Virus record (IMG/VR): IMGVR_UViG_3300013101_000047
Location: 1 to 33,299 of that record
Direction: 5' to 3' (one strand)
Length of the DNA: 33,299 bases
Source of the DNA: a virus
Shown: positions 1 to 33,299 of the stretch, piece by piece
Position numbering within the stretch: position 1 is the stretch's first letter
How the letters are laid out: every line of letters starts with the position of its first letter
Program-made: the position numbers and the translations under genes
Notes under the pieces: generated by a model
The model's input: only the letters and a program-made list of their open reading frames with translations
What the model was told of the DNA's origin: nothing
Database searches by the model: none

Positions 1-600
1 GCTCGACGCGATCTCGAGCGACGGGTTCGACCCGGCGGAGGTGCAGTCGATCGTGATCTTCGCGTCGCCGATCGGAGCGTTGCCTCCGATAGCGATGTTG
101 AAAGCGTGCGGTCCCGTCACTCCGGATTCGACGGTCGAGACGACGGGGAGTTGCTTCCAGAACGGCCTGGGTGCCTGCAACTCGGCGACGAACTTGTACG
201 ACGATGGTGTGGAGCCGGTGACGGTCGTGTCGCGCAGCACCTCGACGTCGAGTTGACGGATGGTTGCCCCGTCGCCCATCGTCCGCTGTAGCGGGATCAG
301 GTCGTCGGAGTGGAAGAGGCCGAACAGCGTGTCGAGGTTCTCGTAGAGATGCTCGAACGGATCCGAGTGGGTGACTTGGCCGTCGGCGTCGGTGGCGTAG
401 ACGCCCATGCGGAGGAACAGCCTGCGAGGCTCGTAGAACTTCTGTGTGTACGAGTAGGCGCCGTCCAGATACGGTGTCGGTCGGTTCTTGCCCCGGCGTC
501 CGGGCCTCCCGTAGAAGCCGTCGATGACTTCGATGTTGTAGCCGAGCGTCTGCAAGTTGACTCCGGCGAGCAGGATCGGGCGTTGGGAGGTGACGGTCAT
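1..600 (-). CDS. Distal tail / minor tail protein, partial (3' end outside window)
   Basis: The first 200 codons of a gene that runs off the left edge. It starts with ATG at 600, and its ATGA overlaps the stop of the tape measure gene, so translation is probably coupled. The N-terminus reads MTVTSQRPILLAGVNLQTLG and the reading frame stays open to base 1. Position directly after the tape measure gene, together with this mixed beta sequence, fits the distal-tail (Dit-like) or first minor tail protein that caps the tube and joins the baseplate or receptor-binding parts. No catalytic motif is visible. The family assignment rests mainly on gene order; that it is a virion tail-tip protein is more secure than the exact class. 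Confidence 0.7.
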   Translation of the reverse strand, partial: MTVTSQRPILLAGVNLQTLGYNIEVIDGFYGRPGRRGKNRPTPYLDGAYSYTQKFYEPRRLFLRMGVYATDADGQVTHSDPFEHLYENLDTLFGLFHSDDLIPLQRTMGDGATIRQLDVEVLRDTTVTGSTPSSYKFVAELQAPRPFWKQLPVVSTVESGVTGPHAFNIAIGGNAPIGDAKITIDCTSAGSNPSLEIASS

Positions 601-3600
601 CCTTGGTACCCCGCGAATATGAGCGCTGTGTTGACGGAGTCGCCTGCGTCCTCGGCGTCCCCGGTCGGGTTGTTCACTTCGATCTGGAAGATGTTGGTGA
701 CTCCGCCGCCGCCGCCCTGACCCTGCAGTTCACCATTAGGGATGATGAACCCGGACTTGTCGGTCGTGAACACCTCGGCTCCGTCCTCGCCGACGACGTA
801 ATCCTGACCTGGGTTGACCCGGCCGCCTCCCGCCCGGTAGAGAGGGTCGCCAGTAAACGACGAGCCACCCGACCCGGACCCGGAGAGGCCCGCTTGGATC
901 GCAGCGTTGATCGCCGCCGCACGGACCCGAGCGGACGACGCAGCCTGAGACAAGATCCGGTCGATCTCGGTCTGCAACGTCCTGGCGTAAGCCTGCGCGA
1001 TCATCCTCGAGGCCGCCGGAGTCAACTGGCCCTCCATCGCTGCGTGGACTTCCCCGGCCTTGATCTTCGACGCCGTTTCGACGTCCTCGGCTTCGAGCGC
1101 TTCGACGAACGCACCGATGTCGTCGGCTGCGACGCCTGCCAGGTCGGCTTCGATGTTGAACGCTGCCCCGAGGTTCGATGCGAGGGTCGCCGCCTCGGCT
1201 GCAGCCTCCGGTCCCTTCTCCCGCAACTTGGCTGCCACCTCGGTAGCGCCTGCCCCGGCGAGCGTCGCGATGTTCGCATTGAACTCTTCGACCAACGCCC
1301 GTTGAGCGTGCGACTGTGTGACGAGCGCCGCCGCCGTCTGCTCCCCTGCGGTAGCGAGCAGCCCGTTGATCTCTGAGGAGACGTCCATGTTGGCGAGCGC
1401 TCCACGGAGTTCCCCGAGCGCCGCCGGTCCCTTCTCCCGGATGGTCGATGCGAGAGTGGTCAGCCCTGCGTCTGCGAGTGTCCCGATTCCGGTTTCGAAC
1501 TCTGCCTGCCGCTCCTGGATGCCAGTCACCGTTGCAAGCATCGCCGACGCTGCGATGGTCTTGATCGGTTCCAACTTCCCGGCGAACAGGTTTGGAATGT
1601 TGTCCAGCGGCTGGAACGCAATGTCCATGTACTGGGCGAGGCCGATGTTGACGCCAGCGGCAGCGGCGCCTCCGATATCGATGCCGCCCTCCCTGGCGAC
1701 CTCGACGATCTGGTCGAACGTCAATCCGGCGTCGAACCCGGCCTGGAAGAACTCCCGGATCTGGTTCGGGTCCATGCCCTCCTCGACGCCTTCGACGACG
1801 GCTTCGGCGACGAGGAGGCCGCCGTCCTGCGCCTTCGTAATGGCCTCTTCGAACGTCAGCCCTTCCTCGAGCGACTGGGAGATGTCGTAGCCCAACTCGC
1901 CGACGGCTGCCCCGGCGTCCTCGATCGAGAGTCCCTCGTCGAGCATCCGTGTCAACTCGGCGTTGAGTACTTGGTCGAGAGCGGATGCTTGCAGCCCGGC
2001 GACAGCCGACTCGGATGCCGTTTCGACCGTGTCGACGACGGCTTCCGCTATCGGCTTCTCGCCCTTCGACCGGATCAACCCGATCGCACCACCGATGACT
2101 CCACCGACGACGGCGCCGACTCCGGTCCCGAGCGCGGGGACGACAGAACCGATTGCTGCTCCGAGCGCAGCACCCTTCACGGCGTTCGCTGCCGTGTCCT
2201 TCAACTGGTCGCCGATCGTCCCCGACTGTGTCGGTAGCGCCTGGACGATCGACCCGCCGAGTTCTCCGACGAATGCGATGCCGAGGCCTTTGCCGAGTTT
2301 CGCACCGATACCCACCGACGCCTTCGCTGCGGACGCCCCGGAGCCGAAGCCGAGCGCCCTCGAAATAAACGCCTTCGCTCCGCCGCGCGACGCCGCACCA
2401 GCGGTCGCACCTGCTACGAGGCTGGTCCTGAGCGCCGTCCCGGTAGCGACTGCACCAACTGCCCCACCCGTAGCGACCGTCGAACCTGCGACGACTGCTG
2501 CGGTCCTAGCCGACGCGACACCGACCGTCGTGATAGCACCCGCTGCAGTCGCCTCGGCAGCGGCGAGCGTCCCGGCGGTCCCGGCGGCAGCGAGTTGAGC
2601 GGTTTGGAGCGCCTTGAGAGCAACGATGGACTGGGCGACCCGGCCTCCGATGAGGAGGAAGATGCCTGCCGCCCCGGCGAGCGCCGACGTGAGAATGATC
2701 GCGTTCTTGAGCGGCCCTGGCAGCGCCATGAACCCTTCGACGAGCGAGGCGACTGCCCCGGCGGCTGCGGCGACGGCTGGTGCGAACTGTGCGCCGAGTG
2801 CGATGGCGGCGACTTCGATGCGGTTCTTAGCGAGTTTCAACTGGGCCGAGAAGGACTCCAACTGCTTCTTCGAGATCTGGTCGGTTGCCCCGGCGGCTGC
2901 TTCCAACTTCGTCTGGTACTCGCGGATGGCGTCGCCCGTTCCGATGAGCGCCTTGACGGTGTCCTGCTGGCGAGCCGTGAACCCGAGTTGGGCGAGAGCG
3001 GCGGTCGCCTCGACGTCGGACAGGTCTGCGAACGCCACGGTGATGTCGTCGACGATGTCCGCCATGTTTCGCATGTTGCCGTCGGCGTCGAACACGGCGA
3101 TTCCGTAGTCCTCGAATGCGTCGGCGTTGGCCTCGGCGTTGATCATCAACCCACGCAGAACCCTCGACAGGTTCTCACCGGCGATGGAACCCTTGATGCC
3201 CTTGTCGGCGTAGACGGCGAGGACCGCAACGCCCTCCTCGATCGACTTGTTCACCAACTTGAGCGCCGTGCCTGCCTTCGACGTGAGCGCCGTGGAGAAC
3301 TGTTCGACCGACGCGTTGGCGAGCGTGTTCGCTTTGACCAGCACGTCGGTGATGCGGGTCAGGTTCGTGAGGTTCTGGACGGCGTCCGGGACCGTCAACC
3401 CGAGCGCCGACTGGGCATCGGTAGCAAGGTCGGTGGCCTGAGCCATGTCGAACATTCCGGCCTGCGCGAACTTCGCGACCTGCGGTAGCGCCGCCATCGA
3501 CTGAGCGGCGTCGAGGCCAGCGGACGCCAGGAAGAAATACGCCTCGGCTGCTTCCGACGCGGACACGGTCGTGATCGTCGACACGTCCTTCGCCGCCTGC

Positions 3601-3869
3601 GCCATGTCCTCCCGCATCGCATCCGACACGTTGCCCATGATCGCCAGCGACGAATTCATAGCCTCGTCGAACGAAGCGAACGCCTTAACCGACGCCACAC
3701 CGATAGCAGCGACAGGCAGAGCGACAGCGGCCGTCAGCGTCCCGCCGAGTTTCGAAGCCGCCGCAGCGGTCCCCGCCATCGACGTCTTCACTCCGGCCTG
3801 CGTCGCCGCACCGAAGCCAGCCATGTTCGGCGTGATTCGTACCGACGCTGCTGCAATGTCAACAGCCAT
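597..3869 (-). CDS. Tail tape measure protein
   Basis: This 1090-residue protein sets tail length and occupies the tube lumen before DNA ejection. Residues about 65-310 match the TP901-type tape measure core (FDEAMNSSLAIMGNV followed by a long Ala-rich helical stretch). Hydrophobic segments lie near 385-410 and 565-600. The C-terminus carries the usual tape-measure ending (GGRVNPGQDYVVGEDGAEVF, then GFIIPNGEL). ATG at 3869 follows an AAAGGAG site at good spacing. By the usual ratio of about 0.15 nm per residue the tail would be near 160 nm. It lies downstream of the chaperone genes and overlaps the next tail gene by ATGA. It is the longest gene in the window, and confidence is high. Confidence 0.95.
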   Translation of the reverse strand: MAVDIAAASVRITPNMAGFGAATQAGVKTSMAGTAAAASKLGGTLTAAVALPVAAIGVASVKAFASFDEAMNSSLAIMGNVSDAMREDMAQAAKDVSTITTVSASEAAEAYFFLASAGLDAAQSMAALPQVAKFAQAGMFDMAQATDLATDAQSALGLTVPDAVQNLTNLTRITDVLVKANTLANASVEQFSTALTSKAGTALKLVNKSIEEGVAVLAVYADKGIKGSIAGENLSRVLRGLMINAEANADAFEDYGIAVFDADGNMRNMADIVDDITVAFADLSDVEATAALAQLGFTARQQDTVKALIGTGDAIREYQTKLEAAAGATDQISKKQLESFSAQLKLAKNRIEVAAIALGAQFAPAVAAAAGAVASLVEGFMALPGPLKNAIILTSALAGAAGIFLLIGGRVAQSIVALKALQTAQLAAAGTAGTLAAAEATAAGAITTVGVASARTAAVVAGSTVATGGAVGAVATGTALRTSLVAGATAGAASRGGAKAFISRALGFGSGASAAKASVGIGAKLGKGLGIAFVGELGGSIVQALPTQSGTIGDQLKDTAANAVKGAALGAAIGSVVPALGTGVGAVVGGVIGGAIGLIRSKGEKPIAEAVVDTVETASESAVAGLQASALDQVLNAELTRMLDEGLSIEDAGAAVGELGYDISQSLEEGLTFEEAITKAQDGGLLVAEAVVEGVEEGMDPNQIREFFQAGFDAGLTFDQIVEVAREGGIDIGGAAAAGVNIGLAQYMDIAFQPLDNIPNLFAGKLEPIKTIAASAMLATVTGIQERQAEFETGIGTLADAGLTTLASTIREKGPAALGELRGALANMDVSSEINGLLATAGEQTAAALVTQSHAQRALVEEFNANIATLAGAGATEVAAKLREKGPEAAAEAATLASNLGAAFNIEADLAGVAADDIGAFVEALEAEDVETASKIKAGEVHAAMEGQLTPAASRMIAQAYARTLQTEIDRILSQAASSARVRAAAINAAIQAGLSGSGSGGSSFTGDPLYRAGGGRVNPGQDYVVGEDGAEVFTTDKSGFIIPNGELQGQGGGGGVTNIFQIEVNNPTGDAEDAGDSVNTALIFAGYQG

Positions 3870-3887
3870 GACTGGCTCCTTTCTCTG

Positions 3888-4205
3888 CTAGGCGAGGCCT
3901 GCTGTGAACTGGTCGAGGGACACGGTCCTGCCGATCTTCGGCGTCGGGACCGGCAGCACTTCACGCCACCATCCCGGCGGCGGCTCGTCGGATGCGACAG
4001 GGACCGCAGGCATCCCTGCGGCCGCCGACTCGGGTGCGTAGGCAGGCTCCCCGGCGAGGATGCCGAGGTCCGTTAGCAGCACGAGGAACTTCCTGTACCC
4101 GACTGGGTTGCCGTCGAAGCGGCCGCCCAGGTCCAGGATGTTGTAGTGCGCTGCGAAGCCTGCCTCGACCGCCGCCCATCGCTCCCTAAGTCGGACGGCG
4201 GTCAC
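3888..4205 (-). CDS. Tail assembly chaperone, frameshifted (T) part
   Basis: The 105-codon frame lies directly upstream of the tape measure gene. It contains an ERWAAVEAGFAAHYNILDL-type stretch followed by a short helical region and a Pro-rich linker, which is typical of the T part of G/GT tail assembly chaperones. It could start at GTG 4205, which overlaps the previous stop (TAGTG). However, it is in the -1 frame relative to that gene and is open back through a GGGGGAA run, so it is probably also made as a -1 frameshift extension of the upstream gene. The chaperone holds the tape measure protein while tail tube subunits polymerise. It is not expected in the virion. Confidence 0.75.
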   Translation of the reverse strand: MTAVRLRERWAAVEAGFAAHYNILDLGGRFDGNPVGYRKFLVLLTDLGILAGEPAYAPESAAAGMPAVPVASDEPPPGWWREVLPVPTPKIGRTVSLDQFTAGLA

Positions 4206-4429
4206 TATTCCCCCTCTACTGGTTCCTCCACGGACTCGAGCATGTTCTCGACGGAGGCTGCCATCTCAGCGGCGGCCTCCGCGATCGCTGTGTCCTCCGT
4301 TATGAGGAGCGCCTCTCGGAGTTCCTCGAGGATCGCAGAGACGGGTCGAACCCCGGCCTCGCGTCGCTTCCGATCCGGGTCGGAGAACAGGGACCAGTCC
4401 TCGAGCAAGTCGAGGTACATGGCGTCCAT
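4205..4429 (-). CDS. Tail assembly chaperone (G), C-terminal piece
   Basis: This 74-codon frame has an acidic helical sequence (start MDAMYLDLLEDWSLF, end VEEPVEGE). It lies in the same frame as the 81-codon gene upstream and is separated from it by only one TGA and one ACG codon. No convincing ribosome-binding site precedes its ATG at 4429. Position before the T part and the tape measure gene supports a tail assembly chaperone role. Joined to its upstream neighbour it would be a 157-residue protein, close to the usual size of G-type chaperones. It may therefore be the second half of one gene interrupted by TGA, or a separate translationally coupled gene. Confidence 0.6.
   Translation of the reverse strand: MDAMYLDLLEDWSLFSDPDRKRREAGVRPVSAILEELREALLITEDTAIAEAAAEMAASVENMLESVEEPVEGE
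4208..4214 (-). promoter_or_regulatory. Candidate -1 ribosomal frameshift site
   Basis: On the minus strand the last sense codons of the upstream chaperone frame are GAG GGG GAA followed by TAG, giving the heptamer G GGG GAA. A one-base backward slip moves translation into the 105-codon frame without meeting a stop (GGG GGA ATA GTG). Such slips at the end of G are a hallmark of siphophage tail chaperones. The heptamer is not a perfect X XXY YYZ: P-site pairing is preserved but the A-site re-pairing is imperfect. Confidence 0.5.
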
Positions 4430-4432
4430 CGT

Positions 4433-4678
4433 TCACGACCCGACTTTGGAGGCGAGCATCTGGTCGTAGGTTTCGTCGCCGAACACCAGCCGATAGTTTC
4501 GCTCCATCCGCTCGGCCTTCGTCTCGTCCTCCATCCGCTCCGGATTCGTGTTGTAGTCGATCCATTCGAGCGCCTGAGCAATCGGTGCCTCGGGCGTGAA
4601 CTCGAACGTCGTCTGGTTCGCGATGAACCGGAGCGGCGACGGGTCGAGGAGGTCGTCGTAGTTACGGAGTCGTCCCAC
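4433..4678 (-). CDS. Tail assembly chaperone (G), N-terminal piece
   Basis: An 81-residue protein starting at GTG 4678. A GAGGT ribosome-binding site overlaps the end of the major tail gene (GAGGTGTAACGGTG). The sequence is mixed and charged (GRLRNYDDLLDPSPLRF near the start, FGDETYDQMLASKVGS at the end). Gene order (major tail, this, chaperone pieces, tape measure) places it as the start of the G chaperone. Its stop is a TGA followed by ACG and then an in-frame ATG, so suppression of the TGA would fuse it to the following 74-codon frame. No catalytic residues are expected. The role is inferred from position. Confidence 0.65.
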   Translation of the reverse strand: MGRLRNYDDLLDPSPLRFIANQTTFEFTPEAPIAQALEWIDYNTNPERMEDETKAERMERNYRLVFGDETYDQMLASKVGS

Positions 4679-4680
4679 CG

Positions 4681-5238
4681 TTACACCTCGTCGATGACGT
4701 CGTAGATGGCGCCGGAGGCCGGGATGATCGCCCGGAAGTCGATGGCCAAGACCGTGATGGTCGGAGCCTTCGCATGCGCCGCTTCGACGGTGCCGGTCGG
4801 TGTCACCCTCGGGACACGAATGTCACGCAACTTCGTGCCGTCCCCTGGAGGTGCAAGCACCCGGAGGAGGAGCGAGTACTCGGTGAACGCAGACGACGCC
4901 GGAGGCGTATAGGTGCTCTGGCCGACGGCCGGAGTGTCTGTCTGGATCGTTCCACCGCCGAATGCGATCTGCAGGTTCTCGAGCGACGCCTGAGCGGCGG
5001 CACCCTGGACCCGGATCTCCTGGGCGGTCTTGAGGACGCGGAGAGCGTCGACTTCTTCGGCGACGACCACGTCCTCGAAGGTGCGGTCGACAACGAATTT
5101 CCAGCCCTCTTCGGAGTAGCCGATGTCTTCCCAGTTCCCTGCCGGTGTGACGGACGGGTCTGTGGGGAAGGCTTCTCCGAGTGGGGCCATATAGAGCGTG
5201 CCAGTTCCAACCAGCACTTCAAGAGCATCGCGGGCCAT
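4681..5238 (-). CDS. Major tail (tube) protein
   Basis: A 185-residue protein that would polymerise as hexameric rings into the tail tube. The sequence (MARDALEVLVGTGTLYMAPL, then GWKFVVDRTFEDVVVAEEVD) is typical of phage tube subunits, with an N-terminal arm followed by a beta-barrel. An upstream in-frame extension exists, but ATG at 5238 is chosen because AAGGAG lies at correct spacing and the protein-like sequence begins there. The gene opens the tail module. A GGCACR-N24-TACCAT element lies about 70 bases upstream, so tail genes can be transcribed independently of the plus-strand cassette behind it. Confidence 0.9.
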   Translation of the reverse strand: MARDALEVLVGTGTLYMAPLGEAFPTDPSVTPAGNWEDIGYSEEGWKFVVDRTFEDVVVAEEVDALRVLKTAQEIRVQGAAAQASLENLQIAFGGGTIQTDTPAVGQSTYTPPASSAFTEYSLLLRVLAPPGDGTKLRDIRVPRVTPTGTVEAAHAKAPTITVLAIDFRAIIPASGAIYDVIDEV

Positions 5239-5312
5239 TGTCTGGCTCCTTCTGGAACGGCCTCCCGGTCGCCCGTCGTCGGGGCGAAGGCTCCGGTGCT
5301 GCTCCGCTGTAG

Positions 5313-5348
5313 ATGGTAAGACTCTCGGCTCCGGTAGTAGACCGTGCC
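5313..5348 (-). promoter_or_regulatory. Late promoter-like element upstream of tail module
   Basis: Read on the minus strand, GGCACG is followed after exactly 24 bases by TACCAT. The same pair with the same spacing occurs at 13042-13077 and 20530-20565, each upstream of a structural gene. The predicted start (about 5306) leaves a leader of about 68 bases before the major tail gene. It is back to back with the plus-strand accessory promoter. Confidence 0.65.
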
Positions 5349-5358
5349 CCTGGCCGAC

Positions 5359-5396
5359 TAGATAGACTTGACGTAGCGTGGCGGCTGTGGTATCTT
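5359..5396 (+). promoter_or_regulatory. Accessory promoter P1
   Basis: The conserved element TAGATAGACTTGACG contains the -35 (TTGACG, 5368). It is followed by a 17-base spacer and the -10 TATCTT (5391-5396). The predicted +1 at 5403 is the G of a GTG codon that is in frame with the first gene of the plus-strand cassette. Confidence 0.8.
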
Positions 5397-5432
5397 GTCC
5401 CTGTGAACGAAGCCACCACACCAGGAGCCACC

Positions 5433-5573
5433 ATGCAGACCACCACCATCTTCCGCCCCTACGACGGCCGGGCCATCGCCGAGCGCATGACGGACGCCGA
5501 AGGCATCCGCTGGGAGCGCCGCCTGCTCCTCAACGGGCCGGGCCACTGGTACGTCATCGGAAACGACAACTAG
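5433..5573 (+). CDS. Small accessory protein, unknown function
   Basis: A 46-residue protein (starts MQTTTIFRPYDGRAIAERMT, ends HWYVIGNDN) and the first gene of the plus-strand cassette. ATG at 5433 is preceded by AGGAGCCACC, the recurrent ribosome-binding arrangement of accessory genes in this phage. A second possible start is the GTG at 5403, which lies at the predicted transcription start and adds the in-frame residues MNEATTPGAT. The sequence resembles small host-interaction or regulatory morons but matches no family I recognise. It is followed at short distance by another gene of the same cassette. Confidence 0.65.
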   Translation: MQTTTIFRPYDGRAIAERMTDAEGIRWERRLLLNGPGHWYVIGNDN

Positions 5574-5581
5574 GAGCCACC

Positions 5582-5803
5582 ATGCCCTTCCCACTACAGA
5601 CCGAACCCACCACCATCACCTACCCGACCGACCGGGACATCCTGGTCAACTGCCCGACCGCCGCCTTCGACACGCATGCCAACTCGATCGCCGCCGCCAG
5701 GCTCTGCGCCGACGGCATCGACTGCTTCTGGCAGGCAGCCTGGGAGAACGACGACGAAGGCTGGACCGTCGCCTGGACCCGCACCGACCCGGAGGACGAA
5801 TAG
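5582..5803 (+). CDS. Small accessory protein, unknown function
   Basis: A 73-residue acidic protein (start MPFPLQTEPTTITYPTDRD, with CFWQAAWENDDEGWTVAW near the C-terminus). ATG at 5582 follows AGGAGCCACC, whose first bases overlap the end of the previous gene. Two cysteines (42 and 48) and several tryptophans suggest a compact fold, but no family is recognised. It is co-transcribed with its neighbours from P1 and lies one base before the next start. Confidence 0.6.
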   Translation: MPFPLQTEPTTITYPTDRDILVNCPTAAFDTHANSIAAARLCADGIDCFWQAAWENDDEGWTVAWTRTDPEDE

Positions 5804-5804
5804 C

Positions 5805-6146
5805 ATGGTCGACCGGGACGCCATCGCAGCCCGCTACCACGACGACGGCGCCACCGCCGAGTCGATAGCAGCGGAGGAAGGAGTCACCGTCCGCTCCGTC
5901 TATCGCTGGATGACGCAGGCCGGTCGCCCTGCCAATACGAGCAACGCCACACCGTTCGCCCCGAGGCGACGAGTAGCGGCGCCCATCGACCCGGACGAGA
6001 TCGCCGCCGGAGCGACGTACCGGATCCAGGGACACGGCAGGTCGAAGTTCAAAGCCATCGAACGGTTCGGCGACGAAGGCTGGCGCTTCTACTCGGAGGA
6101 CACGATGAAGCACCACGCCTTCCGCAACGGGACGGTGCTGAGATGA
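5805..6146 (+). CDS. Helix-turn-helix protein
   Basis: A 113-residue protein with an N-terminal helix-turn-helix of the resolvase/transposase-like type (residues about 4-42: DAIAARYHDDGATAESIAAE, then GVTVRSVYRWMTQAGRP). After a Pro/Arg-rich linker the C-terminal part (about 63-113) is a small basic domain (YRIQGHGRSKFKAIERF) that may form a second nucleic-acid or protein-binding unit. It is probably a DNA-binding regulator of the cassette or of host genes; the target is unknown. Its stop overlaps the next start as ATGA. Confidence 0.7.
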   Translation: MVDRDAIAARYHDDGATAESIAAEEGVTVRSVYRWMTQAGRPANTSNATPFAPRRRVAAPIDPDEIAAGATYRIQGHGRSKFKAIERFGDEGWRFYSEDTMKHHAFRNGTVLR

Positions 6147-6679
6147 GCAGCGGACCGATCCTCGTCGGCAAGTTCAAGACGGCGGTCATCGACACCGCCC
6201 TCGAGATCGGCAACATCAACTGGCCTCGCACCTTCGGACACGGCGAAGGGTACTGCATCCCGATCGCCGTATTCGCAGCGGCGTTCCTGACGGCTCGAGG
6301 CTTCGAAGCCCGACCGGCGGAGGCCGCCGCCCGCTTCGACGACCCTGCGGACGCTGGCTACGCACTCGTCGGCGACCGGGACGCTCCACCGGAAGCGTTC
6401 TGCGGTCACCTCGTCGTGTGGGTTCCCGCTCGGAAAGCGGTCATCGACTTCTCCCTGCAGACGCAGGAGTCGAGGATCCTCCGCAACCTGGGAGCGCCGC
6501 CGGTCCTCACCGGGACCGTCGATCACACGACGGACAAGTACTGGTTCGACGGGCCGCTCGGTAGGGGACGAGCCACCTACGAGTTGCTGCCGAAGAGGCG
6601 CGGGTGGAAGGCTCGAGACTGGCCGTTCGAATTCATACGCTCGGAAGCACGCCGGGCCGCGACAAGGAGTGATCGATGA
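6143..6679 (+). CDS. Putative transglutaminase/papain-like fold protein
   Basis: A 178-residue protein with the residue order Cys38 (GEGYCIP), His89 (FCGHLVVW) and Asp102 (AVIDFSLQTQ). A Cys at the start of a helix followed by His and Asp on strands is the arrangement seen in transglutaminase-like and papain-like cysteine enzymes. That makes a thiol amidase, peptidase or acyl-transfer activity possible, but this is pattern reading only and the substrate is unknown. It is coupled on both sides by ATGA overlaps, so it is made in proportion to the HTH protein and the zinc protein. An accessory role against host or competing phage is plausible but untested. Confidence 0.5.
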   Translation: MSSGPILVGKFKTAVIDTALEIGNINWPRTFGHGEGYCIPIAVFAAAFLTARGFEARPAEAAARFDDPADAGYALVGDRDAPPEAFCGHLVVWVPARKAVIDFSLQTQESRILRNLGAPPVLTGTVDHTTDKYWFDGPLGRGRATYELLPKRRGWKARDWPFEFIRSEARRAATRSDR

Positions 6680-6825
6680 GCAACGACCGCTGCTTCATCT
6701 GCGACGACCGGACCGACGGCGAGCAGGAGGGTTTCTCCGCCGACCTGGTTCTGCTGCCGGGCCTCGAGTGCCCGGTCCTGGTCTGCGGCAATTGCATCCT
6801 CCGAGCCGAGCGCCGGGCCGAATAG
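6676..6825 (+). CDS. Small zinc-ribbon-like protein
   Basis: A 49-residue protein with two CxxC pairs (CFIC at 6-9 and CGNC near 37-40), which would bind one zinc ion. The start ATG at 6676 overlaps the preceding stop as ATGA. The stop TAG (6823-6825) is the first three bases of the conserved element of promoter P2. Such mini zinc ribbons are common in phage accessory regions, often as protein-binding or transcription-modulating factors. No specific function can be assigned. Confidence 0.65.
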   Translation: MSNDRCFICDDRTDGEQEGFSADLVLLPGLECPVLVCGNCILRAERRAE

Positions 6826-6860
6826 ATAGACTTGACGTAGCGTGGCGGCGGAGGTATGGT
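6823..6860 (+). promoter_or_regulatory. Accessory promoter P2
   Basis: TAGATAGACTTGACG carries the -35 at 6832-6837. A 17-base spacer and -10 TATGGT (6855-6860) follow. The predicted +1 at 6867 is the G of a GTG in frame with the gene starting at 6912. The TAG at its left end is the stop codon of the previous gene. Confidence 0.8.
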
Positions 6861-6911
6861 TCGGTCGTGAACGAAACAGCCACCAACCCGGACCCAGGCA
6901 AAGGAGCCACC

Positions 6912-7172
6912 ATGCAGACCTTCGTAACAGCCACCAACTGGAACGTCTCCTACTCGGACTCGAGCGACACCGACTACGTCGAACTCAACGTCTTCTACAT
7001 CGACTACGAGGCCGAGAACGAATGGGGAGGCCACGGAGTACCCATCCACCATCCCGAGTACAACGGCCTCCGCTTTCCGATCACGACGACCTCGAGGGAC
7101 GCCATCGACGCAGCCCGAGACTTCGCAAACTCCGTAGGACTCATCAAGGTCTACGAGCCACTCGCTCGCTAG
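6912..7172 (+). CDS. Accessory protein, unknown function
   Basis: An 86-residue acidic protein (start MQTFVTATNWNVSYSDSSDT; C-terminus DFANSVGLIKVYEPLAR). ATG at 6912 is preceded by AAAGGAGCCACC. An in-frame GTG at 6867, exactly at the predicted +1, would add the residues MNETATNPDPGKGAT. It is the last gene of the plus-strand cassette and is followed immediately by a strong hairpin. It has no recognisable domain; the alternation of polar and aromatic residues suggests a small beta/alpha fold. Confidence 0.6.
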   Translation: MQTFVTATNWNVSYSDSSDTDYVELNVFYIDYEAENEWGGHGVPIHHPEYNGLRFPITTTSRDAIDAARDFANSVGLIKVYEPLAR

Positions 7173-7183
7173 GAAGGCAGCCA

Positions 7184-7222
7184 GAAGCCCGCCCGACCTG
7201 CAGACCGGGTCGGGCGGGCTTC
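7184..7222 (+). terminator. Intrinsic hairpin, probably bidirectional
   Basis: A perfect 15-base-pair stem (arms 7184-7198 and 7208-7222, GAAGCCCGCCCGACC and its complement) encloses a 9-base loop directly after the last plus-strand gene. It lacks a U-tract, as is common in high-GC actinobacterial genomes. On the minus strand it would also stop head-module transcripts before they run antisense through the cassette. Confidence 0.8.
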
Positions 7223-7334
7223 CTCGTGTGGCGCCAGCGACGCTACGACTTCCCACACAGCGCCGCTGGCACTCCTAGTGGCCCAGGTAGCGGAGGCCGC
7301 ACCGAGCGGACCGTGTGGGGCAACGTCGTGGCTG

Positions 7335-7670
7335 TCACGCCTTGAGGTGCTTCGTGATCCGGCCGAGCAGTTCAGCCTTCGTACCGGACGTCTTGAGGTC
7401 GAGCGTCTCCGCTGCCCGGCGCAGGTCCTTGACGCCGAGCGTCGGAAGGTCCTCGAGTCGGACGGCGACCTTCTCCGGCGGCGGCGGAGCGTCGGCGAGA
7501 AGGATGAACGTCTGGTGGCGCGACGAATGCTGCCGGGTGCGACGGGTCTGCAGGTCGTCCCACTCGGCGTCCTTGACCTTCATCGTCTCGCCAAAGACGA
7601 GCGTCCGGTCCTCGTCGATGCGAGCGGAGTAGATGCTCCACAAGCGCGGGTTGATTTGAATTGTCTGCAT
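7335..7670 (-). CDS. SAP-domain protein of the neck/tail module
   Basis: A 111-residue protein. Its C-terminal part (about 75-111, LPTLGVKDLRRAAETLDL, then GTKAELLGRITKHL) reads as a SAP/LEM-like helix-extended-helix module, generally a nucleic-acid or protein binding fold. The N-terminal 70 residues are charged and unassigned. ATG at 7670 follows AGGAG. It is the last gene of the head-to-tail minus-strand run before the plus cassette. A second protein with the same type of C-terminal module lies upstream of the capsid connector genes (9658-9966). The role in the virion is unknown. Confidence 0.65.
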   Translation of the reverse strand: MQTIQINPRLWSIYSARIDEDRTLVFGETMKVKDAEWDDLQTRRTRQHSSRHQTFILLADAPPPPEKVAVRLEDLPTLGVKDLRRAAETLDLKTSGTKAELLGRITKHLKA

Positions 7671-7682
7671 GGGTTTCTCCTA

Positions 7683-8159
7683 TCAGCCAGGCCGGAGCCT
7701 GAGCAGCGTGTCGAGCCTGTACCTGGCCCATCCGGTGAGCGGTTCGTTGAGGCGCCCTGGGTTCTGCGTGACCTGGAACGCGTCGACGAGAGCGGTCTCG
7801 CCGTCGAACGTCAGACTGCGGTCCAGCGGCTGGCCCTGGTAGCCGTCGAACTCGCGGACCTTCGAAGCGACGGTGCGGGCGAGCAGCGACGCCGTTGCGA
7901 AGTCCGGCGTTGCCCTGTCGTCGCCTGCCCCGGCGGCGAACGCATCCCATTGGAGGAGCGACACCATCACCGGATACTCTGCTCCGAACGGCGGCCCTGC
8001 TCCGGGGATGACGAACACTCGCAGCCACGGAAATACGAGCCGGTCCGTCGGCGGCAGCGACGTCGACACGCGCCCTTCCACGATCGCCGAGATGTCTGGA
8101 TCGGCCTTCGCCCACTGGACGGCGACCAACTCGGGATCGGGGAGGAGCGGAGTCGGCAT
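7683..8159 (-). CDS. Tail terminator / tail completion-like protein
   Basis: A 158-residue protein that overlaps its upstream neighbour by one base (TGATG). The pattern PDISAIVEGRVSTSLPPTD followed by FPWLRVFVIPG is the layout of siphophage tail terminator proteins, which form the hexameric ring that stops tube growth and docks the tail on the neck. Its position after the HK97 gp10-like neck gene and before the major tail gene supports this. The assignment rests on gene order and pattern, not on a conserved catalytic motif. Confidence 0.7.
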   Translation of the reverse strand: MPTPLLPDPELVAVQWAKADPDISAIVEGRVSTSLPPTDRLVFPWLRVFVIPGAGPPFGAEYPVMVSLLQWDAFAAGAGDDRATPDFATASLLARTVASKVREFDGYQGQPLDRSLTFDGETALVDAFQVTQNPGRLNEPLTGWARYRLDTLLRLRPG

Positions 8160-8494
8160 CAGCCCGAGGTGAGCCTGAACGCACCAGCCGTGATCGTCGC
8201 CGTCGAGTCGTAGTTGACGGTGACGGTCGTGCCGAACTTCCCTGTTGGGAACGGGCCGAGGAAGTGACGCTCACCGGCGGGGACCGAAATCGACGTCGCC
8301 GATGTCTCCGCTGCCGGTTCCGAAGCGTTCGGATCGACTGCGAGGTCGAAGGTGACGCCGAGCGCTCCACCCGATGCGTTGTCGACGACGAGGATCGTCT
8401 TGCCGTCGTTCGCGAACGTGTCGATCGACGCGACGGCGGCGAGCGTATCGATGACGCCAGCCCTGGTCACGTTCTTCACTGTGTATGCAGCCAT
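8159..8494 (-). CDS. Small beta-rich virion protein, unassigned
   Basis: A 111-residue protein rich in Thr, Val and Ala with alternating hydrophobic residues (start MAAYTVKNVTRAGVIDTLAA; middle KTILVVDNASGGALGVTF). This predicts a beta-sandwich. It lies between two neck/tail-completion genes and is therefore most likely a virion component such as a decoration or neck-associated protein. ATG at 8494 follows AGGAGAG. It shows no signal peptide, metal site or catalytic residues. Confidence 0.65.
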   Translation of the reverse strand: MAAYTVKNVTRAGVIDTLAAVASIDTFANDGKTILVVDNASGGALGVTFDLAVDPNASEPAAETSATSISVPAGERHFLGPFPTGKFGTTVTVNYDSTATITAGAFRLTSG

Positions 8495-8503
8495 TGCTCT
8501 CTC

Positions 8504-8851
8504 CTATGTGTAGGGCCGGAGCGCCTTGAGCACTCCTGGTCTCAGGAACGGTTTACCGCCCGATCTGATTCTGGTACCGACGCCGGGGATACTGTCGCCT
8601 GGTTCTGTCTCCTGCCAGAGAGCGTAATTCGTGTCGCCGTGGAGACGACCGACGAACGGCTCGCCGAACGCCTCGCCTGGGTCGACGGACCAGACGATGC
8701 GGCCTCGCAGATATCCGGTGTCGACATGCACCTCGTTGCGGGCGAAGCGTTGGGCGTCGATGAGGACGCCGACGAACCACTGCTTGATTTGGATATCGGT
8801 GAGGACGTCCACGCCGCCGGGGATCATCGTGACTTTGACGGAGGCGACCAT
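8504..8851 (-). CDS. HK97 gp10-like neck / tail-joining protein
   Basis: A 115-residue protein. An upstream in-frame extension of poor, Arg-rich sequence is discarded in favour of ATG 8851, which follows GGAGG and overlaps the previous stop (TGATG). The core pattern (VDTGYLRGRIVWSVDPGEA, then GDTNYALWQETEPGDSIPG and the ending GKPFLRPGVLKAL) is that of HK97 gp10-like proteins, which sit at the head-tail interface. Known members link the head completion proteins to the tail. Its neighbours on both sides are neck or tail-completion candidates. Confidence 0.85.
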   Translation of the reverse strand: MVASVKVTMIPGGVDVLTDIQIKQWFVGVLIDAQRFARNEVHVDTGYLRGRIVWSVDPGEAFGEPFVGRLHGDTNYALWQETEPGDSIPGVGTRIRSGGKPFLRPGVLKALRPYT

Positions 8852-9228
8852 CAGGACACCTCCACGCAGATCAACTCGTAGTGGTGCGGGTCGCCGGACG
8901 GGCCGACGAGGAATTCGACGAGCGAGATGGAGAAGCGTCGGCCGTCGATGACGATGCGGTCGAGGCGTCCGATGATGACTTCGACGCCGTCGGCTGTGAC
9001 GCCTTCGACGATGGCGAGCCATTCGACGACGCCGGTGTCCCGGCCGCCCTCTTCCTGCGGTTCGCCGCCGGACCCTCCGGCCTCGAGGCGTTCGATGAAT
9101 CCACGGTAGGTGCCGACCGCTGTCCAGAGCGTGCCGGTGTTGCCGTAGCCATCTGCTGCTCCCGCGCTCGGCGTCTCGACGAGGACGCTCTTGGTCATGA
9201 TGGCCCTCTCGTCCGGGGAGAGGCTCAT
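8851..9228 (-). CDS. Head closure / head-tail connector-like protein
   Basis: A 125-residue protein with a beta-barrel-like sequence (TKSVLVETPSAG, then GTYRGFIERLEA and VEVIIGRLDRIVIDGRRF), typical of SPP1 gp16-like head closure proteins that seal the capsid after packaging. ATG at 9228 overlaps the previous stop as ATGA. A second candidate start at 9198 (MTKSVLVET) has a GAGAGG site and would give 115 residues, so the N-terminal ten residues are uncertain. Gene order adaptor, closure, gp10-like, terminator matches siphophage neck modules. Confidence 0.75.
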   Translation of the reverse strand: MSLSPDERAIMTKSVLVETPSAGAADGYGNTGTLWTAVGTYRGFIERLEAGGSGGEPQEEGGRDTGVVEWLAIVEGVTADGVEVIIGRLDRIVIDGRRFSISLVEFLVGPSGDPHHYELICVEVS

Positions 9229-9647
9229 ACTCGTGGGTTTCGTTCCATGCCGACGGAGAACACGCCTGGCGCACGGTTCGGATCGGCGGCGGCTTCCTCG
9301 TGCCCTGAGATGGTTGTCTGCGGAGCGACCGGAGCGGCTGCTACGGAATCTGTCAGCGTCGGGGAGCCTGCTTCGATCTCGTCTGCGAGCGACCGGAACG
9401 CTGCTGCCCGGTTCTCGTATTGACGCTTCGTGCGTCCGATCGTGACGGACGTCGCCATGCGAGCGAACTTCGCTGCCAAGCCTCGAGCGGCCTGGACGGC
9501 GGCGCCTTCGACGGTGCCAGCAGACGACAATGCCCAATCGACCTCGCGGTCGTCGAGCAGCGGATCCGCCTCCTCAGTATCTCCTACGAGGAAGCGGACG
9601 TGGTCGCGGTCACTCGCCGCAGGGTCGTGTCCGTAAGTCCACGGCAT
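9225..9647 (-). CDS. Head-tail adaptor (connector) protein
   Basis: A 140-residue helical protein. The N-terminal DRDHVRFLVGDTEEADPLL, then LDDREVDWALSSAG, is a recurrent pattern of phage connector (SPP1 gp15/HK97 gp6-like) adaptors in actinophages, which bind below the portal ring. A central Ala/Arg-rich helix and an unstructured, Pro/Ala-rich C-terminus follow. ATG at 9647 follows an AAGG-type site. Its position right after the capsid gene and its small partner fits. Confidence 0.8.
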   Translation of the reverse strand: MPWTYGHDPAASDRDHVRFLVGDTEEADPLLDDREVDWALSSAGTVEGAAVQAARGLAAKFARMATSVTIGRTKRQYENRAAAFRSLADEIEAGSPTLTDSVAAAPVAPQTTISGHEEAAADPNRAPGVFSVGMERNPRV

Positions 9648-9657
9648 GCCAGCCGCC

Positions 9658-9966
9658 TTACGTCAGCAACAGAGCGACGAGATCGGCCTTGTTGAGTTTG
9701 GAGTATCCGGTCCGGCCTTCGGCCTTCGCCCGCGCCTTGAGCGCAGGCACAGCGAGGGACTCCAACTCCTGCTGGAGTCCCTCGTCTGCTGTGGCCTCGG
9801 CATCGACCGTCAACTCGACTTCGCTGCTGTCGACCGCTTCGACGAAGTGGGAGCGGAGCAAGGACCGCAGGTTCCGCCATCCGGCGGCCTCCGGGACCTC
9901 TTCCCCGATCTCCCTGTATCCGTCGCCGATCTTCAGCCTGCGAAGAGCGAGATATGTCGTTGCCAC
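9658..9966 (-). CDS. Small head-module protein with SAP/Rho-N-like C-terminus
   Basis: A 102-residue protein between the major capsid gene and the connector gene. The first half (LRRLKIGDGYREIGEEVPEA) has a small beta pattern, and a central acidic stretch follows. The C-terminal 35 residues (LAVPALKARAKAEGRTGYSK, then NKADLVALLL) look like a SAP or Rho-N helix-extended-helix motif. Proteins of this size and place occur in many siphophage head modules without a firm function; a minor head or connector accessory role is inferred. ATG at 9966 follows a GGAGAAA site. Confidence 0.65.
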   Translation of the reverse strand: MATTYLALRRLKIGDGYREIGEEVPEAAGWRNLRSLLRSHFVEAVDSSEVELTVDAEATADEGLQQELESLAVPALKARAKAEGRTGYSKLNKADLVALLLT

Positions 9967-9978
9967 GGTTTCTCCCTA

Positions 9979-10953
9979 CTAGGCGACGGCCGAGTCGAAG
10001 AACACGCCGAGCGAGTCGGCGACCTTCTTCTGGTCCCACGCCATGTCGGCTTCGATCCGGTCGGACTCGTTCTCCTCGATGCGGAAACGCTTGATGCGAA
10101 TCCCCTCTCCGGCGGAGCCGGTGAGGCCTGTCCAGGCGAACGTGTATCCGGCCGACGGCACCTTGATTCCAGGCGACGGCGGCGAGTAGTACAGCAAGAG
10201 GTGCTTGCCGAGCATGAACTGGATGTCGTCCGTCGCGCCTTCCTCTGCGGTGTTGGAGATGCCCCACGCCACATAGAAGTTCTGCACGTCGAACAGCGTC
10301 GCCAGGATCTGCTCCGTGACGATTCCAGTCTGCGTGTACTTGATCCGGTCGATGATGTCCGGGTGGTTCTTCAGCACGTTGAAGACGTAGGGCGTGGTCA
10401 CGATGCCGTTCGGGCGGTAGCCCGTCAACTCCGCGACGCCGATGCTCTGCGTCGACACGTCCTCGACCGGGGTCGACCCGGCCTGGTCCCACTGCAGGAA
10501 CTCGTCGCCAGTCGGTCCGGCGGCGACGCCGTCACGCTGGTTGCCCCACACGCCAGTACCGAAGTACTGGGTCGCCCAGGTGCGCTCACGGAGGCGGAGC
10601 ATCTGATCGGTCACCCAATCGGTCGCGTCCGAATCCGCATCGAGCGGCTGGTCCTGGTTGGCGCGGGTCAGGTCGTCGACGTCGTCGTGGACCGAGTACC
10701 TCTGTGCGAAGAAGTTGTCGGTGCCGATGGTGTACCCACCACCAGCGGACGGTGCGCCAGGCGCACGCTTCTCTGCTACGACGCGGGTCCAGTCCCCGAT
10801 GTCGTAGGTGTAGAACTCATCCGAACGCTGCGCGACCGGAACGACAGGAAAGACCTTGCCGCTCACGAACGCTTCGGCGCCCTGAATGTAGGCGACGCTC
10901 AGGTTGGTGAGCGGCCTGTCAACGTGTACATCTGAGATGGTTGGCTGTGGCAT
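9979..10953 (-). CDS. Major capsid protein
   Basis: A 324-residue protein that would form the icosahedral shell with the HK97 fold. It opens with PTISDVHVDRPLTNLSVAYI and FVSGKVFPVVPVAQRSDEFY, has an E-loop-like region rich in Gly (about 60-80), and continues with LRERTWATQYFGTGVW and the C-terminal RIKRFRIEENESDRIEADMA. This layout is that of lambda gpE-like major capsid proteins of actinophages. It lies between the decoration protein and neck genes, downstream of protease and scaffold. ATG at 10953 is preceded by GGGAGGTG. Confidence 0.93.
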   Translation of the reverse strand: MPQPTISDVHVDRPLTNLSVAYIQGAEAFVSGKVFPVVPVAQRSDEFYTYDIGDWTRVVAEKRAPGAPSAGGGYTIGTDNFFAQRYSVHDDVDDLTRANQDQPLDADSDATDWVTDQMLRLRERTWATQYFGTGVWGNQRDGVAAGPTGDEFLQWDQAGSTPVEDVSTQSIGVAELTGYRPNGIVTTPYVFNVLKNHPDIIDRIKYTQTGIVTEQILATLFDVQNFYVAWGISNTAEEGATDDIQFMLGKHLLLYYSPPSPGIKVPSAGYTFAWTGLTGSAGEGIRIKRFRIEENESDRIEADMAWDQKKVADSLGVFFDSAVA

Positions 10954-10967
10954 TTACGTCACCTCCC

Positions 10968-11357
10968 TTAGAGAGCGAGACCGAGGTAGCCGAACTTGAC
11001 CGAGATGATCTCGTTGGCTGCCCCTGCGGCGGACTGGGCGATTCCCCAGATGGCGTTTCCGGTCGTGCCTGCGAGAACGCAGCGACCAGTTGAGTCGGTG
11101 GTGACGAAAGCGCCATTAGCGACGGCGGCTCCTGCCTTCCACTTCGTGACTCCTCCGGCGAGCGCCGGTCCGACCTGCACGGCGAGGCCTGCAGCCGATC
11201 CGGCGTTGTCCTGAAGGATCCCTACGACCTGGACTGCGGCAGCCCCGGCGAGGTCGACCTGTCCGTCAGCGGCGTAAGCGACGGCCTGGAACTGAGCAGC
11301 ACTCAGATCCGAGCCAGCCTCGAACGTCTCGACGGCAAGGTTCAGGTTCTTGGCCAT
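10968..11357 (-). CDS. Capsid decoration / cement protein (DUF2190-like)
   Basis: A 129-residue Ala/Gly/Val-rich beta protein (start MAKNLNLAVETFEAGSDLSA; middle ADGQVDLAGAAAVQVVGILQ). This pattern, with evenly spaced short strands, is typical of DUF2190-type capsid cement proteins encoded just before the major capsid gene. They bind outside the shell and stabilise it. ATG at 11357 follows an AGGGAGGCAAG site only two bases after the scaffold gene stop. Function is inferred from sequence character and position. Confidence 0.75.
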   Translation of the reverse strand: MAKNLNLAVETFEAGSDLSAAQFQAVAYAADGQVDLAGAAAVQVVGILQDNAGSAAGLAVQVGPALAGGVTKWKAGAAVANGAFVTTDSTGRCVLAGTTGNAIWGIAQSAAGAANEIISVKFGYLGLAL

Positions 11358-11359
11358 GT

Positions 11360-11995
11360 CTACTTGCCTCCCTTCGCGGTTTCACGAGACTCGGCGTAGA
11401 TGCGGGCGTTGAGGTCCTGGTCCTCTTTGAGAACTTCGGAGTAGGCGGCTTCGAAGGTGATGCCCTTCGCAGTCGCTTTCTCTTTCGCCTTTGCTGTGGC
11501 CTGGGCCTCTGCGCTGTTGAGCGACTCGGTTCCGAATCCGCCCTTGCCGAGTTCGGTGAACAGGTCACCGGATTCGATGCGGGCGTTCGCCTGGGTCATG
11601 AACCCGAGGAACAATTCGATCTCGTCGTCGCTGAGCGCGGATTCGATCTTGCGGAGCAGCGGACCGAGGTCGTCGGCTTTGGCGATGTTGGGCATCGTCT
11701 CTGCCTTCGTGACGTACTCGGCGTTGAGGCGAATGTCCTGCTCGGCCTTCGCCGTTGCGGTCGCCTCTGCTGCTTCTGTCTTTGCGGCGTCAATCTCGGC
11801 CTGCTGCTTCTGCAGCAATTCGATCACGGCGGGTGAGGCGTCCTTGAGAACGTCTGCTTCCTCCGTGACTTCGGCCGACGCGCCGTCGTCCTTCGTGGCC
11901 TCCTCGACAGCGGCCTCGAGGCTGGCAACGTAGGCTTGCGCCTCGTCACTCAGCGTCTCGCGCTGCTCGTCGGTGAGGGTAATCGGCTCCGGCAT
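11360..11995 (-). CDS. Possible internally initiated scaffold
   Basis: The 211-codon C-terminal part of the preceding frame, starting at an internal ATG with AAGGGAG five bases upstream. The start coincides with the transition from a Pro-rich linker (DMEPAPPTVSRAMTNRPTKG) to a sequence typical of phage scaffolds (TLTDEQRETLSDEAQAYVAS). Nested scaffold genes are known for lambda-like and HK97-like phages. Whether the short form is really made cannot be told from sequence. Confidence 0.45.
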   Translation of the reverse strand: MPEPITLTDEQRETLSDEAQAYVASLEAAVEEATKDDGASAEVTEEADVLKDASPAVIELLQKQQAEIDAAKTEAAEATATAKAEQDIRLNAEYVTKAETMPNIAKADDLGPLLRKIESALSDDEIELFLGFMTQANARIESGDLFTELGKGGFGTESLNSAEAQATAKAKEKATAKGITFEAAYSEVLKEDQDLNARIYAESRETAKGGK

Positions 11996-12580
11996 CGGAT
12001 CTCCCTTCGTCGGCCGATTCGTCATTGCTCTGCTTACCGTAGGAGGCGCAGGCTCCATATCGGCGGGTGGTCCGTCAAACGGGTCCCTCCGGTACAAACC
12101 TGGCTCCTCATCCTCCAGCCGCTTCCTGAACGCGTCGAGCGCCTCTCCGATAGCGGAGGACAATGCGATGCGTTCCTCGCGGTTGAGGAATCCTTCTCCG
12201 AAGTGGCCGTCGGCCATTTGCGTGAACGCTGCGTGGAGGTTCGCTTCGAACCACTCGCCGACGTTGCGGGCCTTCAGCATCTCTTCGACCTGTTCGTCGT
12301 CGAGGCCTTCGAGCGCCTTCTCGACAGCGGCCTTCACGTCGTCGAGCGCCTTCTCGGCGTTCGTGATGACGATCTCCGCTGTCTCCGACTCGGCGGTCTT
12401 GCCGGTGAGGGTGGCGACGAACTTCTGCCACGCCGAGGCCTTCTTGCCGTCGTCGGTTTCGGCGGTCTTGGTGATGAGAATGTCGGACGGGCCGTTAGCC
12501 CCGGCGCCCACCAGACCGACCGATTCGAGTTCGTGAATCAGGAGCCGGGCGTCCGCCTCGTAGGTGTCGTTTCTAGGCAT
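11360..12580 (-). CDS. Prohead scaffold protein (with protease-linked N-terminal region)
   Basis: A 406-residue protein. Residues about 10-32 (ADARLLIHELESVGLVGAGA, then NGPSDILITK) resemble the element that normally closes XkdF-type proteases. The second half (about 196-406) is highly charged, Ala/Glu/Lys-rich and predicted coiled coil, as expected for a scaffold. The gene overlaps the protease gene by eight bases. An internal ATG at 11995 (MPEPITLTDEQRETLSDEAQ) has a strong AAGGGAG site and would give a separate 211-residue scaffold, like lambda C/Nu3. The scaffold guides capsid assembly and is removed by the protease. Confidence 0.75.
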   Translation of the reverse strand: MPRNDTYEADARLLIHELESVGLVGAGANGPSDILITKTAETDDGKKASAWQKFVATLTGKTAESETAEIVITNAEKALDDVKAAVEKALEGLDDEQVEEMLKARNVGEWFEANLHAAFTQMADGHFGEGFLNREERIALSSAIGEALDAFRKRLEDEEPGLYRRDPFDGPPADMEPAPPTVSRAMTNRPTKGDPMPEPITLTDEQRETLSDEAQAYVASLEAAVEEATKDDGASAEVTEEADVLKDASPAVIELLQKQQAEIDAAKTEAAEATATAKAEQDIRLNAEYVTKAETMPNIAKADDLGPLLRKIESALSDDEIELFLGFMTQANARIESGDLFTELGKGGFGTESLNSAEAQATAKAKEKATAKGITFEAAYSEVLKEDQDLNARIYAESRETAKGGK

Positions 12581-13034
12581 CGATTGGAACCCTTCTCGCT
12601 GTGCCGACGATGCTGAACATGGAGTAGGTGCCGTCCTTGACGAGGCGCCAGGCGTCCGGGTCGTCGATCTTCATTCCGATCCACCAGCCCGTCGGGATGA
12701 TGGCCTTGAGAGCGGCGAGTCGTCCGTCGACGTCGTCGGCCTCGTCGAGCGCTGCGGAGTGTCGGGCGATGGCTTCGAGTTTCTCGTCGTTGAACACCAT
12801 CGACTCGACGACCCTGGCGACACCGAAGTTGACGTGCTGCTCGTCGCCGGAGCGGGAGTGCAGCATGTAGCGGTAGACGGCGTCCTCGATCATCGCGATC
12901 GCCTCGGGCGTATCGATCGTCTCGTTGTGAGAATCGACTACTTCGTCGCCGTCGGTGCGGAGGAACACGTTTGCCCATCCGAACGCCATGCGGCGGTCCT
13001 CGTCGACCTTGCTGATCGGTACCTGGATCTCCAT
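12573..13034 (-). CDS. Prohead protease, XkdF family
   Basis: A 153-residue protein with the XkdF-type serine peptidase pattern: IPISKVDEDRR-like opening (VPISKVDEDRRMAFGWANV), VVDSHNETID, RYMLHSRSGDEQH, VVESMVFNDEKLE and the closing GWWIGMKIDDPDAW and MFSIVGTARR. His59 or His67 and Ser78 are the best candidates for catalytic residues. It would mature the prohead by cleaving scaffold and capsid delta regions. ATG at 13034 has no ribosome-binding site, but the late promoter element puts the transcript start one base upstream, so translation is probably leaderless. It is the first gene of the head-assembly operon. Confidence 0.85.
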   Translation of the reverse strand: MEIQVPISKVDEDRRMAFGWANVFLRTDGDEVVDSHNETIDTPEAIAMIEDAVYRYMLHSRSGDEQHVNFGVARVVESMVFNDEKLEAIARHSAALDEADDVDGRLAALKAIIPTGWWIGMKIDDPDAWRLVKDGTYSMFSIVGTARRVPIDA

Positions 13035-13041
13035 TAACAGA

Positions 13042-13077
13042 ATGGTAACCGGCGCAGCCTGGGTAGTTGCGTGTGCC
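13042..13077 (-). promoter_or_regulatory. Late promoter-like element upstream of protease
   Basis: On the minus strand GGCACA is followed after 24 bases by TACCATTCTG. The 13 bases GGTTACCATTCTG and the GGCACA box are shared exactly with the element at 20530-20565. The predicted +1 is at about 13035, immediately before the ATG of the protease gene. Confidence 0.7.
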
Positions 13078-13080
13078 CAG

Positions 13081-13200
13081 GAGAGCGACGACGTTGGCCG
13101 CTGTGGGGCGGGCGGGCGTCGGGTGCGGTCGGTAGCCCAGTCGCTTCCTGGCGGGCCGTCAATGCCGATGATGCCGGACTGAGGGATTGTCGGAGATCAT
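13081..13200 (-). repeat. Intergenic repeat module, copy 1
   Basis: This gene-free stretch carries two sequence blocks that recur at 31657-31789 in swapped order. Block A is an AGCGACGACGTTGGCC-type sequence (about 13083-13099), followed by GGTCGGTAGCCCA (about 13127-13139). Block B is GATGATGCCGGA, then GGGATTGTCGGAGATCAT (about 13165-13200). Further GAT-rich inverted motifs continue to about 13270. A shorter relative of block A also lies at about 23848-23862. Function is unknown; it could be an operator, a boundary or a recombination scar. Confidence 0.5.
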
Positions 13201-13306
13201 CGAGATTGTCCGGGCCGGATGACGCGCACAATCTTCGATGACGCGCGCATTCGAGATCATGGGCATTGACGGCGGCGGACGACGCGGATGCGCGGGCGAC
13301 AATCTT

Positions 13307-13504
13307 TCAGGCTCGGGAGCGGAACACCGGACAGGCTCCGGCGGTGTGCTGGAGTTTCCAGACCCATCGGGCGTGGACGGTGCAGCCGTAGAACCAGGAG
13401 CGGTCCACGGTGACGCCACGGTCGACGGTGCGGGACGCTGCGGGCTGCCAGCCCACCATGTGGGTGACCTCCTCTTCGCAGCCTTCCCGCTGGCAGATGC
13501 TCAT
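13307..13504 (-). CDS. Small cysteine/histidine protein, unknown
   Basis: A 65-residue protein with spaced Cys and His residues (CQREGC near the start, FYGCTVHARW and AGACPVF later) that could bind a zinc ion. ATG at 13504 is preceded by a GATAGGAA site overlapping the stop of the gene upstream, so the two are coupled. It is the last gene of the moron operon driven by P3. No family is recognised. The 300 bases after it, up to the protease start, hold repeats and the late promoter element. Confidence 0.55.
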   Translation of the reverse strand: MSICQREGCEEEVTHMVGWQPAASRTVDRGVTVDRSWFYGCTVHARWVWKLQHTAGACPVFRSRA

Positions 13505-13511
13505 GGCGTTC

Positions 13512-14348
13512 CTATCCGAAGAGTCCCTTCTTGCGGCAGACCGGGCCGATGCCGAGGTCGATGCTCTTCTCGTCCTCGAGGCGCCGTCCGCAGGCTCCGC
13601 AGGTCCCGGTGAGTTGTCCGTAGCGGGCGAGCGCTGCGGCGGGGGTGGTGAGGATGGCTTCGAGCGCTTCCTCGATCTTTCCCTGGTAGCGGCCGTCGGG
13701 GCGTTGGATGCCGTAGCGGCTGCCGTTGCCGTATTCGGCTGCGTCCTTCACGAAGATGTATCCGTGCCAGCGGCCGGGCTTCGTTACGTTGTCGATCTTG
13801 ACCTTGAGGCGTCCGTCGCTCGTCGGGTCTGCGTAGCGGCCGGAAGGCAGGCTCGAAAGGTCGAGGCCTTCCTGGGCAGGCTTCGGTGCGGCGGCGGGCT
13901 TGGCTTCCTGGGCGGGGCAGGCGATGCGGTGCCGTACCTGCCAGCGTCCGTCGATCCTGAAGATGTGGCCTTCGTCTGCGGGGACGTTGGCGTGGCAGAG
14001 TTCGCAGTCGCCTGCGTACTTGTTGCGGCGCAGCCCGAGCCGTTGCTCTTCCCTGCGGTCCTCGGCGTCGGTGTCCTTCGTGGCGGCGGCGGCGACACGC
14101 TTCTTGGTAGCGGCGATCGGGGTAGCGGCCGGTGCTGGCTCGTCGCTTTCCCATTCTCCGTCGACCTTGCTCCAGGTGGCCGGGTCCTCGGTGTAGTCGG
14201 GGTGCTTCGGGTTCCAGTTGGCGTCGTGGGTGAATGGCTCGTCCGGGTCCTGCGTCGCTACGAGGTAGTCGAAGCGGGCCTTGATGGCTGCGCCGTGTGC
14301 CCGGTTCCGTTCGAGGCGGGTCTGCTTGGTCTTGGCGGCGGTGGTCAT
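13512..14348 (-). CDS. Accessory zinc protein with DUF6011-like C-terminus
   Basis: A 278-residue protein. The N-terminal 100 residues are charged and low-complexity. A CELCHANVPADEGHIF motif with later HRIAC (about 113-143) forms one possible zinc site. The central part (about 160-225) contains KVKIDNVTKPGRWHGYIFVK. The last 35 residues (TGTCGACGRRLEDEKSIDLG, then IGPVCRKKG) match the DUF6011-type zinc ribbon, often found in phage and plasmid proteins linked to DNA metabolism. The start ATG at 14348 overlaps the previous stop as ATGA. The activity is unknown; nucleic-acid binding is plausible. Confidence 0.65.
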   Translation of the reverse strand: MTTAAKTKQTRLERNRAHGAAIKARFDYLVATQDPDEPFTHDANWNPKHPDYTEDPATWSKVDGEWESDEPAPAATPIAATKKRVAAAATKDTDAEDRREEQRLGLRRNKYAGDCELCHANVPADEGHIFRIDGRWQVRHRIACPAQEAKPAAAPKPAQEGLDLSSLPSGRYADPTSDGRLKVKIDNVTKPGRWHGYIFVKDAAEYGNGSRYGIQRPDGRYQGKIEEALEAILTTPAAALARYGQLTGTCGACGRRLEDEKSIDLGIGPVCRKKGLFG

Positions 14349-14533
14349 GCGGTCCTCCTGGCGAGTTGCCGGATGCCTGTGATCTGCGGGCGGCGGTTCC
14401 GGTTCTCGCGGAAGAGGTCGGTGGCTACTCGGCTGCCGAGTTCGAGGTTCGTGTCCTCGAGCCAGGTGCGGGCTTCGCGGGTCGTGTAGTCCGCGTCCCT
14501 GTGCATGCGGTGGAGGATGGGGTTGAAGGGCAT
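14345..14533 (-). CDS. Small basic accessory protein
   Basis: A 62-residue basic protein (MPFNPILHRMHRDADYTTRE, then TWLEDTNLELG and an Arg-rich end). ATG at 14533 follows GGGAGCCACC. An in-frame GTG at 14578, exactly at the predicted +1 of P3, would add residues MNETATTTSHPQGAT. It is the first gene of a three-gene moron operon and is coupled to the next by ATGA. The Arg-rich helical sequence hints at nucleic-acid binding, but no family is recognised. Confidence 0.6.
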   Translation of the reverse strand: MPFNPILHRMHRDADYTTREARTWLEDTNLELGSRVATDLFRENRNRRPQITGIRQLARRTA

Positions 14534-14584
14534 GGTGGCTCCCTGCGGGTGGCTGGTGGTGGTGGCTGTTTCGTTCACGTCCGT

Positions 14585-14622
14585 AACGTACCTCGCCCCG
14601 GCGTATACGTCAAGTCTATCTA
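14585..14622 (-). promoter_or_regulatory. Accessory promoter P3
   Basis: On the minus strand TAGATAGACTTGACG contains the -35 (14613-14608). A 17-base spacer and -10 TACGTT (14590-14585) follow. The predicted +1 at 14578 is the G of a GTG in frame with the gene that starts at 14533. Confidence 0.8.
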
Positions 14623-14762
14623 TCCGGTCGGGTGGGGTTGGGAAGAGCAACGACCGAAGCGGCCTCCGTACTCCCTGGGCGAGCCACCAAGCACACCTGG
14701 GAGCAGCGAATGGAGGACCGCTCCGGCCGTCTACCCGATGGCCACCATAGACACCGGGCCGG

Positions 14763-14834
14763 TAGCGGTGGGAGGACTCGAACCTCCGACCTGTGGATTA
14801 TGAGTCCACCGCGCTGCCTCTGCGCCACACCGCG
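14763..14834 (-). tRNA. tRNA with CAU anticodon (Met or Ile2)
   Basis: A 72-base cloverleaf on the minus strand. The D stem is GCGC/GCGC, the anticodon stem GTGGA/TCCAC with loop CTCATAA (anticodon CAT), and the T stem GGAGG/CCTCC with loop TTCGAGT. The acceptor stem pairs in six of seven positions, with C1 opposite T72. The anticodon stem lacks the three G-C pairs of initiators, so it is elongator Met, or Ile2 if the C is lysidinylated. The CCA end is not fully encoded. It lies between a head gene and a moron operon. Confidence 0.9.
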
Positions 14835-14848
14835 CCGTCGGCTTCACT

Positions 14849-15793
14849 CTAGCGCTTCAAGACGAGGATGCACCTGCACATCGGATGCAGCGGCGGATGG
14901 TCAATCAGCACGTCGCCTTGCGGCCTCGGGCGTAGTTCCTCGCCGGGGAGACCGAGGACCGACGACGTGAACGGCTCGTACAACGTCTCGACGACTTCGC
15001 CGTCCATCGGAGCGCACTGTTCGCACAGCCGGTCGTCGTCCGTCGTCGCCCACACCATCTGCGCCTCGGTGCCGATCCACCCGGCGTGCTGGAGTTGGCG
15101 CCAGTACTCGACCTGCGTCGTATTCGCAGACCACATCATTTCGGTGCGGGCGATCATCTCCGTCCGGTACTTGAGGAGGCGTCCGGCGTAGCGGGCGGCA
15201 GCCTCGTCGGCCTTCACCCGTTTCACACCTGTAGAGAGCAGGTTGCGGTGGAAGGTCGTGACCGCTGTGGCATGCTTGTCGAGCAAGCCGACGAGCGGGC
15301 GGATGCCCTTCGCCGCTACCCGAGGGTTGAGGCCTTCGTCGACGGCCTCCCGGATGACCCGACGGAGCATGGCGCGGGTGTCGAGCTCGATGTTCTGGAC
15401 CAGGCTGTACGTGTGGTTCTCCGCCATCCGGACGATACGGAAGTGCTCGGCTTCGAACGTCATGTCGATCGTGTCGAGCGCTTCAACGACTCGGCCGCCG
15501 GAGCGTATCGACGAGAACATGGCGTCGCCGAGTGTGTTGACCAGTACCTCTCGGGCCTTTGCAACGGACAGCGTCTCCATCGCTCCGTCGACGTCTCCCT
15601 CGGCGAGCCGGGCCAGGAAGCGGGCCGAGGCGATGTCGGTCGATAGGAGAGCGAACGCCTGAAGCAGACCCTTCTTGATGGCCGGTTCGAAGCGGGCGGT
15701 CGCAGCCTCCACAGCCCTCGAGCGGGCTTCGGCATCCTCCCTCTCGGTCTTGCCGATGCGGACGAGGCCTGGGCGCAGCGTGGCGTATGCCAT
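14849..15793 (-). CDS. Head morphogenesis protein, Mu F-like
   Basis: A 314-residue minor head protein. The long helical N-terminal part leads into the Mu F-like C-terminus: RTEMMWSANTTQVEYWRQLQ, WATTDDDRLCEQCAPMDGEV and HPPLHPMCRCILVL, with paired cysteines. Members bind portal or capsid and help early head assembly and DNA ejection. ATG at 15793 overlaps the previous stop (TGATG); the longer in-frame extension lies inside the neighbouring gene and is rejected. Its position between the fiber-like genes and the protease module, distant from portal, is less usual. Confidence 0.85.
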   Translation of the reverse strand: MAYATLRPGLVRIGKTEREDAEARSRAVEAATARFEPAIKKGLLQAFALLSTDIASARFLARLAEGDVDGAMETLSVAKAREVLVNTLGDAMFSSIRSGGRVVEALDTIDMTFEAEHFRIVRMAENHTYSLVQNIELDTRAMLRRVIREAVDEGLNPRVAAKGIRPLVGLLDKHATAVTTFHRNLLSTGVKRVKADEAAARYAGRLLKYRTEMIARTEMMWSANTTQVEYWRQLQHAGWIGTEAQMVWATTDDDRLCEQCAPMDGEVVETLYEPFTSSVLGLPGEELRPRPQGDVLIDHPPLHPMCRCILVLKR

Positions 15794-16095
15794 CAGGGAG
15801 TAGCGACCCTCGACGGCGGCACCACAAAGTAGTTCTCTTTGGCGCCCTGCGGGGACGTCGTTTTCCATCGGTACTGGACGGTCCCTGCCTTGTCAGCGGA
15901 GTAGTCGAAGAAGTAGATCCCGGTCTCCTCTTTCTGGACGTTCCCGGTTCCGCCGTTGTACGTCTCGGTGACTTCGACTTTGTCGGGTTCCTCGATGATG
16001 ATCGTCACTTCGGTCGGGTCGACGAGGACGCCGTCCTGCGCTGCCTGGACCCGGAGTCGGACGAGCGCTCCGAAGGTGAATTCACGGTGTGCCAT
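15793..16095 (-). CDS. Small Ig-like beta-sandwich virion protein
   Basis: A 100-residue protein with alternating strands (LVRLRVQAAQDGVLVDPTEV, TIIIEEPDKVEVTETY, GIYFFDYSADKAGTVQYRW). This is the pattern of an Ig-like or invasin-like beta-sandwich, common as add-on domains on phage surfaces. ATG at 16095 follows AGGAGAACCAG and overlaps its upstream neighbour by 14 bases. It is probably a capsid- or tail-surface accessory protein. The exact partner is unknown. Confidence 0.6.
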   Translation of the reverse strand: MAHREFTFGALVRLRVQAAQDGVLVDPTEVTIIIEEPDKVEVTETYNGGTGNVQKEETGIYFFDYSADKAGTVQYRWKTTSPQGAKENYFVVPPSRVATP

Positions 16096-16552
16096 CTGGT
16101 TCTCCTGATAGTCGAGTGTCGTCGTCGAGGGTAGCGGACGGTTCCTGGCTCCCGGAGAGCGGCGTCTCTTCTGCGGCGTCGGCTTCGAGAGCGACGAGCG
16201 TCGAGTAGCCGTCTGTCAGCGTCGTCGTATCCGTGTCGTCGGTAGCGAGGATGAGTTCCTGCTCGGAGAGCGCCATGCCGAGGACCGCCTCGGCGGTGGT
16301 GTCGAGCGCCATCGTGGCCGACGAGTCGAGGGATAGGACGAGATCGGTTTCGGTGAGGAGCGCTTCGACGACAGGTGCGAGCGCCTCCTCGACCTGTGTG
16401 ATTAGACCTGTCAGCGTGTCCAGGTCGGTGAGCAGAGCGACAGCCTCGGTGAGTACGACACCTCCGGCGGCGGGGATGCGGACGCCGGGCGACGCCAGTC
16501 CTCTCGTTACGAGTGAGCCGGGTTCGCCGAGGCCTCTGGTGAGGAGGCTCAT
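16082..16552 (-). CDS. Uncharacterised structural-module protein
   Basis: A 156-residue acidic protein rich in Leu, Thr and Asp (start MSLLTRGLGEPGSLVTRGLA; middle LTEAVALLTDLDTLTGLITQ). It shows repeated Leu/Thr/Asp patterns but no known domain. ATG at 16552 overlaps the previous stop as ATGA, and its end overlaps the next gene by 14 bases, so it is embedded in the virion operon. Composition suggests an extended or oligomeric virion protein. No function is claimed. Confidence 0.6.
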   Translation of the reverse strand: MSLLTRGLGEPGSLVTRGLASPGVRIPAAGGVVLTEAVALLTDLDTLTGLITQVEEALAPVVEALLTETDLVLSLDSSATMALDTTAEAVLGMALSEQELILATDDTDTTTLTDGYSTLVALEADAAEETPLSGSQEPSATLDDDTRLSGEPDGTP

Positions 16553-17133
16553 TGCTCGACCGACGTTGACCGCTTCGCCGGTGCGCCTTCCGGCAGGATG
16601 ATGGCGTTGCCGTCCTTGTCCGTGACGGCCTGGATCTCGGCGACGGTGACTCCGTCGTCCTCGTAGAGAACGAAGTTATCGACGGCGCCTTCGGCGAGTT
16701 CCTGACGGTTCGTCATCCACTGGCGCAGCCGGAGCAGGTCGTCGATGTTGAGGAGCGCTCCGGCGTTGGCGACGGGGACGGTCCAGTTCACGAACGCCGA
16801 GTCCTCGACCGGGTTGTCGTTGTAGGTGTTGGTGGCGATGAGCGTGCCCTGCGTGATGTTGACCTGCTTCCACGTCGGGCCGGGTTCCGCCAGGTGATAG
16901 ATGCGCCAGCCGTTCACCATGCGGAGAGTGATGGGCGAGAACACTCCGCCGCCGAGGTCGTCCTTGCCGGAGGTGAACACGATGCCGTCCCGGTTCTCCG
17001 GGTCCGTAAGCGGTACTGCGATGACTTCGGGTTGGTCCTCGAAGTCGCGGGCGGCGTCGTTGATCTCCTGGATGGTGGTGTCGCCGTCGGTGATGAGACG
17101 CAGGTTCGGAATGTCGATCGTGAACGTCGCCAC
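16549..17133 (-). CDS. Virion-associated beta protein, unknown
   Basis: A 194-residue protein beginning MATFTIDIPNLRLITDGDTT. Strand-rich segments (DGIVFTSGKDDLGGGVFSPI, LRMVNGWRIYHLAEPG, VNITQGTLIATNTYND) suggest an all-beta fold, and the helical end (DDLLRLRQWMTNRQELAEG) a small oligomerisation part. Similar proteins occur next to large surface proteins in siphophage head modules. It is coupled to the next gene by ATGA. It is most likely a surface or fiber-associated virion protein; no enzymatic motif is visible. Confidence 0.6.
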   Translation of the reverse strand: MATFTIDIPNLRLITDGDTTIQEINDAARDFEDQPEVIAVPLTDPENRDGIVFTSGKDDLGGGVFSPITLRMVNGWRIYHLAEPGPTWKQVNITQGTLIATNTYNDNPVEDSAFVNWTVPVANAGALLNIDDLLRLRQWMTNRQELAEGAVDNFVLYEDDGVTVAEIQAVTDKDGNAIILPEGAPAKRSTSVEQ

Positions 17134-17172
17134 GGCGTTGCCTTCCTATCCGTTCTTGAGGAGGCCGAGGCC

Positions 17173-17364
17173 TCACAGCCCTGCGAGCAGAGCGTTGACC
17201 GTATCACGCAGTTCCGGCAGGTTCAGCGTCGTGTCGTCGATCGGGTCGATGCAGCCGATCAACTGCTGCAGGCAGCAGCCGGAGCAGTCCAGAGCGATAG
17301 CCTGCTCGGGCGTTATCAGTCCCGCTTCGACGAGGTCGTTGATGAGTGCTTTCCTGCTGCCCAT
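17173..17364 (-). CDS. Small head-fiber-like protein A
   Basis: A 63-residue protein, paralogous to the next upstream gene. Both open with M-x-RKA-x-IN-x-L followed by AGL-T-x-x-QA, and both end in VNALLA. This copy has extra cysteines (CSGCCLQQLIGC). The pattern, with a terminal VNALLAxL helix, resembles small head fiber proteins of other phages that trimerise through the C-terminal helix. ATG at 17364 follows a GTAGGAGGC site. The head-fiber call is tentative; the pairing itself is clear. Confidence 0.55.
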   Translation of the reverse strand: MGSRKALINDLVEAGLITPEQAIALDCSGCCLQQLIGCIDPIDDTTLNLPELRDTVNALLAGL

Positions 17365-17374
17365 CCGGTGCCTC

Positions 17375-17599
17375 CTACGTTGCGATGATTCCGAGCGTCC
17401 TCAACTCGGCGAGCAGAGCGTTGACTGCGGCGCGGGCCTCGGCGTCGACGGTCGCGCCTCCGGTAGCGTCCGCAACGGCGGATCCGGTTCCAATCGATGC
17501 CTGCAGCGTTTTCGAAGCGTCGTCTCCGAACTCTGTGGCCTGCGCCTGTGTGAGTAGACCTGCGTCTGCCAGCCCGTTGATCTGTGCTTTCCTGGCCAT
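17375..17599 (-). CDS. Small head-fiber-like protein B
   Basis: A 74-residue protein, start MARKAQINGLADAGLLTQAQ, then an Ala/Thr-rich linker and the helical end VNALLAELRTLGI. It is a tandem paralogue of the downstream gene, about 35-40% identical at the two ends by eye, with no cysteines. The ATG at 17599 overlaps the previous stop (TGATG). Two adjacent diverged copies suggest a duplication that gave a hetero-oligomeric or host-range-variable surface fiber. Confidence 0.55.
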   Translation of the reverse strand: MARKAQINGLADAGLLTQAQATEFGDDASKTLQASIGTGSAVADATGGATVDAEARAAVNALLAELRTLGIIAT

Positions 17600-17802
17600 C
17601 AGCCTGTCTCCTTCACGGTCGCTTCGATGTATCCGTCGCCCTTCGCCGTAGTGATGGAGAGGTCCGCCAGGTCGGCACCAGCCTTCAGGTGTTTCCGCGC
17701 GACGGTGTCGCTGCGGCGTTCCCCGGTGCGGATCCTGGCGGACCCTCGTGCTTGGAGCCGGGCGGCGATAGCAACGTCGACCGGGTCGGTTTCAGTTGGC
17801 AT
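17599..17802 (-). CDS. Small virion-module protein, unknown
   Basis: A 67-residue protein, start MPTETDPVDVAIAARLQARG. It is charged, with a Lys/Arg-rich middle and a short strand-rich end (GDGYIEATVKETG). ATG at 17802 overlaps its upstream gene by 11 bases and its stop overlaps the next start. It is one of a chain of tiny overlapping genes between the 816-residue protein and the fiber-like pair, and is probably part of the same particle substructure. Confidence 0.5.
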   Translation of the reverse strand: MPTETDPVDVAIAARLQARGSARIRTGERRSDTVARKHLKAGADLADLSITTAKGDGYIEATVKETG

Positions 17803-18046
17803 CGTCCCACTCCCTCTTGATAGCGATGAGCGTTCTCAACTCTTCGATCTGCCGCTCGTACATGGCGATGTTCGACCTCGCCTGGATAGCGAGCGTCGGT
17901 TCGGACACGGCGAGCGCCGGTAGCGCTTCCTCGTCCTTCGCCTTTGCCTCGTCCGTTTCCACGAGGTTGGCCTGTAGGCGCTCGAGGTCCAGGTACTGCG
18001 GGTCGTACCGGGCCTCGAGCGTTGAGCGCAACGTGGCGGCCGTCAT
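17792..18046 (-). CDS. Small coiled-coil protein
   Basis: An 84-residue, almost fully helical protein (LEARYDPQYLDLERLQANLV, then IAMYERQIEELRTLIAIKRE) predicted to form a coiled coil. It overlaps the preceding stop as ATGA and the next gene by 11 bases. Position after the 816-residue virion protein suggests an oligomerisation or assembly factor for it. No family is recognised. Confidence 0.55.
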   Translation of the reverse strand: MTAATLRSTLEARYDPQYLDLERLQANLVETDEAKAKDEEALPALAVSEPTLAIQARSNIAMYERQIEELRTLIAIKREWDDAN

Positions 18047-20493
18047 GGCGAAATGGTGTCCGGTGTGCGGATGATGTTCGACGACTGTCCGGTCGACGTG
18101 ATCTTGCCGCCAGCGACGAACGGCCGGATCGGGTCGTCGGCTGGTTGGCCTGGGCCTTGCCGGTCCCGGACGATCGTTTCAATGTCGGCGGATTGGATGA
18201 TCGTCGTGACAACCTGCGTCCCGGCGAGGACCTTGACGTCGAGGAACGGGACGTACACGTCGTCGGCTGCGTCGTAGGTTTGCACGAGCCTGTTGATGTC
18301 GTATGCGTCTGCGTTGTCCCAGTCGTCCTCGGTGCCGCCGGTGAGGCCGACGCCGTCGAGGATCAGGTTCTGGCCGTCCGTGACGGTCTTGACGATGCCC
18401 TGCGACCCGTCGGTTGTGTTGCGGACCATCATGCCCGGAATGACGCCGTCGTTGACGAAGTCCGCCGTCGAGTCGGTGAGCGTGATACCGAGCGGATCTG
18501 GCGTCGTGACGGTCCCGAGCGGGATCGATACGAGCGTGAAGATCAGCCCGGTCCATGACTCGTAGGCGTAGCGGTCCTCGACGTCCGGATCGAACGGGAC
18601 CCGGATCACTCCGGCGGGCGGAGCCTCCTGAGAGATCGCCGCTCCGACTTCGAACGTCTGGTCGCCTGCCACGTTGTTCGTGGCGTGCGATGCGTACTCG
18701 TCCTTCACCAACGACCCGCCGGGGTAGGCGGCGTCGAGGCGACCGATGAATACCCAGTCGTCGACTGCGGTGTCGTTCGCCGAGATGGACACCGTGTTCG
18801 GCGGGTTCTGGACGACGCCGTCGTCGTCGACGAGCGAATAGTCCTGTGCCCTGCCCGACGCGATGTTCAGGAGGACGGGGACCATGCCCGGTGCGCCCTG
18901 CCAGAGCGTGCCAGCCATCGAACCGAGCGGCGCAAACTTGAGCGTAGGAATCGACCGTGTCGATGCGACGGTCGCCGAGCCGGTGGACGTGTCGGTGATG
19001 ACGCCGGTGAAGCCACCGGAGTTGCGGACCGCCCGGAGGATCATGTCGCCGGTCGCTCCGTCGTCGTGCAAGGCGACGATGGTTCCGGTTCCGCCTCCGG
19101 CGGCGGTGACGACGAGGCCTTCGGTGAACGTCCCGGTCTCTGTGTCGTATTCAACCTGGAGCGTTTCGCCTCGGTACGCTTCGCCGTTGATGGCGTCGAT
19201 CTGTGTCGTCGACCCGCGCCTCTGGATGTACTTCGCCCGCTGATAGACACGCTCCCACGATTTCAGGTTCGGATCGACTTCGATCGAGTAGGGGCGTGCC
19301 CCGGCGCCGTTGTTGATATCGATGCCGGATCCGACTTCGCCGTGCGTGAACGTGATGTCCGAGTCGGTGACCGGAGCCAGGTCCGTGACCGTTCCGATCG
19401 TCATCGTCTTGCCCGACGTGACTGCCGTAACGGCGTCCGACGTCGTGAACTGGGTGAGGCCTCGGATGAGGACGTAGTCGAAGTCGCCGGTCGCCCCTGC
19501 CGGGGTTGTGACGTTGACGACGACGGCTGCCACCTCGGTGTCGGAGTTGAGGTCGACGATCTCTCCTGCGAGGAGCGTGTCGCCGGACCCGCCGGTCCAC
19601 GTCGCGTTGTGATGGCCGATGCCGTCGTTGACGAGGTCGGGGTTACCAGTCAGCGGGATCGTGACACGACCACCGTTGCCGAGGTCCGCTTCGAACCAGT
19701 CGCCGAGCGCTGCGCCACGGCGGGCGAAGAACGTCGCGAAGCCGTCGTCGATGAGGACGTCGACTGCCCGGACCATGAGGAGGATGTCGAACTCGCCGTC
19801 GGCGTTGAGGCCGATACCGGCGGGCCAGTTCGTGACCTTCGCTCCGTCCGAGTAGACGTAGGGGCGGGTGCCGGTCTGTACTGACAGCACGTTCACGGAG
19901 TTCGGGTTCGCCCACAGGTATTCGCCGGTGTCGGACGCTGCGGTCTGTGCCCCGACGCCGGACGTACCGGCGGTGACGTCGAACGTCCCGGACGACGAAT
20001 CGAAGTCGTTAGCGGCGGTGTCGTCCGTCGGCCGGATGTACAGGAAGCCGTCGACGATGTCGAAGCCGACGAGCGTGCCCTCATCCGAGTCGACGTTGTG
20101 TGTGATGATCTTCCCGATGTCGGACTCGACCGGATCCGTCGAGTTGTCGTAGGGGACTCGGACGATGCCGTTCTCGACGGTCGACGTGCGTGTCCAGTTC
20201 GACGTTTGGATGGCGCCGCCGGACAGGTACTTGAGGTGGCGCGGGTCGAAGAACCACGGAGAGTCCTCCTGCCCGGACTCGATTCCTCCGACGGTGAACT
20301 CGGTCGGCGTCTGCGCCGAGATGGGAATGTCGTTGTCCATCTGCGCTGGCTGGTCGAACAGGTCCTGCAGGTCGCCCTGCAGCACGTTGACGTCGTCCGT
20401 AACGAGCGGCGTAACGGCGGTGTCCCGGTAGACGCGCTTCAGCGTGTCTGCGTAGTCGACCTTCCAACGGCCCGACGAGATCGATGTACCCAT
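18043..20493 (-). CDS. Large beta-rich head-associated structural protein
   Basis: An 816-residue protein. The N-terminal part (VDYADTLKRVYRDTAVTPLV, NVLQGDLQDLFDQPAQMDND, PISAQTPTEFTVGG) resembles widespread phage head-associated proteins. The central part is rich in Thr, Val, Gly and Asp with beta-repeat character. The last residues (GGKITSTG, then RTPDTISP) share a motif with the next upstream large gene. ATG at 20493 follows GAGGAG. A GGCACR-N24-TACCAT element lies just upstream with a leader of about 30 bases. It sits between portal and Mu F-like genes, so a capsid-surface role is likelier than tail fiber. Confidence 0.65.
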   Translation of the reverse strand: MGTSISSGRWKVDYADTLKRVYRDTAVTPLVTDDVNVLQGDLQDLFDQPAQMDNDIPISAQTPTEFTVGGIESGQEDSPWFFDPRHLKYLSGGAIQTSNWTRTSTVENGIVRVPYDNSTDPVESDIGKIITHNVDSDEGTLVGFDIVDGFLYIRPTDDTAANDFDSSSGTFDVTAGTSGVGAQTAASDTGEYLWANPNSVNVLSVQTGTRPYVYSDGAKVTNWPAGIGLNADGEFDILLMVRAVDVLIDDGFATFFARRGAALGDWFEADLGNGGRVTIPLTGNPDLVNDGIGHHNATWTGGSGDTLLAGEIVDLNSDTEVAAVVVNVTTPAGATGDFDYVLIRGLTQFTTSDAVTAVTSGKTMTIGTVTDLAPVTDSDITFTHGEVGSGIDINNGAGARPYSIEVDPNLKSWERVYQRAKYIQRRGSTTQIDAINGEAYRGETLQVEYDTETGTFTEGLVVTAAGGGTGTIVALHDDGATGDMILRAVRNSGGFTGVITDTSTGSATVASTRSIPTLKFAPLGSMAGTLWQGAPGMVPVLLNIASGRAQDYSLVDDDGVVQNPPNTVSISANDTAVDDWVFIGRLDAAYPGGSLVKDEYASHATNNVAGDQTFEVGAAISQEAPPAGVIRVPFDPDVEDRYAYESWTGLIFTLVSIPLGTVTTPDPLGITLTDSTADFVNDGVIPGMMVRNTTDGSQGIVKTVTDGQNLILDGVGLTGGTEDDWDNADAYDINRLVQTYDAADDVYVPFLDVKVLAGTQVVTTIIQSADIETIVRDRQGPGQPADDPIRPFVAGGKITSTGQSSNIIRTPDTISP

Positions 20494-20529
20494 GACGTTG
20501 CTCCTCTTGATCGGTGCGGTCTGTGCAGA

Positions 20530-20565
20530 ATGGTAACCGGCGGCGCCGGTCTTGTGGCCTGTGCC
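20530..20565 (-). promoter_or_regulatory. Late promoter-like element upstream of 816-residue protein
   Basis: On the minus strand GGCACA overlaps the stop codon of the previous gene. It is followed after exactly 24 bases by TACCATTCTG. Box sequences are identical to the copy upstream of the protease gene. The predicted +1 is at about 20523. Confidence 0.7.
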
Positions 20566-22205
20566 TACGGTGAAATGTTGTCCGGGACCTGAGAGACGAA
20601 TGTGGTGAGACCGTCCGACGTGATCTGGCCGGGCGTGTCGTAGGGCTTATATTTCGGATCGGCGGACGCCTTGCGGACCCGGACGATGACGTCCTGCGCT
20701 GCGGTGAACGCATACGGTTCCGTCACGGTCGCGGCGACGGACGTTTCGTTCATCAGTTCAGTTCCGCCGGGGTCGGTGTGTATCGAGCACTGGGATCCGA
20801 CGACGACGTTCTGCAGCGTCAATGTGACGGTGTTGACGGCGGTGAGCGTCCCGGCGCCTGCGTTCTGGATCGTCGGTGCGCCGGAGGCGTTCGTCCAGTT
20901 CAGGTCGTAGTCGCTGGCTCCCTCGTAGCGGACGTCGTTTGTGTTGCCGGAGAACTCCATGCCGTCGAACGTCATGTTGGCGGTGAGCGTCGGGACCTCG
21001 ACGGCGACGAGGTTGTTGACGAAGAGACAGTTCTTGGCGTCGACCTCGGCCTCGTCCCACAGCAGAGCGCCGGACGTGGAGACGGCGGTGGTGTTCAGGA
21101 ACACTCCTTGTCGGAGGACGGCGTCCTTCGTGTCGACCTGGTCGCAGCCGTCGAACGAACAGCCTCCCAGTTCGAACAGCGTCGTCGGTGCGGCAGTTGT
21201 GGACACTCCGCCTGTGGCTCCGACGATCGACGAGCCGTACCAGCCGACGTTGTGCAGGTCGGCGTCAGAGAGGTCGACGGAGTAGACGACGTTCGGACCG
21301 CCTGCTTCGATCTTCGTTCCGTTCCGACCCGTCATAGCGTCGCCGGTTCCGACCTTCACGCCGAGGTACACGTCCTGGTCGGTGCCGGTCGAGTTGCCCT
21401 CGAACGTCAGAGCGTAGAGGCCGTCTCCCACGAAGCCGTATCCGGCGCTGCCGTCCCGTTGCAGGAACGTCACGGTCTCTCCGGTCGACAGCATGTCGCA
21501 GTGGTTTGTGCTGGCTCCGTCGCCGACGACGAGTTCGCCTGCGACTCCGTATCCGTTCGCTGCGCCTGGGTCCATCCGCTGGCAGATGCCCCATTGGTTC
21601 GCGACCAACTCGTCGGCGTCTGCGATGTCGCCGAAGTCGAACGACGGGTCGGCTGCGCTGGTGTTGTGGACCTGCAGCCCGGTGCCGACTCGGATCGCAT
21701 CGGCATAGCAGTTGGCGGGGACGTTTCGGATGTTGCCACTGTTGGAGAGGTCGTAGTAGATCGTCACGGCGCTGATGTCGGAGGCGTCGGAGAACGTGCC
21801 TGACGACGCATACAACTGCGTCCCGGTGTGGCCGAGGTCGACGACGAAGTTCCGCCAGCCGCCGTCCCACGAATCGGCTCCGGCGAGATGCCATTCCCGG
21901 TAGGCGCCGTTGGCGAGAGTCACTCGGAGAGTCACGCCAGATGCGGTTCCGGTTCCGGTCGTCTGGTCCTCCATCTTCGACGCCACATCTGAGTTCTGCC
22001 ACGAGTACAGGTGGTCGCCAGTCGTCCACGGTTCGTCGGTCGGCAGCGTGTAGACGAGCGAGCGGCGTCCGTTCTTCCCTGCGTACCAGCCGATCGAGTT
22101 GCTGCCCTGAACGAACTTGTCAGGGTCGAGCGAACCGTCCGAGAATCCGGACGTCGATTCGCCGAGTGTGATGTCGGCGAGCAGCGGAGTAACGACGAGG
22201 CTCAT
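20565..22205 (-). CDS. Large beta-helix-like virion surface protein
   Basis: A 546-residue protein. The N-terminal half reads as a jelly-roll/concanavalin-type domain (YREWHLAGADSWDGGWRNFV, DISAVTIYYDLSNSG). The middle has short repeating strands with Asn/Gly turns (CSFDGCDQVDTKDAVLRQGV, DAKNCLFVNNLVAVEV) typical of right-handed parallel beta-helices of spikes and capsid appendages. The C-terminus (TPGQITSDG, then VPDNISP) shares a motif with the 816-residue protein. It may bind glycans or decorate the capsid; no catalytic pair is evident. The start overlaps the preceding stop as ATGA. Confidence 0.65.
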   Translation of the reverse strand: MSLVVTPLLADITLGESTSGFSDGSLDPDKFVQGSNSIGWYAGKNGRRSLVYTLPTDEPWTTGDHLYSWQNSDVASKMEDQTTGTGTASGVTLRVTLANGAYREWHLAGADSWDGGWRNFVVDLGHTGTQLYASSGTFSDASDISAVTIYYDLSNSGNIRNVPANCYADAIRVGTGLQVHNTSAADPSFDFGDIADADELVANQWGICQRMDPGAANGYGVAGELVVGDGASTNHCDMLSTGETVTFLQRDGSAGYGFVGDGLYALTFEGNSTGTDQDVYLGVKVGTGDAMTGRNGTKIEAGGPNVVYSVDLSDADLHNVGWYGSSIVGATGGVSTTAAPTTLFELGGCSFDGCDQVDTKDAVLRQGVFLNTTAVSTSGALLWDEAEVDAKNCLFVNNLVAVEVPTLTANMTFDGMEFSGNTNDVRYEGASDYDLNWTNASGAPTIQNAGAGTLTAVNTVTLTLQNVVVGSQCSIHTDPGGTELMNETSVAATVTEPYAFTAAQDVIVRVRKASADPKYKPYDTPGQITSDGLTTFVSQVPDNISP

Positions 22206-22411
22206 ACCGGCTCGATCTCGACGATCGCTACTTCACCGTCCGGGCCGTCCAACACGATCTGCAGGTACCGGATGTCGTATCCGTCGTCCTCGAAGTCGTC
22301 TGCGATGGTGCCGTTCTGGTTGATGGCCTCCGCTCGAGCGTCGGTCTCCGACATCGGTTCGGAGAACGTCCACGTCTTGCCATCGAATGTGTTGACCCGG
22401 TATTCAGCCAC
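22202..22411 (-). CDS. Small protein between portal and surface proteins
   Basis: A 69-residue acidic protein (start MAEYRVNTFDGKTWTFSEPM; end GPDGEVAIVEIEPV). It starts at GTG 22411, preceded by AGGAGG that overlaps the portal stop region, so it is coupled to portal translation. The sequence suggests a small alpha/beta fold. Tiny genes here often encode portal- or capsid-accessory proteins; no specific role is claimed. Confidence 0.6.
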   Translation of the reverse strand: MAEYRVNTFDGKTWTFSEPMSETDARAEAINQNGTIADDFEDDGYDIRYLQIVLDGPDGEVAIVEIEPV

Positions 22412-22420
22412 GGCAGCCTC

Positions 22421-23797
22421 CTACTCGTCGTCTGGTGTCGGCTCGTCAACGAAGCCCTCGAGCGGCAGCGGCAGGTCCGCGACCTCTAGGAGTTTCGCCT
22501 GCAGCAGTTCGTTGGGGAACAGCGGCATACCGACGTCGGCGAGCGCTTTCATGTAGGCGCCGAGTTCGGCGAGGTTCGGAGTCTCGATGTCGCCGTGCGT
22601 GAGTTGCGGCAGCACGTCGACCGGGCGGCCGTTCAAAGCGAACAGGCGCGGGATCAAGTCTCGGTTGAAAACGTCTGCGATCATGTCGAGCCAGCCGGTG
22701 ATGGCGACGGAGAACACGTCGGTCTTGGAGTCGGCGAGAGCGAACGACCCGACCTTCTCGTGTCCCAGGAGGATGAAGTCGGCGAGGACGGTCGTCGCTA
22801 TTTCCTGGTTCTTGCGGCGGATCACGTCGTTGGTATCTATCTGCCTCGACCCGCCGGTCGACAGCAGTTCGAGGTCGTAGAGGTTCTTCCCGTTGGCGTC
22901 GAACTCGTTAGGCATGACGATGCCCTCGATGGCGTCCCGGCGGAGGTCCCGGACGGTGCGGCGCCACCCGTCGAGCGCTGACTTCTCTGCGGCGGTCGCG
23001 GTGGCGGCGAAGAAGCGTGCGGGGATGCGGGCGACTGGGAGGCCTGCCAGTTCCCTCTCGATTCCGATGGCCTCGATCTCCTCGATGGTCTTCTTGAAGT
23101 ACCAGGGTCGGTATGCGTTGCGGAGGACGCTGCGGCCCTCCGGGTTGTCCTTGTGGAGCGACGTTCGAAAGAGGCCGAACTTGACGGCGGGGATGGTCCT
23201 CGGCGTCCAGGTCGGTGGCGGCTGCTGCTCGAGCGCTATGAGGTCGCCGGTGCGGTCGTTGAAGATCCAGTCGGTGATTGTGTCTTGGCCTCGGATGGGG
23301 AGTTTCCGCCAGCCGACCTGGCCGTCGTTGTATGCGGAGCGTGCGACGGTCGGTGCCGACGGGTCGTCCGGGTCCGGGGTAGCGCCGGGCGGGTTCGGGC
23401 CGGAGCGTTTCTTGTAGACGATCTCGTGCGGGGAGAAGCCGTAGACCATCATCGACATGATCTCGGAGATGGTGGCGGTGAACGGCTGCTCCATATCGTG
23501 GAGGTTCGAGTCGAGGAAGTCGGCGTCGGCTGCGGCGGCCGGTGTCGTGTCTGCAGATTCGGCCTTCCAGTCGACCTGCCGGATGAGCATGTCGATGGCG
23601 AAGAGCATGCCGCCGACGATCGGATCGTTGGACGACATTTCCTGGTAGATCTGTGCGGCCCTGGGTCCTTGGAGTTCGACCAGGAACTCTTCGGAGATGT
23701 GGCCGCCGGATCGGCGGAGGCCGGTCGCTCCGATCTCCATGTACTCGTCGGCTTCATCGACGGCGGCGGCGGTGACTGGCGTGGCGGAATCGCTCAT
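22421..23797 (-). CDS. Portal protein (Mu gp29/DUF935-like)
   Basis: A 458-residue protein that would form the dodecameric DNA gate at one capsid vertex. Typical segments: EFLVELQGPRAAQIYQEMSS, GGMLFAIDMLIRQVDWKAES, MEQPFTATISEIMSMMVYGF, SPHEIVYKKRSG, then GREL-type wing and stem regions. ATG at 23797 has no ribosome-binding site. A TACCCT box seven bases before the ATG, with the same geometry as at the protease gene, suggests leaderless translation. It is the first gene of the head module after the accessory region. Confidence 0.9.
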   Translation of the reverse strand: MSDSATPVTAAAVDEADEYMEIGATGLRRSGGHISEEFLVELQGPRAAQIYQEMSSNDPIVGGMLFAIDMLIRQVDWKAESADTTPAAAADADFLDSNLHDMEQPFTATISEIMSMMVYGFSPHEIVYKKRSGPNPPGATPDPDDPSAPTVARSAYNDGQVGWRKLPIRGQDTITDWIFNDRTGDLIALEQQPPPTWTPRTIPAVKFGLFRTSLHKDNPEGRSVLRNAYRPWYFKKTIEEIEAIGIERELAGLPVARIPARFFAATATAAEKSALDGWRRTVRDLRRDAIEGIVMPNEFDANGKNLYDLELLSTGGSRQIDTNDVIRRKNQEIATTVLADFILLGHEKVGSFALADSKTDVFSVAITGWLDMIADVFNRDLIPRLFALNGRPVDVLPQLTHGDIETPNLAELGAYMKALADVGMPLFPNELLQAKLLEVADLPLPLEGFVDEPTPDDE

Positions 23798-23804
23798 ACT
23801 GGTG

Positions 23805-23840
23805 AGGGTAGCCAGTCGAGGCCGTCTAGGGCAGCCTGCT
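23805..23840 (-). promoter_or_regulatory. Weak late-promoter relative upstream of portal
   Basis: On the minus strand AGCAGG is followed after 24 bases by TACCCT, a degenerate version of GGCACR-N24-TACCAT. The predicted +1 (23798) is one base before the portal ATG, as at the protease gene. A promoter is expected here because a terminator closes the accessory operon upstream. The match is partial. Confidence 0.35.
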
Positions 23841-23880
23841 CGCCAGGACAGCGACGACGTTGGCGCACGTTGCGACGTAG

Positions 23881-23912
23881 AGAAGCCCCGGCGGTAGGGA
23901 GCCGGGGCTTCT
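23881..23912 (-). terminator. Intrinsic hairpin after moron operon
   Basis: A perfect 12-base-pair stem (AGAAGCCCCGGC at 23881-23892 and its complement at 23901-23912) with an 8-base loop. It is placed after the minus-strand gene ending at 23936 and before the portal gene. It closes the P4 transcript; there is no long U-tract. Confidence 0.8.
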
Positions 23913-23935
23913 GCTACTTGCTGCGTGGAGCCACC

Positions 23936-24370
23936 CTACGCAGCGGGCTTGGCTGTTGCGGTGATGTAGTAGTCGTACTGGCCGGTCGCTTCGGTGATGA
24001 AGCCTGCGCTGCATCCGCAGGAGCATCCGGCGGTGCGGCTGTGGCGGGCCTTGCCGAGGTCGATGCCGAAGGCGTCGAGTACCTGGGTCATGGCTTCGCG
24101 GCGGGCCGCTACCCATGCCCTGCTGAGAGGCCGGTCGTATGCGGTGAACGCTGCGTCGTACTCTTCGACGCTGGTGTACTCGTCCCGGCGTGGGTAGCGC
24201 ATGCCCTCGGGTGCGAAGGCGTCGTCGTTGATCCAGACGTACACCTTGACCTTGCCGGTCTTGGGAACGCTGCTCCAGCGGTTCGGCGTGTCCTTTGGGC
24301 GGGCGATGGCGCTTGTGATGCGGACGCTGTCCGGGTCGATCTTCGTGAAGGTGGCTGTGGTGGCGTTCAT
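23936..24370 (-). CDS. Accessory protein, unknown function
   Basis: A 144-residue protein (start MNATTATFTKIDPDSVRITS; IARPKDTPNRWSSVPKTGKV). It has a central helical part (DAAFTAYDRPLSRAWVAARR) and a CSCGCS cluster near residue 117 that may bind metal. ATG at 24370 follows AAGGAGCCACC. It is the second and last gene of the short P4 operon, closed by the hairpin at 23881-23912. No family is recognised. Confidence 0.6.
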   Translation of the reverse strand: MNATTATFTKIDPDSVRITSAIARPKDTPNRWSSVPKTGKVKVYVWINDDAFAPEGMRYPRRDEYTSVEEYDAAFTAYDRPLSRAWVAARREAMTQVLDAFGIDLGKARHSRTAGCSCGCSAGFITEATGQYDYYITATAKPAA

Positions 24371-24395
24371 GGTGGCTCCTTGTCGTTGGTGGTGG

Positions 24396-24605
24396 CTAGA
24401 GGCTGCGGGCTGCGAGGCGGTCGTTCCGCTTGGCGGCCCAGGCTGCCTTAGTGGCTTCGGCTGCTTCGTGCTTGGCGGCGAGGTCGGCGAGTTCGGCGTT
24501 GATGCGGTCCCGCTTGGCCTGCTGCTCCGGTGTGTCGTTGCGTGCGTTGTGCGCTGCGTTGAGGTCGTTTACTGCCCAGGCTGTCTCGATGTCGAGGTGG
24601 TTCAT
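24396..24605 (-). CDS. Small helical accessory protein
   Basis: A 69-residue helical, Ala/Lys/Asp-rich protein (NHLDIETAWAVNDLNAAHNA, then INAELADLAAKHEAAEATKA). The inner ATG at 24605 follows CGGAGCCACC at longer spacing. A second in-frame ATG at 24638, at the predicted +1 of P4, would add MQRATTTGATN. It is the first gene of a two-gene moron unit. It probably forms a coiled coil or helical hairpin; the target is unknown. Confidence 0.6.
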   Translation of the reverse strand: MNHLDIETAWAVNDLNAAHNARNDTPEQQAKRDRINAELADLAAKHEAAEATKAAWAAKRNDRLAARSL

Positions 24606-24644
24606 GTTGGTGGCTCCGGTGGTGGTGGCTCTCTGCATGACCGA

Positions 24645-24682
24645 ACTGTACCTCTCCCCGGCGTATACGTCAAGTCTATCTA
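24645..24682 (-). promoter_or_regulatory. Accessory promoter P4
   Basis: On the minus strand TAGATAGACTTGACG carries the -35 (24673-24668). A 17-base spacer and -10 TACAGT (24650-24645) follow. The +1 at 24638 is the A of an ATG. The TAG at its start is the stop codon of the DpdA-like gene. Confidence 0.8.
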
Positions 24683-25315
24683 CTCGGAAGTTTCGAGGTC
24701 GTAGATCGTGCCATGCCGAGGCGCCGTCGACGCCCGGAGATACCCTGGCAACTTCGTGTCAGAGAACATGGCCGCCGCCGTCCCGTCGACCGAGTCGCAG
24801 CCGATCGCTTTGGCGTACCGGATCCGTCGCTCCGAATTCACCCGTCCCATGTGCGTCCACTTCCCGTCGCCGTTCGCAGCCCGGACGATGGCCCTGGCGT
24901 CGTCGCCGAGTTTCCACTCCGACGTCCCACCGACGAACAGAGCGTCGAACGCTCCGCCCCACCACTCGTAGTCGTCGACCGTCATCCCATCCTGTGCGAC
25001 CATCGCTGACGGCAGCCCGAACTCCTCTCGGACCGTCGGGTTCCATTCCTCGAAGCGGTCGAACGTCTGCTCGGCCTCGCCGACGACGTCAGGGACAGCG
25101 ACGAACACACAGCCCTCCACACCGACCAGCGATTCGAGCATGCGAACGTAGGCGGCCGGGTTGAACTTGTCGCCGAACGAGTCGTTGTCGGCTCCCCACT
25201 TCCACCCGGCGTTCGCTGCCTTCCGAACGTCGAGGCCCGAGCGAGGCGACGTGAGCAGACCGACGCCGTCCCACTTGGCGATCGTCGGATAGGCCTTACC
25301 GACCAGAATCAGCAT
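24680..25315 (-). CDS. dpdA-like: DpdA-like 7-deazaguanine DNA transglycosylase
   Basis: A 211-residue protein of the short phage DpdA/TGT-like family (TIM-barrel). Visible motifs: TSPRSGLD (22-29), WGADNDSFGD (40-49) with a putative general-base Asp, VPDVVGEA, VAQDGM (106-111), FVGGTSEWKLG (127-137), GRVNSERRIRYAKAIG (157-172) and DSVDGT, whose Asp177 fits the nucleophile position. DpdA enzymes exchange guanine in DNA for a 7-deazaguanine base such as preQ0, blocking restriction. No zinc-site cysteines are seen, as in other short members. ATG at 25315 follows GGGAGG and overlaps the transporter gene by 20 bases. It is the last gene of the P5 operon. Confidence 0.8.
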   Translation of the reverse strand: MLILVGKAYPTIAKWDGVGLLTSPRSGLDVRKAANAGWKWGADNDSFGDKFNPAAYVRMLESLVGVEGCVFVAVPDVVGEAEQTFDRFEEWNPTVREEFGLPSAMVAQDGMTVDDYEWWGGAFDALFVGGTSEWKLGDDARAIVRAANGDGKWTHMGRVNSERRIRYAKAIGCDSVDGTAAAMFSDTKLPGYLRASTAPRHGTIYDLETSE

Positions 25316-25823
25316 CGCGCCTCCCGAGTATCCACGCCCACATGAATCCGCCAGCGACCTTCGCCGTGAACTGGCCGAGGGTGACGAGCGGCATCAGACC
25401 GCCGAAGGCGATGGTGGGGAACAGGAGCGAGTCAACAGCAGCGGCACCGACGTTCGACTCGTTGATGCGTCGCATCCTCGAGGTGCCCCGTCGGAGCGCC
25501 CACTCGTAGATCAGAACGTCGACGATACCTGCCGCAGCAAAGGCAACGAACGAGGCGAGAGCGATTCGTCCTGCGCTCTGGTTGAGCAGATATGACAGCG
25601 TCGACCCGGAGGCGACGAGCAGCGTCATCTTCCATCTCAGTCCTTTCCCATGCCAGGCGTCGTGCAAGCGGTCGCGGGACGTCAGGTCCAGTCCGATGAA
25701 CAGGAACGCGTTGACGATCGACCAGGCCGGTCCCCACCAGGCGACGGTGAGGTTCGCAGCGACGATGGCTGCGAGGTAGGCGGCGGTCAAGGTTGCGGTG
25801 TGGAACCGACGGTCGTCAAGCAC
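25296..25823 (-). CDS. Queuosine-precursor-type transporter (VUT/YhhQ-like)
   Basis: A 175-residue hydrophobic inner-membrane protein with about five to six membrane segments (near 9-29, 33-47, 64-82, 87-109, 128-145, 148-167). The motifs ESNVGAAAVDSLLFPTIAF and AGIVDVLIYEWALRRG match the VUT/DUF165 (YhhQ) family, which imports queuine or preQ0/preQ1-type bases. It starts at GTG 25823 with GGAG upstream, overlapping the previous stop by eight bases, and overlaps the DpdA-like gene downstream by 20. The pair suggests uptake of a base that DpdA inserts into phage DNA. No synthesis genes are in the window. Confidence 0.75.
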   Translation of the reverse strand: MLDDRRFHTATLTAAYLAAIVAANLTVAWWGPAWSIVNAFLFIGLDLTSRDRLHDAWHGKGLRWKMTLLVASGSTLSYLLNQSAGRIALASFVAFAAAGIVDVLIYEWALRRGTSRMRRINESNVGAAAVDSLLFPTIAFGGLMPLVTLGQFTAKVAGGFMWAWILGRRDADSGR

Positions 25824-26115
25824 TGTCGTCTCCGTAGAGGTCGCCGGGCCAGACGAGCCGGGTCCCAGGCTCCGGCGTCTCCGACGTAACGATCGCATCG
25901 ACACCGTAGAAGTTGAGCGACCCTGCCTGGAAGGCAGCGACCAGATCGTCAACGTCCGGGCGGAGCGTCTCCATCGCGTTCGACCCTATGAGAGCGTTCA
26001 ACTGGCGCGCCTCGTCGATGGTGATACGGACGCCCCACGGATCCGGGCGGGCCTCCGCTCGGGCGTCCCGGATACCGGCGCCGACCTCGTCGAAGAGGAC
26101 GTCGATGATGTTCAT
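25816..26115 (-). CDS. Accessory protein upstream of transporter, unknown
   Basis: A 99-residue acidic protein (start MNIIDVLFDEVGAGIRDARA; end WPGDLYGDDSA). ATG at 26115 with AGGA upstream is preferred. An ATG at 26124 overlapping the previous stop (ATGA) would add three residues. The stop overlaps the transporter start, so translation is coupled. No domain is recognised. Co-expression with the modification genes is the only functional hint. Confidence 0.6.
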   Translation of the reverse strand: MNIIDVLFDEVGAGIRDARAEARPDPWGVRITIDEARQLNALIGSNAMETLRPDVDDLVAAFQAGSLNFYGVDAIVTSETPEPGTRLVWPGDLYGDDSA

Positions 26116-26120
26116 GGACG

Positions 26121-26378
26121 TCATCCTATCGGCGTGGCTTCGGCTGCGGCCTCGACGACGGTGCGCGGGCGGGGCTTCACCTCGGAGCAGTAGACCATCA
26201 TGTTGTCGTCGAGGAACCAGCCGTCGAGGACCGTGAGCGCTCCGCCGTCGGCTTCGATGCGGGCGAGGACGTCCTCCGCTGTCGGGTTGTCCGGGCCGTC
26301 GCCGTCGGGCCATATCTGGTCGGCGGTGAGGACGATGTGTCCGGACGTGATCTCCAAGTTGAAACGCTCGTCGCTCAT
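26121..26378 (-). CDS. Small acidic accessory protein
   Basis: An 85-residue acidic protein (start MSDERFNLEITSGHIVLTAD; middle DVLARIEADGGALTVLDGWF; end PRTVVEAAAEATPIG). Probably a small alpha/beta fold. ATG at 26378 overlaps the XRE gene's stop as ATGA, and its own stop lies at the start region of the next gene. No family or catalytic residues are recognised. It is expressed as part of the P5 operon. Confidence 0.6.
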   Translation of the reverse strand: MSDERFNLEITSGHIVLTADQIWPDGDGPDNPTAEDVLARIEADGGALTVLDGWFLDDNMMVYCSEVKPRPRTVVEAAAEATPIG

Positions 26379-26794
26379 CTCCGCTGCTCCTCATTCAGGC
26401 GATGGAGGACGGCTGCGTAGACGTTGACTCGGTCCCCGGTCGGATACCGATTGCCGGTCTCCCACCGCGACACGGCTGCCCCAGAGACACCGACGATATC
26501 TCCCATCGCTGGCTGAGACAGAAGCGCTCTCTTCCTGATACGCACTGCTTCGCCGTTACCGAGCCAGACGTACAGTCGCGCCCGTTTCATGGTCTCGAGG
26601 TCCGGCTTCGGCTCGCCGGAGCGCTCTGCCCAGGTCGACGGGTCCTCAATCATCGGGTCGATGGTTAGCGGTATCGGTGGAGCGCTACGGTTGATGGCGT
26701 AGGTGATGATCTCGAGGGTTGCTCCGATCTGCTCGAGCGCCTCGGCCTGGCGGCGTTGGTACTCGTTCGATTCGAGTTCGAGTCGTGTCGTCAT
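26375..26794 (-). CDS. XRE-family helix-turn-helix regulator
   Basis: A 139-residue protein. Its C-terminal part (about 84-132) is an XRE/Cro-type helix-turn-helix (VRIRKRALLSQPAMGDIVGV, then GAAVSRWETGNRYPTGDRVN). The N-terminal 80 residues are charged and may oligomerise or bind a partner. It is coupled to both neighbours by ATGA. It is the most likely autoregulator of this operon; the conserved TAGATWGACTTGAC element in the promoters is a candidate operator, but there is no direct evidence linking the two. Confidence 0.8.
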   Translation of the reverse strand: MTTRLELESNEYQRRQAEALEQIGATLEIITYAINRSAPPIPLTIDPMIEDPSTWAERSGEPKPDLETMKRARLYVWLGNGEAVRIRKRALLSQPAMGDIVGVSGAAVSRWETGNRYPTGDRVNVYAAVLHRLNEEQRR

Positions 26795-27066
26795 TGCTGT
26801 TTCTCCCTCGTTTGGGCGTAGGCGTTCAGGTAGCGGGCGATGACTCGCTCGACCATCGACTCGTCCGATGGGTGGTTGTAGATCAGCAGCGATTGGACTC
26901 GGTGTGCTGCGGACCAGCAGAGGCGGCAGAGCAGGATCGGTTCCTCGATCGGTATGAGGCCGTCGTATTCGCGGGAGCGTTGCTCGTGGAGTTGGAGTGG
27001 GTAGACGTGCATCTCCGTGTCCTCGGACTGGCAGTAGGAGCAGGACGGGATCTCGATGTCGTTCAT
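26791..27066 (-). CDS. Zinc-ribbon accessory protein
   Basis: A 91-residue protein with CSYC (9-12) and CRLC (about 47-50) pairs and flanking aromatic residues, forming a probable zinc ribbon. The C-terminal part (DESMVERVIARYLNAYAQTR) is helical. ATGA overlaps tie it to both neighbours. Proteins of this type are often nucleic-acid or polymerase binding, but no specific role is visible. Confidence 0.65.
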   Translation of the reverse strand: MNDIEIPSCSYCQSEDTEMHVYPLQLHEQRSREYDGLIPIEEPILLCRLCWSAAHRVQSLLIYNHPSDESMVERVIARYLNAYAQTREKQQ

Positions 27067-27434
27067 TTCTCCTCCAGGTAGATGCGGCGTGTCTCGCCGT
27101 CGTCGGTGTAGGGAGCCGGGTCGGCGTTGCCGCCGGAGATGGCCGTGTCGATGCCGTTGCGGATCGAGTAGGCGATGAGGTGGCCGCCGTCGTGGTGGCC
27201 GATGACGATGTCGCCGGGGAGGAACGCTTCGCCCATCTTGGTGACGATGCGGTGCCGGATCCGGTAGCGGGTCCAGCCGTCCCAGTGGCCTTCGTATTGG
27301 GGATATTGGTCGTGGGCCTGGGCGGCGATGCGGGCGATGACTCCGGCGGATGGTCCGATCAGGTTGACGTCGTCCTGCTGCCGGTTCTGGAAGTCGATGC
27401 GGTCGTTCAGTTCGGTGGCGTAGGTGGTGGTCAT
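27063..27434 (-). CDS. Accessory protein, unknown function
   Basis: A 123-residue protein (start MTTTYATELNDRIDFQNRQQ; HWDGWTRYRIRHRIVTKMG; GDIVIGHHDGGHLIAYSIRN). ATG at 27434 follows ATAGGAGCCACC. His-rich and strand-rich segments suggest a compact beta domain, perhaps metal binding. It overlaps the next start by ATGA and is the second gene of the P5 operon. No family is recognised. Confidence 0.6.
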   Translation of the reverse strand: MTTTYATELNDRIDFQNRQQDDVNLIGPSAGVIARIAAQAHDQYPQYEGHWDGWTRYRIRHRIVTKMGEAFLPGDIVIGHHDGGHLIAYSIRNGIDTAISGGNADPAPYTDDGETRRIYLEEK

Positions 27435-27442
27435 GGTGGCTC

Positions 27443-27760
27443 CTATCGGGTGGTGGGGTTGCGTGGCCGGTCCATGCCGCCCTCGGCAGGGTTCCAGCCG
27501 TTCTGGTGGGGGATGGCGGGCTTCGAGTTGGCCGGGCGGTTTACGAGCGTCATGCGACTGCAGGCGATGCCGTAGTCGGTGATGCCGTTGGCGGTGCGGA
27601 TGGTGTACTCGAGGCCTCGGAAGCCTGCGTTGGATCCGTTGAGGACCGTGCCGGTCCGGTACTCGCCGGTGCGGAGGAGGTAGTCGACCTTGTCGCCGGT
27701 GTGGTAGAGGACGCCGTCTGTGTAGGTGGCGGGTGGTGCGTGGTAGGTGGTGGTCTGCAT
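27443..27760 (-). CDS. Accessory protein, unknown function
   Basis: A 105-residue protein (start MQTTTYHAPPATYTDGVLYH; GDKVDYLLRTGEYRTGTVLN). The strand-rich middle looks like a small SH3- or Tudor-like barrel, which would fit protein or nucleic-acid binding, while the C-terminus is Pro/Asn-rich. ATG at 27760 follows AAGGAGCCACC. Here the base at the predicted +1 is not a start codon, so a normal leader with ribosome-binding site is used. It is the first gene of the P5 operon. Confidence 0.6.
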   Translation of the reverse strand: MQTTTYHAPPATYTDGVLYHTGDKVDYLLRTGEYRTGTVLNGSNAGFRGLEYTIRTANGITDYGIACSRMTLVNRPANSKPAIPHQNGWNPAEGGMDRPRNPTTR

Positions 27761-27797
27761 GGTGGCTCCTTGCGGGGTGGCTTCTCTTGGCGACCCG

Positions 27798-27835
27798 AAT
27801 GTACCTCGGGCCGCCAGGAGAGTCAAGTCTATCTA
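27798..27835 (-). promoter_or_regulatory. Accessory promoter P5 (DpdA operon)
   Basis: On the minus strand TAGATAGACTTGACT carries the -35 (27826-27821). A 17-base spacer and -10 TACATT (27803-27798) follow. It is the only copy without a start codon at the predicted +1 (27791). It drives eight overlapping genes ending with the transporter and DpdA-like gene. The TAG at its upstream end is the stop of the previous gene. Confidence 0.8.
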
Positions 27836-28027
27836 TCCGGCGCCGTGGCAGGTGCCGGTCATCCGGCCCTGCTCGTCGTCGAAGGTGAACGTCGATGTGT
27901 GGCGCACGTCTGCGTTGTCCTTGCTCGTGGTTTCGAAGTGGCGCTCGCGGGAGGATCCGAAGCGGCCGTCGGTGTCGGTTCCGGGTCCTCGCATGCCGCA
28001 GGGGCATTCCATCATCGCGGTTGTCAT
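27833..28027 (-). CDS. Small cysteine-containing accessory protein
   Basis: A 64-residue protein (MTTAMMECPCGMRGPGTDTD, then FTFDDEQGRMTGTCHGAG) with CPC and CHG elements that could bind metal. ATG at 28027 follows AAGGAGCCACC. An in-frame ATG at 28057, at the predicted +1 of P6, would add MQTATTQGAT. It is a single-gene unit whose stop TAG merges into promoter P5. No family is recognised. Confidence 0.6.
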   Translation of the reverse strand: MTTAMMECPCGMRGPGTDTDGRFGSSRERHFETTSKDNADVRHTSTFTFDDEQGRMTGTCHGAG

Positions 28028-28063
28028 GGTGGCTCCTTGTGTGGTGGCTGTCTGCATGACCGC

Positions 28064-28102
28064 ACTGTACCTCGGGCGGTACCGTACCGTCAAGTCAATC
28101 TA
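28064..28102 (-). promoter_or_regulatory. Accessory promoter P6
   Basis: On the minus strand TAGATTGACTTGACG carries the -35 (28093-28088). An 18-base spacer and -10 TACAGT (28069-28064) follow. The +1 at 28057 is the A of an ATG. It lies six bases after the CCA end of the tRNA-like element. Confidence 0.75.
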
Positions 28103-28107
28103 GTCGG

Positions 28108-28183
28108 TGGTGCCAGCCGGAGGATTCGGACCTCCGTCGCTGCCCGATATCACTCGGGGCTTCCAGGCGGCCGAGCCGCTGGC
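28108..28183 (-). tRNA. Degenerate tRNA or tRNA-like element with encoded CCA
   Basis: A 76-base element. GCCAGC at its start pairs with GCTGGC before ACCA. The T arm is GGAGG/CCTCC with loop TCCGAAT, and an anticodon-like stem CCCG/CGGG carries an 8-base loop (AGTGATAT) that could expose GAT (Ile). Position 8 is G rather than U, the seventh acceptor pair is G-G, and the best D stem (GGCT/AGCC) abuts the acceptor. This looks more like a tRNA mimic or decayed tRNA than a normal tRNA. It forms the 3' end of the gene-free, promoter-led region upstream. Confidence 0.55.
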
Positions 28184-29053
28184 GTGTATTGCAGAGCCTG
28201 TTCTACTCGATCCTCGGGCCGCAAGGTCTGGATCCTGATCGCTGCTTGCTTCAGGTCTTATCTCCCCGCTTGGCCTGGCGTCGCCTCGCCTCTCCGGGCG
28301 GCGGGTCCGTTGCTCGTACCAGGAGCGCAGGGTGGTCTGCCGTCCGAAGCGTTGAGCGCTGTCTGCCTGCCGCCGCCGTCATCGGGCGGACGTTTGTATA
28401 GGAGGAGGTTCCCCGCCTCTCACTGCCGTACTTACTCTCGACGATGGCCTGGCCTCGCTTATGCGTCCCCGGTATCAAGCCGGGTCCGTCCCGTTGGGAT
28501 TTCGCTCAGGAGCCTCGCCGCCATTCACAACCCCGGTCGTCCTTCGCCTTGCGTTCTCGCTTGGTGGGCGTCCCGAGAGTCGAGTAGAGCATGCTCTGCT
28601 TCGTGAAGCAGCCGCTCATGGGAAGGTCCGAGCCTGTTGCGTTTCCCTCGTCCTGGGTCGGTGATCAGTCCGGCCGCTGTGGGGAGGTACTACGCAGGCT
28701 CGCTGGTCCAGGTGGCGCTCTCGTCTCTCGCGGGCTTGCACCGCCCTGGCGGGTCGTGGTACGTCCCGGTCCTCGTCCCGGCGCACTCGCCGCCATCGGC
28801 TCGATCGCTTCTTGTCTGGCCTCGCACCAGATCCTGGGGCTAGGGGCTGCTTGTCGCCGGTTCCGCTTCGGGCCATGTGCCCTGGCGTTACCGGCGCTGC
28901 TTGCTTTTGCAACCCTCCCATGAGCGTCTGCTTCGTTCGTGTGGTGGCAGGCTCCCTCCCTGTGGGGCAGCGTGCCGCTGTGGGGTTCTGACCCGGTGTT
29001 GGTCCCGCTGCCCCTGCCGGTGGTCTTCTTGGCCCTTGCGGGTCCCTCGGCAC
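28108..29053 (-). ncRNA. Candidate large structured non-coding RNA ending in tRNA-like element
   Basis: About 946 bases running from the predicted +1 of P7 (29053) to a CCA-ended tRNA-like element. No frame here has protein-like composition; the longest, 145 codons from GTG 29053, is Arg/Pro-rich with no hydrophobic pattern. The minus-strand RNA is purine-rich and has many compact hairpins: CCC-GCAA-GGG at 29033-29042, CAGCG-GCA-CGCTG at 28968-28980, CTGCTT...AAGCAG at 28596-28611, CCCGG...CCGGG at 28468-28484 and TCCC-GTT-GGGA at 28489-28499. A palindrome AGAGCATGCTCT lies at 28586-28597. Size, phage setting and tRNA proximity recall the giant GOLLD and ROOL RNA classes, but membership is unproven. 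Confidence 0.6.
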
Positions 29054-29059
29054 AACCAG

Positions 29060-29097
29060 AACATACCTCTGCCGTTCCTATACGTCAAGTCAATCTA
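29060..29097 (-). promoter_or_regulatory. Accessory promoter P7 (ncRNA)
   Basis: On the minus strand TAGATTGACTTGACG carries the -35 (29088-29083). A 17-base spacer and -10 TATGTT (29065-29060) follow. The predicted +1 at 29053 is the G of a GTG, but the frame it opens does not look coding. A short hairpin (AGGCCG/CGGCCT) overlapping the terminase stop lies just upstream. Confidence 0.8.
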
Positions 29098-29128
29098 TCC
29101 GAAAGTTTCAGGTTTCTTTTCAGGCCGG

Positions 29129-30574
29129 TCAACGGCCTCGCCACTTCGACGTAGCGGCAGCGGTCTCCGGGGCGGCGACGATGCCAGCCTGCGTCGACCG
29201 ACAGGCCCACGCCATAGCACCAGCGACGAACGAATCCGGCGGGTGGTTCGCTCGGCCGGACCCGTACAGGTCAGCGACCGTCGTGTAGCGATGCTCGTCG
29301 TAGGCGAAACGGATCCTCGGATACAGAATGGCGCCGTCCTCGATGGCGGCGGTGTAGTCGGAGAACAACCCTGCTCGGCGTTGCCCTGCCATCACGATCC
29401 CGTCCGGCGTGTAACCGCCCTTCGTGAACTCGAGGTAGTCGTCGATGACGTCACCGACGCCGGTCGAGTCGTGGGCGGTCGTCAACTGGCGTCGCACGTC
29501 GTCGACACCGGGCGTGTAGTCCGAGAGGCGGTCCTCGTAGGCTTCGACCATGACAGGCCAGCGGCGGCGGCCGAGGCGTTGCCAGGCGACGCACAACCAG
29601 ACGCCGTCCTCCCGGATGCGGAACGTGGCGATGACGGTCCAGTCCTGCTCCTTCGCCCAGTCGACTCCGGTGTAGTAGATAGCGCCGTCGATCGGTTCCT
29701 CGATGACGATCAACTCGCCTTCCGCTCCCTCGAACACTCCGAGCGCCGGGTCGAAGGCTTCCTCGATGGCTTCGAAGTCGACGGCTCGGCCCTCGACGTT
29801 GGGTTCTTGGAGTTCGTATTCGACGTCCCACATGTGCTGCGGGATGCGTCCCTTCGTCGATACGATCTCGTCGTCGGCGAGCCAGCCGCCGGGGTTCGTT
29901 GCGCGGGACTCTCGGTAGCACCACTCGTAGATGGGCCAGCCCTTCTCCGGCGCGAGTTCCTCGAGGATGTACGAGAACGTCTTGTTGGGGTAGTGGTGCG
30001 TCGACGAGATGGTGGTCTGCGACGGGATGCCGGGCGTGCCGATCGGCTGGCCGAGCGCCGACTCGAATACGAACTGGTCCATCTCGTCAGCCTCGTCCAA
30101 GCGGAGCCGCTCCGGGTGGGGTCCTCGAGCGGACTTTGTGGAAGCGGCGAGGACAGAGATGTGGCCGCCGTTGTTGAGCGTCGTCTCCCGGTGCGTCGGG
30201 TCGGAGGCGAGGAGGTCTGCTGGTGCGCCGTTCGTGTCCCACGCTCCCTTCGTGTACTCGTGGCCGAGTTTGGATTGGTCGAGGGACCCGCCGAGAAACG
30301 ACACCCTGGCGCCGAGGACGGAGATCTCGGTGAGCGACAGGTGCGCGAGGGTGAACGTCTTACCGGCGAGGCCTCGGGATGCTTTCCAGACGGTGACTGG
30401 GTAGCGGGCGAAGTAGGAGTCGGCGAACGCTGAGAACGGGGCGACGTGGTTGTCGCACACCTGGACCCTGGGGATCTCGATGCCCCACAGGTACCGGACG
30501 AGCCACCAGAGTTCGTTGTCGGTGGTGGGCCGGGCGATGACGTGTGCCCTGCGGCGTACCTCGGCGAGCGTCAC
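29129..30574 (-). CDS. Terminase large subunit
   Basis: A 481-residue DNA packaging motor. The ATPase domain has a Walker A-like KASRGLAGKT (64-73), Walker B RLRLDEADEMD with Asp160-Glu161, and a coupling STHHYP region. The nuclease domain has GVDWAKEQDW (Asp305), HDSTGVGD (Asp369) and HPPDSFVAGAMAW (Asp447). It starts at GTG 30574, whose GTGA overlaps the stop of a 22-codon frame. The same frame upstream (ASIYRRIPARIGQPEQVEP) looks protein-like but has no ATG or GTG. It docks on the portal, packages concatemeric DNA and cuts it. It is the last gene before the ncRNA unit. Confidence 0.93.
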   Translation of the reverse strand: MTLAEVRRRAHVIARPTTDNELWWLVRYLWGIEIPRVQVCDNHVAPFSAFADSYFARYPVTVWKASRGLAGKTFTLAHLSLTEISVLGARVSFLGGSLDQSKLGHEYTKGAWDTNGAPADLLASDPTHRETTLNNGGHISVLAASTKSARGPHPERLRLDEADEMDQFVFESALGQPIGTPGIPSQTTISSTHHYPNKTFSYILEELAPEKGWPIYEWCYRESRATNPGGWLADDEIVSTKGRIPQHMWDVEYELQEPNVEGRAVDFEAIEEAFDPALGVFEGAEGELIVIEEPIDGAIYYTGVDWAKEQDWTVIATFRIREDGVWLCVAWQRLGRRRWPVMVEAYEDRLSDYTPGVDDVRRQLTTAHDSTGVGDVIDDYLEFTKGGYTPDGIVMAGQRRAGLFSDYTAAIEDGAILYPRIRFAYDEHRYTTVADLYGSGRANHPPDSFVAGAMAWACRSTQAGIVAAPETAAATSKWRGR

Positions 30575-30639
30575 AGGCTCGACCTGTTCGGGCTGCCCGA
30601 TGCGGGCGGGGATGCGCCGGTAGATGCTGGCCGCATCAT
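30571..30639 (-). CDS. Possible 22-residue coupling peptide before terminase
   Basis: This tiny frame starts at ATG 30639, overlapping the previous stop as ATGA, and ends in TGA, which overlaps the GTG start of the terminase gene (GTGA). The peptide MMRPASTGASPPASGSPNRS plus SL has no recognisable fold. Its likely role, if translated, is to carry ribosomes from the upstream gene to the terminase start. It may also simply mark a frame change in the terminase N-terminus. Confidence 0.35.
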   Translation of the reverse strand: MMRPASTGASPPASGSPNRSSL

Positions 30640-30854
30640 CCGTCCTCGGTCGTCTGGCCTCGCAGCCGGGGAAAGCGGGCGGGGTTGTAGCGGGCGTGTG
30701 CGCCGCAGAACGGTCCCTGGTTGTACCTCGAGAGTGTCGTGCCGCACTCTGGGCAACTCCGTTCAGAGTCGTAGGAGCGGGCGAGCGTCCTGTTGGCCGT
30801 GCCGGGCCGGGCGACTCTCCTGATGTACTGCGGTGATGCGGGGACGTCGCTCAT
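30636..30854 (-). CDS. Small zinc-binding protein (CxxC...CxxH)
   Basis: A 72-residue basic protein. The core CPECGTTLSRYNQGPFCGAH (about 35-54) gives CxxC and CxxH ligands and the LSRYNQG signature seen in many small actinobacterial and phage zinc proteins. ATG at 30854 overlaps the methyltransferase stop as ATGA. Between methyltransferase and terminase it may act in DNA metabolism, but no specific function is known. Confidence 0.65.
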   Translation of the reverse strand: MSDVPASPQYIRRVARPGTANRTLARSYDSERSCPECGTTLSRYNQGPFCGAHARYNPARFPRLRGQTTEDG

Positions 30855-31342
30855 ACGGTCCAGCCGAGGTCGGCGTTGCGGACGGCGAGCGTCGCTTCTT
30901 CTCCCCAGGCGGCGAGCGCCGATGGGAACGTGGCCTTGTCGATAGCGGTGCCGTGCCGGTTCATGAAGCGGAGTCGGCCTCGGATGAAGCAGACGGTGTC
31001 GGCTCGGGTGATCTGGTCCTGCCACCAGACGGTGGAGGTGTCGCAGCGGACGAGAGCGACGCCGTTGCCGTGGTCGGCGAGCCTGCCGAGCCATTCGGTC
31101 GGGTTGGAGTAGGGCGGGTTCAACCAGACGAGGCCGTGCCAGGCTTGGCGGAGGCCGTCGTCCTTCCACGAGTAGTGGTTGCGGGCCGGGACCCAGGGGA
31201 TGCCGCCGGGGATGGTCGCCGGGTCCAGGTCGAAGGTCAGACCGAGCGCCAGGAAGATGTGCGGCGGCGTGTACCACTCGTCGCTCGAGTCGGGTTCGAC
31301 CCGTACCGGGATCGGCCCTTCGAGTTGTAAGCGGTCGCTCAT
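30851..31342 (-). CDS. Phage-type DNA N6-adenine methyltransferase
   Basis: A 163-residue protein of the small phage Dam-like family. DEWYTPPHIFLALGLTFDLD (21-40) forms the start of the AdoMet-binding region. WLNPPYS (NPPY at 75-78) is the catalytic motif of N6-adenine methyltransferases. LVRCDTSTVWWQ and IRGRLRFMN follow in family order. It would methylate adenine in phage DNA, protecting it from restriction or marking it for packaging; the target sequence is unknown. ATG at 31342 follows GAGGAAC and overlaps the previous stop. The longer in-frame extension is rejected as low-quality sequence. Confidence 0.85.
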   Translation of the reverse strand: MSDRLQLEGPIPVRVEPDSSDEWYTPPHIFLALGLTFDLDPATIPGGIPWVPARNHYSWKDDGLRQAWHGLVWLNPPYSNPTEWLGRLADHGNGVALVRCDTSTVWWQDQITRADTVCFIRGRLRFMNRHGTAIDKATFPSALAAWGEEATLAVRNADLGWTV

Positions 31343-31587
31343 AGGTTCCTCGGGTTGACGTCGGTGAGGTCGACGGATCCGACTGCTCCACAGAGACACC
31401 AGCGGGCGGAGCGGCGTTGGGCGGCTCCGTAGCCTCCGTGGTAGAAGAGCGCTGGTTGCGTGTGGGTGGCTTCGAACCAGGTGCCGCACCAGACGCAGGT
31501 CGGGGCGTCGACGACGGCGATGGCGGTGCTGCCGGTCCAGCGGCGTTTCGGTTCGACGGCGTAGAGCCGGGCGGCGGGCGGTGGCAT
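31339..31587 (-). CDS. Small cysteine-rich protein
   Basis: An 82-residue protein with CVWC (about 31-34) and CLC (about 63-65) elements and a basic, aromatic core (YAVEPKRRWTGSTAIAVVDA, then HGGYGAAQRRSARW). It may bind one zinc ion through these cysteines. ATG at 31587 has no good ribosome-binding site. Its stop overlaps the methyltransferase start as ATGA. It lies just after the second intergenic repeat module. No family is recognised. Confidence 0.55.
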   Translation of the reverse strand: MPPPAARLYAVEPKRRWTGSTAIAVVDAPTCVWCGTWFEATHTQPALFYHGGYGAAQRRSARWCLCGAVGSVDLTDVNPRNL

Positions 31588-31656
31588 GATGTTTCGATGA
31601 TACCGACGATGGGCGATGCGCGCGCTATCCCGCGTCGTCGGCGTCGGCCGGGCCGG

Positions 31657-31789
31657 ATAATGGCGATGATGCCGGATGCAGGGATTATCGGAGATCATGG
31701 GCCGGATAATGCTTCGATGATCTTTCCGAGCGGAGAGCGCCGACGTTGCCCTGTGCGGGCCGGGGACGTGCCGGGGCGGTCGGTAGCCC
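31657..31789 (-). repeat. Intergenic repeat module, copy 2
   Basis: This gene-free stretch carries block B (GATGATGCCGGA, then GGGATTATCGGAGATCAT, about 31667-31699) and block A (GAGAGCGCCGACGTTGCCC..., then GGTCGGTAGCCCA, about 31733-31789). Both recur at 13081-13200 in the opposite order. Several CCGGATAAT/GATNATC-type motifs are scattered from 31590 on. It lies between TerS and the small cysteine protein gene. Confidence 0.5.
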
Positions 31790-31790
31790 A

Positions 31791-32435
31791 TCACTTCGAA
31801 CCGTCCGGCAGCCGGGGCACAGTGTCCGGGTCCAGGCCTTGTGCCAGGATCAGAGCGTCGACGTACTCTTCCGACGTTCCTCCGCCGACAGTGAAGATCA
31901 CGTCGTCCCGCTGCTTCGACGTGGCCGTCAGGATCGCGGTGACTCTCGGGGCGTCCAAGCCGAGCAGGTCGCCTCGCCGTATCTGGATCTTCATGATGCG
32001 GTCGTAGTAGTGCAACTTGCTCCGACCGGACGGGTCCCGCTGTAGCGCCATCCGGATCCGGTACTCGTCCTCGCGCAGCGATTGGAGTTCCTCGATAGCC
32101 TCGTCGGCGATAGCGTCCAACTGGTCGTCGCGCCACTGGTCCCGGACGGCGGTGACGTCCTTGTAGAGCGTGTCCATCGATATGTCGAGTTGCTCGGCGA
32201 TGACACGGTGCGGGACCTTCGAGCGCAGCAACTGGGCGACGTCGACCCGGCGGGCGGCGATCTCGTCCTGCCGGGTCCTCGAGTGTTGAGCGGCGGCTGC
32301 CTTCTGGCGCGAGTACTTGTCCGGGTCCAGGCCGGACGCCTTGTAGGCGGCGACCCTTCCACGGACCTTCTCGCCTCCCGGCGTGCGATACCAGCCGCCT
32401 CCCAGGACGGCCGGTTCAGTCGGTTTCTTGACCAT
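31791..32435 (-). CDS. Terminase small subunit
   Basis: A 214-residue protein. After a basic N-terminus (RGRVAAYKASGLDPDKYSRQ) a helix-turn-helix is visible at about 60-98 (VDVAQLLRSKVPHRVIAEQL, then DISMDTLYKDV). A coiled-coil segment (AIADEAIEELQSLREDEYRI) and the RRGDLLGLDAP element (153-163) common in TerS proteins follow. It recognises the packaging site and presents it to the large subunit. ATG at 32435 overlaps the preceding gene by 20 bases. The methyltransferase and two small zinc proteins separate it from TerL. Confidence 0.8.
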   Translation of the reverse strand: MVKKPTEPAVLGGGWYRTPGGEKVRGRVAAYKASGLDPDKYSRQKAAAAQHSRTRQDEIAARRVDVAQLLRSKVPHRVIAEQLDISMDTLYKDVTAVRDQWRDDQLDAIADEAIEELQSLREDEYRIRMALQRDPSGRSKLHYYDRIMKIQIRRGDLLGLDAPRVTAILTATSKQRDDVIFTVGGGTSEEYVDALILAQGLDPDTVPRLPDGSK

Positions 32436-32991
32436 CGTCTGTCTCGTGCCTTATCGATACGTCAGCGGCGGGCGGGTTGTACATGCGGTCCACGCTAGTG
32501 AGAGCGACGACGCGCGTCTCTCCGGCGTCGACCGGGGCGGAGCCTTCCTGGGGGACGATGCCTGCCATGCGTGCCCGGACGAGGTAGAGGCCGTGGACGA
32601 CGGGGAGCGTGTGGATGACGGGGTATTGCGACGGTGCGTGGTCGGCGACGGTGTCGTAGTAGCGGCCGTCGTCGTCAAGGCGTCCCGCCCATCCTCTAGC
32701 GCCGGACGGGATGGTGTAGATGAGTGTGCCCATGCCCTCGGGGCGGGCGGAGTCGAGCGACCCGACGATCGATGCGGCGGTGCGGAGGACCGCTGAGAGT
32801 TCTACGAGCCGGTCGGTGTCTCGGCAGTCCGGTACCTCTCGGCCGGATGCGTATGTCTTCATCTTCCAGCCGGGGTCGTACCAGTCGGGTGGCTGCCACT
32901 TATAGATGAACAGCGACTCGTCCCTGGCGGGGTCAGAGAGCGTTTCGAAGTCGTCTGCTAGGGCGTCGAGCTCTCTTCTCAGATCAGGCAT
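32416..32991 (-). CDS. Uncharacterised protein upstream of terminase
   Basis: A 191-residue protein (start MPDLRRELDALADDFETLSD). An initial helix is followed by aromatic-rich segments (WQPPDWYDPGWKMKTYAS, TLIYTIPSGARGWAGRLDDD) and strands (VIHTLPVVHGLYLVRARMAG). No domain is recognised. It overlaps neighbours at both ends (8 and 20 bases) and is transcribed toward the packaging genes. It may be an early or packaging accessory protein; no evidence for either. Confidence 0.6.
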   Translation of the reverse strand: MPDLRRELDALADDFETLSDPARDESLFIYKWQPPDWYDPGWKMKTYASGREVPDCRDTDRLVELSAVLRTAASIVGSLDSARPEGMGTLIYTIPSGARGWAGRLDDDGRYYDTVADHAPSQYPVIHTLPVVHGLYLVRARMAGIVPQEGSAPVDAGETRVVALTSVDRMYNPPAADVSIRHETDDGQETD

Positions 32992-33241
32992 CGTCGTCTC
33001 CTATCGCTTTCATGATCTCGTCGGTGTAGTCCCTGCCCTCGGCTTCGATCTCGTCGTCACTCATGCCGCTGTTCCAGGCAGCCATGTTGTTGCCGAGTCG
33101 GACGGCGCTCGTCACGAGTTCCTGGATCGCTTCGCGGTCGACGGTGACAGGAACCAGATGGCCCATGTAAGTGCCGCCATTCATGGCCTGCATCCTGCCC
33201 TCGACCATCTGCGTCTTGGTCAGCCGGTACAGGCCGCTCAT
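32984..33241 (-). CDS. Small uncharacterised protein
   Basis: An 85-residue protein (start MSGLYRLTKTQMVEGRMQAM; end EGRDYTDEIMKAIGDDDA), mainly helical and acidic toward the end. ATG at 33241 overlaps the previous stop as ATGA; the Arg-rich in-frame extension to 33280 is rejected. The stop overlaps the next gene. No family is recognised. Confidence 0.55.
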   Translation of the reverse strand: MSGLYRLTKTQMVEGRMQAMNGGTYMGHLVPVTVDREAIQELVTSAVRLGNNMAAWNSGMSDDEIEAEGRDYTDEIMKAIGDDDA

Positions 33242-33299
33242 GGCTCGGCCTCTCCGTACGCGACGCTCTCGTCGAGGCAATAGATGGCGGGTTCGAGCC
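33238..33299 (-). CDS. 3' end of a gene entering from the right, partial
   Basis: The last about 20 codons (ending LEPAIYCLDESVAYGEAEP) of a gene whose stop overlaps the next start as ATGA. The frame is open to the window edge. Too short to classify. Confidence 0.45.
   Translation of the reverse strand, partial: LEPAIYCLDESVAYGEAEP

Follow-up and report, generated by a model that had tools for sequence, protein, structure and literature searches.

Two adjacent reading frames upstream of the tape measure gene of this virus, of 81 and 74 codons (ORF1 and ORF2), raise the question of whether they are two genes or one gene for a gpG-type tail assembly chaperone, cut by a single TGA. If they are one gene, it must further be asked whether the TGA is put to use by the phage or is a nonsense change. 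Here we address these questions in turn. The window, meaning the whole stretch of DNA analysed, comprises 33,299 bases and is the whole virus record. Coordinates of the features discussed are given in Table 1.

Table 1. Position of the interrupted G gene, its neighbours and other features (positions in the window unless a related contig is named)
Feature	Position	Strand	Evidence or remark
ORF1, N-terminal part of gpG-type chaperone, 81 aa	4433..4678	-	GTG start; SD-like GAGG upstream
In-frame TGA interrupting G	4433..4435	-	residue 82 of joined protein; second residue of last conserved helix
C-terminal part of G (ACG codon, then ORF2)	4205..4432	-	last conserved helix and C-terminal tail
ORF2, 74 aa	4205-4429	-	ATG 4427-4429, TAG 4205-4207; no SD
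GAG GGG GAA TAG, five-G run before G stop	4205..4216	-	putative non-canonical -1 slip site and/or SD for the GTG of T
ORF3, T domain, 105 aa	3888..4205	-	GTG start, -1 frame; match to T frame of a relative
Major tail protein	4681..5238	-	phrog_117, E=1.3e-11; Pfam Phage_TTP_17, E=1.5e-9
Tape measure protein, 1090 aa	597..3869	-	phrog_1533, E=2.2e-63; PhageMin_Tail, E=2.2e-29
TAGATAGACTTGAC copies	5359-5372, 6823-6836	+	
TAGATAGACTTGAC copies	14609-14622, 24669-24682, 27822-27835, 28089-28102, 29084-29097	-	
WCESRG ORF in relatives	L175, L176, L179 5313-5855; L181 5288-5854; L180 4784-5350		

One frame on both sides of the TGA

The structural genes of the window (portal, major capsid protein, tail terminator, major tail protein and tape measure, the tail terminator assignment being weak at E 5.8e-5) lie on the minus strand. 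The record stops shortly past the tape measure gene and is therefore probably incomplete. The interrupted G gene and T are placed between the genes for the major tail protein and the tape measure protein.

The sequence-only reading had put ORF1 and ORF2 in one frame with TGA ACG as their sole separator, and its coordinates are confirmed. Joined, the two frames encode 157 residues if the TGA is taken as a residue, as it had calculated; its figure of about 262 residues for the frameshift product needs a small correction, given that a -1 slip on the G run would yield 156 + 107 = 263. In-frame codon usage is coding-like in both ORF1 and ORF2 (0.28 and 0.21 per codon, respectively), the other frames being negative.

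In order to place the TGA among the other stops of the window, all 1073 stops on both strands and in all frames were scanned. While 235 of these are flanked by 40 open codons on each side, coding-like codon usage (more than 0.1 per codon) on both flanks is found at just three of the 1073, including the TGA of G; the other two, at 22421 and 3888, are ordinary gene junctions whose next start is preceded by an SD-like sequence. The TGA of G thus has no parallel among the stops of the window, which shows that the contig is not full of nonsense errors, frameshift breaks lying outside the scan. Since G is not one uninterrupted ORF, we class it as an interrupted G gene rather than as a proven working chaperone.

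At the first of these two junctions a small in-frame ORF lies at ~22206-22423 (minus strand), right after the TAG stop of the portal gene and with GGAGG before its GTG start. This junction is an ordinary gene boundary and resembles a split gene by frame alone.

Relatives carry G as a single ORF

Searches of viral contigs made directly with ORF1 or ORF2 yielded no relatives, and ORF1, ORF2, T and the G of a relative found none in the phages collection. Related loci were instead reached through the major tail protein: five were found, and a three-sequence alignment then gave 150 viral loci, of which the best 80 share 41-54% identity with the window in the major tail protein. The same alignment matched nothing in genome contigs. 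Other routes were less productive. Relatives of the MCP (best 80 of 92) showed no match to the major tail protein of the window and a single match to the N-terminus of the tape measure protein, and in 12 of the tape measure relatives (best 80 of 581) that were viewed, the upstream ORFs look by eye like other gene types. Genes at the same place in Rhodococcus phage NiceHouse, Streptomyces phage Crosby and Microcystis phage Mwe-JY05 do not match the G profile and are not used here as homologues.

In 77 of the best 80 of the 150 loci, a single G ORF of 99-127 aa directly follows the major tail protein gene. The three exceptions are two loci cut by contig ends (L177 and L217) and one, L204, broken by an indel. 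The 77 complete loci of this set (best 80 of 150) contain just 45 distinct G sequences, so the related loci are not independent. An in-frame stop in G occurs in none of the 78 readable relatives (best 80 of 150 loci), nor does any of these 78 have two genes meeting at the boundary seen in the window, the arrangement that the sequence-only reading had named as speaking against a split gene. The G of the window is 14-26% identical to that of the relatives. Because the best 80 of the 150 loci reach at most 54% identity in the tail protein, the term private, as applied to the TGA below, holds at that distance.

Neighbouring genes were surveyed in the same way. The MTP of the relatives is free of in-frame stops in 80 of 80 cases over the last 510 bases of the match, and the T frames in 75 of 75 complete cases (both best 80 of 150 loci); errors of this type are accordingly rare. 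In L204 (1290-1380), an A run of G is one A longer than in L208, which breaks the gene within the helix that leads into the same inter-helix loop; broken G genes therefore do occur among such contigs. The tape measure ORF is at least 1036 aa long in 52 of 55 relatives; in L175, L176 and L181 it appears shorter within the DNA available. In five relatives the end of T is closely followed or overlapped by an ORF of 180-188 aa that contains a WCESRG stretch (Table 1) and looks transglycosylase-like by eye.

The two parts fit one protein family across the TGA

In a MAFFT alignment the TGA occupies a single gap-free column, located between the last two conserved helices, at which relatives have E, D, P, Q, N, K, T, S or A. 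Scored against the G profile of the relatives, ORF1 alone obtains 17.1 bits and the joined protein 25.8; the gain from joining is 8.7 bits, with the register kept. By itself, ORF2 obtains no significant score (-0.8, or -0.5 with the ACG codon). As a control, the 40 residues after the stop were shuffled in 3000 trials: none reached 25.8 bits (maximum 25.2, mean 15.6), and neither did any of 921 other protein segments from the window (maximum 19.8).

ORF2 is hydrophobic or aromatic at six helix positions, as are the relatives. Three misfits to the family are nevertheless apparent: the residue just before the stop is S (W, F or L in 45 of 45 relatives), D stands where 43 of 45 relatives have an aromatic residue, and S replaces the G of a YG pair kept in 44 of 45.

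The fold of the joined protein was predicted by AF2 with the TGA read as W and 44 relatives in the alignment. Mean pLDDT is 95 for residues 71-80 and 91 for residues 81-90 (79.2 overall; pTM 0.55), and the last helix of the conserved domain, residues 81-94, spans residue 82. The predicted model of one relative (L212) has the same order of elements, with the equivalent helix at 80-93; its best three matches in BFVD are annotated as tail assembly chaperones, the best having an E-value of 9.1e-5 and being the sole match below 0.001. PDB fold searches with the models of the window and of a relative returned no meaningful match, and a profile search of PDB sequences named no chaperone.

Family assignments come from the relatives. 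Of 45 G sequences scanned, 23 match phrog_6959, 'tail assembly chaperone' (best 1.2e-10), and two of 11 T sequences match phrog_5813, which has the same annotation. The window's own joined G matches no chaperone family in Pfam or PHROGs. Pfam DUF7426, which matches 24 of the 45 aligned members at E-values up to 0.05, gives a weak match to ORF1 (E 0.048, under the cut-off) that is absent with the joined protein.

Frame, register, synteny and uninterrupted relatives together point to ORF1 and ORF2 as two parts of one ancestral gpG gene. The proposal that a tail chaperone G is split by one TGA is hence supported by synteny, homologues, profile register and predicted fold alike.

It is also conceivable that ORF1 is a whole chaperone and ORF2 an unrelated small gene. 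The profile scores of the separate frames, 17.1 bits for ORF1 and nothing significant for ORF2, would allow this. However, in 77 of the 80 loci (best 80 of 150) the last helix and the frameshift end belong to the same ORF as the N-terminal part, the gain on joining was matched by no shuffle, and T is placed in the -1 frame after the end of ORF2, as it is after the end of G in the relatives. We regard two ordinary genes as very unlikely.

The end of G and the start of T

Ranked by E-value, ORF3 matches best to a T frame that a relative carries immediately downstream of its G (38% identity over 79 columns, E=3e-7). In the relatives T follows G in the -1 frame and is open for at least 80 codons in 75 of 75 complete cases (best 80 of 150 loci). 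The start of T in the window overlaps the stop of G as TAGTG.

A slippery heptamer is a usual, though not universal, feature of G/GT chaperone genes. ORF2 has no canonical XXXYYYZ heptamer in phase, only G GGG GAA: where 43 of 45 distinct relatives (best 80 of 150 loci) end G with CCCAAAA or CCCAAAC, the window has GGGGGAA. The assignment to the G/GT family is kept despite the absent heptamer because the heptamer is not universal and the other features of the family are present. G ends also deviate in two members of the family, inspected by eye: L183 has G GGA AAC in phase, and L174 has no clear heptamer. Owing to the G run, the GTG of T has the third-best anti-SD duplex of the ORFs scored (-11.1). 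RNA after the T junction has no unusual fold. Production of T may depend on slippage at the G run or on coupled initiation at its GTG.

Signals at the TGA

Signs of programming were looked for around the TGA. The absence of a ribosome-binding site before ORF2, noted from the sequence, is borne out: the best anti-SD duplex is -3.9 kcal/mol, which ranks 18th among the 26 ORFs scored and is equalled by 31.8% of 1000 random positions. The ATG of ORF2 sits three bases after the TGA, but an ATG is found within the next three codons at 21 of 137 codon positions of the G gene, so its proximity is unremarkable. RNA around the TGA is not more folded than shuffled sequences (z -0.76 and 0.03). The window has no suppressor tRNA; its only tRNA gene is a tRNA-Met (anticodon CAT; 14761-14834, minus strand), which lies among the structural genes. 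The stop context is UGA-A. No mark of programming is seen at the TGA, which is probably neither a conserved nor a programmed signal.

Explanations for the TGA

The three mechanisms originally offered for the TGA fare differently. Nothing specific speaks for programmed readthrough or coupled genes; a nonsense mutation, or an error in the sequence, fits best. We consider it probable that the TGA represents a private nonsense change in this assembled genome, whether real or a base error in the consensus, and infer that the change is non-functional. The single in-frame TGA would then cut gpG at the start of the last conserved helix, with gpT next in the -1 frame. If real, the change would probably mark a defective or minor variant; if phages with the TGA are viable, the downstream part would be made in small amounts, through reinitiation at the ATG or leakage at UGA-A.

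Two further considerations favor a nonsense change or error: the locus was picked out for looking odd, and the G of one relative (L204) is also broken. Weighing against it are the lack of any comparable stop elsewhere in the window, the rarity of such stops in neighbouring genes of the relatives, the ATG three bases after the stop and the leaky UGA-A context. The coding-like codon usage of ORF2 likewise fits continued expression. The lack of a score for ORF2 alone and the three misfits around the stop weigh against one gene carrying an error.

The most far-reaching alternative is that the chaperone works as pieces. The body of G would come from ORF1, while ORF2, initiated separately and with T fused or coupled to it, would supply the last helix and the link to T; stop and reinitiation, with or without leakage at UGA, would set the ratio of products, either replacing a weak -1 slip on a G run or adding to it. 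We hold this to be unlikely. Were both junctions to work by reinitiation, the chaperone would be made in three coupled pieces, the boldest of the readings considered here.

A functional split supposes that the TGA is fixed, that ORF1 ends there and that ribosomes reinitiate at the ATG, so that the last helix and tail of G (with a T fusion or a coupled T) form a second polypeptide docking onto ORF1. The position of the ATG would suit this, as would a break at the N-terminal end of a helix rather than within it, and ORF2 retains coding usage and most of the hydrophobic pattern. Passages of PMC6728339 describe termination-reinitiation as widespread and its need for an SD as variable: removal of the SD abolished reinitiation in only one of 12 pairs tested. 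In most of the pairs covered there, however, removal lowered reinitiation (PMC6728339), and ORF2 has no SD. Moreover, a start falls within three codons after ~15-20% of the codons of this gene, an in-frame stop splits none of the 78 readable relatives (best 80 of 150 loci), and AF2 gives one confident stretch over the stop. A functional split is therefore unlikely.

Readthrough, in which tRNA-Trp would read UGA-A at low frequency to give a little full-length G and GT, with ORF1 as the major, third product, appears less likely still. UGA-A is reported to be prone to such misreading in E. coli (PMC5289835), frame and register are the same on both sides of the stop, and the residue at this position differs widely among relatives. 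Yet full-length G would become a minor product, whereas lambda needs G and GT at about 30:1 (reported in PMC5009743); neither a stimulatory RNA fold nor a suppressor tRNA is present in the window, and the stop is conserved in 0 of 78 readable relatives (best 80 of 150 loci). Finally, reassignment of TGA to a residue in the phage or its host, which would make G a single ORF, can be set aside: it is contradicted by stop usage, TGA ending 13 of the other 25 ORFs scored as genes, and the window has no matching tRNA.

A practical point follows for annotation. If the TGA is an error, caution is called for, and both parts should be recorded as one interrupted gene.

Small ORFs and a repeat elsewhere in the window

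Small ORFs on the plus strand (5313-7172) lie in the interval from a SAP-domain gene (7335-7670) to the gene for the major tail protein in the minus-strand structural operon; these are perhaps a cassette with its own promoters. The sequence TAGATAGACTTGAC occurs seven times in the window with up to two mismatches allowed, against 0.10 expected. In the copies at 5359 and 24669, viewed by eye, a -10-like TATCTT or TACAGT lies 17 bases after TTGACG. The repeat may serve small gene cassettes on both strands as a promoter or operator. A longer exact form of TAGATAGACTTGAC is present in one other viral contig (L254), which has no further similarity to the window by blastn or tblastn.

Comparison with known systems

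One close counterpart is an uncultured viral G/GT family (L174-L253), members of which match phrog_6959, phrog_5813 and Pfam DUF7426. The window resembles it in upstream neighbor, in the predicted order of elements and in the T motif, W..(V/I)E..F...Y and (Y/W)RKF..L, but differs in that the family has a single G ORF in 77 complete cases (best 80 of 150 loci). Streptomyces phages Zuko and Gilgamesh have an annotated G and a joined GT directly before the tape measure gene. Their G proteins score weakly against the same G profile (13.3 and 14.2 bits, respectively) and are uninterrupted, at 124 and 177 aa, in contrast to that of the window.

In lambda the G/GT genes adjoin the tape measure gene, and so they do here. 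The likeness extends to T, which in lambda occupies the -1 frame close to where G ends (gpG/gpGT; PMC5009743); unlike lambda, the G of the window is interrupted by a TGA, and ORF2 has no canonical heptamer in phase. G and GT are reported to be needed in a set ratio for tail assembly (PMC5009743, PMC4493119).

The searched portions of the open-licence literature contain no natural stop inside G. A related case is a stop mutant of gpG in TP901-1, a siphophage gpG stop as in the window, but an engineered one (PMC4493119). In the account given there, MTP and Dit went undetected, and capsids and aggregates were seen, a phenotype suggesting lethality for a plain null G. If a viable phage carrying a stop within G exists, it would mean either that there is a second way of setting the G/GT ratio, or that G tolerates a cut before its last helix.

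Follow-up and report, generated by a model that had tools for sequence, protein, structure and literature searches.

To our knowledge, few giant RNAs of phages have been described, and GOLLD and ROOL, which belong among them, have no known function. GOLLD (RF02032) is phage-encoded, exceeds 800 nt, has two structural domains and is associated with tRNAs, while ROOL (RF03087) is a large, ornate RNA of phages or prophages that is often located near tRNAs (PMC12286853). The lytic phage ICP1 expresses an orphan noncoding RNA (ncRNA) of ~800 nt from a large transcribed stretch lacking open reading frames (ORFs), likened by its authors to GOLLD and ROOL (PMC7567579). In human nuclei, the long ncRNAs (lncRNAs) MALAT1 and MEN-beta are followed by tRNA-like elements (mascRNA and menRNA), where a cut by RNase P makes their 3′ end (PMC11693755), and PMC12941219 names NEAT1 and MALAT1 as the only lncRNAs that use the tRNA-processing machinery. 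Lastly, in tmRNA a larger RNA includes a tRNA-like domain that has a T arm and CCA.

Here we examined a locus that shares some of these traits in a virus record (IMGVR_UViG_3300013101_000047; "the window" is the whole stretch analyzed, 33,299 nt). We consider it probable that the locus specifies a promoter-driven, two-domain giant ncRNA outside the known classes, with a 3′ end defined by RNase P. Unlike GOLLD, this putative RNA does not match the GOLLD model and bears a degenerate tRNA-like element at its 3′ end; unlike ROOL, it has no match to the ROOL model and is longer. Expression was demonstrated for the ICP1 RNA, whereas the present RNA is predicted from sequence, and ICP1 has no tRNAs. 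MALAT1 and MEN-beta differ in being human, whereas our candidate belongs to a bacterial virus, has an encoded CCA, and has only a predicted cleavage. Compared with tmRNA it is much longer, has no tag frame that we could identify, and gave no tmRNA match with ARAGORN or Rfam.

Genomic context and coding potential

The 33.3-kb record contains tailed-phage structural genes, and nearly all of its genes are tightly packed on the minus strand. Family matches identified tape measure and portal genes, with the nearest named relatives of the portal in Arthrobacter phages (42 to 45% identity), and a major head protein and a Mu-F-like head protein are also encoded. The largest gene-free gap of the window (28058-29128) holds the candidate, which directly follows the terminase large-subunit gene and sits between the terminase and portal regions. 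Its flanks are intact promoter-led genes and it is not inside a gene.

29129 to 30574, terminase large-subunit gene, with relatives at 40 to 51% identity
28108 to 29053, minus strand, predicted giant ncRNA, ~946 nt with its tRNA-like tail and ~870 nt without

Region 28108-29053 almost certainly makes no protein. Scored against the codon usage of seven long phage genes, every ORF of at least 35 codons on either strand of 28108-29060 was negative (best, -5.7), and the GC 3-periodicity seen elsewhere in the phage was missing. The 145-codon frame (28616-29053) scored -42.3, compared with +16.7 to +503 for genes called in the phage; its GC content by codon position was flat (0.72/0.68/0.64), a family search gave no match, and no relative was found encoded elsewhere. 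It was rejected as a gene on its codon score, lack of periodicity and lack of relatives. These results bear out the original prediction that the region has no credible protein gene and that its minus strand is purine-rich (56 to 61% A+G).

A promoter of the phage's own family without a translation leader

29060 to 29093, minus strand, member of the promoter family peculiar to the phage, TTGACTTGACG...TATGTT, with TTGACG-17-TATGTT at 29088-29060
5363 and 6827 (plus strand) and 14618, 24678, 27831, 28098 and 29093 (minus strand), the seven-copy promoter family T(A/T)GACTTGAC...GAGGTA....
28064 to 28098, minus strand, next copy of this family, immediately past the CCA, starting the following small-gene operon

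The claim that the region is promoter-led held, with seven matches to the family in the window versus 1.16 expected. The predicted start of transcription from the 29093 copy is ~29053, and an ATG or GTG lies at the predicted +1 in six of the seven copies. Behind each of the six sister promoters comes a GCCACC-rich leader followed by GGAGCCACC..ATG, a translation start in repeated use in this phage. The 29093 promoter has no such leader, and the nearest GGAGCCACC that follows it is at 28033, behind the next promoter. On the minus strand between the ncRNA and that next promoter, no terminator-like site was found. A leader-like motif of the sister promoters, GCCACCACAC..GAACGAAGC, recurs in the RNA just before helix A (28930-28953, minus strand), possibly as a shared binding site or by chance.

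Two predicted domains closed by long-range helices

28940 to 29053, minus strand, 5′ piece with a GCAA hairpin and a 9-bp helix (29014-29006/28972-28964), pair probabilities 0.98 to 0.99, z of -1.5 when folded alone
28912 to 28934, minus strand, 5′ arm of helix A, from inverted repeat and pair probabilities
28855 to 28896, minus strand, hairpin inside domain A with A-rich internal loops, pair probability about 1.0
28659 to 28672, minus strand, hairpin CGG-ACUGAUCA-CCG, pair probability 0.97
28605 to 28627, minus strand, 3′ arm of helix A, closing domain A (28605-28934)
28568 to 28599, minus strand, 5′ arm of helix B, containing a 12-base palindrome, AGAGCATGCTCT
28191 to 28222, minus strand, 3′ arm of helix B, closing domain B (28191-28599)

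The strongest evidence for the RNA came from two long-range helices absent from the original prediction. Helix A has 23 bp and a distance of 284 nt between its arms; for helix B these values are 32 bp and 345 nt. Both are imperfect, have pair probabilities of 0.96 to 1.0, and are the two best inverted repeats of the whole window (score 17 each); when the region was dinucleotide-shuffled 10,000 times, the top score was 15. Pairs with a score of at least 16 at a spacing of 150 to 700 nt numbered only five (two of them above 17) across 1.46 Mb of other DNA, most of it from phages, so that two score-17 repeats within 0.75 kb are far from chance. The mismatches in both helices, as opposed to perfect identity, would be more in keeping with an evolved RNA than with a recent duplication. 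Each helix begins with 7 bp followed by an A.G mismatch, and two hairpins have UGAUA loops; either similarity may be chance.

Claims of stable folding stood only in part. The whole region folded with z = -3.64, but this is weaker evidence than claimed, because comparable excess stability occurred in 2 of 25 control windows from other parts of the phage (600 nt, coding sequence included), at z = -5.8 and -7.1; folding energy is thus supporting evidence only. The -7.1 window (11400-11999, minus strand) is coding and lies in a 406-aa ORF (11360-12580) that has no family assignment. By domain, A reached z = -6.4 as minus-strand and -3.9 as plus-strand RNA, and B -2.75 and -3.85, respectively. Among the predicted unpaired bases of the RNA, 49% are A. 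A GNRA tetraloop that had been read from the sequence was recovered (CCC-GCAA-GGG, 29042-29033, pair probability 0.98). The 12-base palindrome proposed to pair between molecules is also present; however, it lies within the 5′ arm of helix B, with which such dimer pairing would therefore compete. A different 6-nt palindrome, UGAUCA, occurs in the 8-nt loop of the 28672-28659 hairpin and is a candidate self-kissing loop, or a chance occurrence.

A tRNA-like 3′ tail

28108 to 28183, minus strand, tRNA-like element of 76 nt with encoded CCA, 6-bp acceptor stem, and 5-bp T arm with TCCGAAT loop

The tail (GCCAGCG...GGCTGGC-A-CCA, with T arm GGAGG-TCCGAAT-CCTCC) has the 76-nt length of a standard tRNA. 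Its D and anticodon arms have decayed, the anticodon loop has six bases, and T-loop position 55 is C rather than T. At its free minimum the element folds as a cloverleaf that leaves ACCA single-stranded, and the acceptor stem is rivalled by an alternative hairpin just 0.6 kcal/mol higher. Neither ARAGORN, also at relaxed thresholds, nor Rfam RF00005 called the element a tRNA, plausibly because of the decayed D arm and six-base anticodon loop; the sole tRNA called in the window by these methods was a tRNA-Met (14761-14834). A test that required T arm, acceptor and CCA together nevertheless substantiated the predicted tRNA-like element with encoded CCA, matching once in the window and once in 10,000 shuffles, and in 2.9 Mb of control DNA (both strands) yielding four matches, each of which ARAGORN called as a true tRNA.

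The acceptor stem, T arm and CCA are the tRNA parts that RNase P needs, and the tail retains 6 of 7 acceptor pairs, a 5-bp T stem with 7-nt loop, and the CCA. Dependence of RNase P on RCCA is also described in PMC12710915.

Membership in known RNA families

The region was searched with the Rfam 15 covariance models to E ≤ 10, with GOLLD and ROOL also run as single-family searches. GOLLD (416-position model, covering its conserved 3′ region) gave no match at E ≤ 10 in the region or the whole window; in 246 genomes from the phylum of a Nanopelagicales MAG (L155) it gave no match over the cut-off, so this search had no positive control. ROOL (574-position model) likewise had no match at E ≤ 10, and no positive-control genome exceeded its cut-off. 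Other families, including group I and II introns, ribozymes, tmRNA and large bacterial RNAs, had no match at E ≤ 10 except HIV-1_DIS, which at E = 1.2 and 19.4 bits (gathering score, 35) was judged chance. ARAGORN did not detect a tmRNA either. Accordingly, the part of the original prediction that described a large structured RNA with a tRNA-like end was well supported by single-sequence evidence, but the kinship it suggested with GOLLD and ROOL, for which it had suggested these Rfam searches, had no Rfam match, and membership in either family is not supported.

Search for relatives

The evidence for the ncRNA comes from one sequence, with no homologue in the collections searched. blastn of the region against phages gave no homologue, and against plasmids only a 35-nt chance match. 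Terminase relatives in viral contigs, with their whole records, and in bacterial genome assemblies had no homologue of the RNA region, nor did five DNA patterns recover one, drawn from helix A, from the loops of two hairpins, from an internal stretch and from a hairpin of domain A. Three pattern matches with somewhat longer similarity (L132, L154 and L134) were judged chance after reading frames were inspected; L132 and L154 adjoin a reverse-transcriptase gene. Approximately 395 genomes each from the phylum and class of the Nanopelagicales MAG yielded one 42-nt chance match, in coding sequence. Two Arthrobacter phages that share the terminase-to-portal order lack an insert of this kind there, which makes the RNA look like an accessory gain.

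Proposed maturation and alternative explanations

That 28108-29053 is a structured ncRNA we hold with high confidence from its sequence, in which the promoter, the lack of coding capacity and leader, both helices, the tRNA-like tail and the lack of a minus-strand terminator-like site can be read directly. Our confidence in its processing and function is moderate to low. The phage would transcribe a dedicated large ncRNA from its own promoter, which would fold into two big arms, domains A (28934-28605) and B (28599-28191), with a long imperfect helix closing each. RNase P cleavage is proposed because there is no terminator-like site and the surviving tRNA parts are those this enzyme needs; the host RNase P would most likely cut at a predicted site, 28184/28183, 7 nt after helix B. 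This cut would free a mature RNA of ~870 nt from a transcript that otherwise runs into the next operon, and the product may accumulate stably and, guessing by analogy with GOLLD and ROOL, take part in scaffolding or assembly while the phage infects its host. We tentatively raise the further possibility of a new class of giant phage RNA in which RNase P forms the 3′ end by cutting at a degenerate tRNA, a bacterial counterpart of MALAT1/mascRNA processing, with a mature two-domain RNA that perhaps self-assembles or scaffolds phage functions.

Two alternatives accept the RNA and concern its kinship or its tail. A divergent relative of GOLLD or ROOL, or an RNA working like them, would form a self-assembling RNA-only cage with subunits joined through the 28672-28659 and GNRA loops. 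The published description (PMC12286853) agrees in size, phage location, presence of two domains and tRNA character, and the UGAUCA loop suits such joining, yet the lack of a match to either model at E ≤ 10, the fair likelihood of meeting a 6-nt palindrome in one loop or another by chance, and the absence of a nearby tRNA island (the single tRNA gene is 13 kb off) make this unlikely. The ncRNA could also be real while the tail is a decayed phage tRNA gene, placed behind it by chance and without any role in processing. Phages often carry decaying tRNAs, and here the element has degraded D and anticodon arms and was not called by any detector; against this, the parts read by RNase P survive while the rest has decayed, and the element lies 7 nt after helix B, where a terminator-like site is missing, which leaves mere coincidence doubtful.

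Three other explanations were weighed. Position directly after the terminase gene, the strand symmetry of inverted repeats, and a domain B that folds no better as minus than as plus RNA would suit a packaging, origin or recombination site in which the repeats act as DNA, but arms 284 to 345 nt apart make poor cruciforms, and the promoter, A-rich unpaired bases, stronger transcribed-strand domain A and tRNA-like tail favor RNA, so that a DNA element is very unlikely. Slightly less probable again is the remnant of an intron, ribozyme or mobile element: the region is a large structured noncoding insert between terminase and portal regions that distant relatives do not have there, but no group I, group II or ribozyme model of Rfam matched at E ≤ 10, and the region has intact promoter-led genes on its flanks and is not inside a gene. 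A leaderless gene for the 145-aa frame, with GTG exactly at the predicted +1, is scarcely credible, given its codon statistics and lack of relatives, and an ATG or GTG at this position is shared by five of the six sister promoters, whose GGAGCCACC..ATG signal comes further down.

The probable RNase P-processed ncRNA lies outside known families and carries an apparent built-in processing signal; a phage lncRNA processed by the tRNA machinery would, if true, be new. If the processing is real, a general rule would be to seek degenerate tRNAs behind long ORF-less stretches of phage genomes.

Other features of the window

Elsewhere in the window, an ORF on the minus strand (31791-32435) matched PHROG 'RNase E' (E = 4e-10) and is a possible phage RNA-processing protein. 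A 120-nt long hairpin with nested inverted repeats (13155-13273, minus strand; z = -4.25) was also observed in a gene-free gap of 478 nt that separates 12573-13034 from 13512-14348.
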